Origin: Geodermatophilus sabuli
GTDB taxonomy: Bacteria > Actinomycetota > Actinomycetes > Mycobacteriales > Geodermatophilaceae
NCBI RefSeq assembly: GCF_010686765.1
Contig: NZ_JAAGWF010000003.1
Span: forward strand, 62,001 to 126,000
DNA length: 64,000 nucleotides
Reading direction: 5' to 3'
This document shows, one piece after another, positions 1-64,000 of the stretch. The notes under the pieces were generated by a model. That model had not been told where the DNA came from. It ran no database searches and saw nothing but the letters and a program-made list of their open reading frames with translations. Within the stretch, counting starts at the first letter, position 1, and each line of letters opens with the position of its first letter. The translations under genes were made by a program, and so were the position numbers.

Positions 1-899
1 ACCATGAGGATGGCGCCGGTGAGCACCGACTGCTCCAGCCCCAGCTCCTCGGTCGCGTAGGTGGCCGACAGGGAGATGACCGTCTGGACGCCGTCGTTGA
101 ACAGCAGGTAGGCCCCGAGGAACCAGAGCGTGAGCGGGAACGCCCGCATCTCCCGCATCGTGGCCGCGAGCTGCCGGAAACCGCTGCGCGGGCGCCCCTC
201 GGCCGCGCGCACCGGGCGGTCCCGCAGGCGGGAGAGGGTGAACACGGTGAACGCGCCCCACCACAACCCCGCCGTGGCCAGGCAGATGCGCACCGCCTCG
301 CCGGTGGTCAGGCCGAGGGACTCCGCGCCGAGCACCAGGCCCAGGTGGACGGCGAGCAGCAGCGCCCCACCGACGTACCCGAACGCCCAGCCCCGGCTGG
401 AGACCGCGTCCCGCTCGTCGGGGCCGGCCAGGTCGGGCAGCCACGAGTAGTAGACGACGGTGGCCGCCCCGAAGCTGATGTTGGCCACGATGAACAGCAC
501 CGCACCGAGCAGGTAGCGGCCGTCGGCGACGAAGAACAGCCCCGTGGTCGCCAGCGCCCCCAGGACGGCGAACCCGCCGAGCAGCTGCCGCTTGCGGCCG
601 GTCCGGTCGGCGACCGCGCCGGTCAGCGGCAGCACGAGCACCTGCAGGACGACCGACGCCGACAGGACGTAGGAGAACCAGCTGCCGGGCGGGATGGACA
701 GGCCGAGGACCGGCAGCCGGCCGTCGGGGCCGACGGCGTCCTCGGCGACCGACGTCAGGTAGGGCCCCAGGAAGACGGTGGTGACGCTGGTGTTGAACAC
801 CGACATCGCCCAGTCGTAGGAGTACCAGCCGAAGCGTTCGCGGCGCAGCGCCCGGTCGGCGGGGGGAGCGGTCGGCCCGGCGGCGGGGGCGGTCGTCAC
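1..899 (-). CDS. MFS transporter of the UMF1 / Atg22-like family (3' end cut by window edge)
   Basis: Reading the minus strand from a GTG gives an uninterrupted frame of 299 codons that leaves the window. Near the N-terminus is the sequence RFGWYSYDWAMSVFNTSV, the hallmark opening of the UMF1/Atg22 branch of the major facilitator superfamily. About eight hydrophobic membrane segments follow, with a loop RTGRKRQ after the second segment that matches the MFS A-motif position. Family members export small solutes, often unknown. A CACCCT hexamer six bases before the GTG may be a leaderless -10 element. The gene runs the same way as the acyltransferase upstream (46-bp gap). The substrate cannot be told from sequence. 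Confidence 0.8.
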   Translation of the reverse strand, partial: MTTAPAAGPTAPPADRALRRERFGWYSYDWAMSVFNTSVTTVFLGPYLTSVAEDAVGPDGRLPVLGLSIPPGSWFSYVLSASVVLQVLVLPLTGAVADRTGRKRQLLGGFAVLGALATTGLFFVADGRYLLGAVLFIVANISFGAATVVYYSWLPDLAGPDERDAVSSRGWAFGYVGGALLLAVHLGLVLGAESLGLTTGEAVRICLATAGLWWGAFTVFTLSRLRDRPVRAAEGRPRSGFRQLAATMREMRAFPLTLWFLGAYLLFNDGVQTVISLSATYATEELGLEQSVLTGAILM

Positions 900-945
900 C
901 GGCGCAGGGTGCCAGCCGGACCCGTGACGGTCCAGCACAGGGTGG

Positions 946-1842
946 TCACGGGATGTCGTCCGGGACGACGCCGCCGGGGAACGCCGCGGTCGCCGTCGTC
1001 GGGCGGGTGGGGTCGACCCAGGCGGGGCGATCGGCCGGCTCGCCCGCCCGCAGCGGCACCAGGCCCCGGGTGATCGCCGCGGCGATGCGGGTGCGGGCGC
1101 GGTTGGCGTCGCCGACCCGGACGGGCTGCAGGTCCTCGAAGAACACCGGCGGACCGATGTGCACCCGGAGCGCCGGCTGCCGCCACAAGGCCCGCAGCAG
1201 GGTGCGCAGCTTGCCCCAGTCGTTGGCGTACTGCAGCACCTCGTGGGCGCCCCACTGGCTGACCGGGATCACCGGGACGTCGGCGGCCAGCGCCATGCGG
1301 GCCAGCCCGGACCGGCCCCGCTCGGGCCAGCCGTCGGCGGTCAGCCCGACCCGGCCCTCGGGATAGGCGACGACGTGCCCGCCGTGGGTCAGCGCCACCT
1401 GGGTGACCCGCAGCGCGTGCGCGGCGACGTCGGTGCCGCGCTCGACGCGGATGCCACCGCAGCGCTCGAGCAGGGGGCCCGCGACGGGCGAGCGCATGAT
1501 CCCGCCGGTGGCCATGAACCGCGGCGTCACGCCGGCCTGGTGCAGGGCCGCGGCCACCACGAAGGTGTCGAAGTCGCCGATGTGGTTGACCGCCAGCAGC
1601 AGCGGCCCGTCCAGCCACTCCTCGGGTACCGACCCGGTGACCTGCAGCCGGCCGAAGACGCCGGGCAGCCAGGAGAAGTTGCGCAGCACGAACCGCCACA
1701 ACCACCAGGGCGGGGTCGCGGCGATGGCCAGCTCGCGGGCGAACCACTCCGGATCGTCCGGGCCGACCAGGCCCGCGACGTCGTCCGGCAGCGGTGGGGC
1801 GGACGGGCGCCAGCCCCGGATCCACGTGCCCAGACCGGTCAC
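946..1842 (-). CDS. PlsC-like 1-acylglycerol-3-phosphate acyltransferase family protein
   Basis: This 298-residue protein carries the acyltransferase HX4D motif as NHIGDFD (His87, Asp92) and a downstream PEGR motif (residues 161-164), both diagnostic of the PlsC/LPLAT fold that transfers acyl chains to lysophospholipids at the inner membrane face. The GTG start lies inside the stop codon of the glycerophosphodiester phosphodiesterase gene (GTGA overlap), so translation is coupled and the two enzymes probably act together in phospholipid turnover or remodelling. A longer upstream frame exists but would run through the coding region of that neighbour. The exact acceptor (lysophosphatidate or another lysolipid or glycolipid) is not determined. 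Confidence 0.85.
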   Translation of the reverse strand: MTGLGTWIRGWRPSAPPLPDDVAGLVGPDDPEWFARELAIAATPPWWLWRFVLRNFSWLPGVFGRLQVTGSVPEEWLDGPLLLAVNHIGDFDTFVVAAALHQAGVTPRFMATGGIMRSPVAGPLLERCGGIRVERGTDVAAHALRVTQVALTHGGHVVAYPEGRVGLTADGWPERGRSGLARMALAADVPVIPVSQWGAHEVLQYANDWGKLRTLLRALWRQPALRVHIGPPVFFEDLQPVRVGDANRARTRIAAAITRGLVPLRAGEPADRPAWVDPTRPTTATAAFPGGVVPDDIP

Positions 1843-2615
1843 CGGGGCTTCCACTGGCCGCGCTGCTCCAGCACGTCGCGCAGCATCGCCGGGCGGTCGG
1901 TCATCACGCCGTCGACCCCCAGGTCGAGCATCGTCGTCGTCTCCTCCACGGTGTCCACCGTCCAGACGTGCACCTGCAGGCCACGGGCGTGCGCCGTGGC
2001 CACGAACCGCTCGTCGACCAGCGCACGGCCGCCCAGCTGCAGCGGCACCTGGGCGCAGCCGGCCTGGATGCGCACCAGGCCGGCCGCCCGCGGGGAGTAG
2101 GACGACAGCCGGAGTGCGGCCACCCCCCGCGGGCCCAGGGACGTGCACACCGTCGGGCCGAAGAGCCGGCGCGCCGCGGCGAGGCGGGCGTCGGAGAACG
2201 ACCCGAGGCAGATCCGGTCGGCGACCTGCAGCCGGCGCACCGTCCGCACCAGCGGCGCCAGGACACCGGCGGCCTTGATGTCGAGGTTGAACCGGACGTC
2301 GGGCCAGGCGCCGAGCAGTTCCTCGAGCCGCAGGATGGGCTCGCGGCCACCGATCCGGGCCGTGGCGACCTCCGACCAGGGCAGCTGGTCGACCCGCCCG
2401 CTCCGGTCGGTCACCCGGTCCAGGGTCGGGTCGTGGAAGACGACCGGCACGCCGTCGGCGGTCACCCGGACGTCGGTCTCCAGGTAGCGGTAGCCCATGG
2501 CCACGCAGGCCTCGAACGCCGGGCGGGTGTTCTCCAGGTGCTCGATGGCCCCGCCGCGGTGCGCCATCGCCAGGGGGGTCGGCCCGTCGAGGAAGGCGTA
2601 GCGGGCCGGGACCAC
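1839..2615 (-). CDS. Glycerophosphodiester phosphodiesterase (GlpQ/UgpQ family)
   Basis: The 258-residue protein has the GDPD pattern: HRGG at residues 19-22, ENT at 28-30, ETD at 46-48 (metal ligands) and the second catalytic histidine in FHDP at 60-63. These enzymes hydrolyse glycerophosphodiesters to glycerol-3-phosphate plus an alcohol. No signal peptide is visible, so it is probably cytoplasmic (UgpQ-like). A TAACGT hexamer ends six bases before the GTG, which favours this start and a leaderless transcript. Its stop overlaps the start of the PlsC-like gene, forming a lipid-turnover pair. Confidence 0.9.
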   Translation of the reverse strand: MVPARYAFLDGPTPLAMAHRGGAIEHLENTRPAFEACVAMGYRYLETDVRVTADGVPVVFHDPTLDRVTDRSGRVDQLPWSEVATARIGGREPILRLEELLGAWPDVRFNLDIKAAGVLAPLVRTVRRLQVADRICLGSFSDARLAAARRLFGPTVCTSLGPRGVAALRLSSYSPRAAGLVRIQAGCAQVPLQLGGRALVDERFVATAHARGLQVHVWTVDTVEETTTMLDLGVDGVMTDRPAMLRDVLEQRGQWKPR

Positions 2616-2621
2616 GCCGAC

Positions 2622-2627
2622 ACGTTA
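2622..2627 (-). promoter_or_regulatory. -10 element TAACGT of the phosphodiesterase gene
   Basis: The hexamer ends 6 nt before the GTG start, the spacing expected if transcription begins at the start codon. Confidence 0.5.
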
Positions 2628-2649
2628 ACGCCGGGCGTGACCGGCCCGG

Positions 2650-3864
2650 TCAGCCCCTCGTGCCTCCCGCCCCACCGTCCTCGTGGGCACCGCCCGTCCG
2701 GCCGGCGACCGCCGTGGCCATCCGGGCGACGATGGTGTCCAGGACCGGGCGCGGGGTCGCCAGGTTCAGCCGCACGTGCCCGGCACCGGGCGCGCCGCAC
2801 TCCGGCCCGTCGACCAGGGCGACGCCGGCGTGCTCGAGGAAGTACGCCCCGGGTGAGGTCGGCAGGTCCAGCGCCCGGCAGTCCAGCCAGGCGAGATAGG
2901 TGCCCTCCGGCGGCGTCCAGCGCACCGCGGGCAGGTGCTCGGCCAGCAGCTCGCCCAGGCGCCGGCGGTTGCCGTCGAGGTAGGCCAGCACGCCAGCCAG
3001 CCACGGGCCGCCCTCCCTGTACGCGGCGGTGGTGGCGAGGACGCCGGGGGTCGAGGCGCCGTGCCCGTACAGCAGTCCCACCCGCGCCCAGTGCTCGGCG
3101 TCGGCCTCGTCGGAGAGGATGAGCTGCGCGGCCTTGAGACCCGGCAGGTTCCAGGCCTTGGACGCCGCCGTGGCGGTGACCGTGTGCCGCGCGGTGGCGG
3201 GGGAGAGGGCGGCGTAGGGCCGGTGTACCGCGCCGGGGTGGACCAGCGGCGCGTGGATCTCGTCGGCGAACACCCGCGCACCCGTCCGCTCGACCACCTC
3301 GGCCAGCGCGAGCTGCTCCTCGGCGTCGAAGACGCGCCCCAGCGGGTTGTGCGGGTTGCAGTGCACGAGCAGCCCGCCGCCGTCCAGCGCCCGGGCGATG
3401 CCCTCGAGGTCGTACGACGCCCGGCCGTCGCGCTGCACCATCGGCACCTGGACGAGCTCCCGCCCGAGCAACGCGGGCACGGTGAGGAAGGGCATGTAGG
3501 CCGGCGTGGGCAGGACGACGGGGCTGCCCGGCGGCGTGAAGTGCTCGATCGCCGCCTGCAGGCCGGCCAGGACGTCGGCCAGGGGGAACACCCACTCCGG
3601 CGGGACCGCCCAGCCGTGGTGCGCCGCGTACCACCCGGCGCAGGCCCGGGCCATGCCGGCCGCGACCTCGGGCGTCAGGTACCCGAACGCCGCGCGGTCG
3701 ACCGCCTCGTGCAGGGCCCGGGTGACCGCGGGGGCGGTGCCGAAGTCCATCTCGGCGACGAACGCCCCGATCGCGTCCCCGTACCGGGTCCACTTGAGGC
3801 TGCCCGAGGCGCGCAGCGCGTCCTCGGTGAGCGCGTCGAACGCCGCCGTCGGCTCCTCGGGCAC
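2650..3864 (-). CDS. PLP-dependent aminotransferase / C-S lyase, MalY/PatB type
   Basis: This fold-type I PLP enzyme (404 residues from the chosen start) has HCNPHNPLGR around residues 169-177, DEIHAPL at 201-207 and the PLP lysine in TAASKAWN (Lys236). The NPHNPxGR motif and the short cystathionine beta-lyase-like N-terminus place it with MalY/PatB proteins, which cleave the C-beta-S bond of cystathionine or cysteine conjugates and sometimes act as regulators. The GTG start is preceded by AGGAGGGCC. An in-frame ATG 66 bp upstream would overlap the divergent gene's promoter and is less likely. A role in methionine/cysteine metabolism is inferred from the family only. Confidence 0.82.
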   Translation of the reverse strand: MPEEPTAAFDALTEDALRASGSLKWTRYGDAIGAFVAEMDFGTAPAVTRALHEAVDRAAFGYLTPEVAAGMARACAGWYAAHHGWAVPPEWVFPLADVLAGLQAAIEHFTPPGSPVVLPTPAYMPFLTVPALLGRELVQVPMVQRDGRASYDLEGIARALDGGGLLVHCNPHNPLGRVFDAEEQLALAEVVERTGARVFADEIHAPLVHPGAVHRPYAALSPATARHTVTATAASKAWNLPGLKAAQLILSDEADAEHWARVGLLYGHGASTPGVLATTAAYREGGPWLAGVLAYLDGNRRRLGELLAEHLPAVRWTPPEGTYLAWLDCRALDLPTSPGAYFLEHAGVALVDGPECGAPGAGHVRLNLATPRPVLDTIVARMATAVAGRTGGAHEDGGAGGTRG

Positions 3865-3937
3865 GGCCCTCCTGTCCCTGCCGGGGCCGCGACGGGCCGT
3901 CCCGGGCGTGTTCCTCGGTGCTGTCGGCATCGCCGTC

Positions 3938-3943
3938 TACCGT
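3938..3943 (+). promoter_or_regulatory. -10 element TACCGT of the small zinc-finger gene
   Basis: The hexamer ends 7 nt before the GTG at 3951 and supports that start over an in-frame upstream codon. Confidence 0.5.
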
Positions 3944-3950
3944 GCGCAGC

Positions 3951-4370
3951 GTGGCAGAGCAGCACGCACCGGAGGCGACCGACGAAGAGGCGGCGCCGGG
4001 GTCCGGGTTGCCCAGCCCCCGGCGGGGGAGCGCCGCCGAGCGTCGGTGCGGGTGGTGCCGTCGGGTCCTGCCCCAGCAGGGATCGGTGGGGCGGCCGCGT
4101 CAGTACTGCGGCCAGGCGTGCCGGCAGCGGGCCTACGAGCAGCGGTCCGCGACCGCGAAGGCGGGGCTGTCGGGGGACGTCGTCCTGGTGACCCGGTCCG
4201 AGCTCGACGGCCTGCAGGACCGGCTGTACCAGCTGCGGTGCGCGCTCGAGGACGTGCAGACCCTGCTGGCCGAACGTCCCACCAAGGCCGAACTGGAGCG
4301 GTCCCTGGCCGAGCTGCTGCACTCGACCGGCCGGCTCGACCGGCTGTGGGTGTCCGAGCGAGCCGGCTGA
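3951..4370 (+). CDS. Small actinobacterial protein with a C-x2-C...C-x3-C zinc-finger-like motif
   Basis: This 139-residue protein has a charged N-terminal tail, then CGWCRRVL...YCGQACRQRAYEQR, a treble-clef or ribbon-like cysteine cluster of a kind I know from small uncharacterised actinobacterial proteins, and a C-terminal half predicted as helix with leucine/arginine heptads (LDGLQDRLYQLRCALEDV). It may bind nucleic acid or a partner protein, but no function is established. It is transcribed divergently from the MalY-like gene and convergent with a lipoprotein gene. Confidence 0.72.
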   Translation: MAEQHAPEATDEEAAPGSGLPSPRRGSAAERRCGWCRRVLPQQGSVGRPRQYCGQACRQRAYEQRSATAKAGLSGDVVLVTRSELDGLQDRLYQLRCALEDVQTLLAERPTKAELERSLAELLHSTGRLDRLWVSERAG

Positions 4371-4382
4371 CCACGACGCCGG

Positions 4383-4625
4383 TCAGTCCGGGTCCTGGGT
4401 GTCGTCCTCGCCGTCCTGCTCAGCGCCGTCCTCCGGGTCGGAGTTGTCCGGGAGGTTGTCCTGGGAGTCGTCGTTCTCGTCGTCCGTGTCGGTGTTGACG
4501 CTCTCCTCGTCGTTGGTGCCGTCGCGCTGGTCCTGCCCGGCGGCCTGGCAGCCGGTCATCGTCGCGCCGCCTCCGAAGAGCGCCAGGGCGGTCATCAGTG
4601 CGGCGATCGGGCGTCGGAGTTGCAT
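4383..4625 (-). CDS. Small acidic lipoprotein
   Basis: The 80-residue product starts MQLRRPIAALMTALALFGGG and reaches a cysteine in MTGCQAAG, a lipoprotein signal peptide with lipobox at residues 24-27. The mature part is almost entirely Asp, Glu, Asn and Ser, so it should be an intrinsically disordered acidic tail anchored on the outer face of the membrane. The start is fixed by a TAGGGT hexamer seven bases before the ATG. A longer frame that begins before this hexamer is rejected. Function is unknown; cation binding or wall spacing is possible but unsupported. Confidence 0.75.
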   Translation of the reverse strand: MQLRRPIAALMTALALFGGGATMTGCQAAGQDQRDGTNDEESVNTDTDDENDDSQDNLPDNSDPEDGAEQDGEDDTQDPD

Positions 4626-4632
4626 GTCCCCG

Positions 4633-4638
4633 ACCCTA
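4633..4638 (-). promoter_or_regulatory. -10 element TAGGGT of the acidic lipoprotein gene
   Basis: The hexamer lies 7 nt before the ATG at 4625 and decides that start. Confidence 0.5.
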
Positions 4639-4812
4639 CGGAGCGTCCGGCACAGCCGCCCGTCGAACCCGGCACCTATCCATCTTTTCGTAACAGTGAC
4701 GTATCTGGGCATGGGTCAGCGGGTCGGGAGGAGGCACGACCGGGGGCAGTGTGGGCATCCGGGGACGGTCGCCGGTCGGGGGGTCGGCCGCCCGACGGTG
4801 CTCCGGTGCGGT

Positions 4813-4890
4813 CGTGGATCACGGTCAGCCCGGGCGGACTCGTGGACCGTGATCAGCTCGGGCGGACCCGTGGATCATGATCGGCGCCGG
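4813..4890. repeat. 28-bp direct tandem repeat, two full copies and one partial
   Basis: Full copies occupy 4813-4840 and 4841-4868 and differ at few positions; a third, 22-bp partial copy follows. Each begins CGTGGA and full copies end GGGCGGAC plus one base. The core of copy 1 (GATCACGGTC) is the reverse complement of the core of copy 2 (GACCGTGATC), and copy 3 contains the palindrome GATCATGATC, so the array has both direct and inverted symmetry. There are no unique spacers, so it is not a CRISPR array. Confidence 0.75.
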
Positions 4891-5127
4891 ACGCGGGAAC
4901 CCGGGCCGGCGAGCCGTCCAGGCCGCGCCAGCAGCGACGCCGCCGGACTCTCGGCGCCGCGAGTCCGTCCCCGGCACGACGGCGTCGGATCCCGTGCGGG
5001 ACGACGGCGGTCGGACGACGGCCGTCGGACGGGGACGGTCGGACGGTCGGACGGGGACGATCGCACCGCCAGGACACCGGCCGCCTTGCCCTCGTCCAGC
5101 CCCTCTCGGGTCCGTACGGCGTGCGCC

Positions 5128-5141
5128 GATAATGCACATTA
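5128..5141. promoter_or_regulatory. AT-rich palindrome ATAATG-CA-CATTAT
   Basis: Perfect 6-bp arms with a 2-bp centre. On the minus strand it follows TTGACA directly, a consensus -35 sequence. It lies about 45 bp downstream of the VapC-like toxin stop codon. No gene obviously uses it. Confidence 0.45.
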
Positions 5142-5186
5142 TGTCAACTAGGCCGGACCGCGCCCCCTCCTCCGGGTCCGGGGTCA

Positions 5187-5561
5187 TCAGGTCAGGGTGG
5201 GTACGTCGTAGTCGGCGAAGCGGCGGTCGGCGGTGACCAGGACCAGGCGACGGCTCATCGCCTGGGCGATGAGCATGCGGTCGAACGGGTCGTCGTGGTG
5301 CCGCGGCAGCGCTCCTGCGGTCAGGCCGTCCTCCACGGTGACCGGCAACGCGTCGATGCCGTGGTGCACCAGCTCCGTCGCGAGGTCGTCCGGCACCGAC
5401 AGCTTGCCCAGGGCTGCCTTGATCGCCATCTCCCACGCCGACGCAGCCGACACGGCCACCGCCGTCCCCGGATCCGCGATGGCCGCCCGCATCGTCGAGG
5501 TCAGCCGGTCGTCGTCACCGAGCCACCACAGCAGGACGTGCGTGTCCAGCAGCAGCGTCAC
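5187..5561 (-). CDS. PIN-domain toxin of a VapBC-type system
   Basis: The 124-residue protein opens VTLLLDTHVLLWW, the usual start of the PIN nuclease fold, with acidic residues at Asp6, Glu44 (SAWEMAIK), the DDPFDR cluster (91-96) and Asp112 (TADRRF) forming the metal site. PIN toxins cleave RNA, often tRNA. The WEMAIKAALGKL segment places it in the YefM/Phd-linked VapC branch. The GTG start overlaps the antitoxin stop codon (GTGA), so a longer frame reading into the antitoxin gene is not the real start. Confidence 0.88.
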   Translation of the reverse strand: MTLLLDTHVLLWWLGDDDRLTSTMRAAIADPGTAVAVSAASAWEMAIKAALGKLSVPDDLATELVHHGIDALPVTVEDGLTAGALPRHHDDPFDRMLIAQAMSRRLVLVTADRRFADYDVPTLT

Positions 5562-5812
5562 GCGTCGCCCTCGCCGCGGAACGCGGCCAACACGCTCTCC
5601 GGCGTCTCGTCGAAGTCGTCGGCGATGACGACCCGACCCCGCCACGACCCCGGCACCCGTGGCTCACGGCGCGTTCCTGCCGGCACGAGCCGGGCGACCG
5701 GCTTCCCGGCACGGGCGATGACGACGTCCTCCCCCGCCTCGACGGCTTCCAGCAGCCGGGAGAGATGGGTCTTCGCCTCGTGCACGTTCACGGTCCGGGT
5801 CACGCGTTCCAT
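5558..5812 (-). CDS. Phd/YefM-type antitoxin
   Basis: This 84-residue protein has the Phd/YefM DNA-binding head (TVNVHEAKTHLSRLLEAVEAGEDVVI, residues about 7-32) followed by ARAGKPVARLVP and an acidic C-terminal tail (DDFDETPESVLAAF) that should wrap the toxin's active site. It sits directly upstream of, and overlaps, the PIN toxin. A symmetric sequence just before its start (5818-5840) is a plausible autoregulatory operator. Confidence 0.88.
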   Translation of the reverse strand: MERVTRTVNVHEAKTHLSRLLEAVEAGEDVVIARAGKPVARLVPAGTRREPRVPGSWRGRVVIADDFDETPESVLAAFRGEGDA

Positions 5813-5817
5813 CGTGA

Positions 5818-5840
5818 TTGACTAAGGTGGACTAAGTCAA
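5818..5840 (-). promoter_or_regulatory. Putative toxin-antitoxin operator
   Basis: The stretch begins TTGACT and ends AGTCAA (inverted), and within it GACTAAG occurs twice as a direct repeat 10 bp apart. It is strikingly AT-rich for this window and lies immediately before the antitoxin ATG, where Phd/YefM-type antitoxins bind to repress their own operon. Confidence 0.5.
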
Positions 5841-5887
5841 CGTGCCGCCGAGGGTTCCTGGGGGTCCTCCGGCCGGGGCTGGGCGCT

Positions 5888-5903
5888 GTGTTGGGGATAA
5901 CGG
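5888..5903. repeat. Dispersed 16-mer GTGTTGGGGATAACGG, copy 1
   Basis: Identical 16-mers occur at 9144-9159 and 17037-17052, all on the plus strand and all between genes. This copy lies between the antitoxin promoter and the VOC gene. Confidence 0.7.
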
Positions 5904-6069
5904 ACGCAGGTGGTCAGTCGGGCCGGGCAGTGCTGCTGCCGGTGGCCGTGCGCCCGAGTATGGCGTCGGCGGAGCCGGTCCACAGCGATCCGGCGGCCGT
6001 CCGCGCGCCGCCGATGAGAGCGGTGCCCGACGGCGGTCATCCCTGCACCGCCGACCCGAGGAGCGCCCC

Positions 6070-6441
6070 GTGCCGAGCACCATCCGACCGATCATCGTCA
6101 CCGCCGACCTGCCTCGGCTGCTCGCCTTCTACACCGGGCTGCTCGGCGCCGCCGAGGTGATGCGCTACCCGGAGGACGGCCCCGCCTCCTACGTCGGCCT
6201 GCAGCTGGGCGACTCCGAACTCGGGCTGTCGGCCGACGACTCGGTGGTGCCGGGAACGCCCGGCCGGATGCTGCTGAGCATCGAGGTGGACGACGTCGAC
6301 GCGACGTTGACCCGGGTCGACGAACTCGGCGGCTCCGCGCCCGGCCCGGCCAACGACATGCCGTGGGGCCAGCGGGTCGCCCACATCACCGACCCCGACG
6401 GCACCGTGGTCAACCTGACGACGACCACGGCAGGCTCCTAG
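6070..6441 (+). CDS. VOC (glyoxalase/bleomycin-resistance fold) family protein
   Basis: The 123-residue protein has the paired beta-alpha-beta-beta-beta units of the vicinal oxygen chelate fold: IRPIIVTADLPRLLAFYTGLLGA at the N-terminus and HITDPDGTVVNLT near the end. GAGGAG lies 6 bases before the GTG start. Such proteins are metal-dependent lyases/dioxygenases or drug-binding proteins; nothing here picks a substrate. The last bases overlap the stop of the convergent membrane protein gene. Confidence 0.8.
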   Translation: MPSTIRPIIVTADLPRLLAFYTGLLGAAEVMRYPEDGPASYVGLQLGDSELGLSADDSVVPGTPGRMLLSIEVDDVDATLTRVDELGGSAPGPANDMPWGQRVAHITDPDGTVVNLTTTTAGS

Positions 6442-6674
6442 GGGCGGTCCTGCTCGTCGGGCAGCCGCGTCCAGGTGCCCAGCGAGCCCCGCCGCGAGAA
6501 CGCCGCCCACGTGTCGAGCGCGGTGATCGCCACCACCACCGCACACCAGGACACGAGGAACGCGCGGTTCCCCGTCGCGAACGCGACGACCCCGAAGACG
6601 ATCAGCGCTGCGCCCACGACGATGCCGAGCACCGCCAGGGCCCTGGCCGGCTCGTACCGGTGACCGCCTGCCAC
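6438..6674 (-). CDS. Small membrane protein of unknown function
   Basis: This 78-residue protein has two hydrophobic segments (about residues 11-32 and 37-56) separated by GNRAF, then a charged tail ending LPDEQDRP. No family is recognised. It converges on the VOC gene with a 4-bp overlap of stop codons. The start codon is GTG with no clear ribosome site. Confidence 0.5.
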   Translation of the reverse strand: MAGGHRYEPARALAVLGIVVGAALIVFGVVAFATGNRAFLVSWCAVVVAITALDTWAAFSRRGSLGTWTRLPDEQDRP

Positions 6675-6827
6675 GCCACTCCCCGATCGTCGAGCACCGA
6701 CTGCTGACGGCGGGTCACGCGCTCCCGGCCGGCCGACACGGTGACATCACGCCGGGGGCGGTGCACCGGTGGCCGGGCTGATCGCCCACGATCGGGCGAC
6801 AGCGGCGGCCCGGCCCGCATCGCGTCG

Positions 6828-6833
6828 TAGGGT
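6828..6833 (+). promoter_or_regulatory. -10 element TAGGGT of the AraC-family gene
   Basis: The hexamer ends 7 nt before the ATG at 6841, which decides that start against a longer upstream frame. Confidence 0.5.
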
Positions 6834-6840
6834 CCGGCCG

Positions 6841-7641
6841 ATGGACGACGACCGGCCGGGTCCCACCCGGGGGATCCTCCGCCCCGCCGCCATCCCGGCG
6901 GTGTACGGCCTGGACCGGCTGCCGCCCTCCCCCGCCCTGGCCGACCTCGTGGCGCTGTACTGGCGGGTGGACTGGGCGCTGGCGCCGGGTGCGGTGCACG
7001 ACTCGCTCGTCATCTCCCATCCCGGCGTCAACCTGTCCGTCGAGCCGGACGGCGTCTGGCTGACCGGTCCCGTCTCCGGCACCTACCGGCGACAGCTCAC
7101 CGGCGCCGCCACGGTCACGGCGGTGCGCTTCCGGGCGGCGGCCTTCCGGTCGCTGGTCGACCGGCCGATCAGGGAGCTCCGCGACCGGGTGCTGCCGGCC
7201 GCGGAGCTGCTGCCGCTGCCGGCCGACCTGGCCGGGCGGGTGCAGGCGGCGGGCGACCTGGCCGCCGCCCGGACGGTCCTCGAGGAATGGCTGCGCACGC
7301 TGCCGCGCTCGGCCGCCCCGGAGCTCGCCGAGCTGGACGCGACGGTCGAGCTGATCGAGAGCGACCGGACCATCCACCGGGTCGACCAGCTGGCCGAGCG
7401 CACCGGCCGGAGCGTCCGCGGTCTCCAGCGGGCCTTCGCCGACGCCGTCGGACTGTCGGCGAAGCGGCTGATCCGCGCGGCCCGGCTGCGCGAGGTCGCC
7501 GAACGCGCGCTGGAGGGCACGGTCGACTGGGCCGCGGTGGCCGTGGAGCTGGGCTACACCGACCAGGCGCACCTCGTCCGGGACTTCACCGCCGCCGTCG
7601 GCACTCCCCCGGCGCGCTACGCCCGCCAGGCCGCCGGGTGA
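6841..7641 (+). CDS. AraC-family transcriptional regulator (DUF6597 sensor + HTH)
   Basis: The 266-residue protein has an N-terminal beta-rich ligand domain (WRVDWALAPGAVHDSLVISHPGVNLSVE), then a C-terminal AraC helix-turn-helix pair: IHRVDQLAERTGRSVRGLQRAF and WAAVAVELGYTDQAHLVRDF ending in the typical GTPPARYAR. It should activate or repress nearby genes in response to a small ligand. The TIGR03086 gene follows in the same direction with its own -10 element, a pairing I have often seen in actinobacteria. Confidence 0.87.
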   Translation: MDDDRPGPTRGILRPAAIPAVYGLDRLPPSPALADLVALYWRVDWALAPGAVHDSLVISHPGVNLSVEPDGVWLTGPVSGTYRRQLTGAATVTAVRFRAAAFRSLVDRPIRELRDRVLPAAELLPLPADLAGRVQAAGDLAAARTVLEEWLRTLPRSAAPELAELDATVELIESDRTIHRVDQLAERTGRSVRGLQRAFADAVGLSAKRLIRAARLREVAERALEGTVDWAAVAVELGYTDQAHLVRDFTAAVGTPPARYARQAAG

Positions 7642-7680
7642 GGCGTCGCCTTTCTCCAAGACCCGAGGGGGCGGTGCTCC

Positions 7681-7686
7681 TAGCGT
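7681..7686 (+). promoter_or_regulatory. -10 element TAGCGT of the TIGR03086 gene
   Basis: The hexamer ends 7 nt before the ATG at 7694. Confidence 0.5.
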
Positions 7687-7693
7687 CGAGGGC

Positions 7694-8284
7694 ATGACGA
7701 CGCCCCTCCCCGACCTCTACGAGCGGCTCCAGGAGGCCGCCGGCGAGGCGGCCCGCATCGCCCGTGGCGCCGCCGCCGCGCCCCTCGACTCCCCCACCCC
7801 GGACGGCGAGTGGGACCTGCGGACCCTTCTCGACCACTGGCAGCTCTACAGCGCCTACGGCCTGGAGTGCCGGGCCCGTCGCGAGCCGATCCCCGACGAC
7901 CTCGCCGCCCGGGATCTCACCGCCGACCCCGACTGGCCCGAGCGGTACGCCGCCCAGCTCGACCGGGCCCTCGCCGCCTGGCAGGACCCGGCCGCCTGGA
8001 CGGGCGAGATCGATCTGGGCGGCATGTCCTCCCCCGCGCCCACCGTGGCCGGGATGCTGGTCAAGGAGCTCGTCGTCCACGGCTGGGACGTCGCCCGAAC
8101 GACCGGCCAGGAGCTGACGGTCAGCGAGGCGACCGCCCGGGTCGTCCTCGACCTCGTCGTCGAGCACGGCGAGCTCTTCCGGCAGTACGGCGGCTTCGCC
8201 GACGAGCTGCCGGTCGAGGACGGGATGCCCACCCTCGAGCGGGCGCTGCGCCTGTCCGGCCGCGATCCGCACTGGCGCCCCTGA
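7694..8284 (+). CDS. TIGR03086 family metal-binding protein (DinB/MDMPI superfamily)
   Basis: The 196-residue protein matches the mycothiol-dependent maleylpyruvate isomerase/DinB-like helical bundle: an N-terminal helix with WDLRTLLDHWQLYS and the metal-ligand-like ELVVHGWDVARTTGQ (about residues 120-134), which is the TIGR03086 signature. These proteins are thought to bind a divalent metal and may use mycothiol; their substrates are mostly unknown. It follows the AraC regulator, which may control it. Confidence 0.8.
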   Translation: MTTPLPDLYERLQEAAGEAARIARGAAAAPLDSPTPDGEWDLRTLLDHWQLYSAYGLECRARREPIPDDLAARDLTADPDWPERYAAQLDRALAAWQDPAAWTGEIDLGGMSSPAPTVAGMLVKELVVHGWDVARTTGQELTVSEATARVVLDLVVEHGELFRQYGGFADELPVEDGMPTLERALRLSGRDPHWRP

Positions 8285-8319
8285 TCCGGGCCCGGCGACC
8301 CCGTGGCCACGACGTCGGG

Positions 8320-8961
8320 TCAGGGGCTGGAGACGGCGACGCGGACGCCGAGGCCGACCAGCACCGTGCCGCTGACCGCCTCCAGCCGACGCCGGATGCG
8401 TGGCCGGCGGAACCACGCGCCGGCGCGGGCGACCCCGGCGGCCAGGCCCAGGTACAGGCCGGTCTCCAGGGTGATCTGCAGCAGCCCCAGCAGCGCGGTG
8501 GTGGCGAACACCGGCCCCTCGGCAGGCACGAACTGCGGGTAGAAGGCGACCATGAAGACGGCGGCCTTGGGGTTGGCCAGCTGGACGACCACACCCTCGC
8601 CGAACGCCGTCCACCAGCGCCGCCGGGCGGCCGGCGCCGCGGCCGGGCCCGCGGGCTCGCGGCCGTCGTCCCGCCACGCCGCACGCCACGCACGGACGCC
8701 GAGCAGGAGCAGCACCGCCGCCCCGCCGACCCGGAGCACCAGGTAGCCGGCCTCGGACGCCGCGACGAGGGCGGCGAGCCCGGCGCCGGCGACCAGCGCC
8801 CACACGTACAGACCCAGCTCCAGGCCGAGCACCGTGGGCACCGCGCCCGGTAGCCCCCGCAGCGCCGCGCGTCGCACGATGAGCGCCATCGCGGGGCCCG
8901 GCGAGGCGGAGATGAGCAGCACCGCCAGCACGAACGCGGGCAGCGTCCCCAGCAGGTCCAC
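8320..8961 (-). CDS. LysE/RhtB-family translocator
   Basis: The 213-residue protein has about six hydrophobic segments and the family opening LISASPGPAMALIVRRAALRG, with the second signature QLANPKAAVFMVAFYPQFV near residue 127. LysE/RhtB proteins export amino acids or derivatives (lysine, threonine, homoserine). This one is of the RhtB branch and distinct from the true LysE at 41.6 kb. A CACCCT hexamer six bases before the GTG may be its -10 element. The substrate is unknown. Confidence 0.83.
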   Translation of the reverse strand: MDLLGTLPAFVLAVLLISASPGPAMALIVRRAALRGLPGAVPTVLGLELGLYVWALVAGAGLAALVAASEAGYLVLRVGGAAVLLLLGVRAWRAAWRDDGREPAGPAAAPAARRRWWTAFGEGVVVQLANPKAAVFMVAFYPQFVPAEGPVFATTALLGLLQITLETGLYLGLAAGVARAGAWFRRPRIRRRLEAVSGTVLVGLGVRVAVSSP

Positions 8962-9023
8962 GCGAGCAGGGTGTCAGCCCGTCGCGGGTCCGGTCGACGC
9001 GTTTCCGACCCCGGGTCCTCCCC

Positions 9024-9042
9024 GCCGCGACCCCGTCGCGGC
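9024..9042. repeat. Short hairpin with 8-bp arms between divergent genes
   Basis: GCCGCGAC and GTCGCGGC flank a 3-nt loop upstream of the LysE/RhtB gene. A second, looser inverted pair (AGGGGAC / GTCCCCT) follows at 9052-9102. No T-tract follows on either strand, so a regulatory or nucleoid role is as likely as termination. Confidence 0.4.
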
Positions 9043-9143
9043 AGCAGCTCCAGGGGACCCGGGCGCCGGCGTCGAGCCGCTGCCAGCCGGGAGGCGTCCC
9101 CTCTTGCCGCTTCCTGGTCTTCCCTCGCGGGGCACCGCCGCGC

Positions 9144-9159
9144 GTGTTGGGGATAACGG
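9144..9159. repeat. Dispersed 16-mer GTGTTGGGGATAACGG, copy 2
   Basis: Identical to the copies at 5888 and 17037. Here it lies 54 bp before the M50-like gene and is followed by TCG, as in copy 3. Confidence 0.7.
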
Positions 9160-9213
9160 TCGAACGCCGAGGCCTCGGGGAACTGCCAGGGAGGTGCGGT
9201 TGACTGCCCGACC

Positions 9214-9918
9214 GTGGACGTCGTGGCGCGCTTCTGGACCCGGATCACCACCCCGGTCCCCGACCTGCCCCCTGCCGTCCTGCTGGCCACCCTGGCCGCC
9301 GCCGCGGTCGTCGTCCTCTCCCCCGCCCTGTGGCATCCGGCCCGCAACGTCGTGACGATCGCCCACGAGGGGGCCCACGGTCTGGCCGCGCTGGTCACCG
9401 GGCGACGGCTGGCCGGCATCCGGTTGCACTCGGACACCTCCGGGCTCACCGTCTCGGCCGGGCGGCCGACCGGGCCGGGCATGGTGCTCACCTGCGCCGC
9501 GGGGTACCTGGGCCCGGGGCTGTTCGGCCTGGGCGCGGCGGCGCTGTTGGCCGCCGGGCACGCGGTGGGGCTGCTCTGGGCGCTGCTCGGCCTGCTCGCG
9601 CTGCTGCTGGTCCAGATCCGCAACTGGTTCGGGCTGTGGTCGGTGCTGGCGACGGCCGCCGTCCTGGTCGCCGTGACCGGGTGGCTGCCACCGGAGGGCC
9701 AGGCCGCCTTCGCCGCGGCCGGCACCTGGTTCCTGCTGCTGGCCGCTCCGAAGGCGGTGGTCGAACTGCAGCGGGCGCGGCGCCGCCGGTCCGCCCCGGA
9801 CTCCGACGCCGATCAGCTGGCCAGGCTCACCCGGCTGCCGGCGCTGCTGTGGGTCGGCGTCTTCCTGCTCGTCGACCTCGGCGCCCTGCTGCTGGGCGCC
9901 TGGTGGCTGCTGGCTTGA
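9214..9918 (+). CDS. M50B-like membrane metalloprotease homologue
   Basis: The 234-residue protein has about six membrane segments and an HExxH zinc motif, IAHEGAHGLAAL (His at 49 and 53), in the first hydrophobic region, matching the M50B-like family of small actinobacterial membrane proteins. Site-2-type proteases cleave within membranes; activity has not been shown for this short branch. It has no obvious partner: neighbours are a divergent exporter and a convergent phosphorylase. A palindromic element begins right after its stop codon. Confidence 0.78.
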   Translation: MDVVARFWTRITTPVPDLPPAVLLATLAAAAVVVLSPALWHPARNVVTIAHEGAHGLAALVTGRRLAGIRLHSDTSGLTVSAGRPTGPGMVLTCAAGYLGPGLFGLGAAALLAAGHAVGLLWALLGLLALLLVQIRNWFGLWSVLATAAVLVAVTGWLPPEGQAAFAAAGTWFLLLAAPKAVVELQRARRRRSAPDSDADQLARLTRLPALLWVGVFLLVDLGALLLGAWWLLA

Positions 9919-9920
9919 GA

Positions 9921-9976
9921 GAGGACCCTCCTGCCCCCACCACTCGCGCGCTCGCGGCACGGCCCTGCAGGAGGCC
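9921..9976 (+). repeat. Stop-codon-linked hairpin repeat, copy 1
   Basis: Outer arms CCTCCTGC (9927-9934) and GCAGGAGG (9967-9974) enclose an inner GC-rich region with ACTCGCGCGCTCGCGGC. It starts immediately after the TGA of the M50-like gene. Read in the direction of that gene, it matches the elements after the EF-G-like gene and after the MerR gene at 20 kb. It could act as a terminator between these convergent genes but lacks a T-tract. Confidence 0.65.
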
Positions 9977-9985
9977 GGAACGGAC

Positions 9986-12349
9986 TCAGCGCTTGCCGCG
10001 TCGCCGCGGCGCCGCACCATGCGGCTGGGAGACGGGCTCCACCGACGGCGCCGGCGGGATGTCGGCGACGACCTCCTCGGCGTCCACGGTGAGCCGGCGA
10101 CCGTGGTGGTGGACGTCGAGCGGGTCACCCTCGGTCAGCCGGTAGGTCGCCTGCGTCGGGGTCACCGTGACCACCAGGCACCGGCCCTGGTAGTTCAGCC
10201 GGAAGCCGAGCCGGGTGATCCGCTCGGGCAGCCGCGGGGCGAAGAGCAGCCGGCCGTCGTGGTCGCGCATCCCCCCGAAGCCGGCCACCGCGACCGTCCA
10301 CCCGCCGGCCAGCGAGGCGATGTGCAGGCCGTGCCCGGAGTTGCCGTGCAGGTTCTGCAGGTCGGTGAGGGTGGCCTCGCCCCAGTAGTCGTAGGCGAGC
10401 TCGAGATGCCCGGTCTCGGCCGCCACCACCGCCTGCTGGGTGGCCGACAGCGAGGAGTCCCGCACCGTCCGGGCCTCGTAGTAGGCGAAGTCGGCGACCT
10501 TCTCCTCGTGCGTGAACGCGTCGCCGCGCAGGTGCAGGGCCATCACCAGGTCGGCCTGCTTGATGACCTGCTTGCGGTAGATGTCGAAGTACGGGTAGTG
10601 CATGAGCAGCGGGTAGCAGTCCGGCGGTGTCGACTCGAAGTCCCACTCCTCGTGGTGGGTGAACGCGTCGGACTGCATGTGCACGCCGCGGCGGGTGTCG
10701 TAGGGCACCGCCATCAGCCGGGCCGCCTTCTCCCAGACCGCGACCTCGTCCTCGGTCACGTCCAGCCGGCCGGCGACGTCGGGCTGGCGCTGCACCGCGG
10801 CGGCGGCCTCGAGCAGGTTCCGCTGCGCCATCAGGTTCGTGTAGACGTTGTTGTCGACGACGGCGGTGTACTCGTCCGGCCCGGTCACCCCGTCGATGCG
10901 GAAGCCGTGTTCCTCGTCGAAGTGCCCGAGCGACGCCCACAGCCGCGCCGTCTCGATGAGCAGCTCGGCGCCGTGGTCACGGTCGAACTCCTCGTCGAGC
11001 GTGGCGTGGTGGTACCGGACGACGGCGTCGGCGATGTCGGCGTTGATGTGGAACGCCGCCGTCCCGGCCGGCCAGTACCCCGACGTCTCCTCGCCACGGA
11101 TCGTGCGCCACGGGAAGGCCGCGCCGTGCAGCCCGAGCACCCGCGCCCGCTCCCGGGCGAGGTCCAGCGTGGCGTGCCGCCAGCGCAGGGCGTCGCGGGC
11201 CGCGGCGGGCGCGATGTAGGTCAGCGCCGGCAGCACGTAGGTCTCGGTGTCCCAGAAGGTGTGCCCGTCGTAGCCGGGCCCGGTGAGCCCCTTGGCCGGG
11301 ATCGGCTGGCGCTCGGCCCGCAGGCCGGCCTGGAGCAGGTGGAAGACGCCGACCCGCACGGCCTGCTGCAGCTCGTCGTCGCCCTCGATCTCGACGTCGG
11401 CGTGCAGCCAGTGCGCGTCGAGCACCTCCCGCTGCTCGCGCAGCAACCGGTCGAACCCCGCCAGCTTGGCGGTGGCGAGCGCACCCTCGACCTGGTCGCG
11501 GAGCGCCGCCGCCGAGCGGCGGGAGGACCACCCGTAGGACAGGTACTTGAGCAGCTTGACCGACGAGCCCTGCGGCAGCCGCGCGGCGAGGGTGAAGCGG
11601 GCGAGGTCCTCCCCCGCCTCGATCTCCTCGGTGGAGGTGTCGGGCACCTCCACGACGTGCTCCATGCCGGCGGCCATGCGCAGCCGGCTGCGCTGGGTGC
11701 GGTGCACCAGCACGGCGCGGTGACCACGGGCCACGGCCAGCTCGCTGACCAGCGGCCGGGCCAGCGCGGCGGAGGCCCGCGGGTCGTCGGCCTCGGTGCC
11801 GCTGTCGACCGGCTCGTTGGCCAGCAGGTCCGACTGCAGGGCGATGTAGAGGTCACCCTGGCCGTCGTTGCACTCGACGGAGTACTCGATGGCGGCGATG
11901 GAGCGGCGGCGCAGCGAGACCAGCCGGGTGCTGGTCACCGTCACCGTCCGGCCGTTGGGTGAGCGCCACTCGGTGGTGCGGCGCAGCACCCCGCGGCGCA
12001 GGTCCAGCGTGCGGCGGTGGTCGATGATCTCCCCGTAGGCGAGGTCCAGGGGGGTGTCCCCGACCAGCAGCCGGATCAGCTTGCCGTCGGTCACGTTGAC
12101 CACGGTCTGCCCCTGCTCCGGGAACCCGTAGCCGGCCTCGGCGTAGGGCAGCTGGCGCTCCTCGAAGAAGCCGTTGAGGTAGGTGCCCGGGATGACCACG
12201 GGCTCGCCCTCCTCGAACGAGCCGCGCATGCCGAGGTGGCCGTTGGAGAGGGCGAACACCGACTCGTGGACGGCGAGCGAGGCGTGGTCGAGGCCGATCT
12301 CGGTCAGCGCCCAAGGCTCGACCGGGAAACTGGGCCGGCCCTCCGTCAC
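9986..12349 (-). CDS. Glycoside hydrolase family 65 disaccharide phosphorylase
   Basis: The 787-residue protein has the full GH65 layout: N-terminal beta-sandwich (ALSNGHLGMRGSFEEG), the (alpha/alpha)6 barrel with GHTFWDTETY (362-371) and SGYWPAGTAAFHI, the catalytic acid Glu493 in TGPDEYT, and the phosphate-site segment HGNSGHGLHIASLAGG. GH65 phosphorylases split alpha-linked glucose disaccharides (trehalose, kojibiose, nigerose, maltose) with phosphate to give beta-glucose-1-phosphate. The GTG start overlaps the stop of the phosphoglucomutase-like gene, whose product would use that sugar phosphate. Which disaccharide is used cannot be read from sequence. Confidence 0.93.
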   Translation of the reverse strand: MTEGRPSFPVEPWALTEIGLDHASLAVHESVFALSNGHLGMRGSFEEGEPVVIPGTYLNGFFEERQLPYAEAGYGFPEQGQTVVNVTDGKLIRLLVGDTPLDLAYGEIIDHRRTLDLRRGVLRRTTEWRSPNGRTVTVTSTRLVSLRRRSIAAIEYSVECNDGQGDLYIALQSDLLANEPVDSGTEADDPRASAALARPLVSELAVARGHRAVLVHRTQRSRLRMAAGMEHVVEVPDTSTEEIEAGEDLARFTLAARLPQGSSVKLLKYLSYGWSSRRSAAALRDQVEGALATAKLAGFDRLLREQREVLDAHWLHADVEIEGDDELQQAVRVGVFHLLQAGLRAERQPIPAKGLTGPGYDGHTFWDTETYVLPALTYIAPAAARDALRWRHATLDLARERARVLGLHGAAFPWRTIRGEETSGYWPAGTAAFHINADIADAVVRYHHATLDEEFDRDHGAELLIETARLWASLGHFDEEHGFRIDGVTGPDEYTAVVDNNVYTNLMAQRNLLEAAAAVQRQPDVAGRLDVTEDEVAVWEKAARLMAVPYDTRRGVHMQSDAFTHHEEWDFESTPPDCYPLLMHYPYFDIYRKQVIKQADLVMALHLRGDAFTHEEKVADFAYYEARTVRDSSLSATQQAVVAAETGHLELAYDYWGEATLTDLQNLHGNSGHGLHIASLAGGWTVAVAGFGGMRDHDGRLLFAPRLPERITRLGFRLNYQGRCLVVTVTPTQATYRLTEGDPLDVHHHGRRLTVDAEEVVADIPPAPSVEPVSQPHGAAPRRRGKR

Positions 12350-13065
12350 AGCAGCTCCTCCAGGTCGGTCACCACGACGTCGGCGCCCGCGTCGCGCAGG
12401 GCGTCGGCCTGCCCGACCCGGTCGACGCCGACGACGTACCCGAAGTCCCCGGCGCGCCCGGCCTGCACACCGGACAGTGCGTCCTCGTAGACGACCGCCG
12501 CGCCCGGCTCGACGCCCAGGGCGCGGGCGCCGGCCAGGAACGTGTCCGGGGCGGGCTTGCCGCGCAGGCCGTCCCTGGCCGCGACGACGCCGTCGATCCG
12601 CGCGTCGATGAGGTCGGCGAAGCCGCCCGCGGCGATGACCTTCTCGCCGTTGGCGCTGGCCGTGACCACCGCCGTGGCCAGGCCCGCGTCCTTGACCGCC
12701 CGGAGGTAGCGCACCGACCCGGGGTAGACCTCGACGCCGTGCTCCTCGAGCTCGCGGAGCACCATCGCGTTCTTCTGCTCGCTGATCACGTGCACCGTCG
12801 CCGCTCCCGGCGGGTCGTCCGGCCCACCCTCGGGGAGCTGGATGCCCCGGCTGGCGAGGAAGCCGCGAACGCCGTCGGCACGGTGCTTACCGTCGACGAA
12901 GCGGTTGTAGTCCTCCTGGCTGAACTCCGGCTGGCCGGGGTCGTGCCGCCGCAGGAACTCGTCGAAGGTGCGCTTCCAGGCGGCCATGTGCACCGTCGCC
13001 GTGCGGGTCAGGACGCCGTCGAGGTCGAAGAGGCAGACGCGGACGTGATCCGGGAGGCCGAGCAC
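12346..13065 (-). CDS. HAD-family beta-phosphoglucomutase-like protein
   Basis: The 239-residue HAD protein has motif [11 protein letters not shown] (nucleophile Asp14, acid/base Asp16), a helical cap, motif II VVTAS, Lys in [10 protein letters not shown] and motif [15 protein letters not shown]. This is the beta-phosphoglucomutase pattern, converting beta-glucose-1-phosphate to glucose-6-phosphate. Overlap with the GH65 gene makes a two-gene disaccharide-to-glycolysis module. A TAGCGT hexamer lies six bases before the GTG, so the module's promoter is probably here. Confidence 0.88.
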
Positions 13066-13071
13066 GGCCCG

Positions 13072-13077
13072 ACGCTA
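13072..13077 (-). promoter_or_regulatory. -10 element TAGCGT of the phosphoglucomutase/GH65 pair
   Basis: The hexamer lies 6 nt before the GTG at 13065. Confidence 0.5.
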
Positions 13078-13210
13078 CCGGCGCAGGGCACGCGCCGCCG
13101 GACCGGGAAACACGCTGTTCACCGACGCGCGCACCCCTCCGCCGGTGCCTAGGGTCGGCTCGGGGGCCGTCTCCGGCCCACCCGTCCGCCCGAGACCGAG
13201 GAGAGGGCCC

Positions 13211-13756
13211 ATGGCCGCCCGTCCGACGCCGCCGAGTCCCTACGAGTTCCTGCCCCAGGTGCCCGGCTTCACCGTCACCAGCACCGACTGCGCCGACGGC
13301 CAGCCGCTGGCCATGCCGCACGTCAGCGGCGTGATGGGCGCCGGCGGTGAGGACCGCTCCCCCCAGCTGTCCTGGTCGGGCTTCCCCGAGGGGACGAAGA
13401 GCTTCGCCGTCACCGTGTACGACCCCGACGCGCCCACCCACAGCGGCTTCTGGCACTGGGCGGTGGCCAACATCCCCGTGTCGGTGACCGAGCTGCCCAG
13501 CGGAGCCGGTGACCAGGGCGGGGCCGCCCTGCCCGACGGCGCGGTGCAGCTGCGCAACGACGCCGGGTTCGCCGGGTACGTCGGTGCCGCTCCCCCGGCC
13601 GGGCACGGCCCGCACCGGTACTTCGTCACCGTGCACGCCGTCGACACCGAGACCCTCGACGTCACCCCGGACACGACGCCGGCCGTCCTGGGCTTCAACC
13701 TGTTCAGCCACACACTCGGACGGGGGACGCTGGTCGCCCTCTACGAGCAGGACTGA
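13211..13756 (+). CDS. PEBP family protein (YbhB/YbcL type)
   Basis: The 181-residue protein has the phosphatidylethanolamine-binding signature: [27 protein letters not shown] (residues about 56-82), [11 protein letters not shown] and [13 protein letters not shown]. Bacterial YbhB/YbcL proteins are cytoplasmic; their ligand is unknown. The ATG is preceded by GAGGAGAGGGCCC, a good ribosome site, so the upstream in-frame codons are leader. Confidence 0.9.
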
Positions 13757-13832
13757 CCGCGTGGCGTGACCGACACGCCTGAGGTGCTTGAAGTCTTGAG
13801 TTCCCGTCACCTGGCGGGCGCACCATGACGTC

Positions 13833-14729
13833 ATGCCGGCGGCCGGGTCGCACACGCGGGGGCCGAGGGCCGCCCGCGCGCTGCTGACCGCGCTGCTCCT
13901 CCTGGTCCTCGCGCTCTCCGACCCCCTCGTGCGACCCGGCGACGCCGCGGCGAGCGGTGCCCGCGGCACCGAGGTCGTCGCCGCGGTGACCGCCGCCTAC
14001 GGGCCGACCGGCACCCTCGCCGTCGCCGTGGCCGCCCAGCACACCCGCGCGACCGGGCTCACCGTTCGTGCCGTGGAGGCGCGCAGCGCCCGTCTGCTCG
14101 CGGCCACCGCCGCCAACGGGCTGGGCGACCGCCCCTTCCCGACCGCCTCGATGGTGAAGCTCTTCGTCGCCGAGGAGCTCCTCCATCGCGCCCGCACCGG
14201 CCGGATCGTCCTCACCCTCGGCGACCTCGCCACGATGCAGGTCATGATCGCGCGGTCGGACGACCCGGCCGCCTCGTCGCTGTGGGTGCGCTTCGACGGC
14301 GCGCAGATGGTGCGCGACGTCGCCGTCCGCTACCGGCTGCGCGGCACCACTCCCCCGGCGGTGCGCGGGCAGTGGGGCGAGACGATGACGACGGCCAACG
14401 ACCTGGCGCGCTTCCTGGCGCTGCTGCCGGTCGTGGCCCACCCCGATGACGCGGAGACCCTGCTGGGGTGGATGCGCGGCGCCACCCCGATCGCCGCCGA
14501 CGGGTTCGACCAGCAGTTCGGCGTCTTCGGCACGGTCCCCGGGACCCCGGCGGTCAAGCAGGGCTGGATGTGCTGCGTCGCGGGCAACCGGCACCTGCAC
14601 TCTGTCGGGGTGATCGACCAGCGGGTGGTGGTGCTGCTCAGCGAGGTGCCCCGCACGGTCGGCTACGACGCCGCCCGCGCGGCGCTCGACACGGCCGCCG
14701 CCGCGATCCCGCTCCCGCAGGACCGGTAG
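13833..14729 (+). CDS. Secreted serine hydrolase, class A beta-lactamase-like fold
   Basis: The 298-residue protein has an N-terminal hydrophobic signal (residues 16-29, cleavage likely after AAA at about 40). Penicillin-recognising motifs follow: SxxK as SMVK (Ser106-Lys109), an SDN-like SDD at 142-144, and KQG at 242-244 in place of KTG. The motifs suggest a DD-peptidase or beta-lactamase relative acting outside the membrane, but the SDD and KQG variants make true beta-lactam hydrolysis uncertain. The HPDDAETLLGWM segment and overall length fit uncharacterised actinobacterial hydrolases of this family. Confidence 0.78.
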   Translation: MPAAGSHTRGPRAARALLTALLLLVLALSDPLVRPGDAAASGARGTEVVAAVTAAYGPTGTLAVAVAAQHTRATGLTVRAVEARSARLLAATAANGLGDRPFPTASMVKLFVAEELLHRARTGRIVLTLGDLATMQVMIARSDDPAASSLWVRFDGAQMVRDVAVRYRLRGTTPPAVRGQWGETMTTANDLARFLALLPVVAHPDDAETLLGWMRGATPIAADGFDQQFGVFGTVPGTPAVKQGWMCCVAGNRHLHSVGVIDQRVVVLLSEVPRTVGYDAARAALDTAAAAIPLPQDR

Positions 14730-14735
14730 CGCGGG

Positions 14736-15551
14736 TCAGCCGGCCGGCGAGTCGTCCACGTGCTCGGCCGTGCCGACCGTCGCCAGGCGGGCGAACCCGA
14801 CCCGCTCGTAGACACGGGCGACGTCGTCGTCCCCCGCGACCAGGAAGACCAGGTCGGCCGACTCGCGGGCGTGCGCGGCCAGCGCCGAGGCGACCCCGGC
14901 ACCCAGGCCCCGGCCGCGCAGCCGGGGCAGCGTGGCCACGCCCGTGATCTCGCTGATCTCGGTGCCGTCGACGTCGACCGGCGCGTGCGAGCCCACCGCG
15001 ACCGGCTCCCCGCCCTCGACCGCCACCATGAGGACCGTGCGCCCGGTGGCGATCCGCTCGCGCAGCACCGCGGTCCGCCGCGACTCCGGCGCCGCTCCGA
15101 CCGAGGCGTCGCCGACGTCGGCCCGGGGGCCGGGGTGGGCGAAGGCGATCGAGGCCAGCCGCTGGTACCGGGGCAGCTCGGGGTCGTCGGCGCCGACCAG
15201 GTAGAGCCGCACGCCGTGCGGCAGGAGCAGTTCCACCGGGTCCGCGGCCACCAGCAGCGGCGACTCCTCGACGGCCAGCCCGGCGGCGCGCACGGCGGCG
15301 GCGGCCGACGGCGCGCACTCGCAGATCCACTCCAGTGCCGCGGGCAGACCCGCCCGCTCCTGGAGCGCGACCGCGGCGCGGACGTCGTCGGGCGTGACGG
15401 TGGCGCCGTGTCGCGGGCGGGCCGGGTGGGGCCAGTCCGGGCTGGCGAGGGGGACGTCGAGGCCGCCGGCGGTCTCGATCCGGGCGTCGGGCAGCGGCGC
15501 GGCGGCGAAGTACCGCTCGATGCACTCGAGCAGCCCTGGCTGGGTGGGCAC
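14736..15551 (-). CDS. GNAT-family N-acetyltransferase
   Basis: The 271-residue protein has a degenerate N-terminal half and a C-terminal GNAT domain with the acetyl-CoA loop [19 protein letters not shown] (about residues 211-229) followed by [30 protein letters not shown], a typical motif B ending. The substrate is unknown. The gene converges on the serine hydrolase gene and starts with a GTG six bases after TAGGGT. Confidence 0.85.
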
Positions 15552-15557
15552 GTCGGC

Positions 15558-15563
15558 ACCCTA
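15558..15563 (-). promoter_or_regulatory. -10 element TAGGGT of the GNAT gene
   Basis: The hexamer lies 6 nt before the GTG at 15551. Confidence 0.5.
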
Positions 15564-15643
15564 GACGGGAGAGGGCGCCCCGACGGCCGGTCGACGTCCC
15601 CCGGGCCACCCGCCCGGGTGAGGAGGAGGTGGCGGACGGCACC

Positions 15644-16606
15644 ATGGGCACCGTGACGGCAGGCACCCGCTCCCAGGTCTCGCCCTACGCGGTGTTCGAC
15701 CGCGGTTCGTGGCGAGCCCTCGCCGCCGGCACGGCGCTGCCCCTCGACGAGGCCGACCTGGGGGCGCTGGCCACCCTGGGTGACCGCATCGACCTCGACG
15801 AGGTGGCCACGGTCTACCTGCCGTTGGCAGGGCTGCTCAACCTGCACGTGGAGGCCAGCCGGCGACTGTGGGCGGCACGCAGCGAGTTCCTCGGGGACGG
15901 CACCGCGAAGGTGCCCTACGTGATCGCGGTGGCCGGCAGCGTGGCCGTCGGCAAGAGCACCACGGCGCGCCTGCTGCAGAACCTGCTCACCGCCGGCCCC
16001 GGGTCGCCGCGGGTGGACCTGGTCACCACCGACGGCTTCCTCCTGCCCAACGCCGCCCTCGACGCCCGCGGGCTGCTCAGCCGCAAGGGCTTTCCCGAGA
16101 GCTACGACCGGCGGGCGCTGCTGCGCTTCCTCGCCGCCGTCAAGTCCGGTCGCGGAGAGGTCAGCGCCCCGCTGTACGACCACTCCTCCTACGACGTCGT
16201 CCCGGGCGCCCGGCAGGTGGTCGACCGGCCCGACATCCTCGTCCTCGAGGGCCTCAACGTGCTGCAGGCCGGACGCCGGGCCGACGGCAGCGCCCCCGAG
16301 GTGTTCCTGTCGGACTACTTCGACTTCTCGGTCTACGTCGACGCCGCGGAGTCCGACATCCAGCAGTGGTACGTGGACCGGTTCCTCGCCCTCCGGCGGA
16401 CGGCCTTCCAGGACACCGCCGCCTACTTCCACCGCTTCGCCGGGCAGACCGACGACCAGGCCCGCGAGACGGCGCTGCGCATCTGGGCGGCGGTCAACGG
16501 ACCCAACCTGCGGGACAACATCGCGCCCACCCGGTCCCGCGCCCGGCTGGTGCTGCAGAAGGCCGCGGACCACTCCGTGCGGCGGGTCCTGCTCCGCAAG
16601 ATCTGA
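15644..16606 (+). CDS. coaA: Type I pantothenate kinase
   Basis: The 320-residue protein phosphorylates pantothenate, the first step of coenzyme A synthesis. It has the P-loop GSVAVGKST (98-106), [32 protein letters not shown] and LEGLNVLQ, all hallmarks of the bacterial CoaA family, which CoA usually inhibits. The ATG is chosen because homologues begin near SPYAVF. A strong AGGAGGAGG 14 bases upstream is rather distant, so a GTG 15 bases upstream or 8 bases downstream remains possible. Confidence 0.95.
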
Positions 16607-16784
16607 GCCTCCCCCGGCGCGGCGCGGGCGCTGCCATGGCGAGTCCTGCCCGACCCGTTGGGAGGAGGTGGTGAGTTTCGTCACCTGACAGGGCCCGCCG
16701 GTGGGCGCACACTTCGCAGCGTCCAGTCATCAGACGGACACACAGTGTGATCCGGCCGCGCCGCGATCGATCGGAGAGTCCTCG

Positions 16785-16988
16785 ATGTGCTCCCACGTAG
16801 CCCCCTGCCCCGACTCCGCCAGTGACCAGCGGGACCTCGCCGCGGTCGTGAGCAGCCACCCCGAGCAGGGCTGGAGCCTGCTGTGCAACGGCGTCGTGCT
16901 CTTCGACGACGACGGCGAGCTGCTGCCCGACGGCCGGGCCGTCGCCCACCACCGCGACTGGCGGGCTCCCGAGCTCGTCGCCCGCTGA
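16785..16988 (+). CDS. DUF5999 family small protein
   Basis: The 67-residue protein (MCSHVAPCP...SHPEQGWSLLCNGVVLFDDDGELLPDG) matches the DUF5999 family, short proteins widespread in Streptomyces and relatives. Two cysteines near the N-terminus and one in LLCNG are conserved. GGAGAG lies 6 bases before the ATG, which settles the start. No function is known. Confidence 0.82.
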   Translation: MCSHVAPCPDSASDQRDLAAVVSSHPEQGWSLLCNGVVLFDDDGELLPDGRAVAHHRDWRAPELVAR

Positions 16989-17036
16989 GCCCGTGCTACC
17001 CCGGCGGGGTGGCCGGTCACCCGACCGCGTCGAGGT

Positions 17037-17052
17037 GTGTTGGGGATAACGG
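17037..17052. repeat. Dispersed 16-mer GTGTTGGGGATAACGG, copy 3
   Basis: Identical to the copies at 5888 and 9144. It lies between the convergent ends of the DUF5999 gene and gcvP, so it is not placed as a promoter for either. Confidence 0.7.
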
Positions 17053-17099
17053 TCGTTGGCCGGGCGGCGGAGGTCGCCTCCCGGACCGGGCCGGCCCCG

Positions 17100-20042
17100 C
17101 TAGGCCCGGGCGGCGACGGGCAGCGCGTCGACCACCCGCCCGGCACCCGGCGGCTCGGCGAAGGCAGCCGGCGGCGGGCACGAGCACGCCAGGTTCCGGT
17201 CGCCGTGGGCCTGGTCGATGCGGCGCACCGGGCTGAGGTGACCGCGGCCGCGCAACCCCGGCACGGGGATCACCGCGACCTCCCGGGGATAGGGCCGCTC
17301 CCACGTCCCCGCCAGCATCGCCAGCGTGTGCGGGGCGTTGCGCAGGGGGTTGTCCTCCCGGTCGTACGCGCCCGAGGCCACCGCGTCGATCTCCGCGCGG
17401 ATGGCTGCCATCGCCTCGACGAACCGGTCCAGCTCGCCCTGGTCCTCGCTCTCCGTAGGCTCGACCATCAGCGTGCCGGCCACCGGGAAGCTCATGGTCG
17501 GCGCGTGGAAGCCGTAGTCGACCAGCCGCTTGGCGATGTCGTCCACCGTGATGCCGGTGGCCTTGGTCAGCGGGCGGATGTCGAGGATGCACTCGTGCGC
17601 CACGAGGCCGTCGGCCCCCGTGTAGAGCACCGGGTAGTGCTCCCGCAGCCGGACGGCGAGGTAGTTGGCGGCCAGGATCGCGTGCTCGGTCGCCCGGGTC
17701 AGCCCGTCGGGGCCCATGAGCCGGAGGTAGGCCCACGAGATCGGCAGGATGCCCGCCGATCCCCACGGCGCCGCGGACACCGGCGCTCCCGCCGTCCCGG
17801 TGTCGACCAGCGGGTGCCCCGGGAGGAACGGCACCAGGTGCGCGCGGACGCCGATCGGGCCGACCCCGGGCCCGCCCCCGCCGTGGGGGATGCAGAACGT
17901 CTTGTGCAGGTTGAGGTGGCTGACGTCGGAGCCGAACCGCCCCGGCCGGGCCAGGCCCACCAGGGCGTTGAGGTTGGCGCCGTCGACGTAGACCTGGCCC
18001 CCGGCGTCGTGGACCGCGCCGCAGATCTCCTGGATCGCCGTCTCGAACACCCCGTGCGTCGACGGGTAGGTGAGCATGACTGCGGCCAGCCGGTCCCCGT
18101 GCTCGGCCACCCGGGCCCGCAGGTCGGCCACGTCCACGTTGCCCGCCTCGTCGCAGCCGACCACCACCACGCGCATCCCGGCCATGACGGCGCTGGCGGC
18201 GTTGGTGCCGTGGGCCGACGACGGGATCAGGCACACGTCCCGCTGCTCCTCCCCGCGGGACCGGTGGTAGCCGCGGATGGCCAGGAGCCCGGCGAACTCG
18301 CCCTGGGAGCCGGCGTTGGGCTGCACGCTGACGGCGGCGTATCCGGTGACCTCCGCCAGCGCGGCGCACAGCTCGTCGATCAGCTGCCGGTAGCCGCGGG
18401 CCTGCTCGGCGGGGGCGAAGGGGTGCAGGTCGGCGAACTCGGGCCAGGTGATCGCGGCCATCTCGACCGCGGAGTTGAGCTTCATGGTGCAGGAGCCGAG
18501 CGGGATCATGGTCCGGTCCAGCGCGAGGTCCTTGTCGGCCAGGGCGCGCAGCCAGCGCATGAGCGCGGTCTCCGAGCGGTGCTCGGAGAAGACCGGGTGG
18601 GTGAGGAACGGGCTGCGGCGGCGCAGTCCGGGCGGCAGCGCGTCCGGGCCGTCGTCGCCGAGCGCGGCGTCGTCCGCCGGGACGCCGAAGGCCGCGGCGA
18701 CCGCGCGCAGGACCGGCACCGTGGTGGTCTCGTCGCAGGAGACCCCGACGGTGTCGTCGTCGACCAGCCGCAGGTTGATCCGGCGGGCCGCCGCCGCGGC
18801 GACCACGTGGCCGGCCCGGCCGGGCACCCGGGCCAGCACGGTGTCGAAGAACCGGTCGTGGACGACCTCGACTCCCCCGGCCCGGAGCCAGCCGGACAGC
18901 GTCTGGGCGCTCCGGTGCACGCGGGCGGCGATCACGGTCAGCCCGTCCGGGCCGTGGTACACCGCGTAGGCGGCGGCCATGACGGCCAGCAGCACCTGCG
19001 CGGTGCAGATGTTGCTGGTCGCCCTCTCCCGCCGGATGTGCTGTTCCCGGGTCTGCAGGGCCAGGCGGTAGGCGGGCGCGCCGTCGGCGTCCACCGACAC
19101 CCCGACCAGCCGCCCGGGGAGCTGGCGGGCCAGCTCCTCCCGGACCGCCAGGTAGCCGGCGTGCGGCCCGCCGTACCCCAGGGGGACGCCGAAGCGCTGC
19201 GTGCTGCCGCAGACCACGTCGGCGCCCCACTCCCCCGGCGCCTCGAGCAGCGTGAGCGCCAGCAGGTCGGCGGCGACGACGACCGACGCGCCGGCCTGGT
19301 GGGCCGCCGCGGCCAGCGCGCGGTGGTCGCGGACGGCGCCGCTCGCGCCCGGGAGGGAGAGCAGCACGCCGAACGCCCCGGCCTCGGGCAGGTCGGCAGG
19401 CCAGCCGGCCGAGAGGTCCGCGACGTGCAGGCCGATGCCCAGGGGCTCGGCGCGGGTGCGCAGCACGGCCAGCGTCTGCGGGAGCGTGTCGGCGTCGACG
19501 ACGAGGACCGACCCGGGCGCCGCCCGGCCGGCCCGGCGCACGAGGGTCATGGCCTCGGCGGCGGCGGTCGCCTCGTCCAGCATCGAGGCACCGGCGACCG
19601 GCAACCCGGTGAGGTCGGCGACCGTCGTCTGGAAGGTGATCAGCGCCTCGAGCCGGCCCTGGCTGATCTCGGGCTGGTACGGGGTGTAGGCGGAGTACCA
19701 GGCGGGGTTCTCGAGGACCGCCCGCCGGATGACCGCCGGGGTCACCGTGCCGGAGTACCCCAGACCGATCATCGAGGTGTAGACGTCGTTGGCGGCCGCT
19801 CGTTCCTGGAGCAGCCGCAGCACCGTGGCCTCGTCCTCGGCCGGCGGCAGGTCCAGCGGCGTCCGGTCGCGGACGCCCTCGGGCACGCACGCGTCGGCCA
19901 GTGACTGCACCGTGGGGTGCCCGACGACGGCGAGCATGGCCTCGGTCTGGTCGGCCCGGGGCCCGATGTGCCGGCCGGCGAACGACCCGGCGGAGCCCAG
20001 CGCCGTCAGTGCGGGGAGGGGACGGGGAGCGTGGTCCGCCAT
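17100..20042 (-). CDS. gcvP: Glycine dehydrogenase (aminomethyl-transferring), P-protein
   Basis: The 980-residue product is the full-length single-chain P-protein that decarboxylates glycine with PLP and passes the aminomethyl group to lipoylated GcvH. It starts near [21 protein letters not shown] and [16 protein letters not shown]. The C-terminal half has [16 protein letters not shown], whose lysine binds PLP. A TAGCGT hexamer seven bases before the ATG fixes the start and leaves no leader, so a glycine riboswitch is not present here. gcvH lies 3 kb upstream in the same direction; a true gcvT is not in the window. Confidence 0.97.
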
Positions 20043-20049
20043 CACCGCG

Positions 20050-20055
20050 ACGCTA
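20050..20055 (-). promoter_or_regulatory. -10 element TAGCGT of gcvP
   Basis: The hexamer lies 7 nt before the ATG at 20042, implying a leaderless gcvP mRNA. Confidence 0.5.
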
Positions 20056-20084
20056 CCAGCGCGGGAGGTCGTGGGCGGGCCCTC

Positions 20085-20140
20085 GGCCCCCTGCAGGGTC
20101 CCGCCGCGAGCCTGCGAGCGGCGGGGGCAGGGGGTGTCTC
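20085..20140 (-). repeat. Stop-codon-linked hairpin repeat, copy 2
   Basis: Arms CCCCCTGC (20087-20094) and GCAGGGGG (20127-20134), with inner arms CCCGCCGC (20100-20107) and GCGGCGGG (20118-20125). It follows the MerR stop codon within 7 bases and precedes the gcvP promoter, so it probably separates the two transcripts. Confidence 0.65.
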
Positions 20141-20713
20141 TCAGACGGCGGCGCGCCGCCGGCGGCGCATCGACAGCTCGTCGTCGGCAGCGTGCAGGGG
20201 GGCGCCGTCGAGGCGCTCGGCCGGCAGCTCGGCGAGTTCGCCGGAGAGCTCGCGCAGCGCCCCGGACACCGCGATGCCGAAGACGCCCTGGCCACCGGCG
20301 AGCAGGTCGACGACCTCCTCGGCGGACGTGCACTCGTACACCGTCGCGCCGTCGGAGAAGAGCGTGACGTTGGCGAGGTCCCTGATGCCGCGGTTGCGGA
20401 GGTGGTCGACGGCCCGGCGGATGTTCTGCAGCGAGACGCCGGTGTCCAGCAGCCGCTTGACGACCTTGAGCACGAGGATGTCGCGGAACGAGTACAGCCG
20501 CTGCGTGCCCGACCCGGTGGCGCTGCGCACCGAGGGGGCGACCAGACCGGTACGGGCCCAGTAGTCCAGCTGGCGGTAGGTGATGCCGGCAGCGGCACAC
20601 GCCGTCGGGCCGCGGTATCCGACGAGGTCGGTGTCGACCTCGTCGTACGCCGGTGCACCCACGGCGGCGTCGCTGAAGAGCTGACCCTGGGAGCCGTTGC
20701 TCTGGTCGCTCAC
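20141..20713 (-). CDS. MerR-family regulator (mycobacterial Rv1830-type position)
   Basis: The 190-residue protein has a MerR winged helix starting [30 protein letters not shown], then [30 protein letters not shown] and a C-terminal effector or dimer region. Gene order (between gcvP and the DUF151 gene) matches the mycobacterial Rv1830 homologue, reported to affect cell division. GAGGAGG lies 8 bases before the chosen GTG, so the longer upstream frame is leader. Confidence 0.87.
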
Positions 20714-20835
20714 GTCAGCGTCCTCCTCTGTGTCCCGCAGCGGTCGCCGCGGTGACCCGGTGCGGTGCACCCGACCGGATCGGACCAGGTCCGCGTCAGG
20801 TCATGTCCCAGGTGTCACACCGGTGTTGTTCGCCG

Positions 20836-20864
20836 ACCGTAAGCCGGGCCCTGGGGCGGGTCAA
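20836..20864 (-). promoter_or_regulatory. Sigma-70-type promoter of the MerR gene
   Basis: On the minus strand TTGACC (20859-20864) and TACGGT (20836-20841) are separated by 17 bp. The predicted start lies about 115 nt before the coding start. The palindrome ACACCGGTGT lies just downstream and could be an operator. Confidence 0.6.
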
Positions 20865-20971
20865 CTGAGGGGGGCGGCGTGTCGCCGCACTCATCCTTCC
20901 GAGGGTCATCGGCAGGTCGGGCGACGGAGTTGACCCCAGCGCCGGGTCGATCTGTCGGGTCACCCGACCGT

Positions 20972-21460
20972 TCAGGGCGTCCCGCCGGAGCCGGAGCCGG
21001 CCCCGAAGTCCTCCGGGGAGATCTGGTCGAGGAACTCGCGGAACTTCTCGACCTCGTCCTCCTGCTCGTCGGGGATCTCGATGCCGACCTCGTCCAGCAG
21101 CTCCTCGGCCCCGTAGATGGGCGCACCGGTGCGCACCGCGAGGGCGACGGCGTCCGACGGCCGGGCGCTGACCACCCGCTCGTCGCCGAACACCAGCTCG
21201 GCGATGTAGATGCCGTCCCGCATCTCGGTGATGTTGACCGCTTCCAGCGTCGCGCCGAGGGCGCGGACCACCTCGCGCAGCAGGTCGTGCGTCATGGGCC
21301 GGGCCGGGCGCACCCCCTGCTGCTCGAACGCGATCGCGGCCGCCTCGACGGCGCCGATCCAGATCGGCAGGTACCGCTCCCCCTGCGCCTCCTTGAGCAG
21401 CAGGATGGGCTGGTTGCCGGGCAGTTCGACCCGGACCCCGACGACTCTGAGTTCCTGCAC
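20972..21460 (-). CDS. DUF151 bifunctional nuclease family protein
   Basis: The 162-residue protein matches the DUF151/BFN fold: MQELRVVGVRVE...QPILLLKEAQGERYLPIWIGAVEAAAIAFEQQG, then RPMTHDLLREVV, ARPSDAVALAVRTGAPIYGAEELLDEVG and an acidic tail. Plant and bacterial members have been reported with DNase/RNase activity, but physiological roles are unclear. It sits between the two MerR genes as in mycobacteria (Rv1829 position). A GAGGGAG precedes the GTG by 7 bases. Confidence 0.9.
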   Translation of the reverse strand: MQELRVVGVRVELPGNQPILLLKEAQGERYLPIWIGAVEAAAIAFEQQGVRPARPMTHDLLREVVRALGATLEAVNITEMRDGIYIAELVFGDERVVSARPSDAVALAVRTGAPIYGAEELLDEVGIEIPDEQEDEVEKFREFLDQISPEDFGAGSGSGGTP

Positions 21461-21574
21461 GGTACGGCTCCCTCAGCTGCGGCCCGGGGCGGGCGGTGGG
21501 TGCGTCCTGGCGGCTGGTGGACGGTCGGTGCCGGGTCCGGTCGCCGACCCCGACGCGACAACGGTACGCCCGAG

Positions 21575-22330
21575 TCAGGGACGCAGGAGGTCCCGTAGCC
21601 GCGCCTCGAGGAGGGCTCCGTGCAGCTGCGCGGACAGGGCGGCCAGGTCCCGCAGCTTCTCGGTGGCGCGGGTCCGGGCCTCCTCCGAGCGCGCTCTCAG
21701 CACGGGGGCGACCAGCTGCTCGACCAGCCCGGCCTCCCGCTCCGCGCCGTTCTGGTAGACGCGCAGGTGCCGGGGTTCGATGCCGTGCCGGGCCAGCCCG
21801 GCCGCCGCACGCGCGATCGGCAGGTCGGCCACCGGGTGCCGGCCGTCGGCGTCGACGGCGAGCAGGCCGAACTGCACGCAGTCGGCCAGCTGCCCGGCCT
21901 CCAGCCCCGCCGACCGCGCGAACTCGTCGGCCGGCAGGGCGCCGGTCGCGGCCTCCTCCGGGCCGGCCGGGGGCCCCTCCTCGCCCGGCGCCCCGCCGGG
22001 GAGCCCGCTGCCCTCGGTGCCGGGCAGCGGGCTCCCCCGGTCGAGGGCGTCCAGGTGCTCCTTGATGACCTTCAGCGGCAGGTACTGGTCGCGCTGGGCC
22101 GCCAGCACGTACCGCAGCCGGTCGACGTCGGCCCGGGAGAACTTCCGGTAGCCCGACGAGGTGCGCTGCGGGTGGACCAGGTCCTCGGACTCCAGGTAGC
22201 GGATCTTGCTGATCGTCACGTCGGGGAAGTCCTCGCGCAGGACCGTCAGCACCTCCCCGATGGTCAGCCGCGGGGTGTGCCGGTCCTCGGCGTCCCCGTA
22301 CGCGTTCGCGCGCGAGGCCACCGCGGTCAC
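21575..22330 (-). CDS. ftsR: MerR-family regulator, FtsR (Rv1828) type
   Basis: The 251-residue protein starts its winged helix at LTIGEVLTVLREDFPDVTISKIRYLESEDLVHPQRTSSGYRKF, highly characteristic of the Rv1828/FtsR group, which in Corynebacterium activates ftsZ. A Pro/Gly/Glu-rich linker (about residues 99-130) separates it from a helical C-terminal domain. Position next to the FHA gene and DUF151 gene agrees. The assignment rests on sequence resemblance and synteny; the target here is inferred. Confidence 0.85.
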   Translation of the reverse strand: MTAVASRANAYGDAEDRHTPRLTIGEVLTVLREDFPDVTISKIRYLESEDLVHPQRTSSGYRKFSRADVDRLRYVLAAQRDQYLPLKVIKEHLDALDRGSPLPGTEGSGLPGGAPGEEGPPAGPEEAATGALPADEFARSAGLEAGQLADCVQFGLLAVDADGRHPVADLPIARAAAGLARHGIEPRHLRVYQNGAEREAGLVEQLVAPVLRARSEEARTRATEKLRDLAALSAQLHGALLEARLRDLLRP

Positions 22331-22385
22331 GCGGCCGTCGGAGCTGCGGGCGACCGGCGCCGTCCCCCCGGGGAAGCCGGCCCGG

Positions 22386-22901
22386 TCACGAGCGAGGTGC
22401 GGGCTCGCCCGTGCGCGGACCGGTCAGGTACACCAGCCGGAACTTGCCGATCTGCACCTCGTCGCCGCCGGCCAGCGTGGCCACGTCGACCGGCTCCCGG
22501 TTGACGTAGGTGCCGTTGAGGCTGCCGACGTCGTGCACCGAGAAGCCGCCGCCCTCGCGGTGGAACTCCACGTGCCGGCGGCTGACCGTGACGTCGTCGA
22601 GGAAGATGTCGCTGTCGGGGTGGCGGCCCGCGGTGGTCACGTCCTGGTCGAGCAGGAAGCGGCTGCCGGCGTTGGGGCCGCGCTTCACCACGAGCAGCGC
22701 CGACCCGGCGGGCAGGGACTCGACGGCACCGGCGTGGGCGTCGGTCTCGGTCACCTCCGGGGTCTCGGCGGAGTCCTCGCCGCCCACCTTGGGGATGACG
22801 CTGGTGGACTCACCGATCCGCTCCTGCGACAGGGCCGAGCCGCACTGCGCGCAGAAGCGACTGCCCTCGGGGTTGTTGTGTCCACAACGAGTGCAGTGCA
22901 C
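22386..22901 (-). CDS. garA: FHA-domain protein GarA with N-terminal zinc ribbon
   Basis: The 171-residue protein opens with a zinc ribbon (Cys3, Cys6, Cys17, Cys20), followed by a Thr-rich acidic stretch (TPEVTETD, 48-54) and a C-terminal FHA domain with AGRHPDSD, SRRH (107-110) and NGTY (129-132), the phosphothreonine-binding residues. GarA/OdhI proteins are phosphorylated near the N-terminus by Ser/Thr kinases and control 2-oxoglutarate dehydrogenase and glutamate metabolism. Which Thr is the kinase site here is not certain, because the mycobacterial ETTS motif is replaced. GGAGGAG lies 6 bases before the GTG. Confidence 0.9.
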   Translation of the reverse strand: MHCTRCGHNNPEGSRFCAQCGSALSQERIGESTSVIPKVGGEDSAETPEVTETDAHAGAVESLPAGSALLVVKRGPNAGSRFLLDQDVTTAGRHPDSDIFLDDVTVSRRHVEFHREGGGFSVHDVGSLNGTYVNREPVDVATLAGGDEVQIGKFRLVYLTGPRTGEPAPRS

Positions 22902-23155
22902 GTCTGTCTCCTCCGGAGCGGGAAGGGCACCGCCGCGGACCTGGGGGTTTGGCCGCGGGCGGCCGGCGGACGACGGGCCGGACAGCCCGTCGCGGGTCGG
23001 CTGCCGTGTGGGTCACGGCGGGCCGTGGTCATGGAACCAGCGGGTGACCCGAGGGTCAACCGCACGTACAGGGTGGTGCCGGCGGTGCCCACGACGAGCG
23101 TCGTGCGGCCCCGCCACGGGAAGCATAGTGATCGCGGCCGGGGCCCTCCCCGGGG

Positions 23156-23557
23156 TCAGGACGCGTCGACCAGCGCCTGGTACGCCGCGGCGTCGAGGAG
23201 GTCCGCCGTGACTCCCCCGGCGTCCCCCTCGACGCGGATCTCCACCAGCCACCCGGCGCCGTAGGGGTCGGCGTTGACGGTCTCCGGTGCGTCGCCGAGC
23301 GACTCGTTGACCGCGGCCACCACGCCGGCGACCGGGGCGTACACGTCGGACACGGACTTGGTCGACTCCACCTCGCCCATGGGCTCCCCCGGCGCCACCG
23401 CCGCGCCCACCTCCGGCAGCTGGACGAAGACGATGTCGCCGAGCGCGTCCTGGGCGTGGTGGGTGATGCCGATCCGCACGACGGGGGCCGCACCGTCGTC
23501 GCGCACCTGGGCCCACTCGTGCTGCTCGGTGTAGCGGCGGTCCTCCGGCGTGCTCAT
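23156..23557 (-). CDS. gcvH: Glycine cleavage system H protein
   Basis: The 133-residue protein carries the aminomethyl group between P and T proteins on lipoyl-lysine Lys67 in GEVESTKSVSDVYAP. The rest (YTEQHEWAQV, VRIGITHHAQDALGDIVFVQLPEVG, GWLVEI) is typical GcvH. It is the last gene of a run that begins with the CDP-alcohol phosphatidyltransferase. A 254-bp gap then precedes garA. Confidence 0.96.
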   Translation of the reverse strand: MSTPEDRRYTEQHEWAQVRDDGAAPVVRIGITHHAQDALGDIVFVQLPEVGAAVAPGEPMGEVESTKSVSDVYAPVAGVVAAVNESLGDAPETVNADPYGAGWLVEIRVEGDAGGVTADLLDAAAYQALVDAS

Positions 23558-23624
23558 GCCGCGGCCGTGGTCATGGGGCGTCGGTGCTCATGGGCGGGGT
23601 CTCCGGCCGTGCGTCGGGGCGGCG

Positions 23625-24572
23625 TCAGTCGTCGTCGCCGGGGTCCGGCGCAGCGTATTGAGGCTCGTCCAGCGGCCGCAACGCGTCGACGACGACCGGG
23701 TCGGCCTGGGTGATCTCGACGCTGCCGCCCTGGCGACCCACCCGGTCCACGACGCCGCCGGGGATGCTCATCGCCGTCTGGAGGTCGGGCGGGGAGCCGA
23801 TCACGATGATCTCGTAGGGGCTGGTGACCGCCACCCCGTCGATCCGGAGGTCGCCCGGTTCCCCGGTGACCGCGGAGGACACCCCGATCCGGACGTCGTC
23901 GATCTGCATCGTCTCGGCGCCCGCGCCGCGCAGCTCCTGGACCGCGTCGAGCAGGTCGGCCACGCGCACCTCGCCCTCGGGGTCACGGATGGTCATGAGC
24001 AGCCCCGGCCCCTCGGCGGCGATGGTGCCGTTGAGGATCCCGAGGGCCTCGGCGCGCCCCCGCGCCGCCTCGAGGGCGGCGGCGGACTGGCTGTCGGAGC
24101 TGTTCAGGTCGCGCAGGGCGGCGCGCTGGTCGGCGATCTGGGTGCGCAGCCGTTCCTCGCGGACGTCGAGCTCGTCGAGGATGCGGACGAGGTCCTCCTC
24201 GCGCAGGCCGGCGAGGTCCTCGTCGGTGCCGGCGTTGCGGACCTGGACGGCGAAGGCGAACCCGAGCAGCAACGTCAGCACGCCGATCAGCACCGCCGCC
24301 AGCGGATCGCGCCGGCGACGCCGAGCCGGCGCCGCGGCCCCCGGAGGTGTCCCGGCCTCCTCCGGCGGCGGTGTGCCGCCCTCCTCCGGCGGTGTGCCGC
24401 CCTCCTCCGGCGGGGTCCCCGCGGTCACCGGCGGGCCGTCGTCCACCGGATCGGGCCGCCGGTCCCCGGCCGGGTCCGGCGCGGCGTCGTGCCCCGGCAC
24501 CGCGGGCACGGCCCCCTCCGGGGGCGGGTCGCCGGGCGGCGGGTCACCGGCGGGCCGCGGGTCCCCGGTCAT
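23625..24572 (-). CDS. DUF881 family membrane-anchored protein with Pro/Glu repeat head
   Basis: The 315-residue protein has a long cytoplasmic Pro/Asp/Glu-rich head, one membrane segment (VLIGVLTLLLGFAFAVQV), a short coiled coil (REEDLVRILDELDVREERLRTQIADQRAAL) and the DUF881 domain (GPGLLMTIRDP...LRGAGAETMQIDDVRIGVSSAV...PYEIIVIGSP). The head contains GTPPEEG repeats encoded by a perfect 21-bp tandem duplication (24370-24411). It overlaps the small basic protein gene by 4 bp. DUF881/small-basic/DUF881 triplets are conserved near gcvH in actinobacteria, probably as a membrane complex of unknown role. Confidence 0.87.
   Translation of the reverse strand: MTGDPRPAGDPPPGDPPPEGAVPAVPGHDAAPDPAGDRRPDPVDDGPPVTAGTPPEEGGTPPEEGGTPPPEEAGTPPGAAAPARRRRRDPLAAVLIGVLTLLLGFAFAVQVRNAGTDEDLAGLREEDLVRILDELDVREERLRTQIADQRAALRDLNSSDSQSAAALEAARGRAEALGILNGTIAAEGPGLLMTIRDPEGEVRVADLLDAVQELRGAGAETMQIDDVRIGVSSAVTGEPGDLRIDGVAVTSPYEIIVIGSPPDLQTAMSIPGGVVDRVGRQGGSVEITQADPVVVDALRPLDEPQYAAPDPGDDD
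24346..24411. repeat. In-frame 21-bp tandem repeat inside the first DUF881 gene
   Basis: Two perfect 21-bp copies (24370-24390 and 24391-24411) with a degraded copy before them encode consecutive GTPPEEG heptapeptides in a disordered head, so copy-number change would be in-frame and probably tolerated. Confidence 0.7.
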
Positions 24573-24901
24573 GCCCGGAACAGGTGCCGGCGGATGGCCG
24601 CGGCGTTGCCGAAGATGCGGATGCCGAGGACGACGACGACGGCGGTGGACAGCTGGGCACCCACCCCGAGCTGGTCACCGAGGAAGACGATCAGCGCGGC
24701 CACCACCACGTTGGACACGAACGAGATGACGAACACCTTCGCGTCGAAGATCCCGTCGAGCCGCGCGCGGGCGCCGCCGAACACGGCGTCGAGCGCGGCG
24801 ACGACCGCGATCGGCAGGTAGGGCTGCAGCCACAGGGGCACGGTGGGGTCGAAGAGCAGGCCGAGGACCAGGCCGACCGCGAGTCCGAGGACCGGGATCA
24901 C
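24569..24901 (-). CDS. sbp: Small basic protein family (DUF1290)
   Basis: The 110-residue membrane protein has about three hydrophobic segments and the conserved LPIAVVAALDAVFGGARARLDGIFDAKVFVISFVSNVVVAALIVFLGDQLGVG core of DUF1290 (Sbp), known from Gram-positive bacteria. It lies between the two DUF881 genes, overlapping one and 3 bp from the other, so the three are almost certainly co-translated. Function is unknown. Confidence 0.92.
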   Translation of the reverse strand: MIPVLGLAVGLVLGLLFDPTVPLWLQPYLPIAVVAALDAVFGGARARLDGIFDAKVFVISFVSNVVVAALIVFLGDQLGVGAQLSTAVVVVLGIRIFGNAAAIRRHLFRA

Positions 24902-24904
24902 GGC

Positions 24905-25852
24905 TCAGCCTCCCGGGGTGTCGTCGGGGGCCGGGACGCCGGTGGGGTCACCGGCGTCGGCTCCGGACCCCCCGGACACCGGTCGGGCGGCACGGAGCTC
25001 CAGGGAGCTCCCGGCGGGCACGGCCAGCTCGTCCTCCTGGGCGAACTCGAAGCGCAGACCGAAGGACTCGGAGATGACGGCGAGGGCACCGACCTCGGGG
25101 CTGCCGAGGAAGCGCGACCGCAGGGTGTCCGGGTCCCCGATGGCGCTGATCAGGTACGGGTTGGTCACCGGCCGGAAGTCGACCAGGACGGCCTCGCCGG
25201 CGAAGCGGATCGCGGTCGTCGGGCCCAGCCGCTGCCCGTTGATGGCCACCGCCTCCGCGCCGGCGGCCCAGAGGGCGTTGACCACCAGCTGCAGGTCGCC
25301 GTCGCGCACCCGTCCACGGGGGTCCTCCTCCCCCGCTCCGCCGACCGGGTCCGAGTCGGCGTCCGGCTCGGCGTTGGCGAGGGTGACCAGGAGGCCGGGG
25401 CCGCTCACCGGCAGGACGGCGGCACCGAGCTCGGCGTCGGTGAGCGCGTCGAGGGCGCGCCGGCCGTCCGAGGTCGCGGCGAGCTCGTCGTCGCGCGCGG
25501 CCGTCACCTGGACCTGCAGCTCCTCCAGCTGGGCGGCGAGCACGTCGGTGGTCTCGGAGTCCTGCTCGATGTCGGCGACCAGCACCGCGCGCACCTCCTC
25601 GCGGCCCTGGGCGCCCGCCGCGGCCTGGTCGTAGGTGACGGCGGCGAGGACGCCGGCCACGGCCATGGTCAGGGCCACGGCGACCTGGGCCCACCGGCCG
25701 CGGGACGGCGGCGCGACGACGCCGGCCGCCGCACGTTCCGCCCGCGCCGCGGCGGCCTGCGCGTAGGCCGGGTCCACCGTCTCGGCCAGCACCTGGTCCA
25801 GCAGCGAGGCACCCATCGAGCGGGGCCCTCCGCCGCGCGTCACGGTGGTCAC
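24905..25852 (-). CDS. DUF881 family membrane-anchored protein
   Basis: The 315-residue protein starts with a cytoplasmic segment (MGASLLDQVLAETVDPAYAQAAAARAE), has one membrane helix (VAVALTMAVAGVLAAVTY), then a helical stalk and the extracytoplasmic DUF881 domain (GPGLLVTLANAEP...NALWAAGAEAVAINGQRLGPTTAIRF...NPYLISAIGDPDTL). A longer in-frame upstream start exists but would overlap the phosphatidyltransferase gene more deeply. As annotated it overlaps that gene by 4 bp. Confidence 0.85.
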   Translation of the reverse strand: MTTVTRGGGPRSMGASLLDQVLAETVDPAYAQAAAARAERAAAGVVAPPSRGRWAQVAVALTMAVAGVLAAVTYDQAAAGAQGREEVRAVLVADIEQDSETTDVLAAQLEELQVQVTAARDDELAATSDGRRALDALTDAELGAAVLPVSGPGLLVTLANAEPDADSDPVGGAGEEDPRGRVRDGDLQLVVNALWAAGAEAVAINGQRLGPTTAIRFAGEAVLVDFRPVTNPYLISAIGDPDTLRSRFLGSPEVGALAVISESFGLRFEFAQEDELAVPAGSSLELRAARPVSGGSGADAGDPTGVPAPDDTPGG

Positions 25853-26517
25853 GGGCCCGACCCGGCGCGCTCCGCCCGGACGATGCCCACGACCTGCACG
25901 ACGTAGAGCAGCCCGGCGACGACGTACAGGACGCCGCCCCAGATCGTCAGCGCCCAGGCCACCGGCTGCACGACCGCCACCAGGGGGCCGTCGCCGTCGG
26001 CGAGCAGCAGCAGCGGGAAGGCGTAGAGCAGGATGAACGTCGCCGCCTTGCCCAGGTAGTGCACCTGCAGCGGCGGGTAGCCGTACCGGCGCAGCACCAG
26101 CAGCATGACGCCGAGCACCAGCTCACGGCCGACGAGGACGGCGACCACCCAGAGCGGGACGACGTCGCGCAGCACGAACGCGACGAGGGTCGCGACGATG
26201 TACAGGCGGTCGGCGGCGGGGTCGAGCAGGGCACCGAGCCGGCTGGTCTGGCCCAGCACGCGGGCGAGCTTGCCGTCGGCCCAGTCGGTGACGCCCGAGA
26301 CCATGAGCACGGCCACCGCCCAGCCGTCGGCCTCCGGGCCGAGCAGCAGCCACAGGAACAGCGGCACACCGAGCAGGCGGAGCACCGAGAGCGCGTTGGG
26401 GATCGTCCAGACGCGGTCGGGCAGCTCGTTGCGGCCGGGGACCGCGGGTGCACCGGGCAGCACGCCGTCGGGGCGCTGGGCCGGGGCAGCCGCCGACGGC
26501 CCGTTGGACGACGTCAC
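25849..26517 (-). CDS. CDP-alcohol phosphatidyltransferase (PgsA/cardiolipin synthase-like)
   Basis: The 222-residue integral membrane protein carries the full CDP-alcohol phosphotransferase motif, with Asp78, Asp81-Gly82, Ala85-Arg86, Gly95, Asp99 and Asp103 in the expected spacing, and about five membrane segments. It makes a phospholipid such as phosphatidylglycerophosphate or cardiolipin from a CDP-diacylglycerol donor. It heads the run through DUF881/sbp/DUF881 to gcvH, the position of mycobacterial pgsA3. GGAGG five bases before the GTG settles the start against longer frames. Confidence 0.92.
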   Translation of the reverse strand: MTSSNGPSAAAPAQRPDGVLPGAPAVPGRNELPDRVWTIPNALSVLRLLGVPLFLWLLLGPEADGWAVAVLMVSGVTDWADGKLARVLGQTSRLGALLDPAADRLYIVATLVAFVLRDVVPLWVVAVLVGRELVLGVMLLVLRRYGYPPLQVHYLGKAATFILLYAFPLLLLADGDGPLVAVVQPVAWALTIWGGVLYVVAGLLYVVQVVGIVRAERAGSGP

Positions 26518-26676
26518 TGGTACCTCCACCCCGCTGCACACCGAGCACGAGGCTAGTGGCCGACGCCGACACCCCCGAGGGCGGCGCACCGGAGCGGACC
26601 CCCCGGCTCCCTACCTCGGCGTCCCCGGGCCCCGGGCGGCCCCGTCCCGAGCCGGCGCGGGGCCGGCTGGACCAGC

Positions 26677-26734
26677 GGCCCCCGGCAGGGTCCCGCCGCG
26701 AGCTCGCGAGTGGCGGGGAGCCGGGGGTCCTTCT
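26677..26734 (-). repeat. Stop-codon-linked hairpin repeat, copy 3
   Basis: Arms CCCCCGGC (26679-26686) and GCCGGGGG (26720-26727), inner arms CCCGCC (26692-26697) and GGCGGG (26712-26717), and the palindrome CGCGAGCTCGCG at the tip. It begins right after the TGA of the EF-G-like gene. Read from that gene it matches copy 1 at roughly four bases in five. Confidence 0.65.
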
Positions 26735-28819
26735 TCACGCGGGCACGGCGGTCAGCGAGGCGGGCGCCGGCTCGTAACCCAGGGGCCGGCGGGTGAAACC
26801 GCCGGTGCCGTGCGAGACCGAGCGCAGCACGCCGGCATAGCTCAGCAGCTCCACCTCGGGCACCTCGGCGCGCACCGTCGTCCGGTCCCGGTCGGGATCG
26901 GCGTCGCTGCCGGTGACCCGGGCCCGCCGGCCGGACAGGTCGCTCATGACCGCGCCGACGTACTCCCCGGGGACGGCCACCTCGACCTCGCACCAGGGTT
27001 CGAGGACGCGGGTGCCCGCGGCGGCCACGGCCTCGCGCAGGGCCAGGGCACCGGCGGCCTGGAAGGCGGCATCCGAGGAGTCCACCGAGTGCGCCTTGCC
27101 GTCGACCAGGGTGACGTGGACGTCGACGATCGGCCGGTCGCCGGAGACGCCACGCTCGGCCTGGGCGCGGATGCCCTTCTCCACGCTGCCGTGGAACTGG
27201 CCGGGCACGGTGCCACCGACGATCCGCTGCTCGAACACGACCCCCGAGCCCGGCGGCCCCGGCTCCGCCTCGACCACGACGATCGCGTACTGGCCGTGCC
27301 CACCGGACTGCTTGACGTGCCGCCCGGTGACCCGTGCCGGCCCGGCGAGGGTCTCGACCATCGGCACCCGCACCGGCACCGTCGTCACGGTCACCCCGTG
27401 CCGGACCCGCAGCCGCTCCAGCAGCACCTCGGCGTGCGCCTCGCCGACGCACCACAGCAGCAACTGGCCGGTGTCGGGGCGGCGCTCCAGCCGGACCGTC
27501 GGGTCCTCGGCGACCAGGCGGGTCAGGGCGGTGGTCAGCCGGTCCTCGTCCGAGCGGGACGCCGCCTCCAGCGCCACCGGCAGCTGGGGGGTGGGCAGGT
27601 CCCACGGCGCGACCAGCCGCGGGTCCTCGGGCGTGGACAGGGTGTCGCCGGTCTCGGCGGACCCGAGCCGGGCGACGGCGCAGACGTCCCCGGCCGGGCA
27701 GGACGCCACCGGCCGCAGCACCGACCCCAGCGGGGAGCTGACCGCCCCGATCCGCTCGTCGACGTCGTGGTCGGGGTGCCCCCGGTCGGCCATCCCGTGC
27801 CCGGAGACGTGCACCGCGGTGTCCGGCCGCAGGGTGCCGGAGAAGACGCGCACCAGCGAGACGCGGCCGAGGTAGGGGTCGGTCGTCGTCTTGACCACCT
27901 CGGCGACCAGCGGTCCGTCGGCGTCGCAGGACGGCACCGGCGCCGGTGTCCCGTCCGGGCGGGTGACCGGCGGGCAGCCGTGCTCCATGGGGCAGGGGAA
28001 GGCCGAGACGAGCAGGTCGAGGAGCTCCGGGATGCCGACGCCGGTCAGCGGGGCGGCGCAGAGGACCGGGTGGAAGTGCCCGCGGGCCACCGCCGTCTCG
28101 AGGTCGGCGACGAGGTCGGTGACCGACAGCTCCTCGCCGCCGAGGTAGCGGTCCATGAGGGTCTCGTCCTCGCTCTCGGCGATGATCCCCTCGATCAGCT
28201 CCGCCCGGAGCCGGTCGGCGTCCTGCCCCTCCTCCCCCGCGAGCTCGACGTGCGGCTCCAGCAGCGACACCAGGCCGGTCACCGCGCCGTCCGGGCCCCG
28301 CCGGAGCAGGTGCATGGGGAAGACCCCGTCGCCCAGCATGGTCCGGCAGGCCCGGACGGCGTCGTCGACGTCGGCGCGGGGGCGGTCCAGCTGGGTGATG
28401 ACGACGGCGCGGGGCATGCCCACGGCCGCGCACTCCTCCCACAGCTGGACCGTCGTCGCGTCGACGCCGGCCACCGCGGAGACGACGAAGAGGGCGGCGT
28501 CGGCGGCGCGGAGCCCGGCGCGGAGCTCGCCGACGAAGTCCGGCGACCCGGGTGTGTCCAGCAACGTCAGCCGGTGCCCGGCGTGCTCGACGGTCGCCAC
28601 GCCGAGGGAGACCGAGCGCTGCTGGCGGACCTCCACCTCCTCGTTGTCCAGGCACGTGTTGCCGTCCTCGACCCGGCCGGCCCGGGGCAGCGCGCCGGTG
28701 GCGACCAGCAGCGCCTCGGCGAGGGTGGTCTTCCCCGCGCCCGCGTGGCCGACGAGGGCCACGTTGCGCACTTTCTCGGCCGGTCGCGGTGCCGGCGCGG
28801 TGCCGGTGTCCTTGGCCAC
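26735..28819 (-). CDS. Elongation factor G-like GTPase (FusA2-type paralogue)
   Basis: The 694-residue protein has EF-G domain order: G1 GHAGAGKTT (24-32), G3 DTPGSPDF (88-95), then the beta-barrel, domain III and the EF-G IV/V region (VKQSGGHGQYAIVVVEAEP...VDVHVTLVDGKAHSVDSSDAAFQAAG). The G4 motif reads TQLD (142-145) instead of NKxD, unusual for a GTPase, so guanine recognition or function may differ from canonical EF-G. No ribosomal-protein genes are near, which supports a specialised paralogue. The GTG lies 6 bp from the stop of the DUF1918 gene, suggesting coupled translation. Confidence 0.88.
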   Translation of the reverse strand: MAKDTGTAPAPRPAEKVRNVALVGHAGAGKTTLAEALLVATGALPRAGRVEDGNTCLDNEEVEVRQQRSVSLGVATVEHAGHRLTLLDTPGSPDFVGELRAGLRAADAALFVVSAVAGVDATTVQLWEECAAVGMPRAVVITQLDRPRADVDDAVRACRTMLGDGVFPMHLLRRGPDGAVTGLVSLLEPHVELAGEEGQDADRLRAELIEGIIAESEDETLMDRYLGGEELSVTDLVADLETAVARGHFHPVLCAAPLTGVGIPELLDLLVSAFPCPMEHGCPPVTRPDGTPAPVPSCDADGPLVAEVVKTTTDPYLGRVSLVRVFSGTLRPDTAVHVSGHGMADRGHPDHDVDERIGAVSSPLGSVLRPVASCPAGDVCAVARLGSAETGDTLSTPEDPRLVAPWDLPTPQLPVALEAASRSDEDRLTTALTRLVAEDPTVRLERRPDTGQLLLWCVGEAHAEVLLERLRVRHGVTVTTVPVRVPMVETLAGPARVTGRHVKQSGGHGQYAIVVVEAEPGPPGSGVVFEQRIVGGTVPGQFHGSVEKGIRAQAERGVSGDRPIVDVHVTLVDGKAHSVDSSDAAFQAAGALALREAVAAAGTRVLEPWCEVEVAVPGEYVGAVMSDLSGRRARVTGSDADPDRDRTTVRAEVPEVELLSYAGVLRSVSHGTGGFTRRPLGYEPAPASLTAVPA

Positions 28820-28824
28820 GCGGC

Positions 28825-29025
28825 TCAGCCGTTCGCCGGCTCGGGGACGACGCTGCACGACCCGGCAGCCGGGTGGAACACCCCGGTGTGCCCGTCGGGG
28901 TCCCAGCGGACCACGAAGGGTGGCCCGCCGCCCTCTCCCCGCACCTCGAGCACGTGCCCGATGCGCTCCGGCTCTCCCTGGTGGGTGGAACGGACGACGA
29001 TCCTGTCCCCGACTCGCGCTTCCAC
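28825..29025 (-). CDS. DUF1918 family protein
   Basis: The 66-residue protein (VGDRIVVRSTHQGEPERIGHVLEVRGEGGGPPFVVRWDPDGHTGVFHPAAGS) is a clear DUF1918 domain, an SH3-like beta barrel found in actinobacteria, sometimes attached to a CBS or other domain. GGGAGG lies five bases before the GTG. It is the first gene of the transcript that continues into the EF-G-like gene. Function is unknown. Confidence 0.9.
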   Translation of the reverse strand: MEARVGDRIVVRSTHQGEPERIGHVLEVRGEGGGPPFVVRWDPDGHTGVFHPAAGSCSVVPEPANG

Positions 29026-29065
29026 GGCGGCCTCCCGGCTGACTCCGGTCTGTGTTGTGGGTCAC

Positions 29066-29094
29066 AGCCTGCCCGCGGCGTGGGGACCGATCAA
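29066..29094 (-). promoter_or_regulatory. Putative promoter of the DUF1918 / EF-G-like operon
   Basis: On the minus strand TTGATC (29089-29094) and CAGGCT (29066-29071) are 17 bp apart, about 40 bp before the DUF1918 GTG. Confidence 0.4.
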
Positions 29095-29212
29095 GGCCCC
29101 GCGGAGCCGGCTGCGGCGTCCACGGCGGCGGTGTGGGCGGCGACCGCCGCGGCCAGCGGACCGACGACGGCGGCGGGCAGCGCGGGACAGCCGCGGGGCC
29201 GTGCTGGGGCGC

Positions 29213-29416
29213 ATGACGAGCAGCGGGCACGCGGCCGGCCGGGACCAGGAGACCGACCGGGCGCACGCCGTCCCGCGGGAGGACGCCGACGGCCCGCCGC
29301 CGTGGGTCGCCCTGTGCGGCACCCCCGTCGCCGTCGTCCAGGGCAGCTGGGCCGGGCGGCGGGGACTGGGCTCCGGCGATCCGTGCCCGGACTGCCGCCG
29401 GCTGGCGCCGGGCTGA
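29213..29416 (+). CDS. Small zinc-ribbon-like protein
   Basis: This 67-residue frame ends WVALCGTPVAVVQGSWAGRRGLGSGDPCPDCRRLAPG. The LCG plus CPDC arrangement resembles the half zinc ribbon of small actinobacterial proteins such as the DUF3039 group. It lies on the strand opposite the DUF1918 operon, immediately upstream of another tiny gene. There is no clear ribosome site, so the call rests on the cysteine pattern. Confidence 0.55.
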   Translation: MTSSGHAAGRDQETDRAHAVPREDADGPPPWVALCGTPVAVVQGSWAGRRGLGSGDPCPDCRRLAPG

Positions 29417-29430
29417 GGCGACGAGCCGGG

Positions 29431-29480
29431 GCCCGCCGGGGCCTGCCGGAGCCTGCCGGAGCCTGCCGGGGCCTGCCGGA
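29431..29480. repeat. Five tandem 10-bp repeats of GCCTGCCGG(A/G)
   Basis: Five near-perfect decamers run head to tail directly before the small gene at 29507. Copy 1 has one change (GCCCGCCGGG). Confidence 0.75.
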
Positions 29481-29506
29481 GCCGGCCCGCGTGCCACCCT
29501 TCCGGC

Positions 29507-29683
29507 ATGGCGTTCGACCTGCACCGCGCCGACGGTGAAGTGCTCCGGTTCGACGACGACGCGCGGTTCAGCTTCACCGCCGCCGGCCACCTCGTCGTGT
29601 ACGACCCCGAGGGTGGCAAGACGGTGTTCAGCCACCACAGCTGGAACTGGCTCGAGGAGCCGGTGCCCCCACCCGGCGACTGA
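29507..29683 (+). CDS. Very small conserved-looking protein (58 aa)
   Basis: The frame starts MAFDLHRADGEVLRFDDDARF and continues through a beta-rich, aromatic segment to VFSHHSWNWLEEPVPPPGD. Codon third positions are almost all G or C and composition is balanced and soluble, unlike the Arg/Pro-rich shadow frames nearby, so I judge it a real gene. A CACCCT hexamer ends six bases before the ATG. No family is recognised. Confidence 0.6.
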   Translation: MAFDLHRADGEVLRFDDDARFSFTAAGHLVVYDPEGGKTVFSHHSWNWLEEPVPPPGD

Positions 29684-29872
29684 GCGCCCGGCCGGCTGAC
29701 GGACCCGCCGCGCCCCGATCGGGCGGACGTGTCACACGGGCGGCACCGGCGGTGCTCTACGGGTGTGGATGTCGTGAGGCACGGTGCGAGTGCACCGGCC
29801 GCCGCCCTGACCGCCGCCCTGTCCCCTGACGGGCGCCCTGCGGCGGTCCGGCGAGCCCAGCGGAGGAGCGGC

Positions 29873-30391
29873 GTGGCGGTGTCGACTCGCCCGGGAGCCG
29901 TCCGGGCCGACCTCGAGGAGGTCTTCCGCGCCGCCTACCCCCGGGTCGTCGGCGTCGCCGCCCGCGTGCTGGGCTCCCGCGACGAGGCGGAGGACGTGGC
30001 CCAGGAGGTCTTCCTCAGCTTCGGTCACTCCTCGGTGCCGGCCGGTGAGGCGACGGGCTGGCTGTCGGTCGCCGCGGCGCACACCGCGCTGAACCACCTG
30101 CGGTCCGGTCGTCGGCGGGCCACCCGTGAGCAGGTCGCCGGCGACGGCGACGTCCTCGCGCCGGACGTCGCGGACACGGTCGTGACCCTCGACGAGCGCC
30201 GCCGCGTGCGGGCGGCGCTGGCCCGGCTCCCCCGCAAGCAGGCCGTCGCCCTGGTGCTGCGGCACAGCGGCCTCAGCTACGCCGAGGTCGCGGCCGCCCT
30301 CGAGCTCTCCCCCGGCAGCGTCGGCACCACCGTGCGTCGCGCCGAATCCGCCCTACGCGAGGAGTTGACCCGTCATGCGTCATCCCACTGA
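29873..30391 (+). CDS. ECF-type RNA polymerase sigma factor
   Basis: The 172-residue protein has sigma region 2 (LEEVFRAAYPRVVGVAARVLGSRDEAEDVAQEVFLSF) and region 4 (RVRAALARLPRKQAVALVLRHSGLSYAEVAAALELSPGSVGTTVRRAESALREEL). GGAGGAG lies before the GTG, making the N-terminal extension of the longer frame leader. It overlaps the anti-sigma gene by 17 bp, and the same transcript should continue into the ABC exporter genes. Confidence 0.92.
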   Translation: MAVSTRPGAVRADLEEVFRAAYPRVVGVAARVLGSRDEAEDVAQEVFLSFGHSSVPAGEATGWLSVAAAHTALNHLRSGRRRATREQVAGDGDVLAPDVADTVVTLDERRRVRAALARLPRKQAVALVLRHSGLSYAEVAAALELSPGSVGTTVRRAESALREELTRHASSH

Positions 30392-31448
30392 CGGCACGCT
30401 GCGCCGGCTCGTGGACGAGCCGGTCGGCGTCGCCGACGCCGACCGCGAGCACGTCGCGGGCTGCCCGGTCTGCCTGTCCGGGCTGGCCGCCGCCCAGGCC
30501 GACGCCGCGCTCGCCGGTGCCGCGCTGGACGCGCGTGTCTCCCCCGACGTGGACGCCGGGTGGCACCGCCTGTCGCACGCGGTCCCCGTCCGCGCGCGGC
30601 CGGCATCCGCCGCCCGCACCCCCCGCCGTCGGGCGCTGCTGCGCAGCCCCGTGGTCGCCGTGGCCGGCGTCGTGGCCCTGCTCACGGGGGCCGGCGCCGC
30701 GGCCGCCGCGGACTGGCTGCAGATCTTCCGGACCGAGCAGATCGCCCCCGTCGCGGTCAGCTCGGCCGACCTGGTCGCCCTGCCCGACCTCACCGCCTAC
30801 GGCGACGTCGAGGTGGTCGAGGAGCCCGACGTGCGGGAGGTGGCCGACGCCGCCGCCGCGGAGGAGGCGACCGGGCTGCCCGTCCCGCAGGTGGGCGACC
30901 TGCCCCGGGGCGTGTCCGGCGACCCCGCGTACCAGGCCGGCGGCCGGCTGAGCGCGGTGTTCACCTTCTCGGCGGAGGAGGCCGCGCAGGCCGCCGCGGC
31001 CGCCGGCGAGACCCTGCCGCCCGCGCCTCCCGGCCTCGACGGCGGCCAGTTCCGGCTCTCGGCCGGGCCGGGGGTCGCTGCGGTCTGGTCCTCCGACAGC
31101 GGCCTGCCGGGCCTGGTCGTGGCCCGGGCGGTCGCCCCCACCGGGGAGTCCTCCGGCGTGCCGTTCGAGACCGCCCGCGACCACCTGTTGTCCCTCCCGG
31201 GGCTGCCCGACGAGGTCGCGTCGCAGCTGCGCAGCTTCTCCGGGGACGGGACGACGCTGCCGCTGCCCGTGCCGGCCGAGTTCGTGTCCAGCTCCGGCGC
31301 CGACGTCGGCGGGGTGCCGGCGACGGTGCTCACCTCGCGGGACGGCGTCCTGGCGGCCGTGGTCTGGGTCGAGGACGGGATCGTGACCGCGGTGGCGGGC
31401 TCGCTGAGCGCCGACGAGGTGCTGTCCGTCGCCCGCGGGCTGCGGTGA
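30375..31448 (+). CDS. Membrane-anchored zinc anti-sigma factor with long extracytoplasmic domain
   Basis: The 357-residue protein has an N-terminal anti-sigma domain with the zinc motif HVAGCPVC (HxxxCxxC), one membrane helix (VVAVAGVVALLTGAGAAAA) and a 230-residue outer domain resembling DUF4367-type sensory regions (GLPVPQVGDLPRGV...GQFRLSAGPGVAAVW...VPATVLTSRDGVLAAVVW). It should hold the ECF sigma factor at the membrane until an outside or redox signal arrives. Its stop overlaps the ATPase start (GTGA). Confidence 0.87.
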   Translation: MRHPTDGTLRRLVDEPVGVADADREHVAGCPVCLSGLAAAQADAALAGAALDARVSPDVDAGWHRLSHAVPVRARPASAARTPRRRALLRSPVVAVAGVVALLTGAGAAAAADWLQIFRTEQIAPVAVSSADLVALPDLTAYGDVEVVEEPDVREVADAAAAEEATGLPVPQVGDLPRGVSGDPAYQAGGRLSAVFTFSAEEAAQAAAAAGETLPPAPPGLDGGQFRLSAGPGVAAVWSSDSGLPGLVVARAVAPTGESSGVPFETARDHLLSLPGLPDEVASQLRSFSGDGTTLPLPVPAEFVSSSGADVGGVPATVLTSRDGVLAAVVWVEDGIVTAVAGSLSADEVLSVARGLR

Positions 31449-32440
31449 GCGGGACCACCACCGGAGGCGCCGTCCAGCCGGGCGGCGCCTCCCTGGCTGC
31501 CGCGGAGCGGCTGCTCGCCGAGCTCCCGCCGTCCCCGGCGGTGTGGTGCTCCGGCCTGCGCAAGCGGTACGGACGGCGGACCGCGGTCGACGACGTGTCG
31601 TTCACCGTCGGCCGCGGCGAGGTGCTGGGGCTGCTGGGCCCCAACGGTGCCGGCAAGACCAGCACCATCAAGATGCTGCTCGGTCTCGTCCGGCCCGACG
31701 CCGGAGAGGTGCTGCTGCTGGGGCGGCCGGCGCGGGATCCGCAGTCGCGGTCGCGCGTCGGCTACCTGCCGGAGCTCTTCCGGTACCAGCCGTGGCTCAC
31801 CGCGGCCGAGGTGCTGCGGCTGCACGTCCGGCTGGCGGGCGTCGCCGTGCCGGTCGGGGAGCAGCGGGAGTGTCTCGCCCTGGTGGGCCTGGCCGACCGC
31901 GCCGGCGACCGGGTGGGCGGGTTCTCCAAGGGCATGCAGCAGCGGCTCGGGCTGGCCGTCGCGCTGGTGGCCCGCCCGGAGTTCGTCGTCCTCGACGAGC
32001 CGACCAGCGCCCTGGACCCGCTCGGCCGGGCCGACGTCCGGGACCTGGTGCTCACCCTCAAGGCCCGTGGCGTCGCCGTCCTGCTCAACTCGCACCTGAT
32101 CGGCGAGGTGGAGCGGGTCTGCGACCGGGTCGTCATCCTCGACAAGGGCCGGGTGGCGGCCTCGGGCAGCCTGTCGGAGCTGCTCGGCCGGCGGGAGGTC
32201 CGGCTGCGGCTGGACGGGGTGCGGCCCGAGGCGGAGGCGCGGCTGGCCGCCACCGGCCGGCTGCGCCGCACCGGCGACTGGTTCACCGTGGAGCTGCCCG
32301 ACGGCGAGGAGGCGGCCGCGGTGCCCGACCTGGTGGCGGAGCTCGTGGGCCTCGGGGTGCGGGTGCACGCGGTCGAGCCCGGGCGGATCAGCCTCGAGGA
32401 GCGGCTGCTCGGCATCCTGCGTGACGGGGTCCGGCCGTGA
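31445..32440 (+). CDS. ABC transporter ATP-binding protein
   Basis: The 331-residue ATPase has Walker A GPNGAGKTS, signature GFSKGMQQRLGLA, Walker B FVVLDEPTSALDP and the switch histidine in NSHLIGEVE, followed by a C-terminal accessory domain of about 90 residues. The order and the NosF/CcmA-like sequence (LFRYQPWLTAAEVLRLH) fit an ABC-2-type exporter. Overlaps on both sides couple it to the anti-sigma factor and the permease. Confidence 0.93.
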   Translation: MSGTTTGGAVQPGGASLAAAERLLAELPPSPAVWCSGLRKRYGRRTAVDDVSFTVGRGEVLGLLGPNGAGKTSTIKMLLGLVRPDAGEVLLLGRPARDPQSRSRVGYLPELFRYQPWLTAAEVLRLHVRLAGVAVPVGEQRECLALVGLADRAGDRVGGFSKGMQQRLGLAVALVARPEFVVLDEPTSALDPLGRADVRDLVLTLKARGVAVLLNSHLIGEVERVCDRVVILDKGRVAASGSLSELLGRREVRLRLDGVRPEAEARLAATGRLRRTGDWFTVELPDGEEAAAVPDLVAELVGLGVRVHAVEPGRISLEERLLGILRDGVRP

Positions 32441-33285
32441 CCGTCCGGATCGTGCTGACCATCGCCGCCCTGACCCTCCAGGAGGCCGCCCGCCGCAAGG
32501 TGCTCCGGGCGCTGGCCGGCCTGACGGTCGTGCTGCTGGCGCTGTCGGCGTGGGGGTTCTCGCGGATCGACGCCGAGTTCGGCGGCCTCACCACCGGGGA
32601 GGCACGGCTGGCGGGCGCCACGGTCCTGAACCTGGTGATGTTCGGCTTCAGCCTGATCGCCGCGCTGGGGACGGCGTTCCTCGCCGGCCCCACGCTCGCC
32701 GGCGAGGTGGAGTCCGGGACCGCGCTGGCGATGCTGGCACGGCCGGTGCGCCGCTCGGCGGTGCTCGTCGGCAAGTGGCTGGGGCTGGTGGCCTTCGGCA
32801 GCGGCTTCGTGGTGCTGGCGGGGTTCGCCCAGTTCGTCATCGTCCAGGTGACCGTGGGCTACTGGCCGCCGTCGCCGGTCACCGGGCTCGCGCTGCTCGC
32901 CGCGCAGACGGCGGTGCTGCTCACCCTCGGCCTGCTCCTGTCCACCGTGATCTCCCCGATGGCGTCGGGGGTCGTCGCGGTCGGCCTGTTCGGCGCCACC
33001 TGGATCGCCGGGGTGGTCGGCGGGATCGGCGGCTCCCTCGGCAACGAGGGCGTGGCCCGGGTCGGCACCGTGTCACGGATGGTGCTGCCGACCGACGGCC
33101 TGTGGCGCGGGGCGATGCACGCCTTCCAGGACCCGACCCTGCTGACGCAGCTGGGCCCGGGCTTCGACGGCTTCCCGTTCCTGGGCGAGGCACCGCTCAC
33201 CGCCGCCTACCTCGCCTGGGCCGCCCTGTGGATCGCCGTCGTCCTCGCCCTGGCCGGGCTGGCCTTCCGGCGCCGCGACCTGTGA
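32437..33285 (+). CDS. ABC-2-type transporter permease
   Basis: The 282-residue membrane protein has six predicted segments, with the NosY/GldF-like N-terminus TLQEAARRKVLRALAGLTVVLLAL and the cytoplasmic loop GEVESGTALAMLARPVRRSAVLVGKWLGL typical of ABC-2 permeases. It partners the preceding ATPase. No substrate-binding protein is present, as expected for an exporter. The stop lies 15 bp from that of the convergent dehydrogenase gene. Confidence 0.9.
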   Translation: MTVRIVLTIAALTLQEAARRKVLRALAGLTVVLLALSAWGFSRIDAEFGGLTTGEARLAGATVLNLVMFGFSLIAALGTAFLAGPTLAGEVESGTALAMLARPVRRSAVLVGKWLGLVAFGSGFVVLAGFAQFVIVQVTVGYWPPSPVTGLALLAAQTAVLLTLGLLLSTVISPMASGVVAVGLFGATWIAGVVGGIGGSLGNEGVARVGTVSRMVLPTDGLWRGAMHAFQDPTLLTQLGPGFDGFPFLGEAPLTAAYLAWAALWIAVVLALAGLAFRRRDL

Positions 33286-33300
33286 GCCCCCGGCAGCGGG

Positions 33301-34830
33301 TCAGACGGTGAACTCCACGCCCTGCGCGAGGGGCAGCTCGCCCGAGAAGTTGACGGTGTTGGTGGCCCGGCGCATGTAGCTGCGCCAGGCGTCGGAACCG
33401 GACTCCCGGCCGCCGCCGGTCTCCTTCTCCCCGCCGAAGGCGCCACCGATCTCGGCCCCGGAGGTGCCGATGTTGACGTTGGCGATGCCGCAGTCGGAGC
33501 CGTCGGCGGCGAGGAAGCGCTCGGCCTCGGCGTGGTCACCGGTGAAGATGCTCGACGACAGGCCCTGGGGCACGCCGTTGTTCAGCGCGACGGCCTCCTC
33601 CAGCGTGCGGTAGGGCAGCACGTACAGGATCGGGGCGAACGTCTCCCGCCGCACGACGTCGGTCTGCTCGGGCATCCGCACGACCGCCGGCTCCACGTAG
33701 TAGGCGTCGGGTGCCTCCTCCTCGAACCGGCGGCCCCCGCCCACCACGACCTCGCCGCCCTGCTGGCGGGCGGCGTCGAGGGCGTCCTGCATGCCCTTGT
33801 AGGCCGCGCCGTGGACGAGCGGCCCGACCAGGGTGCCCTCGGCCACGGGCGAGCCGATCGGCAGCCGCCGGTAGGCGTCGGTGAGCCGGCCGGTCAGCTC
33901 CTCGATGACGTCGACGTGGCAGATGACCCGCCGCAGGGTGGTGCACCGCTGACCGGCGGTCCCGGCCGCGGAGAAGACGATGCCGCGGGTGGTGAGGTCG
34001 AGGTCGGCCGAGGGCGTCACGATGGCGGCGTTGTTCCCGCCGAGCTCGAGCAGCGACCGGCCGAAGCGCTCGGCCACCCGGGGGCCGACGGCCCGGCCCA
34101 TGCGGGTCGACCCGGTGGCGCTGAGCAGGGCGACACCGGGGTGGTCGACCAGCGCCTCGCCGACGTCCGGGCCGCCGATCAGCAGCTGGCTGAGGCCCGC
34201 GGGGGCGCCGGTCTCGGCGATCGCGCGGTCGAGCAGCGCCGCGCTCGCCGCGGCGGTGAGCGGGGCGAGCTCGGAGGGTTTCCACACCACGGGGTCGCCG
34301 CAGACGAGGGCGACGGCGGTGTTCCAGGACCAGACGGCCACGGGGAAGTTGAAGGCGCTGATGACGCCGACGACGCCGAGCGGGTGCCACGCCTCCATCA
34401 GCCGGTGACCGGGACGCTCGGAGCTGATCGTCTTCCCGTAGAGCTGCCGGGACAGGCCCACGGCGAACTCGCAGATGTCGATCATCTCCTGGACCTCGCC
34501 CAGGGCCTCGGAGGTGATCTTGCCGACCTCGAGGCTGACCAGGGTGCCGAGGTCGGCCTTGTGCTCGCGGAGGAGCTCGCCGAGGCGGCGGACCACCCCG
34601 CCGCGGACCGGCGCCGGGACGGTCCGCCACTGGCCGAACGCCTCCTGCGCCCGGGTGACGGCGCCGTCGACGTCGGCGGCGGTCGACCAGCGCACGGAGG
34701 CCAGTGACCGCCCGGTGACCGGTGAGGTGACGGAGCGGTCGCCGGCCAGGGCCTCCAGGTCGACGCCGCAGCGGCGCGCGGCGTCCACGGCCCGGCGGCG
34801 GAGGTCGTCGGCACTGGGCAGGGTGGTCAC
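33301..34830 (-). CDS. amaB: ALDH7-family aldehyde dehydrogenase (AmaB / piperideine-6-carboxylate dehydrogenase type)
   Basis: The 509-residue protein has the aldehyde dehydrogenase general base in LELGGNNAAIV, the catalytic cysteine in AGQRCTTLRR and the ALDH7 ending NIGTSGAEIGGAFGGEKETGGGRESGSDAW. ALDH7/AmaB oxidises aminoadipate semialdehyde (in equilibrium with piperideine-6-carboxylate) to 2-aminoadipate. AGGAG lies five bases before the GTG, 10 bp after the stop of the FAD oxidase. With that oxidase and the HglS-like gene it forms a lysine/pipecolate pathway. The symbol rests on family and context. Confidence 0.9.
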   Translation of the reverse strand: MTTLPSADDLRRRAVDAARRCGVDLEALAGDRSVTSPVTGRSLASVRWSTAADVDGAVTRAQEAFGQWRTVPAPVRGGVVRRLGELLREHKADLGTLVSLEVGKITSEALGEVQEMIDICEFAVGLSRQLYGKTISSERPGHRLMEAWHPLGVVGVISAFNFPVAVWSWNTAVALVCGDPVVWKPSELAPLTAAASAALLDRAIAETGAPAGLSQLLIGGPDVGEALVDHPGVALLSATGSTRMGRAVGPRVAERFGRSLLELGGNNAAIVTPSADLDLTTRGIVFSAAGTAGQRCTTLRRVICHVDVIEELTGRLTDAYRRLPIGSPVAEGTLVGPLVHGAAYKGMQDALDAARQQGGEVVVGGGRRFEEEAPDAYYVEPAVVRMPEQTDVVRRETFAPILYVLPYRTLEEAVALNNGVPQGLSSSIFTGDHAEAERFLAADGSDCGIANVNIGTSGAEIGGAFGGEKETGGGRESGSDAWRSYMRRATNTVNFSGELPLAQGVEFTV

Positions 34831-34840
34831 TGGCTCTCCT

Positions 34841-36007
34841 TCAGACGACGTTCAGTTCGGGGCGGGCCCGTGCACCGGCGAATCGTGCGGCATCGAGGCC
34901 GGAGACGTCGACGAAGGGTTCCTCACCGAGGTACAGGTCGCGCACCACCTCCCCGACGGCGGGTCCCATGAGGAAGCCGTGCCCCGAGAAACCGGTGGCG
35001 TACAGGAAGCCCGCCACGGCGTCCGCGCGGCCGATCAGCGCGTTGTGGTCGGGCGTCATCTCGTACAGCCCGGCCCATCCGCCGGCGATGCCCACCTCGG
35101 ACAGGGCGGGGACGCGCCGGTCGATGGCCGCCCCCAGCCGCGGCAGCCAGGCGTCGGACTGGCCGAGGGCGAAGCCGGGCTCCTCGTCGGGGTCGGACAT
35201 CCCCAGCAGCACGCCCTCCCCATCGCCGTGGAAGTAGAAGGAGCTGTCGAAGTCGATGGTGAACGGGGTGGCCGGATCCAGCCCGGGAACCGGCTCGGTG
35301 ACCAGGACCTGCCGCCGCAGGGGGGTGACCGGCAGGTCGACGCCGGCCCACGCCCCGACCTCGGCCGACCAGGCCCCGGCGGCGCACACGACGGTGTCGG
35401 TCGCGATCGTCCCGCCCGCGGTCCGCACGGCCACGATCCGCCCGTCCCGGACGTCGATCCCGGTGGCCGCGCAGTGCGGCAGCAGCGTCGCCCCCGCCCG
35501 ACGTGCCGCCGTCGCGTAGCCGAGCACGACGGCCTCCGGCGTGCAGTGGCCGTCGGTCGGCGACCAGGCCGCGGCCAGCAGCCCGTCCGGGGCGACCAGC
35601 GGGGACAGCCGCCGGGCCTCGGGGACGTCGATCACCCGGCTCGGGACGCCGAGGTCGTTCTGCAGGGCGACGGCGGCCTCGAACGCGGCCACGGCCTCCG
35701 GCGTGCCGAGCAGGAACAGGTAGCCCACCTCGTGCAGGTCGATCTCCTGGCCGAAGCGCGGGCCGAAGTCGCGGAAGGTCTCCAGGCTCCGGGCGCCGAG
35801 GGCGACGTTGACCGGGTCGGAGAACTGCGCGCGGACGCCGCCGGCCGCCCTGCAGGTCGAGCCGGAGCCGAGGGCGCCCCGGTCCAGGAGGACGACGTCC
35901 CGGACCCCACTGGCGGCCAGGGAGTACGCCGTGCTGAGCCCGATCACGCCGCCGCCGATGACGACGACCGAGGCGGCCGCCGGCGGACGGCGTCCGGCAG
36001 CGGTCAC
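34841..36007 (-). CDS. FAD-dependent amine oxidoreductase (AmaA / pipecolate oxidase-like)
   Basis: The 388-residue protein has the dinucleotide motif VVVIGGGVIGLSTAY at 15-29 and the DAO-fold ending LYEMTPDHNALIGRADAVAGFLYATGFSGHGFLMGPAVGE, typical of the sarcosine oxidase/DadA group. Next to an AmaB-type dehydrogenase the best guess is oxidation of L-pipecolate (or lysine) to piperideine carboxylate. Sarcosine- or D-amino-acid-type activity is an alternative. The GTG start follows an AAGGGGG ribosome site. Confidence 0.82.
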   Translation of the reverse strand: MTAAGRRPPAAASVVVIGGGVIGLSTAYSLAASGVRDVVLLDRGALGSGSTCRAAGGVRAQFSDPVNVALGARSLETFRDFGPRFGQEIDLHEVGYLFLLGTPEAVAAFEAAVALQNDLGVPSRVIDVPEARRLSPLVAPDGLLAAAWSPTDGHCTPEAVVLGYATAARRAGATLLPHCAATGIDVRDGRIVAVRTAGGTIATDTVVCAAGAWSAEVGAWAGVDLPVTPLRRQVLVTEPVPGLDPATPFTIDFDSSFYFHGDGEGVLLGMSDPDEEPGFALGQSDAWLPRLGAAIDRRVPALSEVGIAGGWAGLYEMTPDHNALIGRADAVAGFLYATGFSGHGFLMGPAVGEVVRDLYLGEEPFVDVSGLDAARFAGARARPELNVV

Positions 36008-36056
36008 GAGCCCCCTTCCCTCGGGTGGCGGGCCGCAGGACGCCGCAACTCCGTGG

Positions 36057-37493
36057 TCACCGGACGACGGGACCGACCGCGTCCCCGGCGACCGGCTCGA
36101 CGGACACGCCCCCGGGGATGCCCAGTGCCGCGGCGGCGCGGGCCAGGGACTCCGCCCGCTGCTCGGCGTACAGCTGCTCCGGGATCCGCACCGGGCGGCC
36201 GATCGCGCCGGCCAGCCAGTCGGCGTCACGGGGCGCGCCACCCTGTCCGGCGTCCATCTCACCGCGGCCGCTGAGGTTGGAGGCGAAGATCCCCGCCGCG
36301 GAGCGCGGGAGGAAGTCCTCGTAGACGATCGGCTCCGCGACCAGCCAGCCGCCGTCGAGCAGGCCGGCCAGGTCGCGCGGCGGCTCGGTGCCGTCGGGCC
36401 GGCGCTCGGCCGGGCGGAAGGTGCAGAAGGTGAGGTCCCGCCGCACCAGCTCGGCCTCGGTGTCGGGCAGCCCGGCGGCCCACACCTCCGCGCCGACGTC
36501 CTGCCGCGGGCGGCCGGGCGTCTCGGCCAGGCGCCGGTCCACCTCGGCGACGAGGTCGTCGTACAGCTCCCGTCCGCGGGGCGTCAGGGCGATGCCGCGC
36601 GCCTCCACCTCGCCGAAGCGGACCCGCAGCTCCCCCTGCGCGATGGTGCCGTCGGCCTCGCGGAACCGGCGGGGCTCGGCCAGCGCCCGGAAGGAGGTCT
36701 GCCGCAGCAGGACGTCGGGGCCCTGCCACCGCGGCGGGCCCTGGATCTCGTCGATCATCTGGACGCCCAGCGACTGCATGCTGGCGTAGAGGTCGTCGAT
36801 GTCCAGCACCCGCGGCGTCAGGTGGTTGACGTGCGTGGTGGTGACGCCGCCGATGTCGGCCGCGACGCCGGAGACGCGCTCGAGCTCGGTGTACCAGCCA
36901 CGGTCGACCGGGTCGGCGGACAGCGCGAAGGCCCCGGTGGCGAGGTCCAGGAAGCGGGCGGCGTCCGCCTCGCCGAGCTCGCCCTCGGCCTCCGCCCGGT
37001 CGGCGAGGTCGAGCAGCTCGCCGGGGAAGAGCGTCCGGGCGGCGAGGAACCGGCTCAGTCGCCGCTCCAGGTCCTCGTCGAAGAACCGCCGGTCCTGCGG
37101 CACCAGCATCGAGGTGAACACCCGGAACGGGTTGCGGGCGAGCTCGGTGCGGTCCACCGGCCGGAACGCGGTCGACACCACGGGGACCGGCTGCGGATCG
37201 GCGTCGCGCAGGTCGTAGAAGCCGGTGGGGTGCATGCCCAGCGCGGCGAAGACGCGGGCCACCTGGCTGAGCTCCTGCGGCGTCCCCACCCGGATGGCCC
37301 CGTGCCGTTCGGCGGTGACCCGGTCGATGGAGCCCAGCCGCTCGGCCGCCGCGCCGTCGCGCTCCATCACCCGCCGGTTCACCTGGGCGGACACGTCGAC
37401 GAGGGTGGTGTAGGCGGGCACCTCGCGGCCGTAGAGCTCGGAGAGCCGCCGGGCGAAACGCGCGCGCAGCTCGGTGGTGACGACGGTGCTCAT
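36057..37493 (-). CDS. hglS: 2-oxoadipate dioxygenase/decarboxylase (DUF1338, YdcJ/HglS family)
   Basis: The 478-residue protein matches YdcJ/HglS, which converts 2-oxoadipate to D-2-hydroxyglutarate with Fe(II) and O2. Family metal and substrate residues are visible: His64 and Arg68 in ERHGAIRVGT, a histidine in THVNHLTPR (221-228) and Glu288 in AQGELRVRF, with spacing close to that I recall for the characterised enzyme. Other family features are ALGMHPTGFYDLRDA and QFLxR-like DVLLRQTSFRAL. It lies directly upstream of the AmaA/AmaB-like genes, which would supply aminoadipate; a transaminase is not seen beside it. Confidence 0.88.
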   Translation of the reverse strand: MSTVVTTELRARFARRLSELYGREVPAYTTLVDVSAQVNRRVMERDGAAAERLGSIDRVTAERHGAIRVGTPQELSQVARVFAALGMHPTGFYDLRDADPQPVPVVSTAFRPVDRTELARNPFRVFTSMLVPQDRRFFDEDLERRLSRFLAARTLFPGELLDLADRAEAEGELGEADAARFLDLATGAFALSADPVDRGWYTELERVSGVAADIGGVTTTHVNHLTPRVLDIDDLYASMQSLGVQMIDEIQGPPRWQGPDVLLRQTSFRALAEPRRFREADGTIAQGELRVRFGEVEARGIALTPRGRELYDDLVAEVDRRLAETPGRPRQDVGAEVWAAGLPDTEAELVRRDLTFCTFRPAERRPDGTEPPRDLAGLLDGGWLVAEPIVYEDFLPRSAAGIFASNLSGRGEMDAGQGGAPRDADWLAGAIGRPVRIPEQLYAEQRAESLARAAAALGIPGGVSVEPVAGDAVGPVVR

Positions 37494-37541
37494 GGCAGTG
37501 CCTCCGGGGGACGTGGTGACGGCGGCGCGGATGGGCCGGGC

Positions 37542-38411
37542 TCAGCCGTAGTCGTCGTAGAAGCCGCTGCCGCTCTTGCGGCCCAGCCGGCCCTGGTCGA
37601 TGTGCTCGCGCAGGAGCCGTCGGGGCCCCTCCGGGATCCCCTCGCGCACGGCGGCGTAGTGCTCCTCGATCGCCAGCACGACGTCGAGCCCCACGACGTC
37701 CATCAGCCGGAAGGGCGGCGTCCCGGGCCGGGTGAACAGCTGCCACATCAGGTCGACGTCCTCGGGGGCGGCCACGCCCTCCTCGACCACCATCAGGCAC
37801 TCGCGCTTGATGGCCGCCCAGATGCGGTTGAAGATGAAACCGTCGCTCTCCCGGCGCACCCGGAACGGCACCAGTCCGTACCGGGGCAGCCACGCCATCA
37901 GCGCGTCGACCACGGCCGGGTCGGTCCGCCCGCAGGACATGAGCTCGACGGCGTTGTGCTCCGGCGGCGACTGGAAGTGCGTGTTGAGCACCCGCTCCGG
38001 GCGCGTGACCTCGCCGATCACCTGGCTGGTCGGGATGGACGACGAGTTGCTGGCGAGGACGGCGTCGGGCTCGGCCAGCCGGTCCAGCCGGCCGAAGACC
38101 GCGGTCTTCACGTCCAGCCGCTCGGGCACGGCCTCGACGACCAGCCAGGCGCCGGCCAGGGCCTCCTCCAGCTCGGCGACCGCGGCGACCGTGCCGCGGC
38201 CCGTGCTGTCCATGCCCATGGCCCGGTGGACGTCCTCGATCGCGGCCACCGCGTGCTCGCGGGCGGACTCGCGCTGCTCGGCGGAGGTGTCGGTGATGCG
38301 CACGTCCGTGCCGCCGGCCGCCAGGACCGCGGCGATGCGGCGGCCCAGGGTGCCGGCGCCGACGACGGCCACCGGCCGCCGGTCCACGTCCTCGGGAAGT
38401 ACGTAGCCCAT
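37542..38411 (-). CDS. 3-hydroxyacyl-CoA dehydrogenase family protein
   Basis: The 289-residue NAD enzyme has a Rossmann start VAVVGAGTLGRRIAAVLAAGG (residues about 14-34), the family segment LASNSSSIPTSQVIGEVTRPERVLNTHFQSPPEHNAVELM and a helical C-terminal domain ending GRKSGSGFYDDYG. It is single-domain, like FadB2/PaaH or carnitine dehydrogenase relatives, oxidising a 3-hydroxyacyl substrate. GGAGGA lies five bases before the ATG. Placed between the HglS gene and a flavin monooxygenase, it could serve either pathway. Confidence 0.85.
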   Translation of the reverse strand: MGYVLPEDVDRRPVAVVGAGTLGRRIAAVLAAGGTDVRITDTSAEQRESAREHAVAAIEDVHRAMGMDSTGRGTVAAVAELEEALAGAWLVVEAVPERLDVKTAVFGRLDRLAEPDAVLASNSSSIPTSQVIGEVTRPERVLNTHFQSPPEHNAVELMSCGRTDPAVVDALMAWLPRYGLVPFRVRRESDGFIFNRIWAAIKRECLMVVEEGVAAPEDVDLMWQLFTRPGTPPFRLMDVVGLDVVLAIEEHYAAVREGIPEGPRRLLREHIDQGRLGRKSGSGFYDDYG

Positions 38412-38485
38412 CGCGGTCCTCCTCGTGGTGGTCGACCCCAGGGTCGCAGGGTGCCGTCGCCGCCGTGCCGGCGGATCGGGCCCGG

Positions 38486-40069
38486 TCAGGCGGTGGCGCG
38501 TCCGACGACGGTGGCGATCACCCGGTCGGGGTCGTCGACGGCGTCCCCGGCCCAGGCGACGAACTGGTCGGGTCGGACCAGCACCAGGTCGGCTCCGTAG
38601 GCGTCCCGGACGTCGGCGCCGACGTCGACGGCCCGGACGGGGACCGAGGCGCGCTCGGCCGCCGCGAGCAGCTCGTCGCCGGCACCCCCGGCGCGGAGCA
38701 GGACGAAGCCGCCCCCGGTGAGCTGGTCGAAGAGGTCCGCGCCGGTGCCCTCGGGCTGGCTCGCCAGGTGGTGCCCCGGGCGGGCCCGCGTCTCGTGCCG
38801 GCCCCGGGCGCTGGGGGTCCCCCCGCCGCCGCCGGCGACCACCGGGGACCCCTCGTAGTTCGGCTCGAAGGCGTCGACCTCGTCGACGGCGGCCTGGGCC
38901 CGCGCCGCCCACGCGGCCTCGAACGCCGCTTGGTCGGTGTCCGGGTCGTGGGTCGCGAGGAACTCCCGGTCGACCTCGATGGACCGCGCGATGAAGTCGT
39001 CCCGGGTCGAGGCGAAGACCGGGCGCCGCTCCGCGTCGTAGGAGTCCAGCAGGTGCGGCCCGGCCCAGCCCTCCAGCGTGGCGGCGAGCTTCCAGGCGAG
39101 GTTGGCGGCGTCCTCGAACCCGGTGTTGATCCCGTAGCCGCCGTAGGGCGGGTGGCTGTGCGCGGCGTCGCCGGCGATGAGGACGCGGCCCTGCCGGTAG
39201 CGGTCGGCGAGGGCGAACCGCATGTCCCAGTGGCCGACGTGCTGGATCTCGGCGTCGACGTGCGCCCCGATCGCGCGCTCGAGCAGCGGCTCGAAGTCGG
39301 TGGAGCCGGGGTCGAGCTCCCGCTCCACCGGCGCGTGGAAGAACCAGGTCTCCCGGGCGTCGACGCGGCCGAGGAACTGCCAGTAGCCCTCCAGGTCCGG
39401 GTGCAGGACGTTGACGAACGACATCCCCGGGAAGCGCTCGAGCAGGCCGTCGAGCTGCTGGGAGCGGAAGACCAGCAGGACCATCAGCTGCTCGTGGTCG
39501 GTCCCCTCCTGGGTGATCCCGGCGGCCTCGCGCACCATCGAGCGGCTGCCGTCGCAGCCCACCACGTACTCGGCGTCGATCTCCAGCACGTCGCCCGACC
39601 CGTCGCGGGCCGTGACCAGGACCCGGTCACCACGCTGGGTGACCTGCTCGGCCCGCCAGCCGTCGTGCAGCGAGACCGTCGGCAGCTCGGCGACGCGGCC
39701 GCGCAGTGCCCGCTCGGTGGCGTACTGCGGCAGGCGCTCGTTGTCCGCCGCGTAGAACCGGCGCACCGAGCTGCGGCGCAGCCACTCGTAGTCGTACCCG
39801 CTCAGCAGCGAGCCGTAGGCGGTCATCCCGCGGCCCTGCGCCGCGGAGATGGTCCGCCCCGCCCGGACGCGGTCCTCGACGCCCCAGGCGCGCATGTGCT
39901 CCATCGTCCGCTGGGTCAGGTTCTGCCCCTTGGGCACCGGCTGCGGTCCGGGACGGCGCTCCACCACGGCGCACTCGATCCCGCGCTGCCCGAGCGCGAT
40001 GGCCAGCCCCGTCCCGACCGGCCCTCCTCCGACGACGGCGACCCGGGTCGCGATCGTCCGGGTGGTCAT
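38486..40069 (-). CDS. FAD-dependent aromatic-type monooxygenase (PF01494 family)
   Basis: The 527-residue protein has GGGPVGTGLAIALGQRG at the FAD dinucleotide site, GCDGSRSMVR (171-180) and GDAAHSHPPYGGYGINTGFEDAANLAWKL (from 300), the three flavin hydroxylase motifs, then a C-terminal thioredoxin-like segment ending LVLVRPDQFVAW. It resembles TfdB/PheA/MhpA-type hydroxylases of phenolic substrates. The frame extends far upstream, but the ATG preceded by GAGGTGG begins right at the fold. It probably works with the decarboxylase-like amidohydrolase upstream. Confidence 0.87.
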   Translation of the reverse strand: MTTRTIATRVAVVGGGPVGTGLAIALGQRGIECAVVERRPGPQPVPKGQNLTQRTMEHMRAWGVEDRVRAGRTISAAQGRGMTAYGSLLSGYDYEWLRRSSVRRFYAADNERLPQYATERALRGRVAELPTVSLHDGWRAEQVTQRGDRVLVTARDGSGDVLEIDAEYVVGCDGSRSMVREAAGITQEGTDHEQLMVLLVFRSQQLDGLLERFPGMSFVNVLHPDLEGYWQFLGRVDARETWFFHAPVERELDPGSTDFEPLLERAIGAHVDAEIQHVGHWDMRFALADRYRQGRVLIAGDAAHSHPPYGGYGINTGFEDAANLAWKLAATLEGWAGPHLLDSYDAERRPVFASTRDDFIARSIEVDREFLATHDPDTDQAAFEAAWAARAQAAVDEVDAFEPNYEGSPVVAGGGGGTPSARGRHETRARPGHHLASQPEGTGADLFDQLTGGGFVLLRAGGAGDELLAAAERASVPVRAVDVGADVRDAYGADLVLVRPDQFVAWAGDAVDDPDRVIATVVGRATA

Positions 40070-40287
40070 CGGGCCACCTCGCCGGCGGAGCGCCGTCCGT
40101 GGTGGCCGCCGGGGGTTCCGGCGCCCCTGCTGATGGTCTGCGCGGGAGAGCGCCGATCGGTGACGGTCACGCCACGTCCTTTCCTGAGTCCGGATCGTCG
40201 ATGGGGCGGTGGCCGGGACCACCGCCGACGCCGGCCCCCGGTCGCGCCGCGGCCGTGGTCGGCGGCTGGCGACCGGGGGCCGGCGGG

Positions 40288-41352
40288 TCAGGAGGTGCCC
40301 AGGCCGAAGACCCGCTCGGCGTTGGTCTGGAACAGCATCTTCCTGGTGTCCGCGTCGACGTCGAGCTGGTCGTGGGTGCGGACCTCGTCGATCTCGTACT
40401 CGTACGGGTAGTCCATCGCGTACATGACCCGGTCGGCCCCGAGGACCTGCTGGCAGAAGCGGATGGCCGGCTCCCAGGCCATGCCGCTGGTGGTGATGTA
40501 GACGTTCTCCCGCATGTAGTCGCTGATCTTCCGCTCGATCGGCTTCATCGACTCGTACCGCTGGGCACCCACGGTCGCGGCGTGCATGTGGTCGAGCCGG
40601 AACAGCCAGAACGGGATGGCCTCCCCCGCGTGACCGACGACGATCCGCAGCCGCGGGAACCGGTCGAACACGCCGGCGGTGATGATCCGCAGCAGGTGCA
40701 GGCCGGTCTCGACGCCGAACCCGTAGATCGCGCCGTCCAGCCCGGCCTCCTGGAACGGCTCGATCATGTTCTTCGGCAGTCCGGCCGGGTGGATGTAGAT
40801 CGGGACGTCGAGGTCCTCGGCCGCCTCGAAGATCGGCCAGAACTCCGGGTCGGAGAGGTAGCGGCCCTGGGTGTGGGAGTTGATCACCCCGCCGTGCAGG
40901 CCCAGCTCGGTCACGCCGCGACGCAGTTCCTCGGCCGCGGCCGCCGGGTCCTGCGGGGCGACCGCGGCCAGGCCGGAGAACCGGTCGGGGTGCCGCCGGC
41001 AGGCGTCGGCGAGCTCGTCGTTGGTCGACCTCGCCAGCGCCACCCCCTCGGCCCGGTCCAGCCACTGCACACCGGGCGAGGTCAGGAGCAGCAGCTGCCG
41101 GTCGATCCCGGTCGCGTCCATGTCGGCGAGCCGCTCCTCACCGAGGTCGATCAGCCGTCGCTTGATGTTGCGCGGACGCTCGGCCTGGCTGGTCGTGTAG
41201 AAGCCGGCCAGTCCGGCGAAGCCGGGGTCGACGTCGGGGCCCTCCATGGCGCGCGCCCAGGCGTCGAGCAGGTCCCGGGTCGCGAAGGCCTCCTCGGTCG
41301 CGATGCGCAGGTAGCCCTGGGCGCCACCGGTACGGGGGGTGTCGTCGGTCAT
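40288..41352 (-). CDS. Amidohydrolase-family decarboxylase, LigW / gamma-resorcylate decarboxylase-like
   Basis: The 354-residue protein has the ACMSD/LigW-type (beta/alpha)8 pattern: IATEEAFATRDLL (metal-site Glu near residue 20), YIHPAG with His188, VVGHAGEAIPFWLFRLDHMH (His241) and MDYPYEYE with Asp314. These positions agree with the Mn ligands I remember for 5-carboxyvanillate decarboxylase. Such enzymes remove CO2 non-oxidatively from aromatic acids. The A in EEAF replaces the H of the EEH motif in many gamma-resorcylate decarboxylases. GAGGAGG precedes the ATG. The aromatic substrate is inferred. Confidence 0.85.
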   Translation of the reverse strand: MTDDTPRTGGAQGYLRIATEEAFATRDLLDAWARAMEGPDVDPGFAGLAGFYTTSQAERPRNIKRRLIDLGEERLADMDATGIDRQLLLLTSPGVQWLDRAEGVALARSTNDELADACRRHPDRFSGLAAVAPQDPAAAAEELRRGVTELGLHGGVINSHTQGRYLSDPEFWPIFEAAEDLDVPIYIHPAGLPKNMIEPFQEAGLDGAIYGFGVETGLHLLRIITAGVFDRFPRLRIVVGHAGEAIPFWLFRLDHMHAATVGAQRYESMKPIERKISDYMRENVYITTSGMAWEPAIRFCQQVLGADRVMYAMDYPYEYEIDEVRTHDQLDVDADTRKMLFQTNAERVFGLGTS

Positions 41353-41489
41353 GCGGTGCTCCTCCTCGGGAGACGGGCGGGGTCCGGCGGCGGCGACCTC
41401 CTCGAGGTCGACCGTGCGCCTGGGCGCCACCCCTCGACGGGCCGGCCGTGACGCCGGGATCGTGACCGGAGCCACCCGGACGGGAGGAG

Positions 41490-41495
41490 ACCGTA
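41490..41495 (-). promoter_or_regulatory. Possible -10 element TACGGT upstream of the decarboxylase gene
   Basis: The hexamer lies about 140 bp before the ATG, with no clear -35 partner, between the lysE stop and the amidohydrolase start. Confidence 0.25.
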
Positions 41496-41558
41496 TCCGG
41501 CCGTTCCGCCCACGGGCCACTCCCCCTGGACGATTCCGCAGGACCGAACGGTGCCGGG

Positions 41559-42191
41559 TCAGACCGCGCTGATGCCACGGACCACGAGGGACACGGCGAG
41601 GAGGGCCATGACGACGGCGATGACCCCGTCGAGGACCCGCCAGGCCGCGGGGCGGGCGAACACCGGCCGGAGCAGGCGGGCGCCGTACCCGAGACCGGCG
41701 AACCACACGATGCTGCCGAGACCGGCACCGGCGGCGAACTGCCATCGGTGCTCGCCGTAGGTGGAGGCCGTCGACCCCAGCAGCACCACCGTGTCCAGGT
41801 AGACGTGCGGGTTGAGCCAGGTCAGCGCCAGCCCGGTGCCGACGGTGGTCAGGAGCCCGACGCGGGCGCCGGCGGCCTCGGGCAGCAGCGCGGCCGGTCG
41901 CAGCGCCCGGCGCGCGGCCCGCAGGCCATAGGCGAGGAGGAACGCCGCCCCGCCCAGGCACACCGCCGGGATCAGCCAGGGCAGCCTCGAGAGGACCGTC
42001 CCGGCGCCCAGGACACCGGCGATGATCAGCGCCAGGTCCGACAGCGCGCACACCGCCACCACGGCGGCCACGTGCTCCAGGCGGAGCCCCTGCCGCAGGA
42101 CGAAGGCGTTCTGTGCGCCGATGGCGACGATCAGTCCGAGGCCCAGAGCGAGCCCGGACGCGGCGGCGAGCAGCGCGGTGGTGGTCAGCAC
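41559..42191 (-). CDS. lysE: L-lysine (basic amino acid) exporter LysE
   Basis: The 210-residue protein has six hydrophobic segments and the diagnostic IVAIGAQNAFVLRQGL (21-36) and LTWLNPHVYLDTVVLLG of true LysE/ArgO exporters of lysine and arginine. It is divergent from its usual regulator LysG across 72 bp. A TAGCGT lies six bases before the GTG, so the transcript is probably leaderless. Finding it beside a lysine-degradation cluster suggests the cell handles large internal lysine pools. Confidence 0.93.
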   Translation of the reverse strand: MLTTTALLAAASGLALGLGLIVAIGAQNAFVLRQGLRLEHVAAVVAVCALSDLALIIAGVLGAGTVLSRLPWLIPAVCLGGAAFLLAYGLRAARRALRPAALLPEAAGARVGLLTTVGTGLALTWLNPHVYLDTVVLLGSTASTYGEHRWQFAAGAGLGSIVWFAGLGYGARLLRPVFARPAAWRVLDGVIAVVMALLAVSLVVRGISAV

Positions 42192-42197
42192 ACGGTG

Positions 42198-42203
42198 ACG
42201 CTA
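42198..42203 (-). promoter_or_regulatory. -10 element TAGCGT of lysE
   Basis: The hexamer lies 6 nt before the lysE GTG. It is only about 46 bp from the opposing lysG -10 element, so one LysG dimer or tetramer could cover both promoters. Confidence 0.55.
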
Positions 42204-42249
42204 GGAAGCCGGACTGCCGGACGTCCAGCTCATCATCTTGACGCATCAT

Positions 42250-42255
42250 TAGCGT
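42250..42255 (+). promoter_or_regulatory. -10 element TAGCGT of lysG
   Basis: The hexamer ends 8 nt before the lysG ATG. Confidence 0.5.
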
Positions 42256-42263
42256 TGCTGTCC

Positions 42264-43163
42264 ATGGAGCTGGACCTGGCCCAGTTGCGGGCGCTCGATG
42301 CGACGGTCCGGGGCGGCACCCTGGAGGCCGCCGCCCGGGCGCTGCACGTCACTCCCTCGGCGATCAGCCAGCGGCTGCGTGCCCTGGAGGTCGCCACCGG
42401 CCGGATCCTGCTGGTCCGCACCAAGCCCGTGCAGGTCACCGAGTCCGGTCAGGCGCTCCTGGGCCTGGCCCGGCAGATCGACCTGCTCACCGCGGAGGTC
42501 GCCCGCGGGCTCGGCGGCGACACCTCGCCCGAGCGCGCGCCGACGCTGCCCATCGCGGTCAACGCCGACTCGATGGCCACCTGGGTGCTGCCCGCGCTGA
42601 CGCCGCTGGCCGGCGACGTCTGCTTCGACCTGCACCGCGAGGACCAGGAGCACACCAGTGCCCTGTTGCGCGCCGGCACCGTCATGGCGGCGGTGACCGC
42701 GGACGCCGAACCGGTCCCCGGCTGCACCTCCACCCGCCTGGGCGGCATGCGCTACCGGCCGATGGCCGCCCCCGGCTTCGCGCAGCGCTGGTTCCCCGAC
42801 GGTCCCACCGCCCAGGCGCTGGCCCTCGCCCCCGTCGTCGTCTTCGACCGTGAGGACGACCTGCAGCACCGCTTCCTGCAGGAGCGGGCCGGCCGCGACG
42901 TCGATCCACCGGTGCACTACGTCCCCGCCGCGGCGGACCACGTCGCCGCCGTCACCCTGGGCCTGGGCTGGGGCATGGTGCCCGACCAGCAGGCGCGCGC
43001 GCTGAGGACGCGCCTGGTCGTCCTCGACCAGGACGCCGGGCTGGACGTCGTCCTGTACTGGCAGCAGTGGAAGCTGCGCTCCCCCCTGCTCGACCGCGTC
43101 CGCGCGGCCGTCCTCGACGCCGCCGGCCGCGACCTCGACCAGCCCGGCCACGCCGGCCGCTGA
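42264..43163 (+). CDS. lysG: LysR-family regulator LysG/ArgP
   Basis: The 299-residue protein starts MELDLAQLRALDATVRGGTLEAAARALHVTPSAISQRLRALE, the LysG/ArgP form of the LysR winged helix, followed by VLLVRTKP-like and the effector domain (LPIAVNADSMATWVLPAL...YRPMAAPGF). LysG senses lysine, arginine or histidine and activates the divergent lysE. A longer frame that begins inside lysE is rejected because the ATG has its own -10 element and starts the HTH. Confidence 0.93.
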   Translation: MELDLAQLRALDATVRGGTLEAAARALHVTPSAISQRLRALEVATGRILLVRTKPVQVTESGQALLGLARQIDLLTAEVARGLGGDTSPERAPTLPIAVNADSMATWVLPALTPLAGDVCFDLHREDQEHTSALLRAGTVMAAVTADAEPVPGCTSTRLGGMRYRPMAAPGFAQRWFPDGPTAQALALAPVVVFDREDDLQHRFLQERAGRDVDPPVHYVPAAADHVAAVTLGLGWGMVPDQQARALRTRLVVLDQDAGLDVVLYWQQWKLRSPLLDRVRAAVLDAAGRDLDQPGHAGR

Positions 43164-43321
43164 CCGGCGCGCCGGCGGGTGCCACCTGTGCTGCTCACCT
43201 CGGCCCCCCGGGCCGGCCCGGCCGCCGGTGTCACGGTGCTGTCGTGCCCGAGGAGCGGCTCCGGTCGTCGGAGCAGCGAGGTCAGCGCTCCGAGCACGCG
43301 ACCGCGGGGGGCGCGGACGCC

Positions 43322-43843
43322 TCAGAGGTCGTGGAAGGGCTGCGCGTAGCGGAACCGGCCCCGGAGCTCGGGGCGGTGGCGGGTGAGGGTGCGCGCCTGG
43401 AAGTGCGGTGCCCACTCGGGGTGCTCGGGCTCGACGCCGATCTCGGCTGCGGGCCGGAAGCCGAAGCGGGGGTAGAAGTCGGGGTGTCCGAGCAGGACGA
43501 CCAGGGGTTCGTCGAGCGCGTCGGCGGCGCCGAGGACGGCGTGCATCAGGGCGCCGCCCACACCCTGGCGCTGATGGCTCGGGCGTACGCCGAGTGGACC
43601 CAGGCCGACGACGGGGTGCCCACCGGGCAGCAGCGTCGCGCGGGAACAGCAGACGTGCCCGGTGACCTCGCCGTCGGCCAGCGCGACCAGGGACAGCGCG
43701 CCGAGGAAGGCATCGCTGACGCGGAGGTCGTCGACGAGTCGAGGTTCCACCGGCTGCCCGCCCGGGTGCAGCGGGGCGAACGCCTCGGCGTGCACCCGGC
43801 GGATCGCGGACTCGTCACCGGGCGCCTCACGGCGGATCAACAC
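43322..43843 (-). CDS. GNAT-family N-acetyltransferase (YhbS-like)
   Basis: The 173-residue protein has a GNAT core with acetyl-CoA site VRPSHQRQGVGGALMHAVL (87-105) and a C-terminal LLGHPDFYPRFGFRPAAEIGVEPEHP, characteristic of the YhbS group. AGGAGG seven bases before the GTG settles the start. The gene is divergent from a BBE-type oxidase and convergent with lysG. The substrate is unknown. Confidence 0.88.
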   Translation of the reverse strand: MLIRREAPGDESAIRRVHAEAFAPLHPGGQPVEPRLVDDLRVSDAFLGALSLVALADGEVTGHVCCSRATLLPGGHPVVGLGPLGVRPSHQRQGVGGALMHAVLGAADALDEPLVVLLGHPDFYPRFGFRPAAEIGVEPEHPEWAPHFQARTLTRHRPELRGRFRYAQPFHDL

Positions 43844-44081
43844 CGTCCTGCCTCCTGTCGTCGCACCGCGGCGCGCCCAGCGGCGGGCCGCGTCGATTGA
43901 CCGCGCCGGGCCGTCCTGCCAGCCTCGGCGACGGCCCACACACCGGTCGGGCCGCGGACGTGGCTCGCCGCCCCCTGCCACCCGTACCCGGCCGGTCGTG
44001 CGACGCCGCAGCGGTGACCAGCTGGTACCCCGGGCCAGGCACGGCCACCACCGTCGAGCTGGTCCGGACGAGGAGCTGACC

Positions 44082-45386
44082 GTGACCGACGCCGAGTTCC
44101 TCCGTCCCGGCGAGGCGGGGTACGACGAGGCGCGCCGGGTGTGGAACGCCATGGTCGACCGGCGGCCGGCACTGATCGCGCGCTGCCGGGAGACCCGGGA
44201 CGTCGTGGCGGCGATCGCACTGGCCCGCCGTGCCGGCCTGGAGGTCGGCGTCCGGTGCGGCGGCCACGGCGTGGCCGGACTGGCGGTGCCCGAGGCCGGG
44301 CTGATGATCGACCTGACCCCCATGGGAGGTGTCCGCGTCGATCCGGAGCGGCGGCGGGCGTGGGTCCAGGGCGGCGCCCTGCTGGGAGCGCTGGACGCGG
44401 CGACCCAGCCGTACGGGCTGGCGACGACGGCCGGGAACGTCTCGCACACCGGCGTGGGGGGGCTGACGCTGGGCGGCGGGATGGGCTGGCTCGCGCGCCG
44501 GCACGGGCTCTCCTGCGACAACGTGGTGGCGTTCGAGCTGGTGACCGCGGACGGCGACGTCGTCCGCGCCTCGGCGGAGGAGAACGCCGAGGTCTTCTGG
44601 GGCTTGCGCGGGGGCGGCGGCAACTTCGGCGTGGTGACGGAGTTCGAGTTCGCGCTGCACGCGACCGGCACCCGGGCGATGAGCGTCGAACTGGACTTCC
44701 CGGTCGCGGACGCCGGGGCGGCCCTGGTCCGCTGGCGCGAGCTGGCCGCGGTCGCACCCAGGCCGGCGACCTACACCGCGACGGTGTCCGGTGGGATCGC
44801 CGCGCTCGGCTTCGTGTGGGTCGGTGATCCGGGCGCGGGCCACCAGCACGCCCGCGCCCTCGACACCCTCGGCCGGCCGATCGAACGGCGACTGCAGGAA
44901 CCGTCCTACCTCGACCTGCAGCGCCGCGAGGACACCCCCCAGGGTCACGCCCAGCGCCGGTACTGGAAGGGGCACTACGTCCGGGAGCTCTCCGAGGGTG
45001 CGATCGCTGCGCTCCTGGCGCACGACCCGTCGGTGGCCGCCGGCCTGCAGGCGTACGGCGGGGCGATCGCCGAGGTGCCCGACGAGGCGACCGCGTTCAG
45101 CCAGCGCGACGCCGCCTTCGAGTACGTGGGCGCCGCCCGCTGGACGGATCCCGCCGAGGACGAGGCGCGGATCGCGACCGCCCGGCAGTGTGCCGCCCGG
45201 CTCGCGCCGTTCGCCTCCGGCGTCTACGTCAACGTGCTCGGCGACGAGGGCGCGGCCGGGGTACGACGCGCCTACCCACCCGCGAAGCTCGCCCGGCTCA
45301 CCGCGCTCAAGGACGCCCTCGATCCGCACAACGTCTTCCACCTGAACGCGAACATCGCCCCCAGCCGGCAGAGCGCCCCGGCATGA
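44082..45386 (+). CDS. FAD-linked oxidase, berberine-bridge (BBE)-like
   Basis: The 434-residue protein has the PCMH FAD domain, including VGVRCGGHGVAGLAVPEAGLMIDL with His62 as likely 8-alpha-histidyl FAD site, GNVSHTGVGGLTLGGGMGWLARRHG and the GGGGNFGVVTEFEF motif, and ends with the BBE tail LKDALDPHNVFHLNANI. The second covalent cysteine of bicovalent members is not evident. Such enzymes oxidise alcohols, sugars or amines, often of secondary metabolites. AGGAG lies before the GTG. A strong hairpin spans its stop codon. Confidence 0.88.
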   Translation: MTDAEFLRPGEAGYDEARRVWNAMVDRRPALIARCRETRDVVAAIALARRAGLEVGVRCGGHGVAGLAVPEAGLMIDLTPMGGVRVDPERRRAWVQGGALLGALDAATQPYGLATTAGNVSHTGVGGLTLGGGMGWLARRHGLSCDNVVAFELVTADGDVVRASAEENAEVFWGLRGGGGNFGVVTEFEFALHATGTRAMSVELDFPVADAGAALVRWRELAAVAPRPATYTATVSGGIAALGFVWVGDPGAGHQHARALDTLGRPIERRLQEPSYLDLQRREDTPQGHAQRRYWKGHYVRELSEGAIAALLAHDPSVAAGLQAYGGAIAEVPDEATAFSQRDAAFEYVGAARWTDPAEDEARIATARQCAARLAPFASGVYVNVLGDEGAAGVRRAYPPAKLARLTALKDALDPHNVFHLNANIAPSRQSAPA

Positions 45387-45409
45387 CGACCCTCGTCGTC
45401 ATGCCGGGG
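45376..45409. terminator. Perfect 14-bp-arm hairpin between convergent genes
   Basis: CCCCGGCATGACGA and TCGTCATGCCGGGG enclose a 6-nt loop. The left arm contains the stop codon of the BBE-type oxidase gene. It lies 20 bp from the end of the opposing alcohol dehydrogenase gene and can act in both directions, though no T-tract is present. Confidence 0.65.
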
Positions 45410-45429
45410 GGAGGACGGGGAGCGGTCGC

Positions 45430-46452
45430 TCAGGGGCGGACCAGGACCTTGAGCGCCTCGCGCTGGTCCATCGCGCGGTAGGCCTCGGGGGTCTCGTCGA
45501 GGCCCACGGTGCGGTCGAACACCCGTCCGGGCTCGATGCGGCCCTCCAGCACGTCGGGCAGCAGCTCCTCGATGTAGGGCCGCTGGGCGCCGGGCCCACC
45601 GGTGAGTGTGACGTTGCGGCCGAACAGGCTGTCGAAGCCCACCGGCGCCGACTCGTACTGCGGCACGCCGACCCGGCTGATCACGCCACCGGCCCGCACC
45701 GTGCCGACGGCCTGCTCGTAGGCCGGCAGGTGGCCGACGCACTCCAGCACGGTGTGGGTGCCGCGGCCGCCGGTCAGCTCGAGCACCTTCGCGACGCCCT
45801 CCTCGCCCCGCTCGGCGACGACGTCGGTGGCGCCGAACTCCCGGCCGAGGTCGGTGCGGGCCACGTGCCGGCCCATCAGGACGATCTGCTCGGCGCCCAG
45901 CCGCTTGGCGGCCATGACCGCCAGCAGCCCCACCGCGCCGTCCCCGATGACCGTGACCGACGTCCGGGCGTCGACGCCCGCGGTGACGGCGGCGTGGTGG
46001 CCGGTGATGAGGACGTCGGAGAGCGTCAGCAGCGAGGGCAGCAGCGCCGAGTCCTCCCCCACCGGGGCCTTCACGAGGGTGCCGTCGGCCTGCGGCACGC
46101 GGACGGCCTCGGCCTGCGTCCCGGAGAAGAAGCCGCCGTGCAGGCAGGAGGTGGTCAGGCCCTCGCGGCAGAACTCGCAGGTGTTGTCGAACCACGCGAA
46201 CGGCGCGATCACGACGTCACCCCGCTGGACGGTGGTGACGTCGGCGCCGACCTCCTCGACGACGCCGACGAACTCGTGGCCCATCGTCCGGCCGTGCTCC
46301 GAGGCCGGCATGGAGTGGTAGGGGTGCAGGTCGCTCCCGCAGACGCAGGCGCGGACGACGCGGACCACGGCGTCGGTGGGCGCCTGGACCGTCGGGTCGG
46401 GCCGGTCCTCGACCCGCACGTCGCCGGCGGCGTACAGGACTGTTGCTCGCAC
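45430..46452 (-). CDS. Zinc-dependent alcohol dehydrogenase (MDR superfamily)
   Basis: The 340-residue enzyme has the catalytic zinc ligands Cys38 (CVCGSDLH) and His59-Glu60 (MGHEFVG), NAD-binding VTVIGDGAVGLLAVMAAKRLGA and a partial structural zinc lobe, CEFCREGLTTSC, in which the third of the four usual cysteines is Gly98. The GAGAGG ribosome site lies nine bases before the GTG; the longer upstream frame overlaps the aldo-keto reductase gene. It may act on the same short-chain or aromatic alcohols as that reductase. Confidence 0.9.
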   Translation of the reverse strand: MRATVLYAAGDVRVEDRPDPTVQAPTDAVVRVVRACVCGSDLHPYHSMPASEHGRTMGHEFVGVVEEVGADVTTVQRGDVVIAPFAWFDNTCEFCREGLTTSCLHGGFFSGTQAEAVRVPQADGTLVKAPVGEDSALLPSLLTLSDVLITGHHAAVTAGVDARTSVTVIGDGAVGLLAVMAAKRLGAEQIVLMGRHVARTDLGREFGATDVVAERGEEGVAKVLELTGGRGTHTVLECVGHLPAYEQAVGTVRAGGVISRVGVPQYESAPVGFDSLFGRNVTLTGGPGAQRPYIEELLPDVLEGRIEPGRVFDRTVGLDETPEAYRAMDQREALKVLVRP

Positions 46453-46495
46453 GGACTCGTGCCTCTCTCTCGGACGGACTGTCAGTGGGGTGGGC

Positions 46496-47380
46496 TCAGG
46501 CCTCGGGGATGACGCGACCGAAGGTCTCGCGGGTGACCTGCTCGGGCTCCGGGCCGCCGCGGACGCCGGTGTCGAGGGCGTCGATGGCGGCCAGCTGGTC
46601 ACCGGTGAGCTCGAAGTCGAAGACGTCGAGGTTCTCGGCGATCCGTGACGGCGTGACCGACTTGGGGATGACCTGCCGGCCCTCCTGCACGTGCCAGCGG
46701 AGCATGACCTGGGCGGGCGTCTTCCCGTGGGCGGCCGCGATCTCGCCGATGGTCGGGTCCTGCAGGGTGCTGCCGTGCGAGCCGTCGCGGTAGAACGTGA
46801 TGCCGCCGATCGGCGACCAGGCCTGGGAGAGGATCCCGTGTGCTGCGTCGGCCGCCAGCAGCGCGGGCTGCCGGAAGTAGGGGTGCACCTCGATCTGGTT
46901 GACCGCCGGCACCACCGACGTCTCGGCCAGCAGCCGGGTGAGGTGCTCGGGCATGAAGTTGCTGACGCCGATCGCGCGCACCCTGCCGTCGGCCAGCAGC
47001 TGCTCCAGCGCCCGGTAGGCGTCCAGCGTGAGGTCGAACTCGCCGGGCAGCGCCTGGTGCAGGATCAGCAGGTCGATCTGCTCGAGCCCGAGCTTGCCGG
47101 CGCTCTTGTCGAAGGCGTGCAGCGTTGCGTCGTAGCCGTAGTCGGTGATCCACACCTTGGTCTCGACGAAGACCTCGGAGCGGTCGAGGCCGGAGCGGCG
47201 CAGCGCCTCCCCCACCCCGCGCTCGTTGCCGTAGGCCGCCGCGGTGTCGACGTGCCGGTAGCCGGTCGCCAGCGCGGCCTCGACGGCCGCGACCGTCTCC
47301 TCCGGTGGGGTCTGGAAGACGCCGAAGCCGACGGCGGGGATCTCGACTCCGTTGTTCAGGGTGAGGGAAGCGCTGCTCAT
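46496..47380 (-). CDS. Aldo/keto reductase
   Basis: The 294-residue TIM-barrel enzyme has the full catalytic tetrad: Asp45 and Tyr50 in HVDTAAAYGNE, Lys75 in VETKVW and His108 in LLILHQA, plus the NADPH segment VIPKSVTPSRIAENLDVFDF. It resembles 2,5-diketo-gluconate reductases (AKR5). It is divergent from an XRE-type regulator, and a large perfect palindrome lies between them, so that protein probably controls it. The dehydrogenase gene follows 43 bp downstream in the same direction. Confidence 0.92.
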   Translation of the reverse strand: MSSASLTLNNGVEIPAVGFGVFQTPPEETVAAVEAALATGYRHVDTAAAYGNERGVGEALRRSGLDRSEVFVETKVWITDYGYDATLHAFDKSAGKLGLEQIDLLILHQALPGEFDLTLDAYRALEQLLADGRVRAIGVSNFMPEHLTRLLAETSVVPAVNQIEVHPYFRQPALLAADAAHGILSQAWSPIGGITFYRDGSHGSTLQDPTIGEIAAAHGKTPAQVMLRWHVQEGRQVIPKSVTPSRIAENLDVFDFELTGDQLAAIDALDTGVRGGPEPEQVTRETFGRVIPEA

Positions 47381-47410
47381 GGACTCCATGTTCGGCGTGA
47401 TCGCCGTCCG

Positions 47411-47442
47411 CTGGCAGTGCCTGTCCGTCCAGGCACTGCCAG
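47411..47442. promoter_or_regulatory. Perfect palindrome (13-bp arms, 6-bp centre) between the reductase and regulator genes
   Basis: CTGGCAGTGCCTG and CAGGCACTGCCAG are exact reverse complements around TCCGTC. A related half site (ACTGGCAGGAC) recurs near 47499. The palindrome lies 30 bp before the reductase start and about 90 bp before the -10 element of the regulator gene, a typical operator location. Confidence 0.75.
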
Positions 47443-47530
47443 TGCCCCCTTCGCTCGCCGCGCCGCGGCTGGGCCCGGAGCCCTGGTCCCCGGGTACTGG
47501 CAGGACCTCCCTCCCGCCGCGCCGCCTGCC

Positions 47531-47536
47531 TACCGT
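47531..47536 (+). promoter_or_regulatory. -10 element TACCGT of the XRE-type regulator
   Basis: The hexamer ends 6 nt before the GTG at 47543. Confidence 0.5.
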
Positions 47537-47542
47537 GGAGAC

Positions 47543-48439
47543 GTGAGCACTACCGGCCTCAACGCCCAGATCCGCGACTTCCTCAGCACGCGACGGGCGC
47601 GGATCACCCCGGAGCAGGCCGGCCTGCCCGCCTACGGCGGCAACCGCCGGGTGAAGGGGCTGCGCCGCGAGGAGGTGGCGATGCTCGCCGGCGTCTCGGT
47701 GGACTACTACGTCCGCATGGAGCGCGGCGGCCTGGCCGGCGCCTCGGAGAGCGTGCTCGACGCCCTGGCCGACGCGCTGCGCCTGGACGAGGCCGAGCGG
47801 ACCCACCTGTACGCCCTCGCCCGGGAGAGCGGCGCCCGCGGCCACTCCCGCAGGCGCCCCGCCCAGAGCGCCGTCCGGCCGCAGGTCCAGCAGGTGCTCG
47901 ACGCGATGACCGACGCCGCCGCCTGGGTGCGCAACGGCCGGCACGACATCGTCGCGACGAACTCCCTCGCCCGTGCCCTCTACTCGCCGGTCCTCGCCGA
48001 GCCCCGCCGTCCGGCCAACACCACCCGGTTCGTCTACCTCCGGCCCGAGGCGGCCCGGGAGTTCTTCGTCGACTACGACCGGGTCGCCAACGACGCCGCC
48101 GCCATGCTGCGCCTGGAGGCCGGCCGCAACCCGCACGACAAGGCGCTCATCGAGCTGGTCGGCGAGCTCTCCACCCGCTCGGAGCTGTTCCGCCGCCGGT
48201 GGGCCCAGCACGACGTCCAGTTCCACCGCAGCGGGCAGAAGCGGCTGCGGCACCCCGTGGTCGGCCAGCTCGACCTGGACTTCGAGGGGATGGAGCTCGC
48301 CTCGTCGCCGGGGCTGCACCTCAACGTCTACACCGCCGCCGCCGGCACGCCGGCCGCCGACGCCTTGCGGCTGCTGGCCTCCTGGGCCGCCTCCCAGGAG
48401 GAGCAACCCACCGGGACCGCCTCCGCCGTCCCCGACTGA
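47543..48439 (+). CDS. XRE-family regulator with MmyB-like ligand-binding domain
   Basis: The 298-residue protein has an N-terminal HTH (RRVKGLRREEVAMLAGVSVDYYVRMERGGLAGASESVLDALADAL) and a C-terminal MmyB-like domain (VLDAMTDAAAWVRNGRHDIVATNSLARALYSPV...NTTRFVYLRPEAAREFFVDYDRVANDAAAMLRLEAGRNPHD). MmyB-like regulators bind fatty-acid-like ligands and commonly control a divergent oxidoreductase, as seen here. The start agrees with a TACCGT hexamer upstream and the beginning of the fold. Confidence 0.92.
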   Translation: MSTTGLNAQIRDFLSTRRARITPEQAGLPAYGGNRRVKGLRREEVAMLAGVSVDYYVRMERGGLAGASESVLDALADALRLDEAERTHLYALARESGARGHSRRRPAQSAVRPQVQQVLDAMTDAAAWVRNGRHDIVATNSLARALYSPVLAEPRRPANTTRFVYLRPEAAREFFVDYDRVANDAAAMLRLEAGRNPHDKALIELVGELSTRSELFRRRWAQHDVQFHRSGQKRLRHPVVGQLDLDFEGMELASSPGLHLNVYTAAAGTPAADALRLLASWAASQEEQPTGTASAVPD

Positions 48440-48727
48440 CCGGCCGCCGCCCCCCGGGCGGGCGTGGGTCAGGTCGCCGGCCCGGCGGTGCCGGGGAACA
48501 GCCACGACAGGCTGCGCCGGGCCGCGTGCAGGTACTCCTCGTGGCCGCTCTCGCGTCCGTGGGCGGGGTCGTCGAGGGCCGCGCGGCGGGCGGAGGAGGT
48601 GATCCGCTCGCGCAGTCCGGTCTTCCCGCCGGAGCTGCTCACCTCGGGCCCCCTGCTCCACCCGGTCCCCGTCCTCGTCGGGGCTCGGACCGGCTCGGTC
48701 CACCCGGCGGGTGCGACACTGCGGGCG

Positions 48728-49657
48728 ATGACCGCGAACGGTGCCGAGCCGATGCCGGCCGCCGCCGTCCCCGTCCTGGACCTGGACCGGACCCCGGGCC
48801 ACCTCATCCGGCGCGCCCAGCGGGTGCACGGGGCGCTCTGGGCCCGGCAGGTCGGTGCGGAGCCGACCGGCCCGCAGTTCGCCGTCCTCTCCGGCATCTC
48901 CCGCCGCCCGGGACTGGACCAGACGACGGTCGGCGCGCTGGCCTCCCTGGACGCGTCCTCGACCGCCGACATCGTCCGCCGGCTGGCCCGCCGCGGCTGG
49001 GTCACCGCCGATCCCGATCCCGCCGACCGCCGCCGCAAGGTCCTGCACCTGACCGGGCCGGCCCGCGCCCGGCTGCGGGAACTCACCGCACGGGCGGCGC
49101 TGGTGCAGCAGGCGCTGCTCGCGCCCCTGCCCGGCGAGCAGCGAGGTCAGTTCGTCACCGACCTCGCCACGGTGGCGTACGAGGGCGACCCGCCGCCGCG
49201 CCGGCGGGAGGGCCCCGACGACCTCGGCCTCGAGTCCTCCACCGCTCCCGGCCACCTCATCCGCCGCGCCCAGCAGGTGCACACGGCGAGCTGGACCCGG
49301 CACTTCGGCGGCACCCTGACCGGACCCCAGTACGCCGTCCTCTGCGCACTGGCCCGGCACGAGCCCAGTGACCAGGCCACCCTCGGCGACGCCGCCGCCC
49401 TGGACAAGTCCTCCGTCGCCGAGGTGGTCGACCGGCTGGCGTCCCGGGAGTTGATCACCGTGCTCGCCGACGCCGGCGACCGTCGCCGCAAGGCCCTGCG
49501 CCTGTCGGTCGTCGCCCGTGAGGCCCTACCCGCCATGACGCGGGCCGCCACCGAGGTGCAGGTGGAACTGCTGGCCCCCCTGCCGGCGTCGGCGCACCGC
49601 CGCCTCCTCGACGCACTGGGCGCCATCGCCCACCCGGATGCCTCCCCCGGCACCTGA
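48728..49657 (+). CDS. Protein of two fused MarR domains
   Basis: The 309-residue protein contains two successive MarR winged-helix units. Unit 1 (about 21-150) begins RTPGHLIRRAQRVHGALWAR and contains TGPQFAVLSGI, DASSTADIVRRLARRGWV and DRRRKVLHLT. Unit 2 (about 172-303) begins APGHLIRRAQQVHTASWTR and has TGPQYAVLCAL, DKSSVAEVVDRLASRELI and DRRRKALRLS. MarR proteins normally dimerise, so this looks like a covalent pseudo-dimer. A GACACT hexamer ends seven bases before the ATG. Its target may be the convergent monooxygenase or the operons nearby; nothing shows which. Confidence 0.88.
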   Translation: MTANGAEPMPAAAVPVLDLDRTPGHLIRRAQRVHGALWARQVGAEPTGPQFAVLSGISRRPGLDQTTVGALASLDASSTADIVRRLARRGWVTADPDPADRRRKVLHLTGPARARLRELTARAALVQQALLAPLPGEQRGQFVTDLATVAYEGDPPPRRREGPDDLGLESSTAPGHLIRRAQQVHTASWTRHFGGTLTGPQYAVLCALARHEPSDQATLGDAAALDKSSVAEVVDRLASRELITVLADAGDRRRKALRLSVVAREALPAMTRAATEVQVELLAPLPASAHRRLLDALGAIAHPDASPGT

Positions 49658-49691
49658 ACCCCGTCGAGGACGGCGACGCCCCCGGCCGCGC

Positions 49692-51617
49692 TCAGCGGGC
49701 AGCGACCGGCTGCCGCGCCTCGACCATGAACGCCGCGAAGAACCGGGCCAGCTCCTCGTGGGCGTCCAGGGGCAGGACGTGGGCGACGTACTGGTCGGGA
49801 CGGACGACGACGAGGCAGCCACGGTCGCGATCGACGCCTCGCAGGTCGAAGACGTCGATCCCCGCCTTCAGGTCCGGGCAGAAGGCCTTCTCGTAGTCGA
49901 CGAGGCCGAAGCGCCCCTTCCGGGGCAGCAGCAGGGGCGGCAGCGCCTCGATCGGCAGCTCGCGGTGCCCCTGCTGGAACACCGCCCGCAGGTCGAACAC
50001 CGCGTCGTCGTCGGCACCGGCGGGGGTGGACCGGCGGACCGGTGACGCCTCGGCACCGGCGAGGAACTCGCAGAGACCGCGGATCCGCGACGCCGGGTCA
50101 CGGGGATCCGCGGCGTCGGCGAACGCGTAGAGCCGCCACCGTCCGTCGGCCTCGGCCACGTGGCCGAGGTGCATCGGCCGGGCGTCCCCGAGCCGGACGA
50201 CAGGGGCGGAGTGGAACCGCTCACCGATCGGGAAGCCCGTGGCGAGGTGCTGGTGGGTGGCCTCACCGGTGATGAGCGAGGGCTCGTAGTGGGTCGCCAC
50301 GCCGGCGGTGAACCGCCCCTGCTCGGTGTAGAGGCGCTGCAGGCCCGCCGCGTCCGCACCCTCGGTCGCGGCGGCGTCCTGCGGCCGGGCACTGTGTCTG
50401 GCGGCCCAGTCGCGGTCGAAGTCGATCAGGCGCTTCGCCACCGCCTGGCGCTCGGCCGAGTAGGTGTGCAGCAGTTCCGGGGAGCTCCGGCCCTCCAGGA
50501 CGGCGGCGAGCTTCCAGCCGAGGTTGAACGCGTCCTGCATCGACACGTTCATGCCCTGCCCGGCCTTGGGGCTGTGCGTGTGGCAGGCGTCGCCGGCGAT
50601 GAACACCCGCGGCAGGCGGGCGCCGACCTCGCCGGCGGGGACGTCGTCGAACGCGTCGGTGAGCCGCTGGCCGATCTCGTACACCGACCACCAGACCACG
50701 TCGCGCACGTCGAGGGAGTACGGGTGCAGGATCCGCCGGGCCGAGGCGATCAGCGTGTCGAGGGTGATCCCCCGCGCCGCCACGCGCTCGCCGGGGCCCA
50801 GCTCGTCGAGCTCGATGTAGAAGCGGACGAGGTACCCGCCCTCCCGTGGGATGAGCACGATGTTGCCCTCGCCGGACTGGATCACCGCCTTGAACCGGAT
50901 GTCGGGGAAGTCGGTCACGGCCAGGACGTCCATCACCCCCCACGCCTGGTTGGCGGCGTCGCCGCGCAGCGTCCGGCCGATCGACTGCCGGACCGTGCTG
51001 CGTGCGCCGTCGCACCCGACGACGTAGCGGGCCCGGACGGTCAGCTCCTCCCCGGCACGGTCGGGATCGGTCCGCTGGAGGGTGACCTCGACCGGGTGGT
51101 CCCCCCCACCGACCGCGAGGTCGCGCACCTCGAGGCCGTAGTCCGGCGCCAGCCGGCTCGGCGCGTGGCCCATCACGTCGAGCAGGAGCTGCTGGATGCG
51201 GGCCTGGTTCACGATGAGGTGGGGGAACTCCGACAGCCCGTCCTCGACGTCCTGGATCCGGCCGCTCCGCGAGATGCGCGTCCGGTCCTGCTGGTCCGGT
51301 CGCCAGAAGACCGTCTCGTTGACCCAGTAGCCCTCCCGCATCAGGCGCCCGCTGAGCCCGAAGGCGTCGAACATCTCGACCGAGCGGCAGGCGACGCCGT
51401 CGGCCTGGCCGAGCTCGAGCGGCCCGGGCCTGCGCTCGACGATGCGGGTCGTGATGCCGGGGAAGGCGGCCAGCTGCGCCGCGAGCACGAGCCCGGCCGG
51501 CCCGGTGCCGACGACGAGGACGTCCACCTCCTCCGGCAGCGGGCCGGCCGCGGAGGCGGGACCTGCCGGGTGGATCTCCGGGTCACCGGGGCGGAATCCG
51601 TTCAGGTAGAACTGCAT
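49692..51617 (-). CDS. 3-Hydroxybenzoate 4-monooxygenase / phenol 2-monooxygenase-type flavoprotein (MobA-like)
   Basis: The 641-residue flavoprotein has VDVLVVGTGPAGLVLAAQLA (FAD site), YVVGCDGARSTVRQSIG and VFIAGDACHTHSPKAGQGMNVSMQDAFNLGWKL, then a C-terminal thioredoxin-like phenol hydroxylase dimerisation domain ending CLVVVRPDQYVAHVLPLD. Length and the opening MQFYLNGFRPGDPEI match MobA, which makes protocatechuate from 3-hydroxybenzoate. It is divergent from a MarR regulator, as mobA is from mobR in Comamonas. Phenol 2-monooxygenase activity remains possible. Confidence 0.88.
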   Translation of the reverse strand: MQFYLNGFRPGDPEIHPAGPASAAGPLPEEVDVLVVGTGPAGLVLAAQLAAFPGITTRIVERRPGPLELGQADGVACRSVEMFDAFGLSGRLMREGYWVNETVFWRPDQQDRTRISRSGRIQDVEDGLSEFPHLIVNQARIQQLLLDVMGHAPSRLAPDYGLEVRDLAVGGGDHPVEVTLQRTDPDRAGEELTVRARYVVGCDGARSTVRQSIGRTLRGDAANQAWGVMDVLAVTDFPDIRFKAVIQSGEGNIVLIPREGGYLVRFYIELDELGPGERVAARGITLDTLIASARRILHPYSLDVRDVVWWSVYEIGQRLTDAFDDVPAGEVGARLPRVFIAGDACHTHSPKAGQGMNVSMQDAFNLGWKLAAVLEGRSSPELLHTYSAERQAVAKRLIDFDRDWAARHSARPQDAAATEGADAAGLQRLYTEQGRFTAGVATHYEPSLITGEATHQHLATGFPIGERFHSAPVVRLGDARPMHLGHVAEADGRWRLYAFADAADPRDPASRIRGLCEFLAGAEASPVRRSTPAGADDDAVFDLRAVFQQGHRELPIEALPPLLLPRKGRFGLVDYEKAFCPDLKAGIDVFDLRGVDRDRGCLVVVRPDQYVAHVLPLDAHEELARFFAAFMVEARQPVAAR

Positions 51618-51715
51618 GGTCCCTCTTCGACGACTCGGCGGGGCGGGCAGATCGACCGCGGGCGGCACGGCGACTCCGGGCGCGGCGTCCTCGCGAATTA
51701 CTGCGTACACGGAGG

Positions 51716-51745
51716 ACCTTAGGCGGAGCCGTGCTCCCGTGGCAA
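51716..51745 (-). promoter_or_regulatory. Putative promoter of the MobA-like gene with internal dyad
   Basis: On the minus strand TTGCCA (51740-51745) and TAAGGT (51716-51721) are 18 bp apart. The spacer contains the dyad GGAGC-ACG-GCTCC, which a MarR dimer could bind to block the polymerase. The leader to the ATG would be about 90 nt. Confidence 0.5.
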
Positions 51746-51833
51746 GGGCGCGCGGGCGAGACGCCCGGGCGACATGCGGGACACCGGCCGCTGGGCGCGC
51801 CGGGCACGGGCCGCCCTGGGCGATGATGGTCCG

Positions 51834-52298
51834 GTGTCCACGACCACCGATCCGGCCGCGGTCGACGGATCAGGCCCGTCGACGCTGTACCTGGTCAAGC
51901 AGCTGGAACAGGCCGTGCGCGCCCGCCTGGACGAGGTCCTCCGACCGGCCGCCATCACACCGCTGCAGTACACGGCGCTGACCGTGCTCGAGCGCCACGC
52001 CGATCTCAGCACCGCCGAGCTGGCCCGGAACTCGTTCGTCACCGACCAGAGCGCCGCCGACATGGTCGCCGTCCTCGAGGACCGCGGCCTGCTGTCCCGG
52101 CTCCTGGACCCGCGCGACCGGCGGCGCCGGGTGCTGCGGCTGACCGAGCGGGGCCAGGAGCTGCTGGACCGGTACCGCGACGAGGTCGACCGCCTCGAGT
52201 CGCGGATGGTGGCCCCGCTGACGCCCGTGCAGGCCGACGACCTCCGCCGGTACGTCGCGCTCTGCCGGGCCGCGCTGGACGGCACCGCGCGCCGCTGA
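51834..52298 (+). CDS. MarR-family regulator (MobR-like)
   Basis: The 154-residue protein has the MarR fold: LYLVKQLEQAVRARLDEVL, ITPLQYTALTVLERHADLSTAELARNSFVTDQSAADMVAVLEDRGLLSR and the wing DPRDRRRRVLRLTERGQELL. It is divergent from the MobA-like gene and probably represses it until a phenolic acid binds. GATGAT ends six bases before the GTG as a weak -10 element. Longer frames start inside the shared promoter region and are rejected. Confidence 0.9.
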   Translation: MSTTTDPAAVDGSGPSTLYLVKQLEQAVRARLDEVLRPAAITPLQYTALTVLERHADLSTAELARNSFVTDQSAADMVAVLEDRGLLSRLLDPRDRRRRVLRLTERGQELLDRYRDEVDRLESRMVAPLTPVQADDLRRYVALCRAALDGTARR

Positions 52299-52338
52299 GG
52301 CGACGGGCCATCGGCCACCCGGCCGGCCGGGGCGCGAC

Positions 52339-52383
52339 GGGGACCGGCGGGCCGGGGATCGCTCCCCGGCCCGGCCGGTCCCC
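52339..52383. terminator. Strong 20-bp-stem hairpin between convergent genes
   Basis: GGGGACCGGC...GGGGA and its near-complement (one bulged base) flank the loop TCGC. It lies between the stop of the MobR-like gene and the stop of the secreted hydrolase gene, so it probably serves both. Confidence 0.75.
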
Positions 52384-52390
52384 GCCGGGC

Positions 52391-53803
52391 TCAGCGGTGC
52401 CGCTTGCGGCCCGGCTCCCCCAGCCCGCCGACGAGGCGGGACGGGTCGAACTCGGTGAACCGCGCGCTGGTGCCCAGTGCCAGGGCGTCGGCGGCCGCGT
52501 TCAGCCGCTCCGGTTGCGCGACCCGACCCCAGCGGCCGGTGTCGAGCCGCTGCTCGAGAGCCTGCAGCGCCGCCACCTGCTCCGCCGCCTGGAACTCGCA
52601 GTGCCCCGTCCCCTGGACGTAGGCCTGGCGCAGCTGCCGCTCCTCCCCGGCCCGGCGCACCAGCTCGGCGTACCAGTCCTCGTGCTCGACGGGGACCAGT
52701 TCGTCGGCGACGGTGTGGATCGCCAGCTCGGGGACCTCCAGCTCCCCGGTGACCGTCGACGAGCGGGCCAGGTCGGCGACCGCGGCCGGGTCGGCCACGA
52801 CGTCCGCGTCCCGGGTGAGGGCGGCGAGGTCGGCCTCGAGGTCGAGTCCCGCCTCGCGGTAGAGCGCCGCCACCTGCTCGGCGTGCGGGCTGCTTTGGAG
52901 GAGTGTGCGGTAGTCCACGCCCACGTTGGAGGCGGTGTTGCCACCGGCGACCAGCTCGATCTGCTGCCGGCCGGTCACGTACCGCTCGAGGCCACCGCCC
53001 TCGATGAGGGCCTGGTACTGCTGCAGCTGCTCCGCAGCGTGGTCACCGGGCGGCGCGGGAGCGTCGCCGGAGAACCAGGTCGCCAGGTTCAGGTAGACCG
53101 ACGCGAGCGCGATCCGGGCCCGCCCCTCCGGCGTGGCCTGGGCCGCGGTGACCGACGCGATGAGCTGGTCGGCCGCCTGCTGCGCCTGCTCCGGGCTCTC
53201 GTACCGGACCAGCGGGACGTCGGGACCCAGCAGGTGCGACAGGGTGTACACGCCGTCGAGCTGGTAGGCGTTGAGGTTGAGCGCGCCCGCGACGATGCCG
53301 CAGGTGGTGAGGACGCCGCCGATCTCCCCCCGCGGGTCCTCGGCCTGCCGGGCACTGACGAGTCCGCCCATGGACCGGCCGAAGGCGATGGTCCGCTCCG
53401 GCTCGACGCCGAGCAGGTCCTCGAACGCCGCCAGGGCGGCGAACTGGTCGTCCACCGCCGTCTCGAGCGCCCAGAACGACGGCCCCGAGTAGGACGAGCC
53501 GACCAGGGCGTACCCCCGGTCGAGCAGCGCCTGCCGGGTCTCGTCGTCCGGCGCGTCCTGGGCGGTCAGCGGACCGAAGCCGTGCGCGTAGAGCACCACG
53601 GTCCCGTTCCACTCCGGCGGCACGTGCGCCACCCACGTGGCGCCGCTGGCCAGGTCGCCGCCGTACGGGCCTGGCGCCACCTCCGGCTGCAGCGTCGCGT
53701 CCGGCGGCGGCGTGGCGTCCGCGCCGGCGGCGGTCACCGACGCGCCACCGACCAGTGCCACGGCTCCCGCGACCGCTGTCAACCGTGTCGTCCACCTGCT
53801 CAT
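52391..53803 (-). CDS. Secreted alpha/beta hydrolase
   Basis: The 470-residue protein has a signal peptide (LTAVAGAVALVGGASVTAAGADA, cleavage near 26-30) and an alpha/beta hydrolase core: LYAHGFGP oxyanion region, nucleophile Ser144 in GRSMGG, a likely Asp367 in HTVADELVP and His401 in GTGHCEF. The substrate is probably an ester outside the cell. It is the distal gene of the run with the thioesterase, CoA ligase and GcvT-fold protein (128-bp gap), so it may release an aromatic acid from an ester; that link is inferred. Confidence 0.83.
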   Translation of the reverse strand: MSRWTTRLTAVAGAVALVGGASVTAAGADATPPPDATLQPEVAPGPYGGDLASGATWVAHVPPEWNGTVVLYAHGFGPLTAQDAPDDETRQALLDRGYALVGSSYSGPSFWALETAVDDQFAALAAFEDLLGVEPERTIAFGRSMGGLVSARQAEDPRGEIGGVLTTCGIVAGALNLNAYQLDGVYTLSHLLGPDVPLVRYESPEQAQQAADQLIASVTAAQATPEGRARIALASVYLNLATWFSGDAPAPPGDHAAEQLQQYQALIEGGGLERYVTGRQQIELVAGGNTASNVGVDYRTLLQSSPHAEQVAALYREAGLDLEADLAALTRDADVVADPAAVADLARSSTVTGELEVPELAIHTVADELVPVEHEDWYAELVRRAGEERQLRQAYVQGTGHCEFQAAEQVAALQALEQRLDTGRWGRVAQPERLNAAADALALGTSARFTEFDPSRLVGGLGEPGRKRHR

Positions 53804-53931
53804 CGACCACCTCGTCTCCGCCGGGAAACCCGGCATCGGGCTGCGTGTGATGCGGGCCACCCTCGCAGCCGTGGTGGACGAAGTACAGGCTTCCTGTCCT
53901 TTTTCCGCGCGCCGGCGCACGACGCGCCGCC

Positions 53932-54360
53932 TCAGGACGGCGGCACGCCGTCGGGAGCCGCTTGCAGCATGCCGGCGAGCTGGCCCCGGAACGCCTCGGG
54001 CAGGGGCAGTGGCCGCTCCCCGTCGCCGACGTAGACCACGGAGTGGCGCCCCTCGACGGCCGGCCGGCCGCCCGTGTGCACCGTCCAGGCATAGGCGATC
54101 GAGGACCTCCCGACCCTGACGACGCCGAGCGCGAGCTCGAACGCGTCGTCGAAGCGCAGTGCCGCGCGATAGGTGGCCTGGACGTCGACCCGCGGGAAGC
54201 CACCGTGGAACGAGTGGCCCAGGCTGCGCAGCAGGTCGTGCTCGGCGGCCTCGGCCCAGCGGAAGGCCGCCGTGAAGTGGATGCGGCCGCTGGCGTCGGT
54301 GTCGACCCACGCGACCCGGCCGCGGTAGAGGTGCTGCCCGCCCTCGGCGCTCCCGCTCAT
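53932..54360 (-). CDS. Acyl-CoA thioesterase of the 4HBT (hotdog) family
   Basis: The 142-residue protein has the hotdog pattern RVAWVDTDASGRIHFTAAFRWAEAAEHDLLRSLG, in which the early acidic residue and helix match 4-hydroxybenzoyl-CoA thioesterase-like enzymes, followed by VDVQATYRAALRFDDAFELALGVVRVG. It should hydrolyse aryl- or acyl-CoA. The ATG overlaps the stop codon of the CoA ligase gene by 4 bp. Having both ligase and thioesterase suggests a CoA-ester intermediate. Confidence 0.87.
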   Translation of the reverse strand: MSGSAEGGQHLYRGRVAWVDTDASGRIHFTAAFRWAEAAEHDLLRSLGHSFHGGFPRVDVQATYRAALRFDDAFELALGVVRVGRSSIAYAWTVHTGGRPAVEGRHSVVYVGDGERPLPLPEAFRGQLAGMLQAAPDGVPPS

Positions 54361-55970
54361 GCTCGGTCCTCGTGACCGGGCGCCGAGGCGTCGGGGCCGT
54401 CGAACCGTTGCCGCAACGCGATCTTGTCGTACTTCCCCACCGCCGTCTTCGGGATCGCCTCGACGAACTCCACGCGCTCCGGGAGCCACCAGCGGGCGAC
54501 CTTGGGAGCGATGAACTCCCGCAGCTCCTCGGGCGTGGCCGAGGCCCCGGGCTTGAAGGACACCACCGCCATCGGCCGTTCGGTCCACTTCTCGTCCGCG
54601 ACGGCGATGACCGCCGCCTCGGCCACCGCCGGGTGGTCCATCAGCGCGTTCTCCAGCTCGGGGGTGGAGATCCACTCACCACCGGACTTCACCAGGTCCT
54701 TGGCCCGGTCCTGGATGTGGATGTACCCGTGCGGTGTGATCGCGACGACGTCCCCGGTCCGGAACCAGCCGTCGTCGGTCCACTGCTGCCCGCTGGCCTG
54801 CGGGTCCCCGACGTACTCCCGGGCGACCCAGGGCCCGCGGACCTCGAGCTCGCCCATGCTCCGTCCGTCCCAGGGCACCAGGCCGGAGTCGCCCCGGGCC
54901 CGGATCTCGAGGAAGGGCATCGGCAGCCCCTGGGCGTGGCGGTGCCGCCGCTGCTCCTCCTCCGGGGCCTGCCGCAGCTCGTCGGTGAGGTTGGCGATGG
55001 CGCCCATGACCAGCTCCGTCATGCCCCAGGTGTGCACGAGGGGGACGCCGTGCCGCCGGCGCAGCCCCTCGATCATCGCGGGCGGTGCGGTGGCACCACC
55101 GCTGAGGACGGCGCGCAGCGAGCTGGTGTCGTACGCACCGGGCGCACCGTCGAGAGTCGTCAGCAGGCCCATCCAGACGGTGGGCACACCACCGGTGAGG
55201 GTCACCCGCTCCCCCGCGACGAGCTCGAGCAGGCTGGCCGGGTCGAGGAAGCGGCCGGGCAGCACCTGCTTGGCCCCGAGCAGCGCCGCGGTGTAGGGCC
55301 AGCCCCAGGCCAGCGCGTGGAACATCGGCACCACCGGCATGACCACGTCGTCGTCCCGGATCGCCAGCCACCCGCTGAGCGCACTGGACAGCGCGTGCAC
55401 CGCGATGGCCCGGTGGCTCACCTCGACCCCCTTGGGCCGCCCGGTGGTCCCGCTGGTGTAGGTCACCAGCGCGGTGGACCACTCGTCGAGCTCGCCCGGC
55501 TGCCACTGCGGGTCCCCGCCGGCGAGCAGCTCCTCGTAGGACAGCAGCCCCTCCGGCGCCTGCCCCACGACGACCACGTGCCGGAACGGCGTCCGGTCGC
55601 GGATCTCCGCGTAGAGGCCCAGGAACGACTCGTCGACGACGAGGACCCGGTCGCCGGCATCGGCGGCGATGTAGGCGACGTCGTCGGCGTGCAGCCGCGG
55701 GTTGAGCGGATGGGTGACCAGCCCGGCGATCGGGGCGGCGTAGTAGACCTCCCAGTGCTCGGCCTGCGTCCACAGCAGCGTGGCCACCCGAGCGCCGGGC
55801 TCGAGCCCGAGGCCCAGCAGCGCGGAGGCGAGCTGCCGCGACCGGCGACCCAGCTCGGCGTAGGTCGTGCGGTGCAGGGAGCGGTCCGGACGGCGGCTGA
55901 CCACCTCGCGGCCGGGGGCGAACTGCTCGGCGCGGCGGAGGATCGCGGCGATGTCCAGGGACTGGTGCAC
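54357..55970 (-). CDS. AMP-dependent acyl-CoA ligase
   Basis: The 537-residue ANL enzyme has the P-loop YTSGTTGRPKG (171-181), VPMFHALAWGWPY, HTWGMTEL (313-320), the adenylate-binding GWFRTGDVV and IQDRAKDLVKSGGEWIS, and the C-terminal lysine in PKTAVGKYDKIALRQ. The sequence resembles medium-chain or aromatic acyl-CoA ligases (AlkK-like). A GTG nine bases upstream overlaps the stop of the GcvT-fold gene and is an alternative start. In context it probably activates an aromatic or phenylpropanoid acid. Confidence 0.9.
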   Translation of the reverse strand: MHQSLDIAAILRRAEQFAPGREVVSRRPDRSLHRTTYAELGRRSRQLASALLGLGLEPGARVATLLWTQAEHWEVYYAAPIAGLVTHPLNPRLHADDVAYIAADAGDRVLVVDESFLGLYAEIRDRTPFRHVVVVGQAPEGLLSYEELLAGGDPQWQPGELDEWSTALVTYTSGTTGRPKGVEVSHRAIAVHALSSALSGWLAIRDDDVVMPVVPMFHALAWGWPYTAALLGAKQVLPGRFLDPASLLELVAGERVTLTGGVPTVWMGLLTTLDGAPGAYDTSSLRAVLSGGATAPPAMIEGLRRRHGVPLVHTWGMTELVMGAIANLTDELRQAPEEEQRRHRHAQGLPMPFLEIRARGDSGLVPWDGRSMGELEVRGPWVAREYVGDPQASGQQWTDDGWFRTGDVVAITPHGYIHIQDRAKDLVKSGGEWISTPELENALMDHPAVAEAAVIAVADEKWTERPMAVVSFKPGASATPEELREFIAPKVARWWLPERVEFVEAIPKTAVGKYDKIALRQRFDGPDASAPGHEDRA

Positions 55971-55975
55971 GGTCC

Positions 55976-57355
55976 TCACTCCCCCCGCGCGGCGGCGGCC
56001 GCGACCGGGTCGTCGCGCCGGTGGTCGGGCAGCAGCGGCTGCTCGGAGACGGTCGCCCGCAGTCGCCAGGTCGGTGAGCCCGGGAAGCCCCAGTCGACCG
56101 TGACCTCGGCGCCGGGCTGCAGCCCGGCGTCCAGGCGGGCGTGGCTGACCATCCGGCGCAGCGTCGGGCTGTGCGCGGCCGCCGACGCCCAGCCGGCCGC
56201 CTCGCCGTCCCGACGGACGCGGTGGAACTGCAGCCGGAACTGACCCCAGGCCTGGTCGGGCGCCGGCGGGGCCGGGGCATCGCGGAACTGCGCGGCGAAG
56301 AGCTCGCCGACGTCGTCGGCGTCCCACACCAGGGCGCGCCATCGCCGGGTCGGGCCGCCGGCGTCGGCCTCGGCGCGCACGGCGTCCCGCCCGACGAAGT
56401 CGTGGTCGAGGTCGACCGCCCGGCTCCAGCCGAGTTCGGCCGGCGTGACCAGGTGCTCGGTGAGGTCGTGGTCGAGTGCGGCGAGCTCGTCGTCGGTGGC
56501 CCACAGCCGGGCGAAGCGGGGCAGCTTGTCCGCCGGGAAGCGGTCGGGGAGGTAGTCGCGGATGACGGTGGGCACGTTGCTCTCGGTGTGGCCGATCATC
56601 TGGGCGCGGTAGCCCAGCTCCCGCAGTCCGACGTCCCGCCCGACGTCCCGGATGCGCCGCCACAGCTCGTGGGCGCGCCCGGTGTCGGTCCGCATGAGGA
56701 ACTCGTAGCCGATCTCGCCGGTGACCCCCTGACGCTGGACGATCACCTCGGTGTCGAACAGCGTGGTCCGGCGCCAGCGGGAGAAGCGCAGGTCGGCGAA
56801 CGACTCGCCGGTCACGGCCTCCAGCACCGGGAGCGACTGCGGCCCCTGCAGGGCGAAGCACGTCCAGTCGGGCGTCTGGTCGGCCAGGTGCACGTCCATG
56901 CCCAGTCTCTGCGCCTGGAGGGGCAGCCAGAACTGCGCGCCGGACTGGGTGAAGAGGAAGTCGTCGTCGGCGAGCTTGAGCGCGACCCCCTCGATGGCGA
57001 TGCGGCCGGCCGCGCTGAGCATCGGGGTGAACCGGGTGGCTCCGACCTGCTGGCTCAGCACGCTCTTGGCGGAGATCCGGTCCAGGAACGCCTCGGCGTG
57101 CGGTCCGGTGATCCGGACCTTGTTCAGCCAGCTCCAGTCGCCGAGCACGGCCGTCGTCCGCAGCGCGCGGGACTCCTCCCACCAGCGGGTGTACTCGTGG
57201 GCCATGAGGAAGCCGCCGTTGAGGTGCGCCCACAGCCGGCTGGTGTTGGACTCGTCCTGCGCCGGCGCCCCCGGACTGCCCAGGTAGGGCCGCTCCACGA
57301 AGGCGAGGTCGCGGTACTGGTTGGCGCGGAGGTACTGCTCGCGCAGATCGTCCAT
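55976..57355 (-). CDS. Long GcvT-fold protein, LigM/DesA-type folate-dependent O-demethylase candidate
   Basis: The 459-residue protein has the GcvT folate-binding fold (LGDWSWLNKVRITGPHAEAFLDRISAKSV, WTCFALQGPQSLPVLEAVTG, GVTGEIGYEFLMRTD, GWSRAVDLDHDFVGRDAV) but is about 90 residues longer than glycine-cleavage T protein. That length and the N-terminal YLRANQYR...WEESRALRTTAVLGDWSW match LigM/DesA, which move methyl groups from vanillate or syringate to tetrahydrofolate. Co-transcription with a CoA ligase and thioesterase and divergence from PaaX support aromatic catabolism. DMSP demethylase or a sarcosine-type enzyme are alternatives. Confidence 0.75.
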   Translation of the reverse strand: MDDLREQYLRANQYRDLAFVERPYLGSPGAPAQDESNTSRLWAHLNGGFLMAHEYTRWWEESRALRTTAVLGDWSWLNKVRITGPHAEAFLDRISAKSVLSQQVGATRFTPMLSAAGRIAIEGVALKLADDDFLFTQSGAQFWLPLQAQRLGMDVHLADQTPDWTCFALQGPQSLPVLEAVTGESFADLRFSRWRRTTLFDTEVIVQRQGVTGEIGYEFLMRTDTGRAHELWRRIRDVGRDVGLRELGYRAQMIGHTESNVPTVIRDYLPDRFPADKLPRFARLWATDDELAALDHDLTEHLVTPAELGWSRAVDLDHDFVGRDAVRAEADAGGPTRRWRALVWDADDVGELFAAQFRDAPAPPAPDQAWGQFRLQFHRVRRDGEAAGWASAAAHSPTLRRMVSHARLDAGLQPGAEVTVDWGFPGSPTWRLRATVSEQPLLPDHRRDDPVAAAAARGE

Positions 57356-57399
57356 GGCTCCTCGCTCGTCGCGTCGTCGCTGTCCGCACGGACCGACTC

Positions 57400-57429
57400 A
57401 AGCTAGACGCTCATCCGGACGAGCGTCAA
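57400..57429 (-). promoter_or_regulatory. Promoter and palindromic operator of the first GcvT-fold operon
   Basis: On the minus strand TTGACG (57424-57429) and TAGCTT (57400-57405) are 18 bp apart. A 22-bp palindrome with one mismatched pair (57406-57427; arms GACGCTC and GAGCGTC around a TCCGGA core) fills the spacer and part of the -35 box. The PaaX-type regulator encoded 50 bp away is the obvious candidate to bind it. Confidence 0.7.
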
Positions 57430-57466
57430 CGATGGTGTCCAGCGGTGAGCCGGCCCGCCAGGTGCC

Positions 57467-57472
57467 TACGAT
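57467..57472 (+). promoter_or_regulatory. -10 element TACGAT of the PaaX-type gene
   Basis: The hexamer ends 7 nt before the GTG at 57480, so this regulator's mRNA is probably leaderless. Confidence 0.5.
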
Positions 57473-57479
57473 CCCTGGC

Positions 57480-58391
57480 GTGAGCGAGGTGACGGCGATC
57501 CCCGACGCCACGTCCGGTGCCGCCGTCGGCACCCGGCCGCAGCACCTGCTCCTCACCTTGCTGGGCGACTTCTGGTACCACCGCAGCGAGTCGCTGCCGT
57601 CGACGGCGCTGGTCCGGCTCCTGGCCGAGTTCGGCGTCACCGAGCCGAACGCCCGGGCCGCGATCAGCCGCCTGGCCCGCAAGGACCTCCTGGTCGCCAC
57701 CCGCCAGGGCCGGCGGACGGCGTACGCCCTGAGCGAGACCGGCCACGCCACCCTGGTCGAGGGCACCCGCCGGATCTTCCGGTTCGGCAACGACCCCCAG
57801 CCGTGGGACGGCCGGTGGACGATGGTCGCCTTCTCCGTCCCCGAGGAGAACCGCCCGCTGCGGTCCACCCTGCGCACGCGCCTGCGCTGGCTGGGCTTCA
57901 CCGCGCTCTTCGACGGCGTCTGGACCGCCCCCGGCGATCACAGCGCCGAGGCCGGCGCCCTGCTCGCCGAGCTCTCGCTGACGACCGCGACCATCGTCGT
58001 GGGCACGGCCTGCGGACCGGCCGAGGGAGATCCGGCGCGCGCCTGGGACCTGCAGGGCCTCAGCGACCGCTACACGGCCTTCCTCGCGGACTTCGGCGAC
58101 ATCGCCGAGCGGGTCCACGCGGGTGAGGTCAGCGACACCGAGGCGCTGGTCCGGCGGACGACGCTGATCGACGTCTGGCGCACCTTCCCGGCGCTCGACC
58201 CCGAACTTCCGGTGGAACTGCTCCCCGCCGACTGGCCGGCACGCCGGGCCCGCGAGCTGTTCACCGACGTCTACGACGCCCTGGGCCCGCGGGCCACCCG
58301 CCGCTTCCGCGAGCTCGTCGCGGTCGACGACCCGGCTGCCGCACCACTCGCCCGGCACCACACCTCGACCGAGGCCCTGTCCGAGGCCTGA
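57480..58391 (+). CDS. PaaX-family transcriptional regulator
   Basis: The 303-residue protein matches PaaX in length and order: N-terminal winged helix (QHLLLTLLGDFWYHRSESLPSTALVRLLAEFGVTEPNARAAISRLARKDLLV), the central domain (WDGRWTMVAFSVPEENRPLRSTLRTRLRWLGFTALFDGVW) and the C-terminal domain (LIDVWRTFPALDPELPVELLPADWPARRARELF). PaaX proteins repress aromatic acid operons and respond to aryl-CoA esters, which fits the neighbouring CoA ligase. It lies between the two operons that carry GcvT-fold proteins. Confidence 0.93.
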   Translation: MSEVTAIPDATSGAAVGTRPQHLLLTLLGDFWYHRSESLPSTALVRLLAEFGVTEPNARAAISRLARKDLLVATRQGRRTAYALSETGHATLVEGTRRIFRFGNDPQPWDGRWTMVAFSVPEENRPLRSTLRTRLRWLGFTALFDGVWTAPGDHSAEAGALLAELSLTTATIVVGTACGPAEGDPARAWDLQGLSDRYTAFLADFGDIAERVHAGEVSDTEALVRRTTLIDVWRTFPALDPELPVELLPADWPARRARELFTDVYDALGPRATRRFRELVAVDDPAAAPLARHHTSTEALSEA

Positions 58392-58414
58392 GCCCTCGCC
58401 GCCCCGCGCCGGGG

Positions 58415-59698
58415 TCAGACGGCGCGCAGGTCGCTGCGGCGGCGGTCGGTCTTGTACGGGGCGGGGGCGACCGTGGCCCGGATCGCCTTCTGCGGACCCT
58501 GCGGCGTCCCCCAGTGGACGGTCACCCGGGTCCCCGGCTCGCTGTGCGCGACGTCGATCGTGCACAGCGAGAGCATCTCGCGGAAGTGGTGGCTGTAGCC
58601 CCGGGAGGTGGCCACGCCGACCAGGTCGTCCCCGACGGTGACCCGGTCCGCCCACATGAACCCCCGGGGATCGCGGGGCATCTCCATGAACGGGTACACC
58701 TGCCCGGGCCGGAACAGCGACATGAAGACGTCGCCGACGTCCTCGCTGTCCCAGACCAGCGTGCGGATCACCCGTCGCGGGTCCGCCTTCTCCGCCTCCA
58801 GCGCGGGGCGGCCCAGGAAGTCGTGGTCGAAGACGATGTTCCGCGCCCAACCGAGCTCGACCGGGCTCCGGTAGTACTCGCCGACCTCGCGGCCGTCGTA
58901 GCTGCCGGCGATGTACGCCGGCTGCGCGAACGCCGGCATCGAGGCGGTGAACTCGGCCAGGTACCCGGCCATGTCCGCGCCGAAGATGGCCGGGATGTAG
59001 TCGGTGGCGATGGTCGGGAAGCACGCCTCGAGGTGGTTGATGGGGGCTGCTCGCCAGCCCAGCCGGCGGAGGTCGAACCGCTGCCCGGCCGCCACGATCA
59101 GGTCGTAGACCTCCTGGCCGTGCTCGATCGGCCCCTGCAGCTCGAAGCCGACCTCGCCGGCCATGCCCTGCCGCAGGGCCCACACCTGGTGCCCGGCGAT
59201 CGTCACGGGCGCGACCCGCATGAACCCGGTGTCCCGCAACTGGGGCGAGCCCGTCACCTCCTCGAGGAGTGCGATCGAGCTCGGGCCCGACACCTGGAAG
59301 ATGAACCAGTCGTCCCGCTCCACCCGGGCGTCGTAGCCCCCGCGGGCGAGTTGATGGCTCATCCAGAACCCACCCCGGCCGTGCAGCATGAACTCCTCCG
59401 CACCGAAGCGGGTGAGGATCCCCTCGTGGATCACCTTGCCGTCCCCGTCGGTGTGGATCACGTGCTTGGACTGGCCGAGCTGGAACCGGGCGAAGCTGTT
59501 CACCGAGAAGTCCGAGAACAGCCGGAGGACGTCGGGGCCGGTGAAGCGGTGCTGCCAGAGGAAGGACCAGTTGCCGATGTAGCAGGCGTCCTTCCACGAC
59601 AGGCTCTCGTCCAGCCAGTCGGTGTACTCCGGCTCGCCGAACCGCGTCCATGCGTAGGTCGGCGGCGGGGTCCGCATGCTGTCCACCGTGTAGGTCAT
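58415..59698 (-). CDS. Second long GcvT-fold protein, O-demethylase candidate
   Basis: The 427-residue protein has GcvT-fold segments (CYIGNWSFLWQHRFTGPDVLRLFSDFSVNSF, WFIFQVSGPSSIALLEEVTG, GMAGEVGFELQGP, GWARNIVFDHDFLGRPAL) and shares the overall plan of the protein at 55976 without being a close copy (for example DWSW/NWSF and ELGW...DHDF). It follows the substrate-binding lipoprotein gene by 40 bp with its own GGGGAGG ribosome site. Two different proteins suggest two methoxy positions or two substrates; that is inference. Confidence 0.73.
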   Translation of the reverse strand: MTYTVDSMRTPPPTYAWTRFGEPEYTDWLDESLSWKDACYIGNWSFLWQHRFTGPDVLRLFSDFSVNSFARFQLGQSKHVIHTDGDGKVIHEGILTRFGAEEFMLHGRGGFWMSHQLARGGYDARVERDDWFIFQVSGPSSIALLEEVTGSPQLRDTGFMRVAPVTIAGHQVWALRQGMAGEVGFELQGPIEHGQEVYDLIVAAGQRFDLRRLGWRAAPINHLEACFPTIATDYIPAIFGADMAGYLAEFTASMPAFAQPAYIAGSYDGREVGEYYRSPVELGWARNIVFDHDFLGRPALEAEKADPRRVIRTLVWDSEDVGDVFMSLFRPGQVYPFMEMPRDPRGFMWADRVTVGDDLVGVATSRGYSHHFREMLSLCTIDVAHSEPGTRVTVHWGTPQGPQKAIRATVAPAPYKTDRRRSDLRAV

Positions 59699-59738
59699 CG
59701 CCGGTTCCTCCCCTTGCGTCGCGGCCCTCGCTGCGCGG

Positions 59739-60722
59739 TCACCGGGCACTCTCGGCGACCAGGTCCTCGACGGCGACCTCGGACTCGATGAGTTCGTCCT
59801 CCAGGGCCAGGTCGATGAGCCGCTGCGTCGAGTCCACGTTCACCTCCGGCTCCCAGCCGGGCAGCGTGACCTCCGCGACGACCTCCGGCGGGATCTGCGT
59901 GTAGGTCGTGATGACGTCCCGGGCCTCCTCGGGGTTCTCCTGCGCGTACTCGGCCGATCGGGCCACCGCGGTGGCGAACCGCTCCACGAGGTCGGGGTCC
60001 TCCTGCAGCCTCTGCTCGGAGGTGAAGTAGGCCGAGGCCATCAGGTCCGGCGAGACGTCGATCCAGTTCCACGCCACCGGCACCGCTCCCTGCGCGAGCG
60101 CCCCGGTGAGGAAGGGCTCGACCACCCAGATCGCGTCGACCTGCCCGGTCTGGAGCGCGGCGGCCATGTCCGGCAGCGGCAGCTCGACGAACTGGACGGC
60201 GTCGGGGTCACCACCGGCGGCCCGGACCGACTCGCGGATCGACGTGTCGCCGATGTTGCGCAGGGTGTTCACCGCGACGCGGCGGCCCGCCAGGCCGGCG
60301 GCGTCGGTGATGTCGCTGCCCGGCCCCACGACGACGGCGCCGTAGTCGGCCCCCACCTCGCCGGTGCTCGAGCCGCCGGGCGCGATGATCTTGACCGGGA
60401 GCCCCTGGCTGCGCGCGAGGATCAGTGACGTCGGGTTGCTGAAGCCGAAGTCGAGTTCACCGCCGAGCACGCTCGGGATGATCGCGGCTCCGCCCTGGGC
60501 GGTGGTGAAGCTGAGCTCGATCCCCTCGTCGGCGAAGAAGCCCTCCTCCACGCCCAGGTAGATCGGTGCCAGGTCCACCAGCGGGAGGACGCCCAGGGAC
60601 ACCTGGGTCACCGAGGTCCCGCTGCCCGTGGCCTCCGGCTCGCCGGACGCCTCACCACCTCCACACCCGGCCAGCGCCAGGCAGGCGGCGGCGACCGCGG
60701 GCAGAACTGTGGACCTGCGCAT
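59739..60722 (-). CDS. ABC transporter substrate-binding lipoprotein (NMT1/SsuA-like)
   Basis: The 327-residue protein has a lipoprotein signal (VLPAVAAACLALAGCGGG, lipobox LAGC) and an NMT1/THI5-like binding fold (QVSLGVLPLVDLAPIYLGVEEGFFADEGIELSFTTAQGGAAIIPSVLGGELDFGFSN, then ALQTGQVDAIWVVEPF). Relatives bind taurine, nitrate, pyrimidines or aromatic acids. No permease or ATPase gene lies nearby, so it is an orphan within this window. The operon it heads includes a GcvT-fold protein, which suggests a methoxylated ligand. GAGGAG lies five bases before the ATG. Confidence 0.87.
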   Translation of the reverse strand: MRRSTVLPAVAAACLALAGCGGGEASGEPEATGSGTSVTQVSLGVLPLVDLAPIYLGVEEGFFADEGIELSFTTAQGGAAIIPSVLGGELDFGFSNPTSLILARSQGLPVKIIAPGGSSTGEVGADYGAVVVGPGSDITDAAGLAGRRVAVNTLRNIGDTSIRESVRAAGGDPDAVQFVELPLPDMAAALQTGQVDAIWVVEPFLTGALAQGAVPVAWNWIDVSPDLMASAYFTSEQRLQEDPDLVERFATAVARSAEYAQENPEEARDVITTYTQIPPEVVAEVTLPGWEPEVNVDSTQRLIDLALEDELIESEVAVEDLVAESAR

Positions 60723-60773
60723 GTCGGCTCCTCGGGACACGGCCGCTGACTCGAGTGTGGCGGCGCGCACATC

Positions 60774-60803
60774 ACGTTAGACACCGGCGCGGTCGACCGT
60801 CAA
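60774..60803 (-). promoter_or_regulatory. Promoter of the binding-protein / second GcvT-fold operon
   Basis: On the minus strand TTGACG (60798-60803) and TAACGT (60774-60779) are 18 bp apart, the same -35 and spacing as at 57400-57429. The perfect palindrome CGGTCGACCG (60790-60799) overlaps the -35 side. Confidence 0.6.
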
Positions 60804-60848
60804 CAGCGACGTCGACAGTGGGCCCAGGCCGCGGTTGGCACCCCCGTC

Positions 60849-62042
60849 TCAGCGACCGGAGGTCGACGGGCCGGCTGCCGGCGGGGACGTCGGGTGCGGG
60901 GCTCCCCCGTCCGAGGTCGGGGCCCATCGGGACCGGGCGATGGCAGCCACCGCGGTCAGCGCGGCCGCGAGGACGGCGGCCAGACCGGAGATCAGGGTGA
61001 ACCGGCCGGCGTCGACGAGATCGGCCAGCGCGACCGCGGCCACCGAGCTCCCGGCGAAGAGGGCCCCGGCGAAGCACGCCACGACCAGGGCCCGGGCGGC
61101 CGGCAGGACCTCGGTCGCCCAGGTCTGCAGGGAGGCGTGCAGCGCCGTCCAGGTGAGCCCCAGGAGGCCCGCGACCGTGGCCGCCATCCAGAGCTGCTGC
61201 GTGGTGGCCAGCAACGAGCAGGCGAGCACCGCCAGGGAGCCGCCGAGGGTGATCAGGCGCCACGGGTGCCAGCGGCGCGACAGGCGCCCGAACACGGCGG
61301 ACCCGACCAGGACCGCGGCGCCGTATACCGCGGTCGCCAGCCCCGCCGACGTGAGCGAGGCGCCGCCGTGATGGGCCGCGACCGGCAGCAGCGTCACCAC
61401 GCCGATCAGGACGGCACCCTCCACGAACGCCAGGCCCAGGACCAGGAGCGCGGGCCGGGATCGACCGATCAGTCGCAGGGACGCCGACGGCGACGACCGG
61501 GCCAGGCCGGTCCGCGGCTCGGGCAGGGACCGCAGCACCCAGGACAGCAGCAGCGCCCCGGCGCCCGTGGCGAGGAAGGCCGCCCGCCAGGTGAACCGGT
61601 CCGCGACGACGCCCGCGCCCGCGGACGCCACGGCCGTACCGAGGGCCACGCCGACCATCAACCGCGAGATGGCGTGCTGTCGAGCGGCCGCGGGGACGGT
61701 GTCACCCAGGTAGATCAGGCACGAGGGGTAGGCCGCGCCGAAGAACCCCCCGGCCAGGCCTCGGGTGACCGCCAGGACGGCGAGTGAGGCGGAGAGCACC
61801 GAGCCCGCGGTCAGCAGGCCGCCCAGGAGCAGGGCCACCCGCATCGTGCGCACCCGACCGAACCGCTCGGCGGCGACGCCCCACAGCGGCTGGGACAGTC
61901 CGTACACGAGGAAGTAGACGCCCGCGGCGGCGACGACGTCCGCCACCGGAGCGCCGAGATCCGCGGCCATGGCCACGAGCATCGGCGCCATCGCGAACCG
62001 GTCCAGCGTGCTGACCAGCCCGACGGCCTGGAGGAGCGGCAT
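60849..62042 (-). CDS. MFS transporter
   Basis: The 397-residue protein has 12 hydrophobic segments and MFS motifs such as GVAAERFGRVRTMRVALLLGG (loop 2-3) and GRLSRRWHPWRLITLGGSL (loop 8-9), with a short disordered tail. The N-terminus LLQAVGLVSTLDRFAMAPMLVAMAADLG resembles proton-driven organic-acid or drug carriers. It lies directly upstream of the binding-protein operon in the same direction, so aromatic acid transport is a reasonable guess. No convincing ribosome site is visible. Confidence 0.88.
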   Translation of the reverse strand: MPLLQAVGLVSTLDRFAMAPMLVAMAADLGAPVADVVAAAGVYFLVYGLSQPLWGVAAERFGRVRTMRVALLLGGLLTAGSVLSASLAVLAVTRGLAGGFFGAAYPSCLIYLGDTVPAAARQHAISRLMVGVALGTAVASAGAGVVADRFTWRAAFLATGAGALLLSWVLRSLPEPRTGLARSSPSASLRLIGRSRPALLVLGLAFVEGAVLIGVVTLLPVAAHHGGASLTSAGLATAVYGAAVLVGSAVFGRLSRRWHPWRLITLGGSLAVLACSLLATTQQLWMAATVAGLLGLTWTALHASLQTWATEVLPAARALVVACFAGALFAGSSVAAVALADLVDAGRFTLISGLAAVLAAALTAVAAIARSRWAPTSDGGAPHPTSPPAAGPSTSGR

Positions 62043-62357
62043 CGGGGAGGCGGCCGACGCCCGGCGCGTCCGGCCGCCGGCGTCCGCACGGGGTGGCTCT
62101 GCTGCCGACGTCAGGACCTCGCTCCTCTCCCCCGGCGCCCGCCCCGGGGCGGGCCACCGACCGCGACGGTATGCGTGGCACCCGCCGCCCGCTCGCCTCC
62201 GGATCGCCCTCCCCTCCCCGGGGGCGGCGGCCGACCGGCGTGTCGATCGGCTGTGGTGCGGACGACAGCCGAGCCGGGACGATGGCGGGCGCCAGGACGG
62301 TCAACGACAGGTCACCGGGTGGGCGCCACCCCCCGGGCGGCCGCCGACGGAGACGCC
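62043..62357. other. Divergent intergenic region between the MFS gene and a conserved hypothetical gene
   Basis: It holds a TACCGT hexamer on the minus strand at 62166-62171 that could serve the MFS gene, and GC-rich inverted pieces near 62135-62155 and 62210-62230. I see no gene on either strand. Confidence 0.5.
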
Positions 62358-62708
62358 ATGCCGACGTACCTCGTGAACGACGCCGGTCTCGCCCACGCGC
62401 GGGACCTCATCGCCGCCCGCCACTACGTCCTGCGCAGCGAGTGGGGCCGGGTGCAGCCCTCCGCCGAGGAGGAGAACGCCTTCCTCGCCCGGCACTCGTG
62501 GGAGGAGTACGCCGCCTGGCACCTGGCACTCACCGACGGGGCCAACGACGGCACCAAGGGCCGGTACGCCTTCGTCTTCGGCGACTTCCGCCGCGTGCAC
62601 CGGATGGGGATCATCGCCTGCCACTACCGCGCCGCGGAGTGGGGTCACAAGGAGATCGAGCTCGCCGCACACGACCTGCTGCAACTGCTCGACGCGACGC
62701 GGGCCTGA
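62358..62708 (+). CDS. Conserved hypothetical actinobacterial protein
   Basis: The 116-residue protein (YLVNDAGLAHARDLIAARHYVLRSEWGRVQPSAEEENAFLARHSWEEYAAWHLALTDGANDGTKGRYAFVFGDFRRVHRMGIIACHYRAAEWGHKEIELAAHDLLQLL) belongs to a well-conserved actinobacterial family with invariant Trp/His residues and no assigned function. GGAG lies five bases before the ATG, and the longer upstream frame is leader. Small size and no membrane segment suggest a cytoplasmic protein. Confidence 0.83.
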   Translation: MPTYLVNDAGLAHARDLIAARHYVLRSEWGRVQPSAEEENAFLARHSWEEYAAWHLALTDGANDGTKGRYAFVFGDFRRVHRMGIIACHYRAAEWGHKEIELAAHDLLQLLDATRA

Positions 62709-62745
62709 CCGCCGGCCGCCGCGGGCTCCGGCCCGGCCGCCGCGA

Positions 62746-63351
62746 TCACCGTGCCGTCGGTTCGGCCGGGAGCACCAGGTCCAGCATGCGGACCAGGACC
62801 TGGGCGAGGTCGCTGCCCGGATGGGTGATCCAGTGCTCGTGCGCGGCGAGCGTCCCGGCGAGGACCGCGTGGCCCACCGCCAGGGGGAAGAGCTCGTCGG
62901 TGTGCGGCAGCCCGCGAGCGAACTCGGCGGCCGAGTCCCGCCACTCGGCGAACACGAGGGACGCGTGCGCCTGCAGTGCCGGCACCGTGAGGATCAGCTG
63001 GGCACGTTGCCGGGCCCACTCGTGCTCGCTCGCCGGCACGTGCAGGGCGGCCGCCACCGCGCGCGTGACGACGGCGCGGTACGGATCGCCGGGAGCCGGC
63101 TGCCGCAGCCCCTCCCGCAACCGGGCGAGTTCGGCCGGGGACTCCACGAACAGCACGTCGGCCTTGGTCGCGAAGTAGCGGAAGAAGGTGCGTCGGCTGA
63201 TCCCCGCCGCCCGGGCGATGTCCTCGATGCTGGTCTTCTCGAAGCCGATCGTCAGGAACAGGCGTTGCGCCACCGCGGCCAGCTCGTGCGCGGTGGTCGC
63301 GGCCGGGCGGCCACCGCGCTCGCCGGCCTCGGGCCTCCACCGTTCCTGCAT
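62746..63351 (-). CDS. TetR-family regulator, MftR-like
   Basis: The 201-residue protein has a TetR HTH (AVAQRLFLTIGFEKTSIEDIARAAGISRRTFFRYFATKADVLF, 27-68) and a C-terminal domain (EHEWARQRAQLILTVPALQAHASLVFAEWRDSAAEFA) of the MftR_C type, thought to bind acyl-CoA-like ligands. It is divergent from a mycofactocin-coupled SDR, across a strong palindrome. An upstream in-frame ATG at 63420 lies inside that palindrome, so the start at 63351 is preferred. Confidence 0.87.
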   Translation of the reverse strand: MQERWRPEAGERGGRPAATTAHELAAVAQRLFLTIGFEKTSIEDIARAAGISRRTFFRYFATKADVLFVESPAELARLREGLRQPAPGDPYRAVVTRAVAAALHVPASEHEWARQRAQLILTVPALQAHASLVFAEWRDSAAEFARGLPHTDELFPLAVGHAVLAGTLAAHEHWITHPGSDLAQVLVRMLDLVLPAEPTAR

Positions 63352-63400
63352 GCCGTGATGGTGCCCGAGGTGTCCGCGACGGGTCGCCCCCGACACTTTT

Positions 63401-63423
63401 GTTGTGACACCTGGTGTCATAAC
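63401..63423. promoter_or_regulatory. Palindromic TetR operator candidate
   Basis: Arms GTTGTGACACC and GGTGTCATAAC surround one central T and match with a single mismatched pair. It is AT-richer than its surroundings and lies midway between the divergent starts of the TetR gene (50 bp away) and the SDR gene (60 bp away). Confidence 0.75.
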
Positions 63424-63482
63424 CTGCGATGCACGTCACAGCGCGGCTCGCGGAGCCGGTCGTCCGATCAGGAGGAACTGCG

Positions 63483-64000
63483 ATGGGCAAGCTCGAGGGC
63501 AAGGTCGCCTTCATCACCGGTGCGGCTCGCGGTCAGGGCCGCAGCCACGCCCTCCGGCTGGCGCAGGAGGGCGCGGACATCATCGCCGTCGACCTCCTGG
63601 GCACGGTGGGGACGGTCGGGTACCCGCTGGCGACGCAGGAGGACATGGACGAGACCGTCCGCCAGGTCGAGGCGCTCGACCGCCGGATCGTCGCCAGCAA
63701 GGCCGACGTCCGGGACACCGCCGGGCTCCGGGCCGCGGTGGACGACGGCGTCGCCCAGCTCGGCCGGCTGGACATCGTGCTGGCCAACGCCGGGATCGCC
63801 AGCTTCGCGCCGGTCGACGAGATGACCGACGAGATGTGGGACGACATGATCGACATCAACCTCACCGGGGTGTTCAAGACGGTGCGGGCCGCCGTCCCCC
63901 ACCTGAAGGCGGGCGGCAACGGCGGAGCCATCGTGCTGACCAGCTCCACCGCCGGCATCAAGGGCCTGGCCAACCTGGCGCACTACGTCGCCGCCAAGCA
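63483..64000 (+). CDS. Mycofactocin-coupled SDR-family oxidoreductase (3' end cut by window edge)
   Basis: The visible 172 residues have the Rossmann start VAFITGAARGQGRSHALRLAQEGADIIAVDL, a long insertion (YPLATQEDMDETVRQVEALDRRIVASKADVRD) and NAG in VLANAGIASF, exactly the pattern of the TIGR03971 mycofactocin-dependent carveol-dehydrogenase-like group. These enzymes hold NAD tightly and pass electrons to mycofactocin. The frame continues through STAGIKGLANLAHYVAAK, where the catalytic Tyr is present. AGGAGG lies seven bases before the ATG. Confidence 0.92.
   Translation, partial: MGKLEGKVAFITGAARGQGRSHALRLAQEGADIIAVDLLGTVGTVGYPLATQEDMDETVRQVEALDRRIVASKADVRDTAGLRAAVDDGVAQLGRLDIVLANAGIASFAPVDEMTDEMWDDMIDINLTGVFKTVRAAVPHLKAGGNGGAIVLTSSTAGIKGLANLAHYVAAK

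Follow-up and report, generated by a model that had tools for sequence, protein, structure and literature searches.

Positions 57406 to 57439 of the window, by which we mean the whole 64,000-nucleotide stretch of DNA analysed here, are likely to be the operator of a repressor of a PaaX subfamily that is encoded divergently next to the site and would block recognition of the -35 box at two operons. The site is a 34-bp composite of a core inverted repeat and two outer half-sites, which has a promoter-like geometry, is conserved at orthologous promoters, recurs once more in the window and is associated with the genes of a PaaX subfamily. The genes around the two copies, with the basis of each assignment in brackets, are as follows:

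57480 to 58391, plus strand: regulator of the PaaX family, 303 aa, start placed by inspection, may be leaderless (domain search)
55976 to 57355, minus strand: GcvT1, GcvT-fold methyltransferase, LigM/DesA-like but under cut-offs (profile scores)
54357 to 55880, minus strand: AMP-binding acyl-CoA ligase, 5' end not fixed (domain search)
53932 to 54507, minus strand: 4HBT-type thioesterase, 5' end not fixed (domain match)
52391 to 53836, minus strand: probable secreted alpha/beta hydrolase, 5' end not fixed (by eye; sub-threshold Pfam match only)
59739 to 60722, minus strand: NMT1/SsuA-like ABC substrate-binding protein (SBP), ATG at 60722 by inspection (domain search)
58415 to 59749, minus strand: GcvT2, DesA/LigM-like GcvT-fold protein, likely start at the internal ATG 59698 (profile scores)

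On the minus strand these genes fall into two groups, one with the SBP gene followed by gcvT2, and a separate one with gcvT1 and the genes of the ligase, the thioesterase and the probable secreted hydrolase. The regulator contains the domains PaaX, PaaX_M and PaaX_C, all three above the Pfam gathering scores, and falls short of the phenylacetate PaaX equivalog TIGR02277 (169.6 bits versus a cut-off of 264.55). Among curated demethylase models, GcvT1 and GcvT2 score best against LigM or DesA, but both stay far under the respective NCBIfam equivalog cut-offs of 580/800 bits (112.1/105.5 for GcvT1 and 220.4/249 for GcvT2), so that O-demethylation is a presumed activity. The hexamer TACGAT (57467-57472) ends 7 bases ahead of the paaX GTG, no ribosome-binding site is visible by eye, and paaX may be leaderless.

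The sequence elements are listed below; G037 and G033 denote the two other genomes, among 112 of the family, that encode close GcvT1 relatives (77% and 69%, respectively).

57424 to 57429, minus strand: predicted -35 box TTGACG of the GcvT1 promoter (identical bases in G037 and G033)
57400 to 57405, minus strand: predicted, weak -10 box TAGCTT of the GcvT1 promoter, 18-bp spacer (identical bases in G037 and G033)
57406 to 57427, no strand: 22-bp palindrome, equal to left outer half-site plus core (sequence inspection)
57406 to 57439, no strand: putative operator O1, GACR-N8-GACGNNCGTC-N8-YGTC, 34 bp, 0 mismatches (sole 0-mismatch copy in its own genome)
57418 to 57427, no strand: core inverted repeat GACGAGCGTC over the -35 box (equal to what we take to be the MeqR2 core, GACGNNCGTC)
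57406 to 57409, plus strand: left outer half-site GACG, immediately next to the -10 box (also in G037 and G033)
57436 to 57439, plus strand: right outer half-site TGTC (offset-8 register in 9 of 65 PaaX upstream regions)
60780 to 60813, no strand: putative operator O2, composite with 1 mismatch, upstream of the SBP-GcvT2 operon (pattern search)
60798 to 60803, minus strand: predicted -35 box TTGACG of the SBP-GcvT2 promoter (sequence)
60774 to 60779, minus strand: predicted, weak -10 box TAACGT of the SBP-GcvT2 promoter, 18-bp spacer (sequence)

The first-pass annotation had described a 22-bp near-perfect palindrome within the spacer and part of the -35 box of TTGACG-N18-TAGCTT, with paaX diverging about 50 bp away, and all of this is accurate. 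The sequence at 57406-57427, GACGCTCATCCGGACGAGCGTC, is an ungapped palindrome with 11-base arms and 10 of 11 pairs matched, and the GcvT1 promoter runs on the minus strand from TTGACG (57429-57424) through the 18-base spacer (57423-57406) to TAGCTT (57405-57400), so that the palindrome covers the whole spacer and reaches 4 bases into the -35 box; the likely GTG start of paaX, at 57480, lies 52 bp from the palindrome edge. A consensus promoter scan returned no promoter at all, and it missed that of GcvT1 because TAGCTT shares only three of six bases with TATAAT where the scanner demands four; both predicted -10 boxes, of GcvT1 and of SBP-GcvT2, have this 3/6 match. The exact 22-mer occurs a single time in the 4.79-Mb genome. 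Nine 22-bp palindromes with no more than one mismatched pair were counted in the window, versus a mean of 4.01 and a maximum of 9 in 100 shuffles, and such a palindrome fell inside the 124-bp intergenic gap in 0.3% of 5000 shuffles. Palindromes of this length are not rare in the GC-rich window, and the palindrome alone is weak evidence.

The conserved unit is the 34-bp composite, which extends 12 bp beyond the palindrome towards paaX and has its centre on the -35 box and not in the spacer. It was present in the same place at all three gcvT1 promoters found, the comparison thus comprising three loci only, with no mismatch in the window and in G037 and one in G033, and the promoter-aligned consensus of the three reads GACG-N8-GACGNNCGTC-N8-T(G/A)TC. 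The more distant GcvT1 relative of G064 (35% only) is located at its GcvT2 orthologue, and a GcvT1 search of 394 sampled genomes of the class at 1e-80 retrieved the own genome only. When the conservation of the palindrome was checked at the orthologous gcvT1 promoters, the outcome was mixed: G037 keeps the 7-base arms (GACGCTC-N8-GAGCGTC) around a changed centre, but in G033, where paaX and gcvT1 are co-directional and the intervening gap contains TTGACGACCGTCCTCGACTGCGTCTAGCTT, the palindrome is gone and the GACG/CGTC ends alone persist. The putative operator on the GcvT1 promoter and its link to the neighbouring PaaX, proposed in the first-pass annotation, are supported by comparison, but the extent of 22 bp was wrong. 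A scan of the 112 family genomes with GACGCTC-N8-GAGCGTC (at most one mismatch) gave matches in 106, with seven in the own genome versus one for the reversed control, and is uninformative because the counts for most genomes are of the same order as those of the reversed control.

The second copy, O2, which the first-pass annotation did not describe, is positioned on TTGACG-N18-TAACGT, 58 bp ahead of the likely SBP start, and shares the geometry TTGACG-N18-TAnnnT with gcvT1; its left part, GACA-N8-GTCGACCGTC, is not a 22-bp palindrome. With at most one mismatch, the composite was found at two places in the window, versus a mean of 0.05 and a maximum of 1 in 60 shuffled windows, the pattern having been refined on some of the sequences that also enter the counts. 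The own genome contains one perfect place (57406) and five with one mismatch, O2 among them. The three of the other four that were inspected (all but C114) fall within frames free of stops over more than 500 codons, which is only a hint because in this GC-rich DNA the stop-free frames around O1 and O2 themselves reach 367 and 345 codons. Five other genomes have three to five such places each, and 5 of these 20 fall at the PaaX loci studied (2/4 in G605, 1/3 in G736, 1/3 in G037, 1/5 in G033 and 0/5 in G046); the sole 0-mismatch composite of G033 is located elsewhere, in a stop-free frame (C191:10542). The core followed by TGTC matches exactly at one further position of the own genome (C15:245129), and with one mismatch allowed its numbers in this genome are near background (33 forward and 24 reverse versus 14 and 30 for the control). 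In six other genomes, no composite with up to one mismatch was detected (0/6) at the loci of the GcvT2 orthologues, which extend 1.5 kb past the gene with the operon starts unmapped; five of these genomes lack a PaaX match at 1e-40, and G064 has one at 37% on another contig.

The core GACGNNCGTC is what we take to be the box of MeqR2, the PaaX-type repressor of plasmid pAL1 of Arthrobacter sp. Rue61a, with TGACGNNCGTCA as the presumed full 12-mer. The MeqR2 operator occupies -35 to -24, and the repressor is released by an aromatic CoA thioester. In the window the core is present as GACGAGCGTC at 57418-57427, where the box GGACGAGCGTCA fits one of the two flanking bases of MeqR2 (T and A) and would fit in position, about -24 to -35, if transcription is assumed to start at ~57393. 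Positions 1-42000 of pAL1 contain the 12-mer with at most one mismatch at seven places, four of which are intergenic boxes (exact at 9727, 10133 and 30318, one mismatch at 22608) preceding an operon of the xanthine dehydrogenase family, presumably quinaldine oxidase, the meqE operon, a PaaX gene, and an operon of ligase and thioesterase; the three remaining boxes, each with one mismatch, lie elsewhere, away from these promoters. A one-mismatch MeqR2-like box is located on pAL1 between a superoxide dismutase gene and a PaaX gene (L131:19755). Both systems combine the same core with a PaaX-family protein near ligase and thioesterase genes, and TTGACG overlaps the box identically at pAL1 10133. 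They differ in that the window box starts with G and not T, that the pAL1 boxes are without outer half-sites and belong to another pathway, and that the window PaaX is only 31% identical to the pAL1 protein that we take to be MeqR2 from its gene position. According to the genome paper, two PaaX-related regulators of pAL1 help to control quinaldine degradation (PMC3534580).

The association with PaaX was assessed in 65 PaaX upstream regions (28 + 22 + 15), a subset of the homologues listed. A core with at most one mismatch, followed by TGTC at offset 8, occurs in nine of them (own, G037, G046, G514d, G530b, G590, G605a, G605b and G736), versus at most one for each other offset from 0 to 20; since 56 of the 65 regions are without it, the combination characterizes at most a subfamily. 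Across whole loci (L102-L129), TGTC follows the core at offset 8 ten times, at offset 16 nine times and at offsets 7 and 19 seven times each, and since offset 8 hardly exceeds the others there, the register is a property of the upstream regions. Within 444 kb from 34 PaaX loci, all five exact matches of core plus TGTC fall in the 220-bp PaaX upstream regions, which make up 2% of the sequence (P ~3e-9, with PaaX starts set by hand to within ~50 bp); exact matches were relied on because the set with up to one mismatch (13/25) counts some symmetric sites twice. The 12-mer TGACGNNCGTCA, which is independent of these sequences, has 6 of its 35 matches with at most one mismatch in the upstream regions of the 34 loci (0.69 expected, P 6e-5). 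For the 12-mer, shuffles of single regions gave only 0.02 (own) and 0.01 (G037), and upstream of paaX in G033 and G046 the 12-mer had no match within two mismatches. PaaX upstream regions show no enrichment of the core by itself when up to one mismatch is allowed (19/765, P 0.18), and the signal is therefore carried by the spaced composite.

The site-bearing PaaX proteins cluster on the PaaX tree, with 4 changes versus a shuffled mean of 10.6 and none of 500 shuffles as low. The 12 labels used on the tree take in G033 (site on the gcvT1 promoter and not upstream of paaX), G595a (site just beyond the paaX 3' end) and G568 (two mismatches), none of which is among the nine regions of the register count. 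A PaaX scan of contigs revealed two loci, one of them close, and a plasmid scan 10 records with a top identity of 38%. One-mismatch copies of core plus TGTC lie between paaX and divergent lipoprotein genes that by eye are ABC substrate-binding-like (L121:6035 and L127:6496). The sequence GACGATCGCCGGTCAATATGT is conserved ~5 kb from paaX in three genomes (L112:862, L113:12336 and L119:1861), and the genes after it resemble, by eye, those of an ABC transporter operon. In G046, G007 and G605 (loci L097, L101 and L118), related PaaX genes have homologues of the probable secreted hydrolase nearby, and in G007 a one-mismatch core plus TGTC is located just upstream of a hydrolase homologue (L101:8728).

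Other known systems offer partial parallels. The Escherichia coli PaaX belongs to the same family, has a long two-part operator, TGATTC(N27)GAATCA, and is described in a review as a repressor competing with polymerase at two promoters (PMC9493321); the window PaaX is only 28% identical to it and misses the cut-off of TIGR02277, and neither half, TGATTC or GAATCA, was seen by eye in the gap 57356-57479. Phenylacetyl-CoA is given as the inducer of PaaX in two papers (PMC4424350; PMC9493321, there as a numbered compound). The LigM and DesA O-demethylases of Sphingobium are those nearest to the GcvT-fold enzymes of the window, but the latter are far under the cut-offs, and the regulator in Sphingobium is the MarR-type DesR (PMC6888825) and not of the PaaX type. 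A literature search, for which subscription papers were mostly out of reach, yielded no description of the present operator.

A simple mechanism can be read from the geometry. With a transcription start at ~57393, about 7 bases past the -10 box, the site would extend from -13 to -46, and its core, which overlies the -35 box, would cover -25 to -34. Of the outer half-sites, each separated from the core by 8 bases, one abuts the -10 box and the other is located upstream of the -35 box. With such a span, there would hardly be room for PaaX and polymerase on the promoter at the same time; the position of the site on the GcvT1 promoter supports the earlier suggestion that binding and polymerase access would be mutually exclusive. 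Binding of PaaX, possibly by two dimers, would occlude the -35 box and the spacer and deny polymerase access to the putative GcvT1-ligase-thioesterase operon, and O2 would exert the same blocking at the putative SBP-GcvT2 operon. The four half-sites could accommodate the two dimers either as core plus flanks or as two overlapping 22-bp inverted repeats. A CoA thioester produced by the operon's ligase would probably release PaaX; the ligase and thioesterase genes of the putative operon would fit such an effector. The response to aryl-CoA put forward in the first-pass annotation is inferred from the PaaX family.

A less extended site, with the palindrome at 57406-57427 as the complete operator and one dimer on the spacer, is unlikely, despite its near-perfect symmetry and the 7-base arms kept in G037. 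The inner bases differ in G037, the palindrome is lost in G033 while the promoter and the composite persist, O2 lacks it over 22 bp, and related PaaX upstream regions retain the core together with the right half-site, which lies outside the palindrome. The palindrome as the whole operator was rejected on the G033 loss, the O2 sequence and the conserved right half-site. It is equally improbable that the site chiefly autoregulates paaX or that PaaX acts as an activator here: O2 is not beside paaX, and the composite between the co-directional paaX and gcvT1 of G033 is positioned on the gcvT1 promoter. For a leaderless paaX, however, the core and the right half-site would occupy -41 to -62, directly ahead of the weak paaX promoter with TACGAT at 57467-57472, and in G605b the outer TGTC falls, by eye, within the likely paaX -35 box.

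The 8-base register and the enrichment of core plus TGTC in PaaX upstream regions, the clustering on the PaaX tree and the lack of composites at the six GcvT2 orthologue loci make it very unlikely that the site belongs to another regulator or that its conservation reflects promoter constraint together with chance in GC-rich DNA. In favour of this explanation, both TTGACG and TAGCTT belong to the promoter, the words GACG and CGTC are frequent here, the core with up to one mismatch is not enriched by itself, and background composites are present in every genome searched.

Overall, the 34-bp element present at both promoters is a likely operator through which a protein of the PaaX type probably silences genes for taking up and demethylating methoxylated compounds. 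A wider proposal, plausible if tentative, is that an actinobacterial PaaX subfamily uses a 34-bp operator with four half-sites, in which a pair of 22-bp inverted repeats, shifted by 12 bp relative to each other and sharing 10 bp, may seat two dimers around the -35 box and coordinate aromatic uptake with GcvT-type O-demethylation. The example illustrates that a striking palindrome can be a mere slice of the real site, and a single protein and two short DNA fragments would suffice to test the regulon. With the composite, operators of an actinobacterial PaaX subfamily would become searchable, and a regulator of the PaaX type would be connected with a transporter gene and with demethylase-like genes of the GcvT type.
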